Shown here piece by piece: positions 1 to 64,000 of a stretch of DNA of 64,000 nt (positions are counted from its first letter, which is position 1; every line of letters starts with the position of its first letter). The position numbers were made by a program, and so were the translations under genes. The notes under the pieces are model-generated. The model did no database searches. It worked only from the letters and a program-made list of their open reading frames with translations, and was not told the origin of the DNA. The stretch comes from Bryopsis sp. KO-2023 (taxonomy: Eukaryota > Chlorophyta > Ulvophyceae > Bryopsidales > Bryopsidaceae), in assembly GCA_030272585.1 (NCBI GenBank), contig BSYQ01000011.1, positions 4,340,001-4,404,000 of the forward strand. Direction: 5' to 3'.

Positions 1-194
1 ATCACAGGCCTGATAACAGTTAAATAAGAGCACCTTTTAAAAATTATTTTTATATCTCAATCTTTAGTCAGAAAGAATGAAAGAAAGAAGTCAACAAATG
101 GCTATCACCCCCCAAAAAAGCAATTAACTCAGGTGCATGTATCCTGAGAAAAAAAAAGTAAATCAAGAATAAGATGTGGATGTTGTGATTAAAG

Positions 195-1713
195 GAGAGA
201 GTGGACCAGTCCGACGTAGACCTCCATGTCTCCAACCCCAATGCATCGAAAACACCCCCTGCAGAATCTGAGCCATTTGATGAGGGGCAGTGCATCCTCC
301 AGGAGTTTGACTCCATGGCAGCCTACACTCAAATGCACACACGAAAGAAACCTCGCTTCGCGCTAATGCCCATGTGGACATGCTGCTTTCAAGAAATCCC
401 GGAGGAGCTGGAGGACTGGTTTGTCGAGTGGGAATCTATAAAGCTAGCTTGGGATGCATGTGCTCAGATGGCCTTGGACTGTGACTGTCTGGACGCCAGG
501 TTGATCGCCAACATCATCCATCGATGCAAAGCTGGAGGATATGTGAACAAGCTGTTGTTGACTGTGTTACTGGACCGGATGCGGAAGCTTCCCAAGGGTG
601 GAAAACTTGGGCAGTCCCAAGTTTCGATGATCGTACAGTCGCTGGGAATGCTGGCGCGTATGCACAGGGATGTAGGTGATAACCTGATCTTTGGAAGCGG
701 CCAGCTCGTGGTTGAGGACGGTAATTTGGGTTGAAGCTGCATTCCCTTGGTGTGAAGGATTCACTGGACAGGGGCAAAACCAACAAGATGGTAGTTTGCT
801 ATGCACAGGTCCCAAAGGGATTCACAACCAAGCTGGCCATTTCTTCGATGCACAGTGTTTAGACTACGCTTATTCATTGATGCGGAGGATTTCTTTGACG
901 GGGAGCTTCCCAAGAAGCTACTCAATCCGAACATATTCCTCCATTCTGCACGGCCTGGGTTTGCTTTATCAGCACCACCTGCCGATTGCATCCCAGCCGG
1001 TTGAAAGTATGGTGGACAGAATCGTTCGAGACTTCTGTCGAAAGGCCGCAACGGAGCCTTTTCTGCCATTGAACCTTGAGCAAGTTTTGCATACGTGTGC
1101 ATGTCTCGATCGTGGAACTTATGTGGAGGAGCTTTGCAACTTGGTGGAGCATTCGATGAGGAGAGGGGTGTTTTTCAGCGAACAGGGTATCAGCAATATC
1201 GTGTGGTCCCTGGGAAAGCTGAACATGGGTTCGGCAGCCTTGTTTCGATTGCTTTGGGGGGCGATCATCCAGAAAAGGAGCGACTTCACTGGTCAGGGAT
1301 GGTCCATGATAATGCATGGTTTGGGGTTGAGGGCACTACACGCAGGTTTTTATCCAACGACACTTGATTTGCAAATGTTGGGTTGGGAGATTAAGAGGCC
1401 GAGAAGACTGAGGGGTTTCCGGAACACAGATTTGGTGATACTTGCAACAGGGTTTGGGATTTTGGGCTTCCGTGATGCGGACGTGGTGGAGGCGATGGTT
1501 GCTGAGATGGAAAGGCGAATTCGAGGTAGGAGGGATCTGGTGAAACTGTGGGCTGAGCAACGCTGGCGGCGAGAAATCGGCCCTGGTTTGTGGAGAAGCT
1601 ACTTGGAGGATGGGTTTGAAGAGGAAGCGAGCAGCCTCACCAAGCTTTGGGAACCTGAGCAAGTGTCGTTAATGGAGGACGCCCTGGGCAGGTCAATTTC
1701 GATAACAGGGTGA
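195..1713 (+). CDS. RAP/heptatricopeptide-like family protein, 5' partial
   Basis: Probable organellar RNA-binding protein of the helical-repeat family that accompanies RAP domains. Exons are 195-675 and 833-1713; the 157-nt intron is called because the reading frame changes across it and the joined protein then aligns with the complete paralogue on the minus strand at 55.7-59.4 kb. Shared stretches include PAESE, MIVQSLGMLARMH versus MIVHALGVLARDH, HFFDAQC versus HFLNTEC, and repeated HGLG/WSLGKL motifs. An acceptor before 195 matches the phase of the paralogue's second exon, so the transit-peptide exon probably lies left of the window. About 453 residues are visible. The protein stops before any RAP domain, so it is shorter than its relative: either a truncated paralogue or a gene with unrecognised 3' exons. 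Two exons of the relative are one exon here. Family call good, completeness uncertain. Confidence 0.72.
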
Positions 1714-2228
1714 TGCAGGAGCAAGAAACAAACAAGGCTCTGAAGCATTAATTGTGCTGTTCATTGCTGTTTCCTTTTTCTTATTTGGGGGGAAGCTGTT
1801 GTCTTCTCGTTAGCCCTCCTTCCTAGTTTTTTTTTGTTCATAGAAAAGTTTATTTTATGGTTGATGAAAAATTCTTCATTTTCTGGCTCGCTCCACCATG
1901 CCCAACTAGACACAATGGATCTTACAGAATTAAGCCCCGGCTACTCGCCTGCTGCACATTAAAACACAAATCACTCAGTCTCCACTACAATCAGCACCTC
2001 ACACTCTCTCACACTCTCTCACACTTTTCCTAGTTTCCCTTAATGTCTTGAATTTCCCTAATCGACTCGATCAATACTTTTCGGGAAAAAAAAGTGAAAT
2101 CGCTGGGACGTGTTGCTGGAATCTGCTGACTCATTTCCACAACCCAACAGATTTTGTGTGACGCGAGCCACTGTTACTGGAGACTTTTTGCTTATCCAAA
2201 ACTCTCTCTGAAACAAGCGGAAAAAAAA
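1714..2228. other. Intergenic spacer upstream of SERINC
   Basis: Non-coding spacer between the RAP-like gene and SERINC, presumably holding the SERINC promoter. I see T-runs, a short cacactctct direct repeat near 2002-2025 and no convincing TATA box or open frame. Confidence 0.5.
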
Positions 2229-5150
2229 ATGTTCGCAGCGGTAGGAAGCTGTTTGGGGAGCGCTGCTGCGTTCCTCCTGTGCGGATGCTGCAAATGCGTA
2301 GGCGGACAAGTTTTGAAACACAGCGCGCGCGCTGGGTATTGCGCTCTCTTTCTGTTGGGAATGCTGATTGCCTGGTGCATGCGCGACTTCGTTGAGCCCT
2401 TGGCCAACAAAATCCCCAGTACGTGTTCGCCCACACAATTCCACGACCTACTGACGCACACGCTCGAGCGGAGCAAGGGTGCATTCTAGGGTTAAAATGG
2501 CCCTGGGAGTTTCGGAATCACGTCCACTGGCTTTTACAGCCTTAGATGTATAAGATGCAGTTGGGCGTTTTCACTCAGGCATCGTTGGTATACAAGACTT
2601 CGGAACAACCAACGATGTCTGAGTGAAATAGCCCAACTGCATCTTTTAAATCTAAGGCTTTTGTAAACCATTCAAACCTGGAGAAGGGAGTGGGAGGTTT
2701 CAAGAAGAAAAAGACTCCTTTCCTTGCACAATTTTTAAGTTTTTGTTGATTGTTTTGTTTTAGGCTTCCTGAAAGGTATCAGCTATTGCAGGATAACTGT
2801 TACTATTAGCAATAGCACTTATGTTTGTAATGGTGCATGAGACGATTGTTTTGATTTCTGAATTCAGGATATACGGTGCCATCTGATGCTGTGTGGATCG
2901 GAGAGCAAGCAGTTTATCGATTGACCTTCGGAAATTTCGTGAGTGAATACATCAGGGGTGCCTGCCCCCACCCCACCCCCATGCTGTTTATTATTATTAC
3001 TCAACCCCGCATTTTCCAACCAAACACTTGAAATGCATTCTTTACAGGTGACCTTTTTTCTGAAATGAAATGAAACTGAGGGGGGGGAATCCACTTGAAT
3101 GAGTTATTCCCACAACAATTTTCTAAATCAGCCCAATTTACCTCGTTCGAATTTCACTTGTGTACATTTTTTGCCTTGCAGTGTTTTTTTGGCCTTTTGT
3201 CGCTGATCCTTGTGGGGGTGAAATACAAAAGCGATAAGCGGGATGAATATATCCAGCATGGATCCTGGGCAATCAAAGGAGTGGTTTGGCTGGTGTTTTT
3301 GATTTTCCCCTTTTTCATCCCTGGAGATTTCGTCTGGTATGGTAAGTCGTATTCTCCATGTTTGGTTACCCGGTTTCTTACTTTTCCTTTCTTGCTGTTG
3401 AAAATGAAATGTTACTTCCTGGAATGAAGTTGAGGTCTGCCGGTGAAGCAGATGTGTGTGTGATTTTTTCCTTTTCCCCCCCGCCCCCCCTTTTTTTTAT
3501 ATGAATGAAATTAGGGATCTCTGTTTGAGAAGTGGTTCTCCTTATCACAGGATTTCAGGCTTGGTGCAATACTTTTGAAATAAAATAAAAAATTAAATAA
3601 AAGAGCGCATAAATAATTCTATCATCTTGTGTGGACTCCCTCTATCGCCTCCTAGAAACGAACTAGGCATCGAAAGCCAATTACTGCATCGTATTTCTGT
3701 TCACCACCAAAACTTTTAGTTAATCTGTGGGGTAGTAACTTGTCTTATTGCATAATCTTTTCTCAGGCTGGATGGCCAGGATCGGATCGGGTTTCTTCCT
3801 GATCATCCAAATGCTCATCTTGCTGGACTTCACCCATGCATTGAACGATGCCTGGTTCTCCAAAGGGGAGGAAAACAAATACTACATGTACGGTTTGCTG
3901 GCCACCACCGTCGGCCTCTTCCTCGCAACCATTGCTCTGAGTGGGGTCGCCTATTACCTGTTCAAACCGGCCGGTGCAGGCTCCTGTTCGTTGAACGTAT
4001 CGCTGATCACCTACACGCTCATAGCATGTGTGGGCTTTTCGATATTGTCGGTGCACCCGGCTGCCGCCCATGGATCTCTCTTCCCTTCCAGCGTGATCAG
4101 CTTGTACTGCATGTACCTCTGTTTGAGTGCGCTCCAGAGCGAACCGAGGGGCGATGAGTATAAGTGCAATGGACTTGGGCAAAAAATGGTGGTTTCTGGC
4201 AGTTCGGCGGTCATCGGGATGTTGCTGACGTTGGGGGCTGTGATTTACTCTGCTTTGAGGGCTGGGTCGAACACCGGCACTTTCTTCCTTGGCTCAGGTA
4301 GGGCTGTTCAGGGGGGGGGGGGACGATTTGCCGTAAGACTTATCTTTTCACAACTTGGAAATCGTGGCCAAAGGATGGCATGCTTTACACTCTGGAAATT
4401 TTTGATTAAAGGAGTGATGTAATGTGGTTACGAGGAAATTGGTTTACTAATGTTGTGGGGGTTGGGCCTTTGGACGGTCGTTCAGCCTCGATGCAATTCA
4501 TTCGAAAAGAGAATGCGCTGCTTAGTCAGCTATGTATATGTATGTTTGTTTACATGTACAGCAAACCGAATCTGTTCTATTTGCTCTCCATAATTCTGAA
4601 TGGATTTTTGTCTTCTTTTCTTAGATGAGGATGAGGAGACTGGAGGCCAGCCATTGATGGCTCCAGAAGCTGATACCTCAGCTGGTTTGGACGGAGTGTC
4701 GAATGATGCCCCCCAAGAGCAAACCACTGAGAGGAAACCAGACCGTGCTATGGATGAGTTTGAACCTGTTACCTACAACTACAGGTTGTTACCACAATGG
4801 ATTAACACACTCTCGTTGAATGCCTGCTCCGGATTTTGATTTTATGTTGATATGTTATGTTATTGTTATTATGTTATTTGTTTTGTACAAATACATGCAG
4901 ACTGGGAGCTTAGTCCAACGTTTTGGTTTGTGGTGGAATTCTACGCAGTTTCTTCCATGCGATTTTTGCGGTGGCCAGCATGTACGTTGCAATGTTGATG
5001 ACTGACTGGGGAACCAACGAGGAGGAGAAATTGATGGATGTCAGTTGGGTTTCCGTGTGGGTTAAGATGGGCTCTCAGTTTGTCACCACTGCGCTGTACA
5101 TCTGGACTCTCAGTGCCCCCCTCCTGTTCCCCGACAGAGACTTCAGTTGA
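2229..5150 (+). CDS. SERINC: Serine incorporator (SERINC/TDE1/TMS family) membrane protein
   Basis: Multipass membrane protein of the SERINC family, a lipid-scramblase-like family first linked to serine incorporation into membrane lipids. Six exons: 2229-2478, 2868-2938, 3182-3341, 3767-4297, 4625-4784 and 4949-5150, giving 457 residues, the usual family length. Diagnostic motifs in order: the Cys-rich CGCCKC N-terminus, LANKIPSTC, AVYRLTFGNF, QHGSWAIKG, FFIPGDFVW, SSVISLYCMYLCLSAL, and at the C-terminus YNYSFFHAIFAVASMYVAMLMTDW. About ten hydrophobic segments are visible. The last acceptor (ctacgcag, 4948) was chosen because it alone restores the conserved YSFFH frame. Intron 1 contains a long hairpin, listed separately. 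Complete, with no sign of damage. Confidence 0.95.
2536..2664. repeat. Long inverted-repeat hairpin in SERINC intron 1
   Basis: Two arms of about 54 nt (2536-2589 and 2608-2664) are near-perfect inverted complements around an 18-nt loop (2590-2607). The arms share gatgcagttgggc and tcactcag-catcgttggt cores with only a few mismatches. It lies wholly inside intron 1. It could be a small foldback/MITE insertion or a precursor-like RNA hairpin; no clear flanking duplication was seen. Confidence 0.85.
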
Positions 5151-6072
5151 GGAGTTTTTCCAGACCACTCCAGCTCTGCGACGGGAAAAGAAAAATCAAA
5201 ATCAAAAAGGATGTGGAGTGTAACGATATGATTGATAAGTCCCACCTTGTTCGGGCGGGGGGGGTGTTTTTTTTGGATGTGTTGTTTTTTTTGTTCGTGT
5301 GGCATGTTAGTCAAACTTGATTGTGAGTGGAATGTGATGGGGAGTGGAGAGTGGAGAAGTGCAGTACAAGGGGGGTTTGGATAAAAATGGTGATTTGAAG
5401 AGCCGATCCTCCATCAGAACCGTAGAGGAATAGAATAAGGCTCTTGTGAAACGGGGGCATTGAACGTGGGATTTCGAATCTTCGCACGCAATGACAGGGT
5501 TTTATTGGGTCTAGGACTTTGAACCAGTAGATGTAAGGATTGGATGTGTGCAAAATGTAACAAAAGGGTGGGGAACTTGTTGCGAAGCCGCGAGGTTAAC
5601 TTTAGTGAAACGTATGGATTGGTGGTTTGCCAAGTGTGTGCTTGAGAAGATGGCACCTTGTAAATGTCGACTCTTTCTGGAAAGGCCCATCTGTTGGAGA
5701 GCACTGTGTGTTGGGACCGTCGAACAAACACATGACAATTCAAGGGGTTGCAGTATGCTTGGACAACACGCCCAACAAGTGGGTAGTTATCAGGGATAAC
5801 TTATCACTTTGAGCAGCGAACAAAGACCCATCCCGCGCTCGGTGATGAATGGATGAATGAGTTATTACGTTGTCCCTTTGTGATAGGTGGGCCTCTCAAG
5901 GGTTCATCTTGCAGGATCGACATCATTTTTTTCGAAAGGGCATAGACAATGGCGAAACAAAAGGGAAAAATCCTGTGCCTCCAAAAGCATTCCCCGTAAA
6001 GAAGACATACCACAAATCTCCGAACGGCTGTCTATTGGCACTCCCACAGAATCTGTACTAGCAATCGTGGTC

Positions 6073-6102
6073 ATTGTGTGAACAAAGCTTTGTTCACACA
6101 AT
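6073..6102. repeat. 30-bp perfect palindrome
   Basis: attgtgtgaacaaag at 6073-6087 is followed with no spacer by its exact reverse complement at 6088-6102. It lies in the spacer between SERINC and the LRR gene. Function is not known; a dimeric protein-binding site or cruciform is possible. Confidence 0.9.
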
Positions 6103-6216
6103 ACAAGCAAACAAACACAATACAGTATCAGCAATTGTATCACTCACTCGCTCTAGACGATCGCGGCCGGCGTGGTTCTTTAATAATTCATAAACATTTC
6201 ATAATTCACTGTGTGC

Positions 6217-6250
6217 GTTCTCAACGTGGCACATATGCCACGATGAGAAC
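6217..6250. repeat. 34-bp near-perfect palindrome
   Basis: gttctcaacgtggcaca at 6217-6233 pairs with 6234-6250 at all but one position pair. It lies 115 bp from the 30-bp palindrome in the same spacer. Confidence 0.85.
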
Positions 6251-6842
6251 AGCAATTTTGTCCCACTCTGGGTTCGTATCGAATATACTCTTTAACCATC
6301 AAAATTATGAACCTAGACCCCCCCAAAAAAAATACACAAGAGGAAACTCCGTCCCTTGCCACTCCATTCCCTCCAAGCGAAAAAAGTGACTTAGGCCTTC
6401 TCCTTCAAATGCCCGCCCACAATCCTTTAGCCAAACTTCGGGAAAGGGAATGAAACCGGCTTTTAGTCCAACTCACCCGGAAGTAATCCTCAACTTTTTT
6501 CCCCACCCCTTCTGATTATGTTCAACCAAACGATACGCTCTCTCTTTCTCCACACCGAAACCACACTAAGTCTATTGTGAAAACGCGTTTCGACTCTTGC
6601 TTGGTTCAGATTTGACCTTATGCGTGACGTTGACCAACCGCTATTTGACTGAAAAAAGAGTGCACGGGAGGAGAGACGTCCTCGATCCCTAAATGTGGGT
6701 CAGCTTCTTCTTTTCTGTGCTTCTTGTCGAGCTTTTCTGTGAAGCACCAAATACAGAGTCGTATGCACATGTGTGTTGTATATAAACCGAATTTTTTTAT
6801 TTCCAAGTCCGTCAACTCCCTCAGAAGCCACAATTTCATGAA

Positions 6843-8286
6843 ATGATCACGCGATGCCCGTTGTCGTCCGCAGACCTCGTGTTGAGTCTTCCGGCCCTGA
6901 AGCATCTTCGATTTAGTGACAACGCTATTTCAGAGATTCCAGTTGAACTGGCAGAGGTGAGCACTGGAAAGCTCCACAAACTGCCCCTTGTTAATCAATG
7001 TTCAATGATAATCAATGTATCTGTGTTATTAGATACTCTTACACTGAACTTGACGCTGAGTGAATGGGGTGGTTTGGGTGACTTCACCGCTCATAGGTGA
7101 AGTGCCTCTCGACAATGATAATCGACGGCAATCAAGTTAAAAGTCTTCCAAAAGCTCTCCTCTCTCATCCGACCCTACGATCACTCATGTGTTCCTTCAA
7201 CGAGCTGGAAGAGCTCCCAACAGGCCTTTCTACCTCCACAATACTACAAGCACTCATTTTACAAGACAACCACATCGCAAAAATACCAGACGATTTCGAC
7301 AAGTTGATAGGGCTGAGAGCTTTGTCTTTCGAGAACAACAGACTGGCATCGATCCCAGACGCGTTGGGTGGGGTTCGCTATTGCGGCTTTGCCTTCAAAT
7401 TTCTCAACTTCACTGTCAGCATATTGAGCCTCAATTTGTATTTCAGGTTCCCTCGTCCATCTGAAACTTCTCGACTTGTCTGGAAACCAACTCGCTACAA
7501 TCCCATCTTCTCTCTCGAACTTGGAGCGTTTATCGTCATTTCGATGCGCAAATAATCTTCTTTCGACGACGCCGGAGTTCCTTTACTCACTGACAACGGT
7601 CGCCGACCTCGATCTCACTGGAAACCTCATCCCTGAAATATCCACACCAGCACTGTCAACAAGCATTGAAGATACCGCATCCCTGTTAGAGGAGCTGAGG
7701 CCCTTCTGTACAAGTTCGACTGCTCATGGAAACGACGGTACGGTCTTGTGTGTTAATCGGTCCTCTAAGTTCGCTGCAACTGATCGAATGTGCTGAGAGC
7801 TGGCGGAGGTTATCTTGATGCGGAGATGAAAAAACAATCGATTGTTTTTTTTTGTTTTTTTTGTTTTTTTGAAACCTGAATTATCCAAGTTTCTGTACTG
7901 TGTCATACCAAGAGTTCACCACAACGTATCAAGCGCAGTTGCAAAAATTGAGAGTTGTCCGCAAAAAAATTCACCATTTTTGTTCAGGAATAAAACATCA
8001 AATTGAGGACGGCGAGCTACGTATGGAGGAAGAAGAATCCAATTCAAACGGCTGGGACAAAGTTAGAACGGCTGTCGGACTCCCAGAAGACCCTTTCATC
8101 GATCGAACAACGCCAGAGGTGCCAAAGATGGATCTACCAACCATCATGGCTATGCTGGGTACGCGAAAAGCTTTTCTGGGCAGTGCAGAAGTAGTCCAAG
8201 AATATGGCATTGAGTATTTCGCTGTCCAAATCTTTAAGGGGGCGGACCACCAGCACCAGCCCCTGAAAGAAACCTTGAGTCGATGA
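6843..8286 (+). CDS. Leucine-rich repeat protein
   Basis: Cytosolic-type LRR protein, probably a protein-interaction scaffold. Proposed exons are 6843-6956, 7097-7367, 7447-7737 and 7913-8286 (349 residues). The first three are well supported: phases match and they encode about seven LRRs of the SDS22/RAS-related short type, such as LKHLRFSDNAISEIP, LSTMIIDGNQVKSLP, LQALILQDNHIAKIP and LKLLDLSGNQLATIP. The last exon encodes a charged C-terminal part with no repeat I recognise and is joined only on phase and frame. A start at 6843 is the first ATG in frame; a small upstream exon ending in phase 1 at the ccgcag acceptor (6872) is possible. Downstream, the frame starting after a GGGGG run near 8237 reads as another protein-like stretch to 8389, so the true C-terminus is doubtful. 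Confidence 0.7.
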
Positions 8287-10679
8287 AAAGGCCGCAAACA
8301 AGAGCCACATTCAGGCGAATCACTCAGCAAACCCTCGCCGCCGTCGAGCAGCTCCATGAGAGTCTAGACATTGCCCCAGACGGCACATGAAGCCCAGACC
8401 ATATGAGAAACGACGCGTCCAGGTCAAGGTGAATATCGTCCTTTTTTTTTCAACAACACGGTCTATTCAATTCGTTTCACTAACTCCTAAGTACAGAGAT
8501 TAAGTTTTGTTTCAATTCAAACAGGTGGATGATAAAAACAAGAGGAGACCATGGTGCATATTTGGGCGATGGATCTCTTTGCTATGGGTTGTAATTCTCG
8601 ATAGATGATTCGCCAAGTCTATTTCAACTCGTTGATTTTAAGCTGCATTGCCTCCAAAAAAGCAAAAAATGCACTTTCTCAAATTGACTCTTTCCCATGT
8701 GTAAATGATTTCACCAAAAGCCAACACAATGGCTATCTCTCTGAAAGATAGCCTTCACCACACGCACATAACGAACAGCCACACAATGCAACACAACGCA
8801 AGCTTTTTCCCATCTTCACAAGCTCTTTTTCCTTGAACTGAACGATTGACCAACATGAGATGATACAAATTCTCTTCTCTGTCCCTTCCGTGGCAGGAGA
8901 AGGACACCACAACCGTCACCTAAAAACGATAAAAACGCATCCCAAAAAATAAACCCCAAAGAAACCAAAAAAAGTCGAACAGGAAAAAAGAAAAAATGTC
9001 CCACCTAATGTCATGTGAGTAGGAGATCAAAATTAATTGTTTGGCACCAAAATATCCCATACACCTTCCTTGCATGCATGATTTGTGCCTTGCCAGGTGT
9101 GCTGTGAAAGGATAAGGAAATTGGGATACAAGAGTTCAAGTTCATTGGTTGGAATATTTTGAGTTTTGGATAATCGATTGGTGTGATATTTTTGGGAGGA
9201 CGTTTAGCTTCGTTTTGGAAGGTTCCACATGGTTCGCACTAGTGTTCCCAGTGGGAAGGAAAAGGGAATGAGGGAGAGAATGTTTTTTGAAGTCGGTTGA
9301 CGATTGGGATATAAAAGACGACAGTGGCTGTAACATTCAGTTCTGGTGAGCTCGGTTGTCTCCGTGTGTCTCCGTGTGTTCGACCCATTGCATACTATGA
9401 ACCAGAAGAGAATATTTACATGTGATAGAAGCGTCTTTCGCAGTCACAAACGATCGGTCCATTTAATGACAAGTGGGCCTGCAAGTGTTGCACTAGCGTG
9501 ATTGTGGCATTGCAACTGATGGACTTGGGTGAAGGTGGGATTGCAACTGTTGCACCCGCACGCCAGCACACTGAAGTCGTGGCGATTTGTCCCTCTCAGC
9601 TGTCGAATATGATCTCATGTCGATATGATCTCGATTGTGCTTTGTAGAAACCCAACGACCGCAACGCGGTGCACCAGACCTTGGTGATATACCAAAACGC
9701 AGGATAGAGCTCGACGTTTTGTCTTGGGTGGTCTTCCCTGATGACCTGTTCCCAGCTGTCCATGGTGGAGAAGCAAAATTTTCAGCGAAAATTTCATTCA
9801 CTCCACGTGGCATTCATAAGACGCATTACAGTCCCACACAATACAAACATCGGATCAATACTCGGTGCAAAAAAAAAGACAAAAAACCAAAAACCAAAAC
9901 CAAAAAGGCATACACCCTTCCTTCATTCCCAAGCTTTGCGTACTACACCCCATATTTTTATATTCAACATTGATTTTGAAGTCGAGATCAAAAACGGAGT
10001 TTCTTTCACTCCAGAAACACAAAAGAGTCCATCAACCAGGGTAAAAAAACAAAACAAGAATCTTCCAAGGCACAAAAAATAATAGAAAACGCCAAAAAAA
10101 TACTATACTCTATCTTATTCGCTTTCCCTCATATACTTTTCGTCCCATTTTTCTGTTGGGCTACCCTGTATCAAAGACCAACGACATTGGCCATCTCAAA
10201 AGTCACCACAACATCCCCTTTTTCTTGTCAAATTCTTCTCTGGAGCTTCAAGTCTAGCTAGATTAATCAAATCAACACGGCATCTGATACCGTGCTGAGT
10301 GCTTCATAAAGACCCTTTCACCTAACGGCTACAGTTCTTTTTTCATAAATCTGATCCACCCCCACTGGAGACATGCAACCCTTTCGGTCAGGTGATACCA
10401 GTGCATGGTTCTCTCGACAGCTTGACATGTATACATGTTTTTGTAAATAGACTAAAAAGCAGGACAGTTCTTTTTTTTTTTCTCTTCCAATATTTTAACC
10501 TCGCTTGCATCCTGGAGGAAACCAACCGTTATGCAGCCACCTACAATTTCTGGTAACTGGACCAAATTGAAAAAAAACAACGTCAGGACGAAAGCACTTA
10601 TCCCAGACAGTGAACTACAGTCAAAACTTCTTCCGGAAAATGATCAAATCAGAAAAGAAAAAACAAATGCTGTACTGGT
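8287..10679. other. Spacer with unassigned coding-like fragments
   Basis: Mostly A/T-rich with homopolymer runs. Two protein-like fragments are visible but cannot be built into a gene. One covers 8259-8606: a basic stretch, then donor gtgaat after 8416, acceptor before 8525, and a short hydrophobic tail ending near 8606. It may be the true end of the LRR gene. The other is a plus-strand frame at 9513-9820 with a possible TATA-like atataaaag near 9310 upstream. I recognise neither. Confidence 0.35.
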
Positions 10680-13501
10680 CTACTTACGAGGTCGAGTTCT
10701 GGTGGTTCGTTTAGGAGGAGGAGGTGGAGGTGGATCGAAAATGTAAGAGCACAGTTCCTCGTTGGCATCAGGGTTGATATATTCTATGCTGTTCACGCTG
10801 TCCGGCCCATCTTCTCCTCCGCTTTTGATCCAGTCGGCAAAATCACGGACGGCGGTATAAACACCTGAATGGTTTGAAAAGAAGGAGAAATAAACAACGA
10901 AATTTAAGAAACGTACAGATCCAAGGATGCACAGGAGGACCACATATAATTTATTTGCCAACAGGGCTACATGCAACCGTGCTACTGTTTCACCATTTTT
11001 CCGACATTTCACAGTGGGCATGAAAAAACACACATTGAAATGATGCCAAAATGGAGTCCATTTCCTCACAGAAATCATGGCTTCCCTTTCATATGTTCTT
11101 TTTATTTTTATTTTTTTGGGAAAAGAGGGGGGGGGGGGGGTAATGCATAAACAAGTGACCAAACAGATAGTTGGTAGCTTTCTTGAACAAACATAGAAGT
11201 CATTGTAATTCTAACAAAGGATTTCCATCTATTATTTGCAGAGTAGGCAGGCTGGGTAGGTTTTTACATATTAAAGAGTTGAAAAAAGGATATTCAGGCA
11301 GGAAATAAATAAAAGTTCAGCTGAAAAGGAAAAGCAAGAAATACCAGGAGCTGTGAAGGCATCCTCTGAGCCGCATCCCAGGCCAAAAGAGACCAAACCC
11401 AAAAGTTTGTCGTCTTTTCCACATCCGGTTTCAATGTTGTCCTCCACATAGATCAACGGGCCACCAGAATCACCTTCAATAAAAGTGCAAGGAAAAAAAA
11501 AAGTCAAAAACAGCCGAAATACTTTGCGACAAAAATTGAGCATTCCTTGCCTTCCACCAAAAATACGTCTTATTGTCAATTCATTTGTCATTGATAATTT
11601 TTCCCAAAACTATTTTTCCAGTTCCAATTTTTCCCCCTCTTTGCATATGAACCCCAGTTTCTGGAACAGCTTCTGTAAGTAATTATCATTCTCATTTTTC
11701 AGTTATATTTTTGTAAACTTTTTGGGGAAAAACAGGGTATACGGAATGCAACCACACAAAGAATTGTGCTAAGTCTCAGAGCACACATTTAACACACCCC
11801 GGCAGGCATCAGCGTTATCCGTCTCAGCACAGATAACAGAGTCCAGGAAATCGCATGTCTCCTGATCCGGACGCCGTCCACACTGATCTTTATATTCCTC
11901 CTCGCAAAATTCATGATCCGTCATCTATTCAAAAACACCGCACAATCTAATTGTGGAAAGTAACCTCTGCACTTTTCGCTTCGATGTCAGACTCACAACA
12001 CAGAAGACTTCAGACATTCAATTTGTCCCCATTGATAACTCTTCTTTCAAGATTCTTTTTCTAATTTGAGCCCATGTCGACCCCCCCCATCATGCAAATC
12101 AGTGTCAAAGCAATACAGTTCATTCACATTGGAATTTCAATTGCTTTCACTCACAAAGATGTCCAACTCTTGCAGCGTTATCGCCTTTTCACCAGTTTCT
12201 GTCAATCCAAACCCCATGGTTCTGTAGTACAGGTCGAAGTCATAGGGGCCTTCCCACAATTGCACTGGGGTTTTCGTAGAACTGCCAGCCAGCTTTATTA
12301 TGGCTATGTCATACCCGTCTTGATATCGAACGGGATTGAACCTTTTGTGAATGATGGTCGCACAACTCTCAAGAATCTGCAATTATGAAAACCAAAAAGT
12401 TAATTTATCAGCCAGCATGAAGATCTGAGTAAAAACTTGTGGAGAGTATTGAAAAGTAAAATGAAACAAATAACAGGCAAAAGGAAATAGAATTCAGTCC
12501 AAAATTTTTCACGTTTCGTGGGAAATAGATAGAAAGTCAAGCCAGTGATGGAATTGCAGAAATGATCGAATTCTATACAGTTGAAAATTATTCCATCCTG
12601 GCATCTTTTACTGGATGAAACAGATAAATATAACCTTTTTTTTTTAATTCTTCACCTCAGAATCTTGATCGTTGAAAGTCCGGGTACTTCCGATTTCGAG
12701 GTTCGGGTATTGATAAGTTCCCTCCATTTGGTGATGCACGCAGTGGGCTGCGGTCAGCACCGTATTTTCATCGATCAGCACGCCGCCGCAGAACTGTTCG
12801 TTCTGAAAACCTTGCAGCAGTTTCACCATGTAAGGATACCGCCCGGAAATCGCGTCTTGGCCGTTCTGCCAAAACCAAAAAACCAAAAAAAACCGGTTTC
12901 GTGTCCGCTGACAAGAAAGGAAATGATCGGGGAAGACAATAATACATCAATATACGTATGTGTACAACGAAGGGGGAAGGGGGGGAGGAGAGCCAGCATG
13001 AAAATCTGAAATCTGAAGTTCCAACAGAAATGAAATTAGATATTGATTGTGACCTTAGCATGTGGAATCAAGTCAGGTCCAGAGAAAACAAGGAGACTGT
13101 CCAAGAAATACACCAAAAAAAACTACATGAAAGGGGAAAAGATAAACTCCGCTCACGAGGAGGTTCTACATTTGGCCATATCAAAAGAGTATGCAGTGTG
13201 TTTGGATCGACTCACCGCAATTTTCCCTCGCGTCAGGGTTGGGTTGTTTGTGGGACATGTTTTGCCATGGCCTGCGATCGAACAAATATCGGCTTAAAAA
13301 GAATGCGTTTCTTTTGTCAGCTACACAAATCCATCATTTTGCAGCGGTGAGTCCAAACAGAATTCAGTTTCTACCGATCCACTGCGGTTATCGTTTCGTT
13401 TCTCTGTCTCAAATCGCTCCGCCCGCGGCCGTGATTGTTTTTTCACCTAGTCGAAAACATGCCGCGAGCAACAACAGCACACGCACTTGCAGCCGCCACA
13501 T
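10680..13501 (-). CDS. Secreted trypsin-like serine protease (S1 family)
   Basis: Cleaves peptide bonds after Arg/Lys, probably outside the cell or in a secretory compartment. Seven exons, all in phase: 13447-13501, 13216-13271, 12656-12865, 12155-12376, 11798-11924, 11345-11473 and 10680-10864 (327 residues). Exon 1 encodes a signal peptide (MWRLQVRVLLLLAACF). Then come a short propeptide with Cys, the activation-type junction GKIANGQDA, catalytic His in TAAHC, Asp in DIAIIKL and Ser in GDSGGP. The residue equivalent to chymotrypsin 189 is Asp (DACRGDSGGP), as in trypsin. PGVYTAVRDFADWI closes the domain, followed by an acidic stretch and a Pro-rich basic tail. The final codons overlap a good donor (gtaagtag), so a further 3' exon is possible. 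The serpin gene lies just upstream on the same strand. Confidence 0.92.
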
Positions 13502-14783
13502 GATCGATCGATCGATCAAAGATTCAAACAGCAAAGCAACGGAGGGGACAAAAAATGGAAGAATCAAGAAAGGACGCCGCCTCTTCGTGAGACGGTTCGA
13601 TCGAGCGCCCCGGTAGCGACCCGAACTGAAAAAGGGGAGGGGGGACTGTTGGTGCTGTGTGAGAGGAAAACAAACCAGCGTGTCGCTCGATCAAGTTTTA
13701 TGGAAGGGGGGTCGGATCATTACGTCCCTTCTCATCCAAGGAGTAGCGTCATCTTTTCTTGGGTCGACAGGAAAGTCAGAAATCATTCAGCCATGTGGGT
13801 TTGGTGTTGGATGGAATGTAAAACGCGTGTTTCTGTTGGACGCACGGAGGGGCTCTCCAAAAAAGGAGAATGGTGGGCACTTTTTGCTGTGGTACGGTTT
13901 TTTTTGGAGTTTACTTCATTATCATTGATCTTTTTAGTCAGACTTGATTTGGGCCATAATAAGAGAGGTGGTAAGGATGTTTGATGGAATTTTTGTTGAA
14001 GTCTCGTGTTAGGTGCTGTTCAGTAAGTTACTGCAACACTGTTTCCTTGCACGATCAGATGTAGAAGGCTGGAGAGTTGGGTCTAAGGAAATTAGCATTA
14101 TTAACTGTTTACATCACTTTCTCAGTTCTCAATTCGATGAGCTGCATTTTATTCATTGTACCATCCACCCACAACTATCCCCTTTCCCCAAAAAAAACAA
14201 AACAAAACAGGCTTTTTTTAAGAGCCTAACACCTGCACTGGATGTACATATCCATTAAAAGACACTGCTAGTTCCGAATCTCAATTCTACCTGCTCCATA
14301 ATGGGGCGATCACCTTCAAAAACCTTTTTTTTTTTTTTTTCTATCCTCGTTATTCTCTCAAATTTTTGGATCATAAGAATGGGGAATGTTTTATTCAGAT
14401 AGGAAAAACAGCATTCCATCGAATTCCACAAGCCAAAATCAACCCACGCAGTTGAAGCAGATGTTTTTTTGAGTCGTGTTGGCTGCATCCATAATCAAAT
14501 GCCTCTGCAACAAGGTGAAAACACTGTTTTTTCATCAGGTATTATTGAAAGATATAATAATATTTATTATTGCAAGGTTGCAGTACAGATGGATTGATTT
14601 AAACACACTTCAAGATTTTTTTTGCCAGATTCCACCATCCAAAATCACAGACGGAGATACGGTGTCAAATTAAGAAATTTAGACATGGCATGAAAGATTC
14701 ATCCAGCAGCCTTAACTATATATCATTTCCCACATGGAATCATACATGAATCTCTGTACCTGGATCTCCAAACAGTCCCTTGA
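13502..14783. other. Spacer between serpin and trypsin genes
   Basis: Promoter region for the trypsin gene and 3' flank of the serpin. An 18-bp palindrome made of gatc/atcg repeats (13501-13518) touches the trypsin start codon. The rest is G-runs and A/T tracts; the long plus-strand open frame here shows no protein-like features. Confidence 0.45.
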
Positions 14784-17686
14784 TTAGAACGATGTGACAG
14801 TCCCTTGGAAGAAAACGTCGCCGGCCTTGGTATCCACGATAAAGAAAAGGAAGGGGTGGTCTGCCACAAACTGAGGGGGTGGCGGACCAACAGGAAGCGA
14901 AGTTCTGACAATGCCAATGGCAGTTGCAGCTGCTGCTTCGGTACCCTGCAAAACAAACGCACAACACAAAAGTGATTGAAAAATCAAGCGATTTCCTTCT
15001 ATTTGTGCCAGAGCATTTTCCTGAAAGTAAAATTTTTCTCACGGCCATCTGGATTGATAAATTTTCCACCCACCTCTTCATCCACAATGATTTTAGCTCT
15101 GTGAACCACGTCTGAAACGGACAAGGAGCCGACATCGGAAAGCCCGCTCAAATCAGCTTGCCCCGAGAATGCGGCTTTCACTCCCAAAGCCATCAAGTAG
15201 TTTTTCAACATTTTCATTGACTGCTCCAACTCCCACTTGGGAATTTTTACCAACGCGAATTTTGTCGGGGTGAGGTTTTTGAAAAGGTTGAGCGATGAGG
15301 TCAGCCCAGCTTCGGCTTTGGAAAAGCCGCCATCCGTATTGGGCAGCAGAATGAACATTGAAAATCGATCACCTTCGTAAGGCAATTGCAACATCTACAA
15401 CCAAAACAACACACCAATATCCAGCAGAACTTCAGAGTCGGGGACTTGATAATTTCTTCTGGCAAATGACCCCCTCAAATTTCACCCGATATTCTCGTCA
15501 GCATTTTTTCTCATTGATGCGATTTACAGATAGTTATACACTTTTGTTAAATTGAAGTTTAATTTTTTATATTTTTTTAACCATATGTATTACACTCATT
15601 CCCACAGTTTCAGCCTCAACGCAACAGGAAAATAAAAATAAAAGTTTGATCGATAGACTGCTTTTTTACTCAAGGAATATGCAGTGCCACTAGAGGAGGG
15701 GGGAAAAAGACGAGAAAAGTAGCCAATGCACACTGAACTGAAAACTTCTTGATAAAAAAAAAGAATTTTGGGTTTTCCTTTTGGTCCCCTACCCTGCCGT
15801 CAAGCTGGGGCACATTTTTGGTAGGAAACGTTTCACCCCTGATGGACATAAAGTCAGTCATAGAGGATCCCCCTGTCCCTCGGAATTCGCTCTTTCTGGT
15901 ATCATCCTTGTTGAAAGCCTTCACCCACATGGCCTTGAAGTAAATGGCGTTCACCAACACCGCCTGTGTGCTTGGAGTAATAAAACCGCTGGGCGAAAAA
16001 AAAAAAAGTACTGAGCAATACATCGTGTGACAGTTAACAAACTGCAAAGTATTTCCAAGTCAAACATATTCACTGGAGCATCTTTGTTTTTCGGAGCCTG
16101 TGTAGAATATCCATTCCAGGAATGAGAATATTTGTTTAGTGACACGTTTAGGTCGACTGAATTTACGTGGATATGTGTTCAAATACATCCAATTTGCAAC
16201 CAGTTCTCAAACTTTGTGGGTGGGTGGATTGGTGTGTTTGGGTGGAGGGGGGGTCTTCCACTTTCTGCTCACTCTGGAATTAAGTCCTTGATGAGGCCCC
16301 GAGTGAGCATGTCGACAAAATCATTGATTTCATCTTTGGAGGCCATTGCATTGGCGAAATCCACCACTCGGAAAGCATCAGTACCAACAGCTGTCCTGTA
16401 GGAATCCAGGACTCTAAACCCATCATCAATATACGCTCGATTTGCAATGTTCACGGTGGGTCCGCTGGAGGGGGTCGCATTTCCCCCAAACCTTCTTGCC
16501 GTTTCCAGCAGGGCTCTAGGGACGACACCGTTCTGAAGGGCAAATATGGGAAAGAATTTTCACACAGCACTACATCGTAATGATGACAAAGAAAGCAGCT
16601 GAACAGGAAAGAGGAAGGAGGGGGACAGCTCTCACTCTTTTTCTTCAACTCCCTGGAACACCCCTTCCCTCCATTTCCATTAATACCAAAAACACCGAAA
16701 CTATCAATCTATCCACACTTTTGTTTCCTCTCCTCTGTGTCTGTCAAGTCTAATTATCAGCCAAAATCTATTTTCCCACCTGGAATCCGAATGCCTGCTC
16801 AATCTCTGTCCTGGTAGCCCCCTTGGTTCCAAAATACAACAGCGAAAATGCCGAGGAAATGCTGAAAGGGGAAAACACCACATTCTCTGCTGGCATTCCT
16901 TTTCTCAATTCCCTCAGCACATCGAACCCAAAGTCGTTCACAGCCGCCGAGGTCGACCCCACCGGAGCCGGAGTGGGGGGCAAAACTGGGGAAGGAACAG
17001 GCACTGGAACGATGGGCCGAGGAGGGGTGAGAATTGGCTTCGGTGGTGTAGGCCCTGTTGTTCGAAATGCAAAACATAAAAGGAATTACTGCAACATGTG
17101 ATGTGAAGTGAGTATGACTAATCAGGTGAGTGGATGGGTGAGGAGACAAGTGTTTAAAAAAAGGGACCAGCAATTCGTGCATGTGTCACTTCATTCATGG
17201 AACTGTTTGCTTCTGGGATGATTTCTGTTTTTATGTATTGCATCCAGGGTCGAAAGCCACTAAACCCACCCACTGTGGAAATAAGCAATACGGATACAAC
17301 ATAAAAACAATTTTCTTGTCTGCTAGGGATGCCTCTGTTACTTCCATATCAACAAATGCCCAAATCAAAGCCATTGAAGGGAATAAAGTGCCGCTGTAGA
17401 GAGAGCAGCTTTCAAGGAATATGTTTCATGCAGCACGTTTGAATTTGAAAAAAAAAACAAGTGTTTTCTTCGTACCTGCCATTGGTGGGGCAACTGGTCG
17501 GAGTGAAGGAAATTGTTCGAAGACAAAGTCAGGGAAACTGACTGGAGGATTTTGATTGGGAAAATTGACAAATCCCGGTATCCCTTTGAATGGATTCTGG
17601 AGCAAGACCCGGCCCTGACAAACTTGCGCTATCATGAGAGCAAATATAATTATTTTGGACATTGTGGTTCTCATAGCAAGCTCCAT
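14784..17686 (-). CDS. Secreted inhibitory serpin
   Basis: Serine/cysteine protease inhibitor of the serpin fold. Six exons in phase: 17476-17686, 16780-17054, 16273-16532, 15793-15988, 15074-15394 and 14784-14945 (474 residues). The N-terminus has a signal peptide (MSKIIIFALMIAQVCQG), then about 90 residues rich in Pro and Val. The serpin body follows: VVFSPFSISSAFSLLYFGTKG, INDFVDMLTRGLIKDLIP, TQAVLVNAIYFKAMW, LPYEGDRFSMFILLP and DVVHRAKIIVDEE. The reactive-loop hinge reads EEGTEAAAATA, small residues throughout, which marks inhibitory members. The loop continues IGIVRTSLP; the scissile bond cannot be fixed by eye, but Arg is the only basic residue near it. The C-terminus FLFFIVDTKAGDVFFQGTV fits strands 4B/5B. 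The trypsin gene follows on the same strand, 1.3 kb away. Confidence 0.94.
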
Positions 17687-18272
17687 TTCTGGAAAACAAA
17701 AAACAAGGAAATTATGTTTGTACTGCGCTTGGAGCGAGGGGTGTATCCATTGAAAGGGGCTGGGTTGCTTTGTTCAGGATTTGGACGCTCTCAATTTTGA
17801 AAATCTGATTGGAAAAACTGGACCTTTCTTTTCACTTTCATTCTCAGTGAAAATAAGAAAAATAAAGAGAAATATAAAAAGGCAAGAGTAGCACCCCAGC
17901 AGAAAGTGTCCTTTAAATTGATTCGCTCAAATCTTTCTCAGAGCGGAAGATTTCCCCATGTTGTCCTCCGATCAGCCGAAAACGAATCGGCCAGTGCCCC
18001 ATTCAGCAATAGACTATCCATATACATAAAAGAAACCGCTTCCCACCTGGAATTCGCACGCTCTGTGATTTCGATAGAAAAAAACAAGCGATGTTTAGCG
18101 ATCTGGTTTTCGTTTTTAAGCGTTTTCAACCTCTTTTGCAGGGAGGGAACGCGCGAACTCACAACGGAATTCTACTGTGAAAAAGTACACGATTGTACAA
18201 AACGATGCGCTGGCAATCCAGTGCAGTCTGATTCGACCACCAATCAATCAGTCATTTCGTATGCCCCACTCC
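17687..18272. other. Spacer upstream of serpin
   Basis: Contains the serpin 5' flank and ends at the transposon target site. No gene is supported. Confidence 0.45.
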
Positions 18273-19244
18273 CCCATGGCCAGGCGTCTTTAATTGAGGA
18301 CACTGTCCTCATTGTCCTCATTCTGGTATTTGAGGACACATTGTGAGGCTTATTTGAGGGTTGTGTGAGTGCAGCGGGGAAAAACGGCGCTAAAACGACA
18401 AAAAAGCGAGCATAAGTATCATTGAGCGCAAGGCGATTTATCTGATCAACTCGCGCGCTTTCACAGGAGTGCAAAGTGACCCACTTCGTCCCGTTACATA
18501 TTATAATCCACTCAAAATATCCCAAATTCTCGATGTAACACTATAGCTAGCTAGCTGCCACCCAAAATTTCATCTCGAAACCACCCCAGTCACCCAAAAC
18601 ACGTTCTTTCACCAAACTACAAGGCTTTAGCGAAGGCCACAAGGGCTTCACACTGCTTGGCATGCATCACGCCTTCAAGAGAAAAATCACTGAGCCTACT
18701 ACAGAACTGTAGTCGGGCTATTGATCAACTGGGAGTTTTCGGGCTAATTAGAGCCACATGGTTGACTTTCCCGATGTCCGACATAGAGTGTGGATAAAGG
18801 GCGCTATTGGGATTGTATCGAGGACCGTATTTTGACTTGTGTAAGACATTGACGCTCGATAGAGCTTGTGACTCCGACCACTCCTCCCACACGACTTGAC
18901 TCCTCTCATAAACAAAGGGACCCTCTACAAGAACTCATCTCGACGGTAGTTCATTAGGGAGAAATCTGCCTCAACGGGAGAGGTTGTTGGCATTACCGTT
19001 GCAATTCCGGCCGCAAAGAGTTGCAATCATGGTGATGCAAAACGAGACGAAACAATCGTGACCTTGAGCCCGTAGAGGACGGAGTACCATTCATTCTAAG
19101 GGTGCTCACGCTGGGGTTTCTTCCTTGGGGGCATTGTTCGACAATGGAGACAGTGGAGATGGTAAACAAGTAGCGTATTTGAAGAGTGTCGACCACATTC
19201 GTTCACTTCATTTGTGATGGACGAATGTCGTCGACAGCCTTCAA

Positions 19245-22004
19245 TAATAGGGGGGATAAATCTACTATTGATTTTGTTATTGTTTCGCGTTCTATTTGGG
19301 GGTTATTGCCGACCCTGTTTATCCCCACATTGGTTCCTTTTGAATCGGATCATCGACCGGTTAGGGTTTCTTTGTCGAATGTCCCGGTGGGCAGGGTTCG
19401 TTCTCAAAAGCCGAGGTGTTTTTGGAATGTGGCAATGTCGGGGTTTTTTCGTACTTCTTTTTCACGCCACACCCCTTCTTTACTAAGGGTGTTTTCGTCT
19501 TCCATGGATCTCGATAGTATGGCGGATCAAATTCTTGCTGCCATTCGTTCTTCTATCCCAGCGTTTGCTTGGAAGATGCCTTCTCAAAGAATTTTTTCTC
19601 GATTTCAATGGTTCGATTCGGAATGTTATTCTCTTCGTGCGCGGGTTTGGCGGGCATATAGATCGGACAAGCATGGGTCTGAGTATAAACAGTTGAGGTC
19701 AAATTATCAAAAATTGTGTTCAGGGAAAAAATCTGATTTTCAGAAGACATACGGGGATCGTTTGTTAGGCCTATATCATAGTGATCGTAAGGCGTTTTTT
19801 TCCCATTTTCGACCAAAGTCTTTGGTTGAACCGGACTGGGTTTCTATGGACGATTGGGTCAGTTTTTATTCCTCTTTGTTTTCCCCTAAGGACCATGACT
19901 CCTCATGGTCTCTTAGTTCTTTTTTTGAGCATACTTCGGTGCAGGATACCAGTATTTTGGAGCATGCCATTACATTGGAGGAAGTGTTGGGGGCAATTAT
20001 GCGGTTACGACGTCATGCAGCTCCAGGACTGGATGAGTTACCAACGGCCCTCTTTAAAGATGCCAAGGATTGTCTCATTGGGATTTTGGCAGGTTTTTAC
20101 CAGGTGTGTTGGGATCGTAAGCAATTCCCCAGGGGCTGGTTAACAGGGATTCTACGGCCTTTTTACAAGGGTAAGGGTAATCGTGCTGTCCCTGAATTTT
20201 ACAGGCCCATAGTCCTGACGTCTCCTCTATATAAGATTTTTTCTTATATATTATTGGGTCGCATGGAGGTTGTAGATTGTCGTGTCGGTTTACGTTCAGA
20301 TTTGCAGGCGGGATTTCATGTAGATTTTTCTCCAAATGATCATCTTTTTCTTTTTTGGTTGTTTTGGTTTCATTCTAAGGACCAGCGTCTGCCCTTTTTT
20401 ATTTTATGGTTGGATTTTCGAAAGGCGTACGATTCGGTGCAACATAGGCGTTTGTGGGAGACTCTTTATTGTTTTCGTTTTTCAAAAGCCTATGTGGAGA
20501 TGTGGCAGTATTTATACGAACATTCTTCTTTCGTTATAAAGGCATCAGTAGGGACTTCGGTACCGATACCTCTTCGGGCCGGGGTTTTACAAGGTTGTCC
20601 AGCAAGTCCTTCTTTATATAGTCTGTATCAGGAGCCACTCCAAGATTTATTGAACTCGAGGATTGCTGCTCCTTCCTTGGGTGGGGAGACCATTCCATGT
20701 ATGATGTTTGCAGATGATACGGGGATACCAGGACATTGTTGGTCTGGGGTAAAGGAAGTGTTGCAGGTTTTGATTGAATGGGAACAATATTCGGGAATTG
20801 GTTTAAATTTTTCCAAAACGATTCTGATGGTTTTTTTTCAGCAGCTTATGTCTTCTTCTTTTCATTTTCATGAGCATTCTATACCAATTTCAGAGGACCA
20901 TACATATTTAGGAATTCGGTTATCATCAAGTTCTCATCATCCTTTTTTGTCGCATATTGATTATGTTTTAGCACAGTGTCGGAAAGCAATGGGGTTTGTT
21001 TTGTCGCGTCTTTTTGCTCTGAAAATTGAGGATCCAAAAGTAGCATACAATCTTTTTAAGGTGTATGTTTTGGGCAGTATAGGATATGGGTTTCCTATTT
21101 GGGGTCCATTCCTAACAGTTTCTCAGTGGCGTTTGTTGGAAGCAATTCATCTCCAGTTTATGAGAAGTATCCTCCGTTTGCCTCGATATACGCCAAAGGA
21201 GGTTCTGTACGGGGAATTAGGGTGTTATCCATTAGAATTAACACTTTGGTCGCAATTGTGCCGATATTGGAACAAGTTGGTTGGGTTATCAGTTGATCGA
21301 TTGCATGGAAGATTGTTTTGTTGGGGTTTTGATCAATATCACGCATCTCGATCTTCTTGGTTTGGGCGTATTTTGGGTTTTTTCAGACGGTTTTGGCCGG
21401 AGAAGATATTTTCTTCTACGACTTTGGTGGACATTTCGGAATTTCAGCGTCGTTATAAAGCTATGCATGCTGAACATGTTTTTGGTTCATCTGCATCTCG
21501 AGTTATATCTTGGTATCGGCATATTAAGTTTTCCCTCAGATTTGAACGGTATTTGACAACTTTAAAACCAACTTCTCTTCGGGTTTTCTTTACTCGTTTT
21601 CGTTGTGGTATTCATTTCTTGGAAGTGGAAGTGGGACGATATAATGGTGTACCAAGGGAAAACAGGATTTGTCGGTTGTGTCGGTCCGCGGTGGAAGATG
21701 AACGGCATTTTCTTTTTGAATGTCCTTTTTATTCTTCCTTTCGTTCTTTGCATTCAGATGTTTTTCGATGGGCTAATCCCAAGGATCTTTTTAGTAGGGT
21801 GCCATCGGGCAAATTAGCTTTAGTTATCAGCAAAATGGCTTCAATACGTTCAGCAGGTTTACAATCCTAAGGTTTTTGTTTTGTTTCTGTTTTTTTTTTT
21901 GTTTTTCTCTTTCTTTTCTTTCCTTTTTGTCTTTGTTCCAGCATCATAGAGGGTGATGGCTCTCTTTTGCTGTGGGTTGTAATTATGATTATGATTATGA
22001 TTAT
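19245..22004 (+). mobile_element. 5'-truncated LINE (non-LTR retrotransposon)
   Basis: Flanked by a 12-bp direct repeat, gacagccttcaa (19233-19244 and 22005-22016), and ends in four tandem attatg units, a typical LINE 3' tail. The 5' boundary falls inside the endonuclease domain, so this is a standard truncated insertion. It sits inside the hAT-like element and is therefore younger than it. Confidence 0.88.
19246..21870 (+). CDS. LINE ORF2 fragment: endonuclease end, reverse transcriptase, CCHC tail
   Basis: A single uninterrupted frame of about 870 codons. It opens with the last part of an APE-type endonuclease (IDFVIVSR and SDHRPV). The reverse transcriptase follows: ILWLDFRKAYDSV near 20400, GVLQGCPASPSL near 20585 and the catalytic FADD at 20707-20718. 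A Cys/His cluster (CRLCRSAVEDERHFLFEC, 21671-21722) lies near the C-terminus, as in Jockey/I/CR1-like clades. The missing N-terminus makes it non-autonomous, but the remaining frame shows no stop or shift, so the insertion is recent. Codons are strikingly T-rich at third positions, unlike the host genes around it. Confidence 0.88.
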   Translation, partial: NRGDKSTIDFVIVSRSIWGLLPTLFIPTLVPFESDHRPVRVSLSNVPVGRVRSQKPRCFWNVAMSGFFRTSFSRHTPSLLRVFSSSMDLDSMADQILAAIRSSIPAFAWKMPSQRIFSRFQWFDSECYSLRARVWRAYRSDKHGSEYKQLRSNYQKLCSGKKSDFQKTYGDRLLGLYHSDRKAFFSHFRPKSLVEPDWVSMDDWVSFYSSLFSPKDHDSSWSLSSFFEHTSVQDTSILEHAITLEEVLGAIMRLRRHAAPGLDELPTALFKDAKDCLIGILAGFYQVCWDRKQFPRGWLTGILRPFYKGKGNRAVPEFYRPIVLTSPLYKIFSYILLGRMEVVDCRVGLRSDLQAGFHVDFSPNDHLFLFWLFWFHSKDQRLPFFILWLDFRKAYDSVQHRRLWETLYCFRFSKAYVEMWQYLYEHSSFVIKASVGTSVPIPLRAGVLQGCPASPSLYSLYQEPLQDLLNSRIAAPSLGGETIPCMMFADDTGIPGHCWSGVKEVLQVLIEWEQYSGIGLNFSKTILMVFFQQLMSSSFHFHEHSIPISEDHTYLGIRLSSSSHHPFLSHIDYVLAQCRKAMGFVLSRLFALKIEDPKVAYNLFKVYVLGSIGYGFPIWGPFLTVSQWRLLEAIHLQFMRSILRLPRYTPKEVLYGELGCYPLELTLWSQLCRYWNKLVGLSVDRLHGRLFCWGFDQYHASRSSWFGRILGFFRRFWPEKIFSSTTLVDISEFQRRYKAMHAEHVFGSSASRVISWYRHIKFSLRFERYLTTLKPTSLRVFFTRFRCGIHFLEVEVGRYNGVPRENRICRLCRSAVEDERHFLFECPFYSSFRSLHSDVFRWANPKDLFSRVPSGKLALVISKMASIRSAGLQS

Positions 22005-22394
22005 GACAGCCTTCAAAGGCGTTCTAGTCCACAAAGGCTCCACCTATGTCTCAGCCTCAGAATGCATACCACTGAACATTCTCCTCCACTTTCATATAAC
22101 GGTCGTTTTGGTGGCTGGTGACCCCCGACGTTCGACTCAGTTTTTTCGACGCAGTATGGCGTGAGAAGTGCCCACAGAATAAAGGGACAGTTTCGAGGCC
22201 GGGCGAAACACCTTTCCTTTCCTTGTGGGTGCCCAGGGACAACAACTGTGTGAGTGGGCAGGGTCGCCTTGCCGCAAAAGGCCGTGTTTGTCTGCGGCTT
22301 ACTGGATTAATCTTTGTGAAATGAGGACAGGTCAAAGACCTTAAATGAGGACAATGTCCTCACGTGTCCTCAAATAAAGACGCCTGCCCATGGC

Positions 22395-24155
22395 GAATCT
22401 TGCCAAAACCCAAGCGAGAGGAGGAAGACCCCAAAGAAACTGAGTGCAAATAATTGTATTTGCACTGCAGTGCACAGTGGGATAATATATGGTGGCTGGA
22501 AAAAAGGCAGACCCCAGAGGTTTTTCTATTTGTGGCAACCCTCCAGTCGACAAAAGTACAATAAACTTCATAAGAGTTCAATGTGAGTATGTTCATGGTG
22601 AGGTTTGGCAAACACTAAAAAAAATCTTTTTAGAAAATAAAACATTTAATGATGAATATATTTTTCTGATGCCAAAAATAAATGGCATGCTTGTTTATTC
22701 GTTAAAATATTCTTGGATGTTGATAGTATATAACGATCCCTAATTATCTTGACATAGGGTCCTGCGTTCCATTTTTTCACAAGCCGTCTTGACAGTTTTT
22801 TTTTAACCATGACTCACTTTTTCCCCCCTCCTCACACACACCACACAAAACAACGAAAGCAAGGGAAGCACCATATATATTCAAATCTATTGTCAATGCG
22901 TTCCAAAAAAAAAAAACAAGACAAAGTTGGTCGTGGTTGGCATTCACAAATTTATTATTTTTTGTGTGTGGCCCACCAAACTTGGGCAGCTATTGATATG
23001 GAGCATCCAACTGCACTCCAATCCCTCTAATATATATTGCACAAAAATGGTAAAAATGCACACCCACAAATGCAACGTTACACGACCATAAGATGGGGCA
23101 ACCCAAGAGTAGCCCCACATCTATCTCCCTTCGAAGCATTCGTCTTTTCAAATCTTATTCCCGATTTAATCCGAAAAACACAATACCGATCAAACCTCTC
23201 CATAATTATTAAAAGGAAGAAAAGAACAGAGAGGCATTCTTTCAATTTTTCTCCCCTAACCAATTAAGAAAAAAGAAAAAGGAAGGACACGCAGGGTTCT
23301 CAGCGAAACCAGCATCCCAAATAACACTTCAAGAGAATTATCCAACCATGTATTCTCATAGTGTGCAATCGACCTATAAGAATAAAACAGCAAGTTCCTT
23401 TTTTCTTTGTTTTTCAGAACTCGAAACCAGCACATCAGCTTTCTTTTTTCCCAATATGATTCTCTTGGGTAAAGTCACCTCCTCCTTTGTTGAACTCCAA
23501 CCCTATACCACATTCTTCTTCTTTTTCTTTTTTTTGAAAATACCAGCGGCCAAAAAAGAAACACTGTGGGGGAAAAAAATACCCACCCTTCAAAGAACCA
23601 CCCATGTGCTCCAAGCTGAACATAATAACCATAGGTAGGTGTAGTGGGATTTGATTTTAAATTCACAAGGAATAAAGAAAAAGATACACAAAATTAAGGT
23701 GTGGGAAATCCCAAAGACCCTGTCAGGAAAAAGCATGCTTTCCAATTTCTCCCCCCCCCCCCAAAAAAAAAAAAGCTGGAACGGGAAAAAAAGGAAAAAA
23801 GGTAGTTTCATTTCAACCTCTGAAATTCTCTCGTGTGTTGTTATCTGTGGGTTAAAAAAAGGCCAAAAAAAATAATGTGTATAATGAATATTTGCACATC
23901 TTCTCAGCCCCTGTTTCTCCCAATTTATTTCTGTGGGTTCCTATCTCCCCCCAGCCAAATTGCACTGTAACCAGATTTTTTTTTTAAACCACCAAAGAAA
24001 AAATAAAGGGGGGGAATCAACCTTGATGCAACTCATATCCCTGCAGCAAAAAAAAAAGAAAACACCTCGTTGGTTAAAAAAGGGGTCAACGATTAGCCCT
24101 CGAAAGTATTCTTTTGCTGATTTTCTTGTTAATACAACAATCAATTCTGCAGGCC
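22395..24155. other. Intergenic A/T-rich spacer
   Basis: Long A, T and C runs; no frame with splice or motif support. It is the 3' flank of the minus-strand LRR gene. Confidence 0.45.
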
Positions 24156-26276
24156 TTAGGTCATCTGTTGATCAGAAGGAAAAGCACCCACTGCCCCTAA
24201 AAATAATAACGCGAGTTTCCATTTGAGTAATTTCCCCCAGAACATTACCCCTGTTTTTCTGTTTTCCCTCGAATAACTTACAGGCTGCTGGCCACCGCTG
24301 CTGTCTCCATGACTCTTGTACATCTCCTCATATTTCATTCCATTGTTGATGAACTGTCTGACCATGTTGTAATCGGCACACCTCTTCCCGATGTTGGGTT
24401 TTTCTTTGCAAATCCCAGACACCTTGGTTTCGAAAGTGATCACGCCCATGAGCTCACAAACAGCATTTCCATTTTCCTTCTTGCAAATCGTAGTGGTTGG
24501 TGGCATTTCTTGAGGGACGCATCCGTACAGTTTGCTGTTGGTTTCCAGCTCCAGCTCCTGAAGCCTGCATAATCCCACACCACCACCAAGAATTCTTGAG
24601 CAATGGGTTGTACTGTAGTTTCAATTCCAGATTCTACAGTTCATTAGGCTCCAAATGCTTTCGCGGAAAATTTCTTTAAAAAAAAACCCAACAAAGCTGG
24701 GAAAGGCTAAAACTCGATAACTCAAAAATGAAACATTGATGAAAGATTGTGGAAAAAAATGACCTAATTTTGGAAAAAAAATATTCATGTTGCCAGTCAT
24801 TTTCCTAAAGGTCGAATTAAAACGGTTTTAAAACAAAATCAATAAATTTGCCACACTTGGTAGTTTTCCACGAAACAGAAAGGGAAGGGGTTACTTACTT
24901 GTTCAAGAAACGCCACTCAGTGGGAATGGTTCCGTGCAAATCATTGTTTGCATAATCCACTTCCTCCAGATTTTCCATGCACCCTAAGAAGGGATTGAGA
25001 GGCCCGGTGATTCGATTGCCATCAAAATCAATCTCCTTCAAGTCTTTCAGCAAAACCATGGCAAGAGGGGATGGGCCTGACAACCCCCTGCACACAGATG
25101 TCAGTTTCAAGTAGGCGAACACATCAGCTTAATGGTTTCAAACAGTCAGTTTGCTTCCTTGAGTAAGAAGACTGTCAAAAGCATCGACCAGAGTGGCACC
25201 TTCTCAGATTGGAAAAAAACCTACTAAAAGAAAAGTCCCCCCCTCTAAGAAATTTTTCCTGTGTTAAATCTGAAAAAAATAAAAATTCTGGCAGATCTGC
25301 GTCATGATTTCAATCGGAAGAAAAAGATTCTGCTCCTTTTCTTTTCTTTTTCTCATTCCAACCTGTCTGTCAAGTGGATGTTGGTGACCACCCTTGGGGT
25401 CTCCTTTGGCAAATGCTCCTGATCTCGGCATTCGATGCCCAACCAATTGCCTTTCCACCCAAGACCTATGCCACAAAACACAATCCTCAAATCTAACCTT
25501 GAACTCGACCTCCAACTCAGTCTGCTCCAGGGACTGCGAGGGAAAAATCTCATTGCAACAATTCCACAGTTCTGGAAAGAAAGAAATGCGACCAATGGAT
25601 CAATGGACCAAAAGACCCATCATACTGCTGAACAGCTGATGGAGGTCGGGATTCCACGAATTTTGAGATATGATACTCATAACATCAACACTCTATTATT
25701 CTATTAAAAAAATTCTGAAGATGCTCCATGTCGAGATAAAGTACTGCCAGAATGTACCGCAAGGATCGTCCTTGCCCCATTCCCCGCCTCCCTGCCAGTT
25801 GGCCACCACCCCTGCCCACTGGGGATCCCTCCATTGAACCTCCTCTTTCAAAAGCTTCAGAGCATCAACTGGCAATTGGAAAACACACCCGAACAACCAT
25901 TCACCACAACCCCTCAAACTGAGCCCACATTGCAAAAAGCTTGAAAACTGCTAAATAGGAACAGACAGTGGAAAGAAAACTGAAACATCAAATCCAGATA
26001 TTGTAGGATCGACCGCTACGCCGCCCTGCACATAATTATAATGTTCATTGTGGCATCAAGAAGATAATTCGCGCCGTCGCGAAATATGGCTATGACGCTG
26101 GGCATGAAATCTTTTGGGATCATTTGCGGGTTTTTTCCAGGATATGAAAGCTCCAGTGGGAGTCGACCAGAAAAGTTCGTTTTTCATCGAAACTCACTGT
26201 CTCTTTGAAGGGTCCAGCCCTGGACACCGACAACGCCAAGAGCAATCAGGACCACCGCCACCGCGAATTTCGACAT
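24156..26276 (-). CDS. Secreted LRRNT/LRR protein (copy A)
   Basis: Secreted plant-style leucine-rich repeat protein; role unknown, possibly recognition or cell surface. Exons: 26198-26276, 25758-25868, 25363-25465, 24899-25087 and 24156-24564 (296 residues). A signal peptide opens it (MSKFAVAVVLIALGVVGVQG). An LRRNT-like cap follows (DALKLLKEEV, WAGVVANWQGGG, DDPC, WKGNWLGIEC), then repeats (LKEIDFDGNRITGPLNP, LEEVDYANNDLHGTIPTEW) and a Cys-rich C-terminal cap (GCVPQEMPP, ICKK, CELMG, CKEKP, RCADY). Exon order, phases and most residues match copy B on the opposite strand. The last exon has a strong donor (gtaagt at 24281) that may send the transcript to a short further exon; read-through instead adds a hydrophobic tail ending at 24156. 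The C-terminus is therefore unsure. Confidence 0.86.
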
Positions 26277-26825
26277 TCTCGCACCTGCAAGCCAAAAGCA
26301 CCGATCAACTCACGAAACCCCATCTCCCTCACATTCCAAGTTCTAAAAACACTACCCACACTCGCAAGCAAAGCCTCCCCTTCCCAGCACACAAGGGAGA
26401 AAACCTGTCTTTCATTTGCATCCAGAAAAAAACAAGGAAAACCAAGAATACACGAAAGGAACGAGCGCGACAGTAAAAGAAACAACACCCTACACACTCG
26501 ATCACAAGGAATTTGGGGCTGGCGGCGACGGGGGGAAAGCCAGATCTGCGAGTACCTTGCTTCCCGGAGAGCTCCTTTTCAACGGCGGCAGGAGTGGCGT
26601 GGGCAAAGAGCAGCGGTAACCACGAAGGGATGGCGATATGACATGCGCCCCTGACGATGGCTTTGACTTCCCAGTCGGCCTCCACCAAGATAATCAAAAT
26701 TTCTGAGCGTTGGCCCTACAGGCGTCTCAATCACGTCACCCGATTTCGTGCTTCAAGTAGGAGTGACGGCTTTCGAGCCCAGTTTCATTTTTCCTCCGTC
26801 TTGCGCGCACTGGGGAGAGATCAGG
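26277..26825. promoter_or_regulatory. Shared divergent promoter of the LRR pair
   Basis: The two LRR paralogues start 549 bp apart and face away from each other, so this stretch must hold both promoters and 5' leaders. It is GC-richer than other spacers. I see no clear TATA box or long symmetry. The overlapping open frames on both strands look incidental. Confidence 0.55.
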
Positions 26826-28908
26826 ATGATGCAGGCTGGTCGTGCAGCCTCTGTTGTTGCATGCGTGATTGCGTTCGCCGTGAATCTGTCGATCGTTGGC
26901 GCAGTGACGCTGGAAAGAGATGGTAGGATATCTCCTGACCCTGATTTTCCTTTCTCTGAACAAGAGAATGATCAAGTGGCTGCGATGATTCTTTGCGAGC
27001 GCTGTGGAATGTACCCGTGATGACCCTTTTCTATTGTCGGTCCGACGTTTTTTCTGCCAGAGAACGAACCGATATGGGTGTAAACGGATGACGTGCTTTG
27101 ATTGGCCATAAGTTTGCTTTTTGAAAGTACGTAGTCGGGGCACGCCGTCTGAATACGCATAAAATTCCGCGATCGACACTTTGTTTAAGCACATGTCCAG
27201 CGTGCTGACCGCGTTGTTTTACTTTTTATGCGCCCAGATCGACTGAGGCGTGATCTCTCTAGAGAACACAGAGAACGCTTGCTGTGATGGAAATTCTGAC
27301 ACCACGTTTCTTTGCAACGTTTTGAAACTCTCAGTCGTAGCCCTGAAGCTTTTTCGAGAGGAAGTGCAAGACAGGGGCATGTATTGGTCAGGAATAGTTT
27401 CCAACTGGCAAGGTGGCGGCGCCGACGGGGCCGACGATCCATGCGGTAAAAATGTCGCATTCCGTAATCAGTCACGCGGGCCATATACGTTTCTGTTTCG
27501 TTGGCACGAATTCAAGACCCAGTTAGTTTACGTAGCGGCCATGATTTTTTTTCATGTCGAGAAATTAAAAAGCGAATGTTGTTTCAATCTCAATTTTTTG
27601 TGGTTATTTTCGGCCGTACAAGTTATTTTTAAGACTCTGCCTTGTCGATTGTTTTATTGTTTTTGACCAGGATACGAATGGAAAGGCAAGTGGGAGGGGG
27701 TTGAATGCCGAGATCAGGAGCATTTGCCAAAAGATGTCCCAAGGGTGGTCACCAATATTCATATGACAGGTAAGGTCTTGTTCAATATAAGTGCGAATTT
27801 ATGGCTTTCTCTATTTTTTTCCTGAAGCTGAATGTATCAAGGTGGAGAGTTCATTTGCAGCCCGCACAAAAAAAAAAGAAAACACCGATGAAACAGCTGT
27901 ATGACTTTGCCTTGAAGAAAACCCGAGTCTTGTAGCACGTTTATTTCCTCTTGCAAAAACAATGGCAATGACAGAGATTCTTTTTCTTGATTAGACAGCA
28001 GATTGACTGGCCCGGTTCCTCTGGCATTGACGTTGCTGTCCAACTTGACGGAAATTGATATGGATGGAAATCAGATCGAAGGGCCCCTCAATCCCTACAT
28101 GGGCTGTTTGGAAAATTTGAAGGAATTGGATTTGGCCAACAACAGTTTGAGCGGAACTGTGCCAACAGAATGGCGATTTCTAACACAGTAAGAAAGCAAG
28201 AAAATTTGAAGGGATTTTGAAGCAGCAAAGAGATTTAATATTATTGTTTTTTTTATTGGTCTGCCTCTTTTGTTCCAAAGTTTTTTTTCTAATCTAATGC
28301 CTTAATGTTAACAATTAGCTACTACATACAACACTAGCAATACTGAATACTCCAAACAGCATAGAGAAAACTCGCCTAAAAGGATCTTTTGTTACTGGAA
28401 TGCACAGAGGGTAAGGATACCCCCCAAAAAGAAAAGAAAAAAAAAATCGTTTGTTCGAGAAACAAGGTGGCGAAATGGGGCCTGCCATTTGATATTTCAC
28501 ATGCCATGATATTTTTTTCTTGCCATGATAGTTCTTTCTCGCTTCTGAAAACTGTTCGTTTCATGATTTTTTTATTTTTATTTTTTTCATGTTTGATTAA
28601 TATCCAGGCTGGTCGAGAACGAGATTGAAAACAATCCAAACCTCTCTGGATGCCTTCCCAAAGGGCTACCCCCGACCAAAACAGTGTGTAGAACTGTTGA
28701 TGGAAAGCCCTTTTGTGAATTGATCGGGTCGATTTACTTCGACACGTCAATAGTTGCATTTTGCCAAGACTTCCCAGAAATTACGAAAAAATGCGCCACC
28801 CCAGAGCTCGTTAGAGAATTCATCAACAGGGGTAAACCATACCAGGAGTATTTTCAAAGCGGATCGGAAAAAGACTTGTTGCAAAGTGGGGAACAAGCCA
28901 ATGACTGA
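26826..28908 (+). CDS. Secreted LRRNT/LRR protein (copy B)
   Basis: Paralogue of copy A, transcribed in the opposite direction. Exons: 26826-26922, 27335-27445, 27671-27769, 27995-28187 and 28608-28908 (266 residues). Signal peptide region AASVVACVIAFAVNLSIVGA; LRRNT-like cap with VALKLFREEV, YWSGIVSNWQGGG, DDPC and WKGKWEGVEC; LRRs LTEIDMDGNQIEGPLNP and LKELDLANNSLSGTVPTEW; Cys-rich cap GCLPKGLPP, VCRT, CELIG, CQDFP, KCATPEL. The acceptor at 27333-27334 was preferred over one at 27246-27247 because copy A uses the equivalent site and both second exons are then 111 nt. Intron 3 is displaced by 4 nt relative to copy A. The frame looks intact. Confidence 0.88.
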
Positions 28909-30176
28909 TTGTTGGCTGGAAAATCAGAACGGGACAAGGGAAATAATCGGTGGAAAAGTTATCAAGTCTCACAGTTGATGAGTGTTGACCTTTTCTTTTC
29001 TTTTCTTTTCTACTTTCTTTTTTTTTTCTCCTGATTGGTTTGAATTCCCAGTTATAACTTTTTTTCTTTCCTTTTTTTTCTCTCCTCTTTTTGGTTTAAT
29101 TTTGCTGGCAAAAACTTAGCTCTAAAGATCTTTTTTCCAGTTGCTACGATTCCGTTCCATATTCAAGACCTCAGCATGGATATTCCATGAAAGCTGATTG
29201 ATTTCTTCTGCGTGTGCGCAAGCCCCTCTGGAAAAGAAAAAACCTTTCTGAAAAAACAAAAAAAACACGGAAGGAAACAATGTTTCTTTTTTTTGTTATT
29301 ATTTTAGTGCTCAGTAAATATTTGATGCAATTTTTTTTTTCAAAAGCCTAAGGGGAACAAAAACGGGGAGTGTATGTGATCAAAATTTTATTGATGAGTA
29401 CAAATCTGTTATCATTATGGATGGGGTCATATGAAAAATTCGATGTAAAAATCGAAACTGAGAAGCGAGCTGTTCTTTCCCAACTGAAAAGTTTTCTGTG
29501 GGAAACTTGACACAACTTGAAAAAAAAAGTCACCTCTACCAGATCTGTGTTGAAAATTGATACTGTTGAATCACTTGGAACAAGAATATTGAAAACCTAA
29601 TATTTGATAAAATATTATATTTTTCCAAAAGAAGTGTTTTTTTTGGTATTACCCCCAAATCAAATAAAATCTGTCTGTTTCTGTCTTTTGCTGAAAGGAA
29701 AAATTAGTGGTATGCTGGTTGAGAATTTCTCGGCATAAGCTTTTTTGACACCAAAGTGTTTTTCAAAAACGTTGGCGATCGATGACACTGATATCATGTG
29801 TATTTTTTTTTCCGTCAAACAGAACTTGTTGACCAGCATTTGTCCTCTACGATAAAACATTTTTTTACAATATTTGATAGGAACATACGAGTGCCTTCCA
29901 TCATGGAATACAGCAACACATTCTCCAAATTTTCAGAAACATGAAAATACATTGGCACGTGGTGATCGACGATGCTTTGCTGACCATTTTTTGTTTTTAC
30001 AGAGGCAAGTTGGAACAACATCAGAGAATTACACACTTAAAACTAATACTCCATCGATCGATTTAATAAAAAAAAAGCCTTACCAGCTCTAAAAGCAATA
30101 ACTTGACGGCACTACCAATAAGCAAACCAACCACTTCCCTCTACATATGTTTTCTCTTCTCTTCTCTTCCATCCTC
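28909..30176. other. Intergenic T-rich spacer
   Basis: The 3' flanks of copy B and of the convergent hydrolase gene. Contains ttttcttttcttttc tracts near 28990-29095. No gene is supported. Confidence 0.45.
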
Positions 30177-33100
30177 TCAAACTGTTTTCGATGGTTTCAG
30201 TATTTCAGTGGATTGCTCCAATGCCATGCCCACTGGCAGCTGCCCTGTTTCATTCGACTGAGAAGATTGGGAGGAATGTGCCGCTTTATCCAAATGCTTT
30301 TTCCTCTCTACTTGACTGGCTTTGTCATTGATTATTCTCAGCAACTCATGACTGACCTGCACATCCAAAACAAACAATGGATCATGGGCTGGGGGGTGGG
30401 CGGGGAAATCTGAATGAAATGAAAATGGGTTGAGTGCAGGACGATCTCACAATTATTAATGTCACACCAGAAAATGCAAACTCATATATTAGGTTCTTTC
30501 AAACTCATATATTTTTTTCAAACAAGAAATTTAGTTATGTTCATTACGACATACTGAACTGCATTATTATTTTTTGAATGCAAAAGAACGAAGCTCCCCG
30601 ATGGCTAGCCTCGTTGCAAATAAAAGAGGGAAAAACCCATGCCATCGCTAAAAAAAGAAACTAAAGCTAATATTTTACTTCATTGCCCTTGCTGTCATAC
30701 TTACATCATGAGCACACTCTCTGTTGATCAGATGGCCTCCATCCACTTCGACGAATTTTGCTCCCAGCTTAGAGGCAATCCTTTGCCCATATCTGGCCAC
30801 CGCCACCAAGTCTTGCCGACCATGGATCACCACCATCGGAATTTGACCTGGAATTCCACCAAAAAAAAGACTAAACAAATCTCTCTGTTTTACGCATCAT
30901 GCAACACTAGCGTGAAAATAAAACAAAAAAATCGTGGACCTACTTGATTGAATTTTAGCATACTCTTTGTTAGTCATTCCGTGATGCCAACATGCGTGCA
31001 TTTGTCCATTCAATCCAGATTTAGACTGTTCGTCACAGTTTGCTTTTTCTTCCAAATATTCCTCATACAAGCAATCTCTTCTCAGTCGACCAGGGCCATT
31101 CACCTGCAACCATCAGAAGAAAAAAAGCTGGTTGCCTTTCGATGAAAAACAGTACCTGAAGCAGAAATGTTCTCAATGGGGAGAGGGGTTTGGGAGGAGA
31201 CCCCCCAAAGTGAAACACTACTTTTCTCAAAACAAAATTGAAAACGTCACATCAAAAGATTCAGAACTGGGAAGAGATGAAAAAACACACACACACACAC
31301 GATTTTCATGTTGTCCATTTTGCTGCTGGGAAATAAAATCTGAACACAAAAATTCCCGCCGATCACCTCTTCTTGTAGAGTTTTTTTGGAGTAATGAAAT
31401 TTGATGTCCATTTTTGACCTCTCCTCCAGAGAACTCGCCATGGCCATCTTGATGGCATATTTGAATGCTCTCCATGATTTGGGCAAACTTTGCCAACCTC
31501 CTTCGGTGGCCCCCAACAAGGACAGCGACAGAAGCCTGTCCGGAAAAAGGGCTGCCAATTTCATGGAAATCATGCCCCCCATGGAAAACCCCACCAAATG
31601 AAATCGTTTCCATCCAAGTGCATCCTTGAACAACATGAAATAGGAAGTAAGAAAAGGGGGGGGCATTGAAAACATCTGCTAGACAACTGAAGAACCCCCC
31701 CCAAAAAAACATTTGCCCCCATATTCACAATCACTTCCGCTGATGGGCCAAACGAAATGCAGGAAAATTGAAATAATAGAAGAGAGGGGCGGTGAGAAAT
31801 TAACATTTAAAAAAATTGTCCAAGAAATTGATGTCCAAAAAGGAGGAGAATGTTAAATTTGGGGCAGGGATGACCTGGAGAAAATAATGAGGGAATCCGA
31901 CTGTCGTCAAACTTTGCCTTTTTGACCTCTTCCATGTGTATTATTTGAAGGGAAACTATTTTAATTGGTGACTAATCTAGGGAAAATATCATCTTATCCA
32001 TTGCCTTGTTTCTGATAAGGTGATCGAAGAATTCTGATTTGGGGTTTGCAATTGCACAAATGAATGGAAGAATACCTACCACAACAGCAATCGCATCCTC
32101 TGCCATTATCACCGTCGAATATTGGGCTTTATGTTCCGGTGCTGATGATTTTCCAATTCCACGATTGTCAAAAATACAAATATCTATTCGAGGATCCTTC
32201 ACGAACCAGACAAAAAATTGCGAACTTGAAAATATGAAACACATGCAACCCCCCCAAACAGCCAACCACAAAATGAGTCCTTCTGGACATCTTGATTTTT
32301 TTTTCTTGCACGATACTATGCATGTTTCACAGAAATGCAAATTTACGAAGAAACGAAAAAAAAAAATCACATAAATTTTGAATACACTTACTGGTATAGT
32401 TGACAGCAAATCTGTAATTTGTGGCTGCCATCCATCTCTGCTCGCAGCCAATCCTTTTAAATGTATTTAAATTTAGAAACAGAAAAAAAACAACAAGAAA
32501 CACCCCTCAGTAAAAAATTATGAAATTATTTCATCACACAAATCAATTTTCAACACAAACATCAGCTTGGATTTTTTTTTCCATGAAAATAGGTAGATAG
32601 AAGTGGGGAGAAATGTGAAGAAAAATATTTTACATTTTATATTTTAGTTAAAAAATATTTTTTTAACTAAGCTACCACAAAAAAAAGTAAAGGTGGGTGG
32701 GGGATTCTTTCGATGAAACTGTCAACCATTTAGTGAGAAATGGCCTGTTTTGGAAAAATACAGAATTGGAAAAAAAAAATCTTTCGAAAACCACCAAGCA
32801 CTTTCGCCAAACAAGAAAAAGCAAATGTTGGCAAAAAAAGCACAGAAAAATTTATATTTTTAGCAAAAAATTTATGTTTCCCTTACTTTCAGATGAGGAG
32901 TTATTTCGTTGTGTATCTCTTAATTTTTGAAAACAACGCACCCATTATCATCAAGACTTTTTGTCTTGGCTCAGCACTACCATCATCACAACCTTCAAAT
33001 GATTATTTTGAAAAAAAAAACAATCAACTGGAAAAGAATATATCTTTGGTTTAAAATGCGGGAAAAAAAATGGAAAATATGGCAGCCTTCAAAACAACAA

Positions 33101-33431
33101 ACTGTGGAAGGGATTTCATATTTTCTCAACCCCATTGATGTAAATTCAAATGTTCAATACAAAAGTTCCATTGATAACATAAAAAAGAGAAAAATGAAAA
33201 CACTACAGGATGTTGGCGCTGACTCTTCTGAACATCATTATATATTTTATTATGCAGAAATCTGGCTACACAAATTCTCACTGAAAACTCGAATATACAG
33301 TCTGTTTCACTTTGGGTGGATTTGCTCTGATATTGGGCATTACCTGATTTGTTTTCATACACTTCATAATGAATTGAAACATTGTCTTCTCTTGCAACCG
33401 TCCCCTCCAAACATGGCAGAATTTTATCCAT
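30177..33431 (-). CDS. Alpha/beta hydrolase fold protein
   Basis: Probable esterase, lipase or other serine hydrolase of the alpha/beta fold; substrate not predictable. Eight exons in phase: 33344-33431, 32942-32992, 32392-32453, 32080-32196, 31367-31624, 30944-31103, 30705-30847 and 30177-30356 (352 residues). Order of motifs: strand-3 and oxyanion region KVLMIMGLAASRDGW, DICIFDNRGIGKSS, nucleophile elbow GFSMGG with catalytic Ser, acid in VVIHGRQD and catalytic His in VDGGHLIN. The 51-nt second exon was found because it supplies the missing strand 3 in the right phase. The C-terminal exon is polar and low in complexity. An in-frame ATG at 33482 is an alternative start. No signal peptide, so probably cytosolic. 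Confidence 0.9.
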
Positions 33432-36400
33432 ACCTTGATGGAAAACAAACACATACCACCAGCCCAATTTCAATTCTATCATGACTTTCAGAAAATCTGG
33501 TGAGCAATCTCTGTCGAAAACAGATAAAATAAAGTGCAGCGAATAATCGCACTTGATGGAAGTAGCTTGTTGGAAAAATAAGGAGGAGTATGAAAGAAAA
33601 ATAGGAGAACTACAATGTCCACTGTGCGGCTTTTTTTTCCTTTTTTTTTTTCATAAAAAAAAAGTTGGCAATTTGTCAGGTGACAATCGCAAATTGAAAA
33701 TCGGCTCCAATTTTTCGCAAGAAAAAAATAGGTTGAAGAAATGACAGGACACGTCACTCATTCGAAGAATCGCTCATTTGCACAGTGGACTGACTACATG
33801 CCGCCGCCTTTCTTTTTATTTCTCAAATTGTAAAAAAATATGAGAAAGAACTAGCAGTGACACACATTGTCCCAAATCAGTGCAGCAAAATTCCCAGCAT
33901 GTGCAAATCGTCTCAATTTTTTTTATTATTATTTTGCATTGCATTGCATTTTGAAAGAAACAGCAAGTATTTCGTAGCACCTGTTGATTTTTCAAAAGAG
34001 TCCCTTGTTTTGTTGCACAAAACGAGCGGCGAAGGAAATCAAGACGTCCCTTTTTTCCCTCCAGAAAACACCTGTAACTAGACAGAACGTTTTTCGAGAA
34101 ATATGCACTCTACAGACTTTTATTCGTTTTTCGTCCGTTCTGCACAAAAAAAACTGGAGGCTTCCCCAGAATAACACCGAAGGGCCTGCGAGAATTAGTG
34201 CTTCGGGGGCTGCTCGTAAAAAACTTATAGGAGTTTTTAGTAAGAAGGCGACTCGGCATTAGCGCGGACGTCTTCGCATGTCTTTTATTTTGGTTGGTTG
34301 GTTTTGATCAGTAATTGCTCGACTGGCGAGATCGTTTTTCTCGCCACGCCAAGAGCGATCTCTGAACTGTCAATTTCTGCGCACTAGAACAAAAAGGATT
34401 TCAACTGTGCATGTCCCCACAATGGTTTAGCAAACTTCTAGATTCGAGAGGAGACACGTCACAAAAAAAAACACTGTATCACAATCAAGAAAAGGGACTT
34501 TCCATGCTTATAGGAAAAGTTTGATATTTTTCCCATGAGCACACAGCTTTGAAACAATTCTTGGGTACATCCCCAGCACCAGCCAGCCCTCAGTATTGTT
34601 AAAAAAAACCGTGAGCATGGCGCGATATTTGAGAAATTCAATCATACAAGATCTGTTCCAAATCATGTTAAATTGAAGAGTTCCCAACCAGCAATCCTCA
34701 ATTCAAAACAAGATCCATCACTATGCACTTGTTGTTTCGTCCCTTGGAATTTCTTTCCACAGATGACATGCAAGAATTTCTGCAATTGCAGTAATAAATG
34801 AAAGTCCCCTTCCCTCATCAAAATAACACTGCAACAATGCTTTGGCTTTTGGTGTCTGGTATTGAAGATGATTCACAGTGATGATAGGGTGCCCCGTTTC
34901 AAATCATCAACTTTAGGATTGGTTACGATCTACTTGCTCGTAGTTTATCGTCAACATATTGAAAAAATTGGCACGTCCAAAGAAAAACTCTTAATTACAA
35001 CCCTTTTGACACGCCCACAATATCAATATCAACAGCCCACACAGGTCTCCTTCAAAATCTTTGTCGTAACACAACCGTCACCAGAGTAATGTCTAGTGCA
35101 TAATTGTTTCCACAATGGACGATTTCACAATTAGATTCAGATGGTATTCCAACCAGGAAGTTTGGAGAGTTTGCCACAGCTCCCTTCAACAAACAACACA
35201 CTGCTGTCCCATCAAAAGCACCAAGCAGATTCGTGGCTGATGGTTATCCCAACCACTTCATGCTGCTCCTTCACAAAATACCACAGACATTCCTTGGGGG
35301 CATTAAGTGGACCTCTCAACCTGGTACCTCCAGACATCTACAATTCTGACAGTGCAGCCCATCATGAAGAGCCACTGACGTATCATTGCCCCCGTTTCAG
35401 CGACACACTTTGCAAACTGAAAAGTCTCAGGATTTCAGGAGATGCAGAGGAAAGCAATACTTGTCAATGATTCCATTCCCTTTCGTTAGACTGATGGAAA
35501 ACTTTCTCGTCCCTTTTTTCATGTGAAGATTTCTCCCGTTCCAATCCTGACAGGATTTCATTTTCCCTTTTTATGAATCGGTTGAAACACATGTGGGCAT
35601 CGAAGAACGAGTTCAAACACCTCCATCATTTGAAGGTGATCATCATTGCTCTTCGAGAATTCACTCGCTGATCGTTGCTGGAAATTGTCGATTTTTGAGG
35701 GGGGGGGGGGGGAGTTACACGCGAAACACGCAATTCTTCACCCAATTGTACCTGTACAGGCACCGCGATGCGAACAAATTTCGAATGTACAGTCGACTGC
35801 ATGAAAAACAACATCGCCTTCAGCACTATCTTCCAATCCGCGCGTCTTGAAGGGAGGGAATCGTGTGAACGCTGGGAGGTCTCCGAGCAACATCGTCCAC
35901 GCAAGAGCTCCACATGCGTTACTGTTCCTTTTTCGTGGATGACTGCATGTGTTCTGGTTGGGCGCCGTGTGCCACTGATATCCAATAAGCGCTTGATCCT
36001 GGGGATTTCTTCACCTCGTGGTTGATATTTATTCACCCCGATCCTTGAGATTTTCTAGTGGTTGGGAAGTCGCCTTCCTTGCACCCTGCATCTGCCCCTC
36101 ACAGGGAGCGGCGGAGGGAAAACGTTCAAACTCGCATACTAGACAGGGAGTGCCACCAGGTGCAGTACTTTGTTTCTCTGCTTGACCGGAACGAAGCGAG
36201 TCCCTGCTTAAGTTCTCCCGTAAAGATCTTCTCGTTAAGGTTACGGAACTGAAAAGCGAGAGCGTTTGTCGCTTGTGCATGTGATCAACCAGTGAGTTTG
36301 GGGATCTGTGCAGGTTAACGGAAAGTTCTCGTGCGGAGATATGGACCGTTCCAGAGAGGCGAACGGTTCCTCTGTGTCGCGCCATGGTCAGCAGAGCGAG

Positions 36401-36571
36401 AGGTAACTGTCGGGCACCTCGTTGGCCACAAAAGAAACCATGTGACGAGATAGGCTTACGACATAAGTGTGCTGTTTTTGTTTTTTTTTGGTTCAATGAT
36501 AGTGTGACCGAACCGCGCTGACTGGGATGATTCTATCGCGGGTGCCTTCGTGATTGAACCTAGTGAACCGC
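33432..36571. other. Spacer between divergent hydrolase and WD40-channel genes
   Basis: About 3.1 kb. 33.4-35.1 kb is A/T-rich with no supportable gene. 35.6-36.5 kb is GC-richer, with open frames on both strands; a minus-strand frame at 35756-35850 reads hydrophobic and protein-like, but no gene can be assembled. It may include the long 5' region of the channel gene. Confidence 0.35.
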
Positions 36572-39500
36572 ATGAAATCGATGGCTGTATCCTTGGGTGT
36601 GTGTGGGATCACATGCACACATTCATGGAGTCCATCCACTTACCAAATGAGCTGTACCTAGAAAAAGCAGTTTTTCGAATTCCAGCAATGTTGCATGAGA
36701 TGTCTTTTAGTTTCACCAGTTCAGGGGGTTCGTTTCTGAGTCATTTCAATTCAACAGGGCGAGACTGTTGCCTGAGGAGGAAGAGAATCCATCCATAGCT
36801 TTTGAATCCGTTGAGACAGGTTTGGTACCTTGGTGTTCGCATTCTGTGAGGATCGTGAATGATCATCAATCTTGCCAGATCTTCAGAAAAGTCATAGTAG
36901 AACGAGAGAAGATAACTGTGGGCACCTGAAAATCAAAATAGGCATTTCAGACATAGAGCATCCAGCATGAGTTTGAAATGCGATTCGAACAGGAACAGAT
37001 CTTCATGGCACCGACCCTAAACAATACGGTTCTTGTCCATTGTTTCGTAATGGGTCGACCGTCTTGAAAGAGAAAGTCCAAGGGTGCTCAGATTTCTTTT
37101 CATTGTGATCTTTGCTTGTGGTGTTGTTGAATCCTTGAGGTTTCCTTCGTTTCGCAGATGGTCCTCCTCTGATCAAATCCCCCAGATTGTCTTTTGCAGC
37201 GGACTTCAATTTCACAACTCGAATCCCTTATCTGAAGGTGGACACAGCTGGCCTGGGTGCCTTCTCAAGATCAGATCACATCAGAGAATTCCAATTTCTT
37301 TCTTCCACCGCCAAGTACTGGGCGGGAGGTTTTGCAAAACCTCGTCCAAGCGAGGGCTCCTCCGAAGGCCATAATCATCATCATCACCATCATCACGATT
37401 TCGAGATTCATGTTGTGATTTGGGATGCGGATAACGGGCAACTGGTGAAAGACGTGGACGTCAGTTGCGGCCATGGATACGATGAGCTCGAGTGTTGTGA
37501 GGGTATCTGCGGAAGACTGGCGTGGAACGGCGAAACCTTCTTGTCGGCTCGAACCAGGACGAGGTCGCATACGGGCGATCGGGAGACCGACGTCGCCATT
37601 GTCGCGTGGGATAAGAACTCCAATGAAACTTGGTCGAAGCTCAATCTCGTGGAAAAAGCTCTGCGAGAGGAGAATCTCGCTCTGGATCCGAAGAAGACGC
37701 TCGTTCTAGCAGAAAGCTTTTCGCCTGGGGGAAAGTATTTCATCGTGTGCGGCTATGGAGCTCTCTCCAATCCCACATCTCGCGAGGAGGAACCTGTGTT
37801 CCATGATTTCCTGCTGGTGTTCGATACGTCCGAGAGGTCGCTGCCTGTGGTTCTCTTCAAGATGATTGAGGATCGAGACGATAGGTCGACACTTATCCCT
37901 CCTGAAGTGAGTCGCACCCCCGAATCTTGAAAAGCTTGTATTGACGACTTTGCGGCAATTTTGGTCGTCTTGAGAAGGTAACGTGTTTTTTGTTCTCAGG
38001 CAGATCCCGAGGACCCGCATATCGCGCAGCATTGGCCGAAGCTCTACTTGGAGGTGAGTGCGACGGCGAGCATGGATACTTGTGATCGAGCAATTTCCTC
38101 CCTTGTGATCACAAGAGCGTGTGACTTCTTGCGCCTCCACGCACAGATCTCTGCCTGGGATTTGTTTTAAGCGTTGGCTGTCTCGTCAGGTGTCGGTGTG
38201 CCCCGCGGACCGCGCGCTGTATTGGCCAAAGGGAGGTCTCCTGTGGCCCGACATCAGTGGAAAATACATGCAAGAAATCGATATGCACGCCGAGGATAGC
38301 GTCTGGTCGGAGGACGGGACGAAGCTGGCAACTTGGATAAACACGGACACACACGATAACGAATTCCCTAAAATTGTCGTCAACGACGTTTCCATCTGGG
38401 ACGTGGAAAAAATGAGCGCCGCTGGGGAGATGGGCGAACCCATGTCTAAACTGAAGGTGCAAACGGTGTGCGGACAGCGAGACAGCAAGTTTTTCAATCC
38501 CTACTACAGGGGGCTGACGTCCAGCTGCCGATTTCTGGAGCGGGATGGTGCGCTTTGTTTGCTGACATTCAGTGACGGCCAGCAAAACACTGTCGTACAG
38601 GTATGTAAAATTTCAATGAGTAGGATTTGAACTTGGGCAACTAAAATCCCAGCCCAATCCCTCACAATTAAATCATCCTGAATCTGAAGCAGAAACGGAT
38701 TTTCACATTTGGGACGAATGAAAATGAAGCATTAGATGAATTTTTTCGTGGGCTGATGATTTTTTTCCGTTTGAGCAAACTTAGAGTGTTTTATTTGTGG
38801 TGGGGGTTGGGGGAATAAACATATTCAGGTTGTGATGTGGGACCTTGAAACATGTCGACCAATATCTGAGGTGCAATTTCCTAAATCCCACATGGAAGGC
38901 TCCATTGTGATCCCTAAATCAGGACAATGGCTGGGTATTCCCAATGCCATCGGCGACCGATACAACCTTTGCATCTTTGATGTCCACTCAGGTAATGAGT
39001 TGGCTGAAATCAAACTCGGAAGCTGTTGTGAATTCATCACTGATGGAATGGGGGGCCGCATTGCCACGGAGGGAGCGGATGGTGGTTACTGTGTCTGGCA
39101 TGTGGGTGGAATGCTTCCTGTGATTGGGGGATGCACTCCACAACATGCGATTTCGCTGCCCCTGGCTGACGAGGTGCTGCGAGAAAACAGCGTCCCACAC
39201 ATGTGCAAAATTTCGGACGATGGTTCCAAGCTGGGGGTAGCTTACGTGGCTGGCGATCATTGGAGTGTGGTGCAGGTTTGGGATTTGGATAATCACAGTC
39301 ATTGTAGGATCAAGGTGGCTAGGGTTGTGAATGGCCGGTGTGAAGTGGGGCATGAAGACCACGGGAAGTCACCCCCTAAATCTGTGGGGGATCTGCAGAA
39401 CTTTCCGGTGTTTGACTTCTCTCCGGATAACCAAAAGGTTGTCATATGCGATCCAACTGGGACTGTGAATATGTGGCGGCTGGAGCGAGGAAGTGTTGAG

Positions 39501-42500
39501 TTGGAGTCGATGGTCGGTGAAATCCCCTTGGGTTCCGCTCGGCCAGTCGGGATTTGCTTTGTGGGTGGTGATGTCCATCGGGTTTGCGTGTCGGATGCTT
39601 TGGGCAACCTGCATTCCTTGATGTGGGGGATTGCTGAGTTTAGACATAAGGTTGAAAACTCGAGTGGGGCGTCTCCGTGTTTTGTGAAGTTCGTCCGAGG
39701 AGATACGAAAGCCCTCTTGGGGTGGGAACTCCCTAAGGATGAGAAATTTGCGTTTCGGGTGGACCTGTGGGATTTAACCTCCGGCAGTCAAGCCGATAAG
39801 ATCATCTTGATCCCTGCCACCTGGGCTGATCGGAAGCGGTGGATACTAATCAATACGGATGGGGCTGCACACAATTGGCAATACGATCGGACATTTCAGC
39901 CTCCAGATGAAGACCCGATCGACGAGGAAATCTTCTTCATGTTGAAACGATTGATCTCGTCTGGATCTCGAGGCTCAAAGTTTGCGGACTGGCCGATATG
40001 CCCTTTGCCTTTCACCCCAGAGGGTCCTCAAGAATTCACCTGGGTCAACTTTGGAAAATCGCAAGCCATCCCTTACTTCGACATTTCGGTGCATGTGGAG
40101 CCGGAGCCTGTTTTGAATATGGGTGAAAATCACTTCACTCTGCGTCGGATAAAAGAGGTGGACGTCGACGAAGAGTTCGAGGACTGGGTGGAAGCTAAGG
40201 CAGAGTGGGCCTCCAATGGAAGGGGACCCAAGGCTAGCAAATGCGATTTACGAAATGTGCATCACATTCATCAAATCAAGCGGGTTTTCAAAAACCACAG
40301 CTTGCCGTTGGCCCGAACACTGCATGATGGAAGATTGTCGGAGGCTTTCAAAGAGGTTCAGATAGCATCAGCATGGTTGGACCTTTTCGCATGCTCAAGG
40401 GATGGGTCCAGAATCGCTTCCGTGGAAATCGACGAACAGCAGAAGCCGGTGGTGGTGGTGTGGACCCCCTATGCTTCGTTTTTGCCCTATGAAAATCGAT
40501 TGGATGGAACCATGTTTGATGTCTCAACATGGTGAGTTGGCCAGCTCCTCAGAAACAAAATCTGTGGAGTGGGGTGGGGCAGGGTGATTTGCGCACCCCC
40601 GGCAGGGTGATTTGCGCACCCCCCTGCACCCCCTCCTCTTTTCTCTTCCCAACAAAGTGAAGAAAAAAAGTTACGAAAAGGAAAACAAACCTTTCAGGAA
40701 AGATGCGCTTTTTTTTGCTTCTTTTTTCGTGTTAGGTAATGTAGATGTAATGATTGGGAGTCCCCAAGAGTTGATTTCTTTTTTCCCTTTTTTTTTGGGG
40801 GGGGGGGGGAGTAGGAGCCCCATGATTTTATCAATGAAAGAGGATGCATTACTAAGCGTTCGGTGCTGCCTTTTCTTACAGGGATTTCAAATTGGGGAAA
40901 CTGGTGAACAGCAAAAGTGGCAATGCTGATTTGGAAGGCTTGATCATAGATTTCGGTCGAGGCGCTCTCAACCGCCCCTTGGTTTCTGAAGGTCGATCCA
41001 TGTTCCTCAACAAAATCCCACACGAGATGCAAAAAGCAAAAAACTACTCTCTGTTTTTGTTCGCCGTCAAATCCGAGAACATCACTCTCTGCAACCAGAT
41101 TTTGGAATTCGCGATGAAGAAGGATATCTTTCTTGATTTTCGGAGGAAAAATGCCCAGGGGGTGTATGAGAATGCGTTACAGATGGCGGTGGAAAATGGC
41201 TCCCCGGAAATGTTGTCTATGCTGCTGGATTTCTTGTTGAAAGGGGTGACTCATCGAGCACATTTGTCGGATCTGCTCTCTGAGGAGCTGGTCAAGCTGT
41301 TGCAAACGTCAGGGCAAAGAGGAGGGAGCACCGATTTCAGGTTGGTTTTGCGGGGGAACTTTTTGTGCAATTTTTATGGATACTGTTCATATCATTTTTC
41401 TCACATAGGGGTTCTTGCAATCATAGGAATAGGAAGTGATATTGATAACAGACTCATGCCAATCAGTTGCGATGTCAATCAATTGCACAAGGTGAATGGG
41501 GCTTTGATATATATATATTTGTGTGTGTGTGTGGAAAATCGCAGGAGATTTTGTATCAGTGTTTTGGAATCCAAATACATGATGGTGCCGATCGGAGAAG
41601 TCGAAGTCCCCTACGATGTTTTTGCTGATGAGCAATTCCTTTTCGGAGTGAGCAACCTCTGTCATTGCCCCTCCATGGACGAAAAGCCTCAGCAAACCGT
41701 GCTGCTTGATTTCTGCTCGGCCATGTTTACCCCCCTGGCGAAATTCACAGCATCCGAGTACAAAAACGCCGTCAAAGCCAAGGCCGTAGCGTTTGTGGTT
41801 CCCTATGCTAACCTCGCTCATCCTGGCCGGGATGGAATACTCCGTCCGCTGCAAATCTTGGGGGCTCCTGATGACATTTTCACTCAAATCCCAATTCAGG
41901 GAGTGATCCGATGGAAATGGAGTGCCTATGCGAAACGGAGTGCCCTGAAGGACTTCATGGTGTATATGATGGTCATCATTCTGTTCTCCCTGTTCTCCAT
42001 AATCATGGCTCACCATGCGCCATATACGCAAAGCGTTTGGGATGCAATTTTCCACGATAACCACAGGTCCGTTTTATTGATCGTGGTTTGCCTGATCTCG
42101 GTGATGGCACTCACCAGTTACACCATTTTTCGGGAATTGGCCCAGCTGATCGTGTTCTGTCAAGGAGCTCGGGCAGGCCACACCAACTGGATCTTGCCGA
42201 TCATGACGGGAATTAAGCACTGGTTCAGCTCCCGATGGAATATCCTGGAGCTGTTCACTTACTCGTCGTTACTCGTAGCCATTCCGGTGATGTTTTTCGG
42301 GGAGTATCGTTACCTTTACGCTGTGGTGGCCATCACAAACGTCGCAGTTTGGTGGAAAATCCTGTATTACATGCAAATGTTCAAGAGCACGGCTCCCCTT
42401 GTCATCATGATATTCGAAATCATGAAAGACATGCTTTCGTTTCTCCTGCTGGCTGTTTTCATTTGGTTGGGCTTCGGGGTGGCATTCTTCTCCTTGTACA

Positions 42501-43711
42501 ATCCATGCAGAGCATGTTTGGCACACTCCGACGAGGGCACCTGTACTAGAAAAGAGGTGGCCGTCGCTGTGGATGATTGTAGCCCAGATGGCATCGATGC
42601 TTTCGGCACTCTAGGGGCTTCGTTGATTTCGGTGTTTGCGATGCTGCTTGGGGACTTTGAGATTTCTGTGTTCACGGGATCGGGTTTTCCTTCTGTGGCA
42701 ATCGGCTTGTTCGTTGCGTACGAGCTCACCATGATGATCGTCCTCATGAACCTGTTGATCGCCATCATGAACGACAGTTTCGACCGAATCAAGCAGAGGG
42801 AGCTCACCGCTTTTCTGGTGGCGAAAGCAGACATGGTGGATGATTCTGAGTGCATGACCTTCGACAAGCCGCCGTGAGTAGCAGAATGCTTGCAAAATGT
42901 GGTTGATTCCTGCCGAACGCTGGGTCATTCAACTGATGAGTGCTTTTTTTAGCTCTCTTTTTGTGTTTGTGTGTGGTGGTGGGGGGGGGGGGGGGGCTGA
43001 TTGTGCCGTCTGTATTGCAGAAAGCTGAGTTCAAACAGAATTTGGCAAGGATCGCTTTTTTGGATGCAGCTTCTGTGTTCTTATCTGTATTTTATCTCCT
43101 TCCTGGCATTTGAAGCGATTTTTTTTTTTTTTGTGTGTGTTAAGGGTGTATATTGAAAAATATTTCTACATTTTGGTTCCGAAAACTCTCGTGGATGAAG
43201 AAACTTTTGAAGTTAAAGTGGAAGAGGTTGGGGACGGAGATGATGACGTTTGGATGGGAAGAATCATCGACATGGAGAGAAAACTCAGGTATCGTGCATA
43301 TTTGCCCACCCCTTAGTTCGCTTTTTCTGTGTCCTGATTCTTTTAACACAAGTCATCAAATCATTTAAATTAGACTGATTTTATAAATCAACAAATTTGA
43401 TTATTTTTATCCACTAAGATTTTGATTTGGGAAGTTTGGTGTGCATGCATGGAAAAAACTAAATACAGAAACCTAATACAACTGTAGTCAGCCTTTACAG
43501 AAAACTGTATGCTTTTTAGACATTCTTTTTTGAAGTTTTATTTGGGTAGGGGTGGGGTTACAGCCCAAGTTTATTGTTTTTTTAATATGTGTTATTCATG
43601 TGATTTTTCTTCATTTTGTTTTATAGGCGTGTGGTGTATGATGGGGTCAAGGAGATGAGGGAAGAATCGAAAAAATGCATGGTGGATATTTCCAACTCTA
43701 TCGGAAATTAG
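36572..43711 (+). CDS. WD40 / ankyrin-like / TRP-like cation channel fusion protein
   Basis: Large membrane protein joining a WD40-like N-terminal half to a TRP/polycystin-type channel. Exons: 37158-37906, 38000-38053, 38190-38600, 38829-40531, 40882-41340, 41545-42873, 43145-43288 and 43627-43711 (1644 residues), plus a tentative first exon 36572-36596 whose phase fits. Residues 1 to about 980 carry degenerate WD40 repeats (VVIWDADNGQ, VSIWDVEKM, VVMWDLETCRP, VQVWDLD, VNMWRLERG) and a run of eight His near 37370. Ankyrin-like helices follow (NALQMAVENGSPEMLSMLLDF). The channel has six hydrophobic segments at about 41955-42790, a pore loop ending FAMLLGDFEISVF and the TRP-type S6 end LMNLLIAIMNDSFDRI. 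An acidic, helical C-terminus follows. Body very secure; first exon weak. Confidence 0.88.
40578..40623. repeat. Tandem 23-bp duplication in an intron
   Basis: Two identical 23-bp units, ggcagggtgatttgcgcacc plus three C, lie head to tail at the start of the 40532-40881 intron. Confidence 0.85.
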
Positions 43712-44175
43712 TTTCAAGAATAATTTCACTAAATGCATAGGAGATGGCTGCATCTGTTTTCCCTTTTCGTTAACTTTGGTGAGCAAGATTTGGGGGTTGG
43801 ATGCTTCGATGCCTGTAGTTTCTTTTTTCAAGATGTAGTTATATGACTGACTGGGGACTGGCTGCCAGTCGCTGAGAGGAAATCAGACAAGATGTGACCA
43901 GAAAAATATTCAAAATTTTGAAAAGATGGACTTTTGGCAGCTGTCTGAGAATATGATAACCAGGACAGTCTGCTGCTTCTGCCCTGCACACTCGATTTTT
44001 TTTCTTTTTTTTGTTTTGGCTGTATTTCTTCTTTTTTTGAGGGGGGGGAAGGGGATGGAAGATAGTTTTTTTTGAGGCAGGTGAGTGTACCATTGAAATT
44101 GTCTTGTTGGAATGGAGATAATCAGTTTTGTGTTTTATTTTCCTTCAATGCTCAGTGCCCTTGTTGTAATGAAGC
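43712..44175. other. 3' flank of channel gene
   Basis: Non-coding sequence between the channel gene stop and the LTR element. T and G runs only. Confidence 0.45.
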
Positions 44176-44179
44176 CTCC

Positions 44180-44390
44180 TGTGAGCGCCAAAGTGGTAGA
44201 TGACTGAAATGAGGCAGTAGTGGACGAAAGGAAGTGGTGCTGTGTAACGTGGGGTAGTGCGATAGTGAGGGAATCTTGTGGACAGTTTGATTAGTCGTGG
44301 GAAGGTATAAAGTTCGACAGGGAAACTTGTAAACAAGAGACAGCGAACGTTTGTTCGCGTTGAGTTAGGTCTGCGCTCGAGTTTATTACA
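44180..44390 (+). repeat. 5' LTR
   Basis: 211 bp, begins tgtgagcgcc and ends gtttattaca. Contains a TATA-like ggtataaag near 44303-44311. Matches the 3' copy throughout, as far as I can read. Confidence 0.93.
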
Positions 44391-44805
44391 TGGTTTCGGA
44401 GCTGTAATCGGTCTATTCAGTTGTTGAAAGTTCGCACGCTGGCTCGCTTAGGCGTTGAACTCGAAAAGCTCGACCTCGAACTATCCTTCAGCGATAGTTC
44501 GTTTGCAACCGCAAAAGGACAGCGAACCAGCGAGGACGCAGATACGCACTCTCACGACTTGGCACAAGGACGTGCTACTTCAGACACGTCGAGTGTGACA
44601 GACCTCGGCAAGCAAGCTAAGTGGCGTAACACGCCTTGGTTTGAAACTGACGAACACCTTTTTTTTCCGGACATATCGCGTCCTAGGAAGGACCGCAGGC
44701 ACGACATGGCTGACGTTGAAAAGATACAGAGAGTGACGAAATGGACAAGGGAGACGGCAGACTGGCTCGTCCCATATGCAGAGCTGGGCAGTAACCCGTT
44801 TGTAA

Positions 44806-45110
44806 CGCACCGTACCGTAACGCACAGGGTCGGTACAGTAACGTGTCCGGTCGGTGCACGCACCGACCGGACGTTACAACACGTTGCACACGTTACAACA
44901 ACGACCCAGTCGGTACAACAACGTCCAAGTCCGGTACAACAACGATTCGACGTTACTGTAACGCCAAAGCGTTGTTGTAACGCAGTACGTTATCAGTAAC
45001 GTCTACGCCGGCTCCTATAACGTCTGTACCGATAGAAGACGTTACAACAACGATCGATCGCGTTACGTGCACCGATTGTTGGTCGGTGTTGTACCGATCC
45101 TGATTTCCTT
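44806..45110. repeat. hAT motif array, left end
   Basis: Dense degenerate copies of gtaacg/cgttac and ggtac, many palindromic or in inverted pairs (for example cgttacaacaacg). Position just inside the terminus suggests transposase-binding subterminal repeats. Confidence 0.8.
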
Positions 45111-45276
45111 TTCACTCTACCTTGCCATGAGTGTGGCTAACTGATTGGGTGTTCTTTCTTGAACTTTCCCAGTCCAAAACCCATTCAGCAGGGGATCCCC
45201 CTGGGGGCTTATATTGAAGTTAAGAGTGCAACATGGCAAACGTACACAATCATATCATGATAACAAAGCAGTTGAT

Positions 45277-45596
45277 AAAAAAAACCCAGTTCACAAATAA
45301 AACCCAGTCAAGCAAATAAAACCCAGTCAAGCAAATAAAACCCAGTTCACTAATAAAACCCAGTCAAGCAAATAAAACCCAGTCAAGCAAATAAAACCCA
45401 GTTCACAAATAAAACCCAGTCAAGCAAATAAAACCCAGTCAAGCAAATAAAACCCAGTCAAGCAAATAAAACCCAGTTCACTAATAAAACCCAGGCAAGC
45501 AAATAAAACCCAGTTCACAAATAAAACCCAGGCAAGCAAATAAAACCCAGTTCACAAATAAAACCCAGCTCGCAAATAAAACCCAGTCAAGCAAAA
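45277..45596 (+). repeat. Minisatellite of 17 units, 18-19 bp
   Basis: About 17 head-to-tail copies of two alternating variants: aaaacccagttcac-aat (18 bp) and aaaacccagtcaagcaaat (19 bp). Each junction creates aataaa on the plus strand. It lies just beyond the transposase stop codon, within the hAT element. Confidence 0.92.
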
Positions 45597-45635
45597 GAAA
45601 CACAATCCACCCCCTCTCTGCCCCCCAAAAAAACA

Positions 45636-48600
45636 CTAGTTCCTAAAAAGGCCCTTGTTGTGTTTTATGAAACTCAGGGCTTGGACGTTGTCTGGGCTGA
45701 GGGAAGCACGGCGGGCACGAACCAGGGCTCCCGATTGGCTGAATGATCTCTCTGATTCGGCAGAGGAAGCGGGGACAACCAGGAAGTCGACAGCCACAGC
45801 CTGCAGGATTGGGTAATTCCTGCCTTCCGTGCCCCAGAACTTGAGCTGGGAACCCCGGGGCTGCATAGGGAGGGTCTCGTATGCGGTCAGCTCGCTCCTT
45901 GCCATCCCCTCAATGTCCAGCAGATTGGCGGTGGGCCCCGCCGGCATTGCCTCAGGAGGCGAATCATCGTCAGAGTCGTCCAAAAAAGACTCCTGGGGCT
46001 GCATCCCCACGTCTCCACTCCCGCCTTCGGTGTCCCCCTCATTGTTCCCCCCGAACATGTTCTTGTCCGTGGCCTTCTGCGCAGCCAGGGAAACTATTTC
46101 ATCCCTCACCTGTAATGAAACACAACATCGTTACAACAACGTAGAACATCGGTTTCAGTAACGCCAACTATCGGTACACGTAACGTCTTTAACACGTTAC
46201 AAAAACGTCCGGATCGTTACTGTACCGATCTGGTCGGTACAGCACCGACCCAATATCGGTGCAGTAACGACCCAGGTCGGTACAGTAACGATCTGGGTCG
46301 GTACAGTAACGATCCTGTTTATTTTCTCTTTCTCTTCTTCTTTAAGTGATCCACATGCACCCAAGCAATGAAAGAAAAACACAAGCAAAAGCAACACTTA
46401 CCTCCGTCATGAAAGCGTCCGCGTCGAGATATTGCGCCATCACCTTCGGAAGCTCCGCCCACGCCGGTGCATCGAACATCTCCCTGATGAACTTGTTGTT
46501 CACCGTTGGGTCCATCACCGCGAGGCATGCAGCACCGAACACCCAGTTTGGGTCGTCGATCTGGGCATACAGGTGGCATGCCAACACGGACATCGCCTCC
46601 CGGATGTCGGAGGGATGCGGGGTGTGATCGATGGTCGTCTCTGGGCACCCCCTCATGAGGTGTTTGCAGCACCTGAAGTTCATACAAAAACAAATCAACA
46701 CAGACCACAGAGAAAATCTGGCAGATTCGTAAAAAACCCACTTTACTTTTCAGCCTGAATTACTGATGTACTTGTGATTCTGCTGTGTTTATATATTAAA
46801 TATATATATATATATAAACAAAAAAAAACCTCACTTTGCTATTGGTTCTGTTTTGTTTCCTGGATTTAATTTGGATTACACACCTCAGAATGATCCTCAG
46901 CATGTCTCCACCGGTGGGGTAATCGTTCCCTTCGAGCTTCTTGGAGGTCATCGCCACCGGGAACAGGATGGTCCTCAATAGGCGGAGGGCCTCCCTGAAA
47001 ACCAAAATATCAATAAAAAAAACTTAATAAACAAACCAGAAAATCATTAAAAACAAAACAGGAAACAAACCAGAAAATCAATAAAGAAACTTAATAAGCA
47101 CAGCAGGAAATTAACTTACCAATCGGCAATCTCCAGTGGCGACTTGTACCGCTGGAACTCCACCTCGAACCACCTCTTCGCAGCCCCCTCCACATCCAAA
47201 AGACGGACGATCATGTGGAAGGTGGAGTTCCAGCGGGTGTCGCATGGGACCTTCAGCGTGAGGACCCTGTTGGGGGTGATCCATGGGAGGCCCTCGTCAT
47301 CGGTGTCGCTCTCTGACAACAGGTCCACCGCCTCCCCCTCCTTCGCCGCGCGTTGAAACTCCTCCCTCTGCAGCCTATCCAGGATTGCCTTCGACCTGGT
47401 GGATCTGTAACACAAAATCACATGACACAGAAATGTTATCGTCAAATATAAAATTAATATTTCACAAGCACACAGAAAAAACAAAAAACAAAACAAACAC
47501 CACAAACAAGAATGATACATAAGTGAACAGAAATCAGCAAATGGAATTTACCTCGACACATGCGATACAAAGGCGGTGGCCTTGTCGAGGGCCTTCTTCA
47601 GATTAGGGCTGGTGCCCCCCAGCCCAGCCAGCCATTTCCGCACCGCGGTCTGCAGCAGGTGCAACACACATGGTTGCCAGTCCCAGAAGAGAAGTCGGTC
47701 GAAGCAGCTGACTACATTGGACCCACAGTCTGTGACTATTGTGGGCCTGTAGTAGGTCAGCCCGACTTGTCCGGCAGCCTGCAGGACATGGTCCTTGATA
47801 ACTGCAACACAGGAAACAACACAGAGGTAAGAAACATTGATTACAGGAGACCGTTATGAGGAACGACTTGATGCGTTGTTGTAACGTCTTCGGTCGGTAC
47901 TGGTACCGTCTGAAACCGTTACAACAACGCATCAAGTCGTTACAGCACCGTGTAGACGTTACAACAACGCTTACACGGTATTTGCACCGACATAGGGACG
48001 GTGCTTACAACGACTGTGTTTCGTTACAACACCGTCGGGTCGTTATGCATAACGACTTCTTTTTTTTCCCACCCATAGTAAAAAAAAACCCAAACCCCCA
48101 CAAACAACTGACTTCCAAATTGACTGCTGATCATCAAGTTTAAATAAACAATATAATAACTTTTTATATTTTTGTTTCTTTCCCTCATTCACACAATCAC
48201 AAGCCCAACCCCAATTACCTTGCGCCGTCACGGACTCCTCCTCCACCGGAATTGATCCCATGCTGTATGTCTCCAAACGCCAGGCCCCACCCTCCTTCAC
48301 AGCTCCCCCAGCCACCCAGGGCGTCACCACAGTGTGGATGGTGAGGGACAGGTACTTGTCCCCTGCCCTGCTCGTCCACGCGTCACATGTGAGGGCGGGC
48401 TTGATGGCTGCCTCTTGGTAGGCCCCCATCTTCTCCTTCAGCTTGCCCAATCCCTCTTGAAAGAGTTCTTGGACCTGCACCACATCAGAATAATAATATT
48501 AAAAACAGTAGAAAACAAAACAAAACAAAACAAACAAAACAAAACAAAACACAAAACACAAAAAAGAAAAACCCAAACCAGAAAAATCCCTTACCTTCCG

Positions 48601-49564
48601 GGTGATGGTGCGACGTGAAAACTTAGGGGCCCGCGGGTTGAACAGCTTGATCATCTCAGCCCAGCCAGGCGAGTCAGCCACACTTAACGGCAGCCCCTCA
48701 CACGCAATCCAAAGGGCCACTCCCTGTGCAGCATTTTTCCACATTGGGGATTGTGGGGGCCAGGCCTTGGCCTGCACAAACTGCTCCAGCTGGGTATCGC
48801 GCTGCGAGGGGCTGCAGGTAACCACAATTAATCAGGCACAAAAGAAAAAAAAACAGACAACAGGAAATTATATGATATCAGCAGATTTGAGATCAAACCC
48901 AGTTGATGAAGAACTTACTCTGTTTGCTGGAGGCGTGCTTTTAGAGCATCCTCGCTGGTGATCCCGTGGGACTTTGCATGGCCTAAGGGCGTGGTTAGGG
49001 AAGAGTTGGAGTACGACACCAACTTGTCGCAAAGCTGGCACCGTAGAAACTTGGCCCCAGGTGTGGGTGCTTCCACCTGTGAATAGAAAAAAAAAGAAAA
49101 CACAAAAACAAATCAAATGTTGCATTCGTTATCAATACCGACATCAATGCGTTACTGCACCGATGTGTGCGTTACTGCACCGCCTATGGCGTTGCGGTAC
49201 CGTCTTTCATCGGTGTTCGTAACGCAAAAAAACCGGTGCTGCACCGGATGACGTTTTTTCTCACCTGAAGGACCCCCCCGATCGAAAACAACGCTTTCAC
49301 CCAAGCGTGCTTTGATGCCTTCCTTTTTTTGACATCGCCACCCTTTCCAGCCTCCGCCGCCCTCTTCTTCGACGACGCCGCCGTGCTAGGCCCCCCACTG
49401 CTGCCGCCACCACCCCCAGTTCTCTCCGCCTGCTCCATCACCACCTCCAACCCTGAACGCTCTTCCACCCTCGGCCCCTTGCCATGCGCGGGCTCCTGCA
49501 CTGGTCTCTCCTCTGGGCGATCGCCCCCCGCCCCACTTCCACTCACAGGCGCTCCGGAGTCCAT
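45636..49564 (-). CDS. hAT transposase with BED zinc finger
   Basis: Cut-and-paste transposase. Nine exons, every junction in phase: 49265-49564, 48919-49076, 48595-48811, 48219-48474, 47552-47801, 47120-47404, 46884-46994, 46402-46672 and 45636-46109 (773 residues). Order: a low-complexity N-terminus rich in Gly, Ser and Glu with a KKRK signal; BED-type finger (CQLCDKL...HAKSH); the TCDAWTS block with the first catalytic Asp; IVTDCGSN with the second; CDTRWNSTFHM, the hAT RW motif; and the C-terminal dimerisation block YPILQAVAVDFLVVPASSAESERSFS. No stops or shifts were seen. The gene is GC-rich and more intron-dense than many hAT transposases. Nuclear protein by inference. Confidence 0.93.
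46125..46318. repeat. hAT motif array in transposase intron 8
   Basis: About a dozen ggtacagtaacg-like units between the last two transposase exons, the same motif family as the element ends. Confidence 0.78.
47855..48060. repeat. hAT motif array in transposase intron 4
   Basis: Tandem and inverted copies of cgttacaacaacg and ggtac-type motifs within the intron between the two exons carrying the first and second catalytic Asp. Confidence 0.78.
49125..49258. repeat. hAT motif array in transposase intron 1
   Basis: Several gcgttactgcaccg-type repeats between the first exon and the BED-finger exon. Confidence 0.72.
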
Positions 49565-49619
49565 AGTGTTTTTTTGATTTTCTTTCCGTTGTTTTTGCCC
49601 TCTTTTTCGATACCGTTGA

Positions 49620-50022
49620 AGTCTACCGTAACGTGCAACAGGAAAAAAACCGACGGCAGAAACCTAGCTTAAACCGGTCACACAAACGCGGTACACATGA
49701 AAACGACAAGGAGTGGCGGCATCGTTGCTGTAACGTCCCCACACGTTGCAGTACCGCCATGTCGTTACTGCAACGTCAATACGTTGTTGTAACGAACATC
49801 GTTATTGGAACCGTGTGTGTCGGTGCAGCAACGTGTGTGGAACGTTGCAACAACGACCGTTACACGGGTGGCGCCCGTTGGCGACAACGTATTGTACCGA
49901 TTCGGTACCGATGTTGTACCGTAACGTGAAAATATCCGGTACCGTACCGTACCGTAACGACCCCTTACGGTACGGTACGGTATGTAACGTGTCGTACCGT
50001 ACCGTAGGGGGTCGTTACGGTA
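49620..50022. repeat. hAT motif array, right end and transposase 5' region
   Basis: Dense cgttgctgtaacg, gttactgcaacg and accgtaccgtaacg copies between the transposase start and the right terminus. The transposase promoter must lie within this array. Confidence 0.8.
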
Positions 50023-50566
50023 CAGCCCAGCTCTGCCCATATGCCGAGGTCACAGAGGAAGAGACCACGGAGAGAGCACGTGTCATTCTTAAGCACGTTG
50101 CGCCGACCACACATGAAGGACGCGCAATCTACAAAATGATCACTAATGCGCTGAAGGCTACAGAGTGGTTTATTCAGGACCCAGACAATCCAGAGCGAAG
50201 GATTCGACTGACTGACGAGGAACGCATAGAGACTGCGTGCTGGGATTCTATCAAGGCGAATCTAAACAATCTCCTTCCAACGGAGAGTATTCTCAGTCCA
50301 GAACAAAGGATCTTGTCGTTGAAGAAAGAAAAAGGGGAGTCTTTGTTGGCGTTCACGAGCAGGTTCAAGACTGTCTGTGACGAATATCCCCATGTGGCTC
50401 CATCGAGAAAGCTGCAGTTGTTACTAAACAAACTGCCCACGGATGTTCGAAATACATTAGCAGGATATGATATCCTGCAGACGAGTCTCGACCAAGTCAT
50501 CCAGGTTGTTCGCAGAAGAACGGATTGGTTACTCGCTGGAAATTTGAGTGATAAAGGAGTCGAGGA

Positions 50567-51032
50567 CAGAGATAGGACTTGGGCCAAAATTCTGGTCCGG
50601 CTACGGTCCGGTCCGGTTACGGTCGAGTTACGGTTCCGTATTACGGCCGTAACTCCGTACCGTAACCGGAGTAATATGTTGTTTTTACGGTACGGAACAG
50701 GTACGGTATAGCTACGGTAGCCCCTAAATCATCGTGAAGTAGTGTGGTTCAGTGCTAAAGCGTTAGGCTGTAGTCTGTAAGGTCGTGGGTTCGAATCCCC
50801 CTGGGTTCCTTTGGGTTCTCGGGACCCTGCGGGGGTTACTATTTACGGTTTACGGTTGGTACGGTGGTTACGGTCGGTACGGTCCGGTACCGGAGCAGTA
50901 CGGAGTGGTACGGTGGTCCGGTTCCGAGCACGAAAACCACTCCGGTCCGGACCGTAACTACCGTAACCGTAAGTGACCGGAGTGGGGTTACGGTACGGTT
51001 TACGGTACCGTAACCGGAAAGTCCTATCTCTG
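50567..51032. mobile_element. hAT-type MITE with an internal tRNA-like sequence
   Basis: Termini cagagataggactt on both sides in inverted orientation (14 identical bases), flanked by a perfect 8-bp duplication gtcgagga (50559-50566 and 51033-51040). It is 466 bp with no coding capacity and is built largely from ttacggt/ggtacgg motifs resembling those of the complete hAT. It is inserted in the LTR element, downstream of the larger hAT insertion. Confidence 0.9.
50735..50809 (+). other. tRNA-like (Pol III type) sequence inside the MITE
   Basis: Contains a perfect B box, ggttcgaatcc (50788-50798), and an A-box-like tggttcagtgc (50745-50755) at tRNA spacing. The T arm has one mismatch and the anticodon loop position could read GTA, but the anticodon and acceptor stems pair poorly. 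I read it as a decayed or captured tRNA-derived sequence, not a working tRNA gene. Confidence 0.6.
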
Positions 51033-54000
51033 GTCGAGGATGCTATGGAGATCGACGCTCTGGAGTTGAGTAAGGGAAGTGTTTCGGCTTTGGAAGGAAC
51101 TTCGTCGCATGTGGATACGTTGAGACGCGTGCCTATTTCCACGCTCAAACATTATGTTGCTGATTTCGCGAAACGAGATAAACGCTTTCGTTCGTTTTTG
51201 ACCTATCTCGTGAAAAGCCAAGGTACTGGAGAAGGAGGGGAAAAGGCACGCCCATTCACTCGTCAGCGTTCAAAAGGAGGTCGTGGTGACAAACAGCCTG
51301 GGATATTTCACGTGGATACTGACGACGCCACGAAGGATGACAAAGTTGACGAGTATTTTGAGGACGATATTTTCGCTGAAGAAGATCCTATGGCAGAGGA
51401 AGGTGAAATAGTGAATGTCGCCATCGCTGACGAAATGGACAAGGCAGGCATCAATTTCGCAAGCTCGCTGTTATACTGCCCAGTGGTTTTGAATGATCGC
51501 GTTACGATGAATGGACTCGTCGACACTGGTGCATCTATATCGATTATCTCCTCCTGCACCTTGAAGCGAGCTGGGTCTGAGTTGAAAGTTGACATGGCGC
51601 GCTCAGCTATACGCTGTTTTAACCAAACCACGTTGCAGGCGAAAGGAGTTGCGGAGATGCACGTGACCCTGGGAAAGAAAACCATGTTGCATGAGTTCAT
51701 GGTTTGTGATGAGGTTTCGCATGATCTGCTGGTGGGCAACGACTTATTGAAGCGATTTGAGTGCAGGATTAATCCAGCGAAAGGTTTAATCGAGATGAGT
51801 CGACAAACGGCAGTGCAGTGTTTGGCTGTTCGAGGCGAAAACACATATACCAAAGGCGTTGAGGCAAAGGAGGTTGCACCCACGACAGTTACGATCCAGG
51901 CTACAGAAAGAGGAGTGGTGGAACCAGTGCAGCGAGGCGAGAATGTTTTTATTCCAGTGGGTCGTTCTTTCGTGATCGCATCTAAAGCCTCTCGCACTTT
52001 CATACTGCCGTTTCGCGCAGACCGCAGTATCCCTGTTTTCGACTCTGGACGCATGCCTATCGGCCTCCTCACATCATCGTCGCTATGGGAAGCGGGAAAA
52101 CCTCTTAAGGTAACGGTTTTCAATGCTTCGAGCAGGGCAGTTCACGTTGGCAGTCGCACTGCTGTGGTTGGATTGTCGGTGGGTGATTTTCGATTTCAAA
52201 TTCAATTAGCTCATCAGGACAGTAAACGCATTCGGTGCGTTTAATGGAGCAATAAATGATGGAAATAAAGACTCAGAAATGGATGTGAAGAGTTTGTTAT
52301 TATCACACATTCAAAAAAAATATGCTGAGCTCTTTTCACAGCCCATCGGGAAATTTAATAAGGAGACAGTTGAGGACATGCCTTTTATTTCCTCGGATTC
52401 TTTTTCTAACTTTCGCCAAAGAGATTTGACTGGGCGTTTTTTTGAAGTAGTGAAACGTGAAGTGGCAGAATGGGTTAGCTTGGGGCTGGTAAAGAAGGTA
52501 TCTTTTACACCTAAGGTGACGACTCCTTTAGTCGTCGTTCCTAAACCCCGCAGTCAAAAACTGCGGGTTTGTTTTGATTTCAGGATGCTTAATGCTAGCA
52601 TTAAGCAAGTTTATTCGCCTCCACTGGATAGAGGGGCTATTTTGAAAAGAATGCAAAAAAAAGAAAGTCTTTTCACAGCTAGATATAGCCTCTGCCTTTA
52701 TGTGCATTCCTATTTCTGATGGAATAGCCACATACTTTGGTTTTGAGTTTGGAGGTCAAAATTATGTGATGACAAGGCTAAAAGAGGGCTATCATAATAG
52801 CATGCATTACTATATGCGTGCTATGCACTTTACTTTGGCAAAAGTGCGAACCAAGCTACCGCCAGGAGTCGAACTGCATGCATATGTTGACGACCTGGCG
52901 TTAGCCACTGACGATCTGGCGACGCATCGCGTCGCGCTGGACATTTTACTGGATGAACTCCATAAGGATGGCTGGAGTCTCCAACTCGAAAAGTGTGAGT
53001 TTTTTAGTTCTTCTATCTTTTTTCTTGGCGTGCATGTGAGTTCCACTGGTTTCAAAATGGATCCTCAAACGCTTAATAAAATCGAGGATCTTCCTATTCC
53101 TCAAAACAAATTTGATTTGCGCGGTTTCTTTGGGTTGATGAATGGGTTAGCGAGTTTTCATCCGTTTTTGCATCGCACAGTTGCGCCACTGAAGTGTTTT
53201 CGATCGGCTGATCCAGTGGCTTTTCAAACTGATGATTTTCGTTCTTTGTGGCAGTCGTTGGTTTCTTCGTTGACTAATAAACTTTGGGGCTTAGATTTTT
53301 TTGACCACGCCTCTAAGGAGCCGATGAAAATTTTTCTAGACTCTTCCAGTGTTGGGCATGGGGCTGTTTTACTGCAGGGCGAACGAATCATTCAGTTTTG
53401 GAGTTCGATAAACTCCCGTTCGTGGTCCTCTAGCAATCATGCGGAATTAGATGGTTTTTGCAAAGCAGTGGCTGCTTTTCAGCCTTTTTTAGTCGACCGT
53501 CCTTTTTCGGTTTTCACCGATAATAAAGCTGTTCTTGGGATTTTTAATCCTGAGAATCATTCGCCGTTTGTATTACGGCGCTTGGATGATATACAATCTT
53601 TGTGTATCTGTCCTTTTTCTGTGGAGCACATTGCTGGTGCGCACAATGTCCTGGCAGATGTGTTGTCGCGTTATGAGTATTTCGCAGGAAAGCGTTCTGC
53701 CGCTTCTCATGATGCGGCTGCAGTGGATTTGACTTCGCCTTCTCCTATTCCTACGCCATGGCTGGTTTCGCTGTTGACTGATGCGTATACCGGTCCTGTG
53801 TGGCGTTTGCTGACCACTAATGAGGTGGACGGATGGCTGTTGGATACTCGAGTGGAAGAGGTTCGCCCGCAATTTCGTATTCAGGAGGGTCGTTTGCTCA
53901 AATTGTCCAAAGTCGGCACCTGGCGTTTGATGATTCCTAAGCAATACGCCCCTGCTCTGTTAAAGAAAGCACATGATGATCTGGGACATAGTAATCGTGC

Positions 54001-55016
54001 TTTAACTGAGGAACGACTCGCTGCTCGCTATGTTTGGGATGGAATGCATCGCGACATCAAGCAGTATGTCGACTCCTGTGAAGAGTGCCAGCGTTGTCTC
54101 AAAATCGCTCCCACAGCGGAATTGCGACCAATCAAAGAGATGGAGCCTTGGGGACTGGTGGGCTTAGATTTTATTGGCCCGTTACCCCAAAGTGGTGGCT
54201 GTCGGTATATTCTCGTGGCGATCGACTATGCCACGCGATGGCCAGAAGCTAAAGGAGTGGAGCTGGCGGACAGTAAGACGATCTGTGCATTTTTGGACAC
54301 TCTTCGATTTCGTTTTGGAACGCCCAGGCGCATTATTACAGACAATGCGCCAGCATTTGTGAGTGAACAGGTCCAAGCCTATTTAGGTGACCATGGAATA
54401 GGGCGACTGGAAATTTCAGCTTATTCGCCTAAAACAAATGGGTGTGTCGAGCGAATGAACCAGACGATTATGAATGCGCTGAAGAAAAGCTGCTTGGGAC
54501 AAGGGCATGAGTGGGAGAATCATTTGGAACGTGTGCTTTACGGGATACGCACACAGCGCAATGCTACTACGCAGATGACTCCTTTCGAAGTCATGTATGG
54601 GTTCAAGCCGCGGGACTGGATGGATGATGCAGTCACCCAGGAGATTTTGGAACAGCAAGAAAGTACTTCGACAGTTCTCAGGCTTTCGCGATTGGAAGAC
54701 AATCGTATACTGGCGAATCAACAAATGACTAAGGCGCAGTCGAAAATGCGGTCGTATTATGATGCTACAAAACGCGGGTCGCAGAGAAAGGAGTTTCGAT
54801 TGGGTATGGCTGTTTTACTTAAAAACGAACGAGGTCAAAAGAATAGCAAATTTGCAGGTCGCTGGAAAGGCCCATTTAAAATAGTCAGTGATTATGGGTC
54901 TGGGATTTTTTTATTGGCAACACCTAAAGGTGCACTGCTGAAAGGCTTAGTGCACCATGATCGATTGATTCGATATGAGAAAAGGGACGAAAAAGGAGTT
55001 TAGCACAAAAGAAGCG

Positions 55017-55227
55017 TGTGAGCGCCAAAGTGGTAGATGACTGAAATGAGGCAGTAGTGGACGAAAGGAAGTGGTGCTGTGTAACGTGGGGTAGTGCGAT
55101 AGTGAGGGAATCTTGTGGACAGTTTGATTAGTCGTGGGAAGGTATAAAGTTCGACAGGGAAACTTGTAAACAAGAGACAGCGAACGTTTGTTCGCGTTGA
55201 GTTAGGTCTGCGCTCGAGTTTATTACA
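55017..55227 (+). repeat. 3' LTR
   Basis: 211 bp copy of the 5' LTR, with no difference seen by eye. Followed by the second copy of the ctcc duplication. Confidence 0.93.
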
Positions 55228-55231
55228 CTCC

Positions 55232-55740
55232 CCAGAGTGGGGGGATTTCGAAGTGTGCATCCCACCAGGATTGAGGGGAGGGGCTGTAATAATAATGTGA
55301 AATGGAGGATTTTTTTGTGCACTTAGAATTCCTCATTTGTTGGTTTCAAGCGTTTCATCTACAACCTCTTGTTCTCTTCGGCTTTTGCTTTTGCTTTTGC
55401 ATTAATTTCTCCTAAATGCTGTCAGCCCAACCCTCCCCCAATTCCCCCAAACCAAAGGAAAAATACACTTTGTGGAGTTTCGCAGTGTTTTCCTATCCTA
55501 CATGAGAAACATTTTTTTCTTTCGGCAATACGATGTACAAGTACAAGTACAAGTGGCCCAACAAATACAGAGCACGTCCGTTCATTCACTGTTGGTCCGA
55601 AACTCCTTGCACCTCAACATACAAGTGAACATCATCTCCCCATGGCGCCAATCCAAACTCTTTTATAGATTACAAAAAGTACTCTGAAACACCCCCGAGG
55701 GTCTTAAAACCCTAATCATTGCATTTTGATGATGTATGGA
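55232..55740. other. Spacer 3' of RAP gene
   Basis: Non-coding; includes a short gtacaagtacaagtacaag repeat near 55530-55550. No gene is supported. Confidence 0.45.
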
Positions 55741-58700
55741 TCAGGTGGGGCTATCTGGAACCCTGACGAAACTCTGGTCCAATTCCTCAGAAAACTCCTC
55801 TATTAGCAATCCCTTTTCTATGAATAGAGTGGTCAAAGCCGCCATTTTCCATTTTGAAGACATGTAGTTTGGTAAGAGAACCACCTGGGAAAACAATCCC
55901 AAAACAATAATCGGTGGGGTGAGTTCATAGTTTTAGTTTCTGTAGATCTGCCTGTGGGTCAATAATCATTGTTGCACTTCTCTGAACTGGAGAAAAAGGG
56001 GGACTTTTTGTAAAAAGAAAGCAGCTGTGCAGGAATTGAAAACCTAAAATTGGTATTTTATGAAAAGTAGAATGCCATACTCCAAAGATCGAACTCTTGG
56101 ATAAAAATATTTGTAAATGTTTTGTATGTTTCCACTAGGTTTAATTTTGTTTTCAGTTTTTTTCATCCCCAGAAATTTAAACAATAATAAACAAAAACTG
56201 GAATGCAAATTGGTGTCACAGCGTGTCATAATTTGAGAATAATTTGGCATCTCCGAAAATTGAGATGGTGTTTGTCCCCCCACCTGGTATCCACTTGCTT
56301 CTAGAACTTCGTTTCGAAAATAGGGCTCCCCCATGAGCAGCCGATGACCATGTCTGGATAAATAATCGAAACTATCAATTTGATTCTCTTGAAAATTTGC
56401 AACCTCATCGCATACAATGGCTAAATCCAACCCTCCTGGGACCTCCACCAACATATCCAATCGGAGCAGCTCCTCAGCCACCAGCACATTCCTATCGATT
56501 TCCATTCCCAGAAGGGCAAAGTACTTACTGATATTCGGTTTCAATTCAGATCTTTGGACCTTCATGTTTTCTCGCCATCGCTCCTTGGCCAAATCGAACA
56601 GAGGGTTAAATTTTGTCGAGCTCACATCAATTCCATGGATGTATTTCAAGCACAAGTATATGTTCGTCAAGCGAATCCAGTCTGACATGGAAACGACATC
56701 CTTCTCGCTTATCAACCCTAAAACCCTCTCCAACACTTTTCCCACATAGTCCATCGAAATTCTGTCAGAAAACCTGACTAATCCCCACAACACTTTGGTC
56801 AATGATGTTATGCTAGGTCCGGAATCCAAATTGAGCAGAGCCCATTCCCTACAAAACTGGTAAAACATTTTCACATCGAAATTGGGCCAGTCGATGGAAG
56901 CCAGCAAGTTAATCCTCGCACTTGTTTCCAGCATCACCCCCACTTCCGTCCAATTAGCGATTTCTCGTCGAGGCAATCGGACCAGTGAATGGTACCTTTT
57001 CAACAGCTCCAGCATTTTATCGAATTTCAAGTTTCGGATTTTTCCCAGCGACTCATACAAAACAGACACCTCACTGGAGGAATACTCAACAGCCCCACGT
57101 GGTATCCGGTCCATCAACCGCCCGACACACTCCACCAGTTTCTTAACAAAATCTTTTCGATCTCTGGTTTCTTCCTTGATAATTTTCTTTCCAGCTGGGT
57201 CGACCTTCGTGTGGCTTTTCCGGAGTGATTTGTTCGCCTGTTTCGTTTCGTTTTCAAGCAGGCCCTTAATCAAAGAAATATCATAAACCATATTTGATAT
57301 TTGACCGGGGCTGAGATCAGTAACTCTTTCGTCACACTTGTCCAGTAGTCTTCCCATAAGGCCGATATCTGTGGTGCCACTTCGAGCGAACCCATCAAAT
57401 ACACCCAACAATTCATCCAAAGAAAACCTATCCAATCTATCCAATTTCAAAACCTCATTCCCCAAGGCATCCACCAAATCAGGATTTCCCAGCTCCAATT
57501 TGCCGACCCCAGAAATGATCTTGGCCAATTGCTGTCGCTTCAACCGGGTTAATCGCAATGGATTGGACACCTCGGTGCCTAGTTGCAACACCAGCCCTTG
57601 ATTCAATCTACAGTCTTGGACCACCCCCAAACTGTCGACCAAATGGGTGAAATAAGCATCGGACATCTCTGGAATTCTGCTCGCAATCGCTGGGCCCAGC
57701 AAATCCATCAATTCAGCGTTCCAATACATCAGCTTACCAAAGGCCCACACCAACTTCACCATATCATTCACACCCAACGACAATACATTTCTTTCCACTC
57801 TTAGCCACTCCGTGAGCACCTCCCTCAGCGGATTCAAAACTTGCATGTTTCTGTACCCATAATTCGCACATCCATGCAAAAAATCAGAAATGTTAGCTCC
57901 ACTGCAAACATCCCCTCGACCGAATTTCTCCAGAAACGCCCTCGCAACCACCTCCCCCAGCACTTTCACCAATTGATCCTCTGAATTCCACTCCCCAGTC
58001 TGACTGAGCAACCCCAGGCCCCGCATGATGCTGGCCAACACACCCACATCGAATTCATCCCTCCAAAGAGCCCGCCGAACCCTACAATTCTCGACCAAGC
58101 TCTTGACAAAAACATGGCATTCGGTGTTCAGAAAATGCTCCTTTTCGACCTCTTTGAAATGGTCCCTCGCCAAAACCCCCAGGGCATGCACGATCATCCC
58201 GACATCTTTCGGATCGAATGTCTCCATGCCTAGTGGGTTGTCCAGCACTTTTTCCAGCAGCCGTTTGAACAAACGCTCGCTAACGAACCCCACGACACTG
58301 CATGATTCCAGGATGAAGGCAAATCTGGAGGGTGTGGTTCGGTCGATGTCTTGAAGGGCAGCCTTGGAGCATTTTTCCCATTCTTCCAATGTATCAGCAT
58401 CTGCTTTTGGACCGGAAACTTTCGCACGCAATCGGCCCAGCTTTGCCCTTTTTGTCAGTCGGTCGTATTGTTTAATTATGGGGTCTCGTAGGGCTCTGAG
58501 TGAAAAACGTACCCAAAAATGCTTTTCAGAAACAAACTTCTGATTTTCCTTTGAAAATATATATTTTATGTTCTTTTACACAGTGGAGGGATGCTCTCAT
58601 TTTCAAGGGGGGGGGGGGGGGGGGAATATCCACAATTTGATAAAGAACATTGACTTTTTAATTGAACATTAAAAAAGCTTTATTCGATCATCAGTCACAG

Positions 58701-59357
58701 TTTTAATGATGCACAATATCCTTTTATAAAATGAAAATTCTGAAAACCAAAACCCACCCTTCTCCATGAAAGTTTTCACTCTCTGCTGGGATTCGTTTTC
58801 TGGCATCTCCAATTTCTGACTTAGTGTTTGGGTTTGCAAACGGATTGGTGTGGTTTGTTGAGACAATGGGGGTCCCCTGCAAAAAGAATTCAAAAACATT
58901 TTGACTTAGTGTTTTGGCAGCCACATATCATCTATTTTTAGACTGGACTGCATGAGGCTGGCACATTCATTTCTGTTGAAAACAAATTTTTCAATTGTTT
59001 ATCTTTCATCTCCAGATTCATGACAGTGTCCTCTCAACTGACCAACAATTTATTTTTTATTTATTTTTAAATTTAGTGGTGTGCAGTCTTTGGGCTTTTC
59101 TTTCATCATCAAAATTACGATTTCCCTTATCGAACTAGAGCCTTTCAACTACTTTTCGTCACCTCTTTCGCTGATTGAGCGTTTCTTGGCGCTGTCACAT
59201 CACCAATGTCAAAGCGTTCTTCCCCGAAGGCAGTCGCCGACGACCTTGTGATGACGTCTATACAATCTCCTGGGCGTGCTCTGAGAACACAGCGCGAGAT
59301 GCTGTCGACGGACAGCCTCCAGAGAATTCGATCAAGGATTGGGAAGCGGCGAAGCAT
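55741..59357 (-). CDS. RAP-domain protein, predicted organellar RNA-binding factor
   Basis: Probably acts on organellar RNA (processing, stability or translation), as known for RAP and heptatricopeptide proteins. Exons: 59163-59357, 58758-58876, 56284-58495 and 55741-55884 (889 residues). The N-terminus MLRRFPILDRILWRLSVDSISRCVLRARPG is Arg-rich and amphipathic, typical of a mitochondrial transit peptide; an in-frame stop precedes it. Many 35-40-residue helical repeats follow, with motifs HALGVLAR, MRGLGLL, LHGCANYGY and LVWAFGKL. The C-terminal RAP domain is split by the last intron: GEPYFRNEVLEASGYQ joins VVLLPNYMSSKWK. That splice was chosen because it completes the domain; reading on without it gives an unrelated tail. 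Paralogue at the left end of the window. Confidence 0.88.
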
Positions 59358-60264
59358 GGCGCTCTGGAAGGCCTTCTACAGCTCCAGAGTGAATCTTCAA
59401 AAGGGTGTAGACAAAAAAAAAGCCGTGGTCCTTCCTTCCAGCGCGGATACGCTCGCGTCATTAACATGCCACCAGCAGCGTTGCAAAATCGCAAGAGATT
59501 GGACGCAGCCGCCCGCTTTCTGCTGATAGAATCAATTTGGCCTGTGGAAAACTCCTTCAGATGCTCGCAGAGACGGCTGGCCGTGGGGAGATTCATCCAC
59601 CATTCATGTGCGGTTCATTAATTCGCGTTTTTCTTTCAATTTACGTTTTGTTTTGGCCTTCCTTTTGGGGAAGGGACACTCCACTGGATCGTAGAAAGAT
59701 CGACTTCGTTGTGATTCTTTTTTCTTATCGATTAGGTGCAAGAGCTCATCCATTGCATTTACAGCTGCAATTCACGGAGCACTTTTTTCAGTAATGGAAC
59801 AAGGACCATTCAAAATTGATCTTACATATCATCACATCACATACCTCACATAAAACCCCACCTTCCTTCCCAACAACTATTTTTGTTCAAAGATCCCCAG
59901 AGTCGATGTCAAATTCGATGGCCCCTTAAAGGCCACATGTCAAATGACACCCCAGCCAGAGATCCTGGTTTCAAAAAACAAAACACTAACACAAATATGG
60001 TACAGCCCCGCGAGCAAACGAAGAAAAAAAAAATACCCCCCTACCCTCAAAAAAAGCAAAAAAAAAGGGCACTAGGTGGTGTCAGCCACTGCTCTTTCCT
60101 TCATTCGTTGTTGTTTTTTTCAGACTTTGGAATAATGTATTTTGAAAAGCGCTTTTTCAAGGCTGCCTTGAGAAATCCATAAAGTTCTCTCCTGATACAT
60201 TGTCCTGGAAAAAATATTCGACGAAAAGGGTCGTATTTCCCCCAATCCATGTTTTGAGGTGTTT
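59358..60264. other. Spacer between saposin and RAP genes
   Basis: Holds the RAP gene promoter and saposin 3' flank. A plus-strand frame at 59206-59526 runs into this region but overlaps the RAP transit-peptide exon antisense and is treated as incidental. Confidence 0.45.
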
Positions 60265-63200
60265 TTAATGAACATATTTGATCTCTTGATTGAACCCGAA
60301 GTCCATGTCCAAAGCCATCTGCACCTGGATTTTTGAAAGTAAAAAGATTTATCAGTCAACAAATCAATGGACAATAATGGGCCAGAGTTGGCCAGTTCAT
60401 ATTTGCAAGAAAAATGAAGAAACAAACTGATTAAGTAAAACAAATCTTGGTTGGTTTGTTTTGAATCTGTTACCGATTGATATGGACACACATTCGTCTT
60501 TTCCCTCAAAACTCTTTTGAAAAATGTGTGCAAAAATGTATAAAATCATCAGGACAAAAAAAGAAGAAAAACAGGAATTACACAAGTGTAGAAGAAAAAC
60601 CAAAAGCCACCAAGCCACTCTTTTTTTTTTTTTCCTTTTGTACATTTCAAAGCGTTTTCAGTAGTTTTTTTCCTTTCTTTTTTATCCGTCTTACATCATC
60701 TGGAACATCTCCTTCACCACAGAAGCCAAACCTAGTGCAGACAGCCTCCGGAGCAATGATCTTCAGCAAGCTGTCAAGAAACTGCAACAAACACAAATCC
60801 AAACCAACAAATAAACATGCTTACATTTTCGCATAAATGGAATGTCATGTTAATCCATACACAGACCTGCGACTGCGCTCGATTTTCTATTTTAACAAGG
60901 ATTTGATGCTCAACTTTTCAAGGAAATGCAAAAAAAATGCTTGAAAGGCAAGGGCGCCCCTACTACGAAGCATTCAGATCCAAAGAAGAGTTGTTGTTTT
61001 TTCTCTTTTTTTCCAAAAAAATTAAAAAAAATTTGCTCTTTTGATTGAAAAAAAAATTGAATGCTCAAATTTTCATTCAAAAAAAGGAGACTTGATCCTC
61101 GACTATTCATTTAAAAAACAGAATTGATGCTTGATTTTTACCTTGTTGGAGAAGCTCTTCAGGGATTCAGTGCATTTTTCCTTGATGGGAGGAACGTACT
61201 TGCAAACCCTGGTGATGTATGCTCCAAATTCGTCCTCGAAATCTGGCTCAGCTACGGCGCCCTCTGCACGCTTAGCAACTTCCTGAAAAACGAATAAAAA
61301 CAATGTCGCTTCTTACTGTACATCTGTATTTTTCATTGCTGTTGGAAGACATCTATTTCCTTTCTTGAAAGGAAAAAAAATCCCCCCCCCCCCCCCAAAA
61401 AAAAGAACAATTTTGCTGTTGAAGAATTTGATTATCCCAAGAATCATCTCAAAAAACCGAGTCTTTTTTCCCCCACCCAGCACAGCCCTCCACTCCTTTT
61501 TTTTTAGATGTCAGTCATAGTGCAAGTGATTTTCTTTAGCTTACCATGCACTTTTTGCAATTGTCTTGCTCGTTGACCCCGATCCACACCCCAGCCATTT
61601 TCTTGACCAGAGCAAGTTGGAAAGGGGGGACATCGGTGGGGCCAGCCGAAGAGCACACACCCAAATCCGCACATGCTTTCGAAATATCACCCTCGTCTTT
61701 CTCCTTGACCAGATAGTACATCATCAGGTAGCCTGCAGAAACGAGCAAAAAATGAACAAAATTCTGATACAACACCACCATGGGCAAACTGTGGTTTGAT
61801 CCGTTTGATATTACAAGAATCACATACCCAACCATCCAACCGCCCATACCAAAAAAAAGCCAGAGTTTGTTCAAATTAAGCAGGGACTCTGATCTGTTTT
61901 TTTTGTTACTTGAAAAACAAGGCAGGTGTGATTGAGGATAGAATTGTCACTCACTGTATCGATCCACCAAGCTCTTGCACTTTTCCCTCATATCTTCAGG
62001 TACTTGCAAGCAAGTCTGGTGAACAAAAAAAAGCAACAAAAACATCCTTGAACAAGAAACAATTCCACTGAGCAATCGAATTTTCTTCATCACACAACAA
62101 AAATCAGAACAAACTGGTCCCTCACTTTGCACCACTTTGCGAAAATGTGAGAGAAGAAACGCTGACTCTGATCGAACAGAAAAAAATAGGCCGCAAGATG
62201 AAGAGAAAATTAAAACAATGTCAAAACTGGCTACCTGCTCAAGTTGATCTTTCCATTTCATGACGTCTGATGGATCCAGGACGTCCACCTTTTCTTCGAG
62301 AGCACCAGTGAATTTATGACATACATCACAAAGCTCCATATCATCATTGCTGGCCTGGTTCATCCTCATCTACAAAATTTTGTACATTTTTTATTTAATA
62401 TAACTCCTTCGTGTTCTAATTCTATTAAACTCAAGTTTAAGAATGCAGTTTACCACTATTAATACGGAAAACGCCGACAACAAAGTCCATTCCATAATGA
62501 AATTCGCCTCCGGACAGGATTTAGAATTTAGGGTTTAGGGCTTAGGGCTTAAAACAGCCACACAAAGTCAGAGCAGTATGCAAAAGGGACGAAATCAATC
62601 CTCGCATTGAACAGAAAATGTTCTTGCTCAAGTTCATGAAAAGGGCAGAAAACACTAATTTTCTCGTTTTCTTTAAGTTTTCTTATCACCTGCTTCTCAT
62701 GGAATGCAATTGTCCTGAGATCGCTCTTCTCACAAACACCCAAAGTGGAGCAAAGGGATGAAGACGCCAAACTCTCCAAGAAACGGATAATTGCAGGAAT
62801 CACTTTTGGTACATCTTTCATACACTGTACAACACACACACACACTCACGGTCATCCTCAGAGTTACTTTATCAAGACGTAGGTCAATTTGAAATTTCTT
62901 CAAACCACCGTCCGCTGCATGGGACTGATGAAACACACCCAAATCCCACAACCTGCTCATTTTACCCGTCTCAGTTTTCTCTACAATCATTTTACAGCAG
63001 ATCTCCTCGAAAATTCTCAGAGGACACAGTGACAGAAAATTGAAACAATTCCTGCCACTGAAAGTTGCTGATCATTAAATACATGCAAGACATGAATTCT
63101 AGACAATAAAGAAAAATGCACACAGGATCAATTCCAATTAAAAAAATTCACACAAGACACTACATGAGGGATGTAAGGTGGAGTGAAAACTGGAGAGATG

Positions 63201-63710
63201 CAAAAATCGCTTACCTCTTCAACTAGGGCTGGTGGCATGGAGTGGCAAACATGATCTTCAAAATATTTGTCCTTCAGAATCACAAAAAGAAGAAATTCAA
63301 CTTCCTGTATGCATGAGTGATCAGAATGGAGAAGTCCATAAATAGTAACATCATTTCAATATCACTTTTTCCTGTGCCATTGATCCAGATGCATGAAGCT
63401 TCAACCTGGAACTAACCCATTTCTTAAAAACTAAGCACAGATGTACACACAAATAGATTGCAGTAAAATCAATCCACAATCTTATCAATTTGTCAGGAGG
63501 TGTTCACCATTGAAAAATAACAGAAGAGAAAAGATGGTGGAAACGGACCGCGTGTACTTACCAAGAAGTCGATGACCTGTTGCATCATCAAAACCTTATC
63601 GAAAACCGTCACGAAGACGTTGCAAGTCTTGCACCAGAGACCTGTTTCGCCCTTGGTCGGTTCTGCATTCCTTGGCTCCTCACTCGACACGACGTTGGAG
63701 TCGATGCGAG
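60265..63710 (-). CDS. Prosaposin-like protein with three saposin B domains, 5' partial
   Basis: Likely secretory or lysosomal precursor of lipid-binding saposins. Exons: 63562-63710, 63215-63271, 62690-62824, 62235-62369, 61955-62015, 61545-61732, 61142-61282, 60695-60781 and 60265-60324 (337 residues visible). Three complete domains, each with the six-Cys pattern. Domain 1: WCKTCNVFV, VCHSMPPALVEEC, LCSTLGVC. Domain 2: LCDVCHKF, TCLQVPEDMREKC, ACADLGVC. Domain 3: NCKKCMEVA, VCKYVPPIKEKC, VCTRFGFC. Domains are split by introns at similar places. The first listed exon starts in phase 1, so a signal-peptide exon lies upstream within 63711-64000 or beyond the edge; I could not identify it. Confidence 0.9.
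62526..62550. repeat. Interstitial telomere-like repeat
   Basis: tttagggtttagggcttagggctta: two TTTAGGG units then two CTTAGGG-type units, in a saposin intron. TTTAGGG is the plant-type telomere repeat, also known from several algae and alveolates. Confidence 0.7.
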
Positions 63711-64000
63711 CTGGAACAGAAAGCACACACAGGCAATGTGAGCTCTAAGAGTCGGTGTACTTCGGCTTTGATGGCAGGCATCTCGTTGCAAGAAAAAAAC
63801 GTCATTCGAACGTCGGACTGAGCTGCAGATGGCTCAACAGCGAATCCGAAAGAGCGGAGTTTCTGGTTGGGAAGCGAAATCTTCTCACTACGACTCTGCA
63901 ACAGTCAAGAACTCCAGAAACACCACCAGGAGGCGGTTGCTCGCGACACATCCATCCCATGACAGTATGTGACCCCTTGCAACAAGAACAGCCTCCTCTC
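63711..64000. other. Upstream flank of saposin gene
   Basis: Probably contains the intron before the first visible saposin exon. Minus-strand frames exist, but none gives a clear signal peptide ending in phase 1. Confidence 0.4.

Follow-up and report, generated by a model that had tools for sequence, protein, structure and literature searches.

A hAT transposon in the 64-kb stretch of DNA analysed here (the window) carries arrays of one short quasi-palindromic motif at both ends and in three introns of its transposase gene. The arrangement recurs, with other motifs, in other hAT families of the genome, which is new beyond the initial annotation. We give a probability of about one half to the reading that the introns hold lattices of the element's end-recognition sites that work at the DNA level and are maintained by selection, and to which the transposase would bind in a negative feedback on its own gene. 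The features are as follows:

44771..44778, unstranded: left target-site duplication, 8 bp, CCCATATG
44779..50035, transposase on minus strand: hAT element, 5257 bp, terminal inverted repeat (TIR) CAGAGCTGGGC
44831..45096, unstranded: left subterminal array, 11 units
45636..49564, minus strand: transposase gene, ATG at 49564, stop ending at 45636, nine exons, 773 aa
46110..46401, minus strand: intron 8, predicted splice model
46129..46311, unstranded: intron-8 array, 7 units, half-site period 21.2 bp
47802..48218, minus strand: intron 4, predicted splice model
47874..48053, unstranded: intron-4 array, 9 units, half-site period 21.1 bp
49077..49264, minus strand: intron 1, falling at residue 100, shortly before the C-X2-C...H-X3-H residues
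49127..49246, unstranded: intron-1 array, 6 units, half-site period 21.0 bp
49723..49949, unstranded: right subterminal array, 7 units, on the 5′ side of the start codon
50036..50043, unstranded: right target-site duplication, 8 bp, CCCATATG

Limits of 44806–50022 given in the initial annotation were corrected to those above from the TIR and the flanking duplications (TSDs). A short TIR starting with CA and an 8-bp duplication, as found here, identify the element as hAT; the same test on two further full copies gave TCTTAGAG and ATCACTCT. A splice model predicted from GT-AG sites and the open frame yields an uninterrupted nine-exon hAT transposase with a C-terminal dimerisation domain (PF05699, Dimer_Tnp_hAT, E 3.2e-15, residues 703–767). 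The C-X2-C...H-X3-H pattern in exon 2 was spotted by eye. A Pfam profile search of the transposase did not recognise a BED domain (no match at E 5), and the AF2 fold of exon 2 alone is poor (pLDDT 57). The element also contains other tandem repeats. No relatives were found in the viral contigs searched.

The repeat unit is a 13-bp quasi-palindrome, CGKTRYNRYAMCG, with 1–3 central bases permitted and a spacing of ~20.6 bp, near two helical turns. All 30 exact matches in the window lie within the element, as do all 40 units with 1–3 central bases, every one of which falls in the five arrays. Relative to 1000 dinucleotide shuffles per region, units are strongly enriched in the left subterminal region (11 vs shuffled mean 0.017, max 1), the right subterminal region (7 vs 0.112, max 2), intron 1 (6 vs 0.008, max 1), intron 4 (9 vs 0.011, max 1) and intron 8 (7 vs 0.014, max 1). 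No units occur in the transposase exons, in introns 2, 3, 5, 6 or 7, or in the other 58,727 bases of the window. These counts bear out the arrays that the initial annotation placed at both ends and in introns 1, 4 and 8, a numbering that fits the splice model. It had named intronic enrichment no higher than in shuffled sequence as evidence against itself; the intronic counts are far above those of the shuffles. It had also described cgttac(n)gtaacg and GGTAC motifs, but GGTAC is part of one half-site form, CGKTRY, and not a separate motif.

The motif is family-specific and repeated at both ends, as subterminal repeats are, and the arrays appear to have the make-up of transposase-binding subterminal repeats that the initial annotation ascribed to them. 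Their CpG observed/expected ratio is 1.70–1.97 vs 0.65 in exons. Genome-wide, exact CGKTRYWRYAMCG occurs at 1169 places vs 126 for a reversed control. Among 50 plus-strand places listed (contig C1 to 5.12 Mb), 2 are single and 48 lie in clusters that resemble the window family (element fragments or MITE-like), and a host-wide motif was rejected on these figures.

Arrays at the same two ends and in the same three introns are present in a relative, L009, which is 74–88% identical. In aligned bases, with the motif defined from either copy, the window element and L009 differ at 40/298 motif vs 42/154 spacer bases in introns (p 0.0005) and at 23/237 vs 82/402 at the ends (p 0.0004). Because motif positions defined on one copy are biased, the test was redone with either-copy motifs, as above, and with four-copy-majority motifs; among four near-identical copies, 3/1220 motif vs 9/712 spacer bases changed in introns (p 0.012; partial copies L022 and L023 aligned, not counted). 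Changes at K/M positions remain T/G or A/C in 10/11 cases over introns and ends, and in 5/6 in introns. The conservation contrast of intronic motifs is with spacers, not with the rest of the element, where 605/3808 bases changed, so that the intronic motif changed not much less. Identity is 0.87 for intronic motifs, 0.76 for third codon positions and 0.74 for intronic array spacers; outside the arrays it is 0.85 in arrayed and plain introns alike, where many gaps make the aligned bases a selected subset.

Five hAT families in the genome have resolved ends; seven other hAT loci (L020, L021, L032–L036), with two ends not convincingly resolved, stand outside this count. Internal arrays are present in four of the five, one with a less certain intron, and in each arrayed family the repeated unit is that family's end motif, which differs from those of the others, at steps of one or two turns. 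The internal arrays of families A, C and D have periods of 10.2 bp (famA), 21.3 and 21.3 bp (famC), and 11.0 and 10.7 bp (famD, with two intronic arrays in opposite strand orientation). Family B has none. Motif-versus-spacer conservation within family A, C or D alone is not significant (p 1, 0.51 and 0.16), as the copies are too alike. Introns 3 and 5 of the window element contain no unit, at positions where famD and famC introns carry arrays; arrays therefore come and go independently of introns. Arrays as makers of introns (introners, with an intron only where an array is) were rejected, since homologous introns exist without arrays.

The arrays could instead be neutral by-products, with faulty gap repair after excision copying end sequence into introns, slippage expanding it, and exonic copies lost because they break the gene. 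The L009 intron-8 array has ~62-bp tandem duplications, and 99 bp of it match the intron-4 array at 85%; movement and expansion of array blocks therefore do occur. Certain units at the ends and in introns agree not just in motif but in spacer too (45026–45052 and 47874–47900, 93% complementary over 27 nt), the famA array and the first famD array are nearly pure tandems, and the element has tandem repeats elsewhere. Neutral copying is nevertheless rather unlikely, given that the motif is conserved over spacer in introns as at the ends, that window and famC units keep a 21-bp step despite spacers of different sequence, and that the same placement recurs in the four families.

Insertion of the element's own MITEs, suggested in the initial annotation, was not supported. 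The best TIR and TSD scores at eight internal arrays in four families never rose above the highest value in 15 shuffles (two famD arrays equalled it), although wholly eroded TIRs would escape this test, and the arrays sit at the same places in L009. MITEs carrying end arrays are numerous, and directly next to the right end of copy L012 lies an element of MITE size that has TIRs of its own but no matching 8-bp flanks. Among the matches listed in a whole-element genome search, the MITE-like ones match only the two ends of the element; fetched MITEs have end arrays and no transposase gene, with exact 8-bp duplications in five of six. An origin of the intronic arrays in such insertions is highly improbable.

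Internal rows might also serve as stepping stones by which transposase bridges both ends of a long element. The element lacking an internal array, famB, is the shortest of the five (3.77 kb), and in famC only 3/21 two-intron choices give a largest gap as small as that observed. The arrays are not evenly spread in the window element (19/56 choices) or in famD (41/45), the famC and famD intron centres being approximate, and a synaptic role seems very improbable.

Action in RNA was considered, with palindromic units folding in pre-mRNA to control splicing or feed small-RNA production. Compared with dinucleotide shuffles, introns 4, 8 and 1 show better folding (z -5.97, -6.67 and -3.83), and all 14 array sets retain a negative z after spacer shuffling. 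The intron-4 array overlaps a 39-nt inverted repeat (47862–47900 / 47903–47941, 90%), and its long hairpin exceeds what the units explain (z -6.71, spacers shuffled). In introns alone, there is a lean to pairing at the K and M positions (p 0.12), and 19/44 units have a complementary third flanking base, a count reached by 10/500 shuffles. Under the predicted gene model, a transcript retaining intron 1, 4 or 8 would encode a shortened protein of 126, 368 or 635 aa, respectively. Against this, end arrays fold comparably to intronic ones, spacer-only shuffling leaves z of -0.4 to -3.1 in 13/14 sets, and predicted intron-4 pairs changed on both sides number 3/60, on two sequences. The two famD arrays, on opposite strands, would yield different RNAs, and nothing points specifically to splicing control. 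RNA structure was set aside as the explanation, the folding being largely due to the palindromic units, with the intron-4 hairpin left over; a role in RNA is improbable. Over all units, covariation between the two half-sites is not significant (p 0.79), and the evidence favours sites that would act at the level of DNA.

How a DNA transposon keeps its transposase in check seems to be an open question. Autoregulation is our best guess on function from sequence. End-recognition sites would form lattices in introns, kept there by selection and restricted to them since the gene contains no other non-coding DNA. Transposase may use a putative BED-like finger near its N terminus to bind the rows of quasi-palindromic sites cooperatively, much as Hermes BED domains bind their quasi-palindromic site pair. 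As the protein accumulates, rows in the promoter-side end array and the introns might become occupied and impede transcription across the gene, and transposase expression could thereby limit itself; these last steps are the least certain. MITEs have transposed with end arrays alone, which suggests that short elements can do without internal arrays in cis.

We prefer repression to activation by inference. Positive autoregulation, with arrays raising expression as intronic enhancers or as protection from silencing methylation, would fit the CpG-dense arrays, where methylation could control binding, and the position of the window intron 1 and first famC arrays toward the 5′ part of the gene. Since the window intron 8 and famA arrays lie far downstream, we regard it as unlikely.

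In Spm/En, the element protein TnpA binds to subterminal repeats and controls the element's promoter; its sites are promoter-proximal, unlike the intronic rows, and it belongs to the CACTA superfamily. Ac AAACGG hexamers (PMC3260210) and Hermes AAG(T/C) STRs (PMC10368747) are, like the window units, short repeats inside both ends. In the available text of these sources they are described in end regions, with the transposase or its BED domain binding them cooperatively; the window element adds rows in introns (PMC3260210, PMC10368747). One tested Hermes site pair, bound cooperatively by BED domains, is a quasi-palindrome like the window unit, and about 70% activity was left when inner left-end BED sites were mutated (PMC10368747), so extra sites need not matter. 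In the P element, likewise a DNA transposon, an intron and the element's own DNA-binding protein restrain transposition, through intron-3 retention and a 66-kDa repressor; it differs in using splicing factors and a truncated protein, and an intronic array of end sites is absent from the portion of the description available (PMC7776569). In piggyBat, extra DNA near the ends lowers the element's own activity, but the superfamily differs and the inhibitory sequences, in the text available, are subterminal and not intronic (PMC11707139). Among the matches listed from open-licence PMC papers, no description of a hAT with end-motif arrays in introns was found, and the earlier statement that none is described stands uncontradicted there.

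Sites shared by ends and introns, recurring across families, suggest that such elements may control themselves through these rows. The probability is somewhat below one half that lattices of transposase-binding sites in helical phase arose independently in the transposase introns of several hAT families, each with its own sites, as negative-feedback devices travelling with the gene, the site sequence differing between families while end and intron rows remain matched. Should the arrays turn out to be neutral, they would nevertheless illustrate the colonisation of introns by end sequence. End and intron motifs that match within each of several families would be natural pairs for studying site choice by hAT zinc fingers. 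If the preferred reading is true, an intronic row of binding sites would be a self-contained feedback device, separable from both the protein and the ends.

The window, a piece of contig C11 in a 91-Mb genome, carries a hAT element inserted in sequence that by eye is retroelement-like coding. The splice model from sequence gives a 773-aa transposase on the minus strand, with nine exons, GT-AG introns, no interrupting stop, and a hAT dimerisation domain. A 19/37-bp tandem array (AAATAAAACCCAGTCAAGC, 45277-45595) lies directly past the transposase stop and is unrelated to the end motif. A Pfam search found at least 150 dimerisation-domain matches in the genome. Representatives of four further hAT families (famA-famD) were fetched, with both ends resolved and exact 8-bp duplications.

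Elements and intronic arrays
Window 44779-50035: hAT element, TIR CAGAGCTGGGC, 8-bp duplication CCCATATG
L024:340-5329: famA element, end motif CCGTAA
L026:5225-8994: famB element, end motif CGGATA
L028:2489-9478: famC element, end motifs CCGGTC and CCTGTC; arrays in GT-AG introns, element positions 1498-1954 and 3677-4076
L030:3377-9344: famD element, end motif CTGTGC; arrays in GT-AG introns, element positions 1424-1758 and 2259-2514

A 466-bp famA MITE (50567-51032; TIR CAGAGATAGGACTT, duplication GTCGAGGA) and the window element are about 530 bp apart, both within the retroelement-like sequence; the centre of the MITE is tRNA-like by eye, and ARAGORN detected no tRNA. Other hAT-like genes (L020, L021, L034, L035, and second copies L038-L043) have CATACTATGGATCC-type ends. 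A single end was found per locus, and the translated genes are one open frame.

The 64-kb window contains 40 copies of the 13-bp quasi-palindromic unit CGKTRYNRYAMCG (1-3 central bases), all inside five arrays, at the left and right ends of the element and in introns 1, 4, and 8. No unit was found in exons, in the five other introns, or in the remaining 58.7 kb. Each array region far exceeds its own 1000 dinucleotide shuffles, and the enrichment that the initial annotation saw in the three introns is thereby upheld for each. Across the window element and its relative, locus L009, 54 of 71 unit-to-unit gaps measure 18.5-23 bp (mean 20.6, sd 1.2), with 11 others of 37-47 bp. Phasing as observed arose in 0 to 2 of 2000 random placements for each of the five arrays, the intron-4 array being entered with 8 of its 9 units. 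Among the matches listed from open-licence PMC papers, no hAT had end-motif arrays in its own introns, and the earlier statement that none is described was not contradicted.

Hexamers were learned from ends alone, and the interior bases they covered were compared with the maximum of 30 shuffles. Own hexamers cover 541 bases in the window family (shuffle maximum 378), 498 in L009 (346), 255 in famA (177), 933 in famC (655), and 811 in famD (567). In famB they cover 39, below the maximum of 93. Family specificity by this measure is clear, though not absolute, since some cross-family combinations also exceed shuffles: L009 on famA (280, maximum 235), famD on famC (780, maximum 657), and window on famC (394, maximum 387). 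Window and L009 sets exceed shuffles on each other. ACCGTA is common to famA and the window family, and CTGTCC to famC and famD. Aligned to the window transposase, the second famC array corresponds in position to window intron 5 and the second famD array to window intron 3, neither of which contains a unit. This alignment places arrays in different introns of homologous genes, through gain, loss, or both. In famA, the array falls between coding stretches that align with residues 430 and 440. The famA intron itself is less certain, as the array is stop-free in every sense frame and the acceptor is not fixed.

Best periods of intronic half-sites are 21.2, 21.1, and 21.0 bp in the window element, 21.3 and 21.3 bp in famC, and 11.0 and 10.7 bp in famD; those of the famA internal array give 10.2 bp. 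As fitted, these periods are one or two helical turns. Autocorrelation is 0.83-0.96, but 0.52 in famA and 0.60 in the second famD array. End arrays have mostly weaker autocorrelation (0.10-0.57) and periods mostly near 10-11 bp (9.9 and 19.9 bp at the window ends); both famB ends give 8.3 bp (0.52 and 0.68). The famA array and first famD array are nearly pure tandems, so slippage could set their period. Spacers differ among units in the window and famC arrays.

L009 is 74-88% identical to the window element, by segment; its two ends and the same three introns likewise hold arrays. L009 retains intact 16/18 window end units and 10/14 intron units aligned gap-free; 8 more lie in gaps, and its intron-8 array contains tandem duplications. 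With motifs defined on one copy, 4/126 fixed motif positions in intronic arrays had changed versus 46/178 spacer positions. The count was repeated with motifs from either copy, giving 40/298 versus 42/154 in introns and 23/237 versus 82/402 at ends. One rival reading is that the arrays are neutral. By the either-copy counts, the motif evolves slower than its own spacers, yet not much slower than the whole element (605/3808 changed in the rest). Among four near-identical copies, changes number 3/1220 in motif versus 9/712 in spacer in introns, 3/896 versus 11/1076 at ends, 13/9288 in exons, and 44/7602 elsewhere.

Arrays acting in RNA are another rival. Array introns fold better than shuffles, with the end arrays comparable. 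Among 79 units taken from the window element and L009 (at most one mismatch), K and M positions do not covary (Fisher p 0.79). When the count is restricted to introns, these positions show a tendency to pair (p 0.12), and complementarity at one flanking position exceeds that in most shuffles. Spacer-only shuffling removes much of the folding effect, except in window intron 4, where a 39-nt inverted repeat (90%, 47862-47941) is stronger than its units account for; the corresponding L009 sequence differs. The two famD intronic arrays are on opposite strands: the first has 12 reverse half-sites and 1 forward, the second 18, all forward. These opposite strands, the lack of overall covariation, and the comparable folding of ends favor double-stranded DNA sites, less clearly so for intron 4 with its hairpin.

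The suggestion that intronic arrays are inserted MITEs was not borne out: the best TIR and duplication score exceeded the maximum of 15 shuffles in 0/8 internal arrays, and two famD arrays equaled it. Elsewhere, at L012:5616-6578, the right end of an element copy meets a MITE-sized element of the window family with its own TIRs and flanks without matching 8 bp. Searched against the genome, the intron-4 array matched eight window-family copies (the window's own included), L009, and one weak match in a related short element. L044, from 1081 on, holds a related non-autonomous-looking element that has the window family's unit; it is known from its left end (CAGACCTGGGC), and a 3-kb stretch showed no transposase match better than chance. 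Exchange of sequence between arrays does happen. The simplest history would be copying from the ends in gap repair, then selection.

Hermes BED domains bind cooperatively to a quasi-palindromic subterminal pair (PMC10368747). By analogy, the window-family transposase would bind units of the arrays. MITEs carry end rows and have transposed, with exact 8-bp duplications in 5/6 fetched. Activation by the arrays instead of repression is a further rival. Negative feedback is preferred on two grounds: rows occur both upstream of the start codon and along the gene body, and MITEs with end rows have moved. Our best guess is that transposase on the rows would give negative feedback on its expression.
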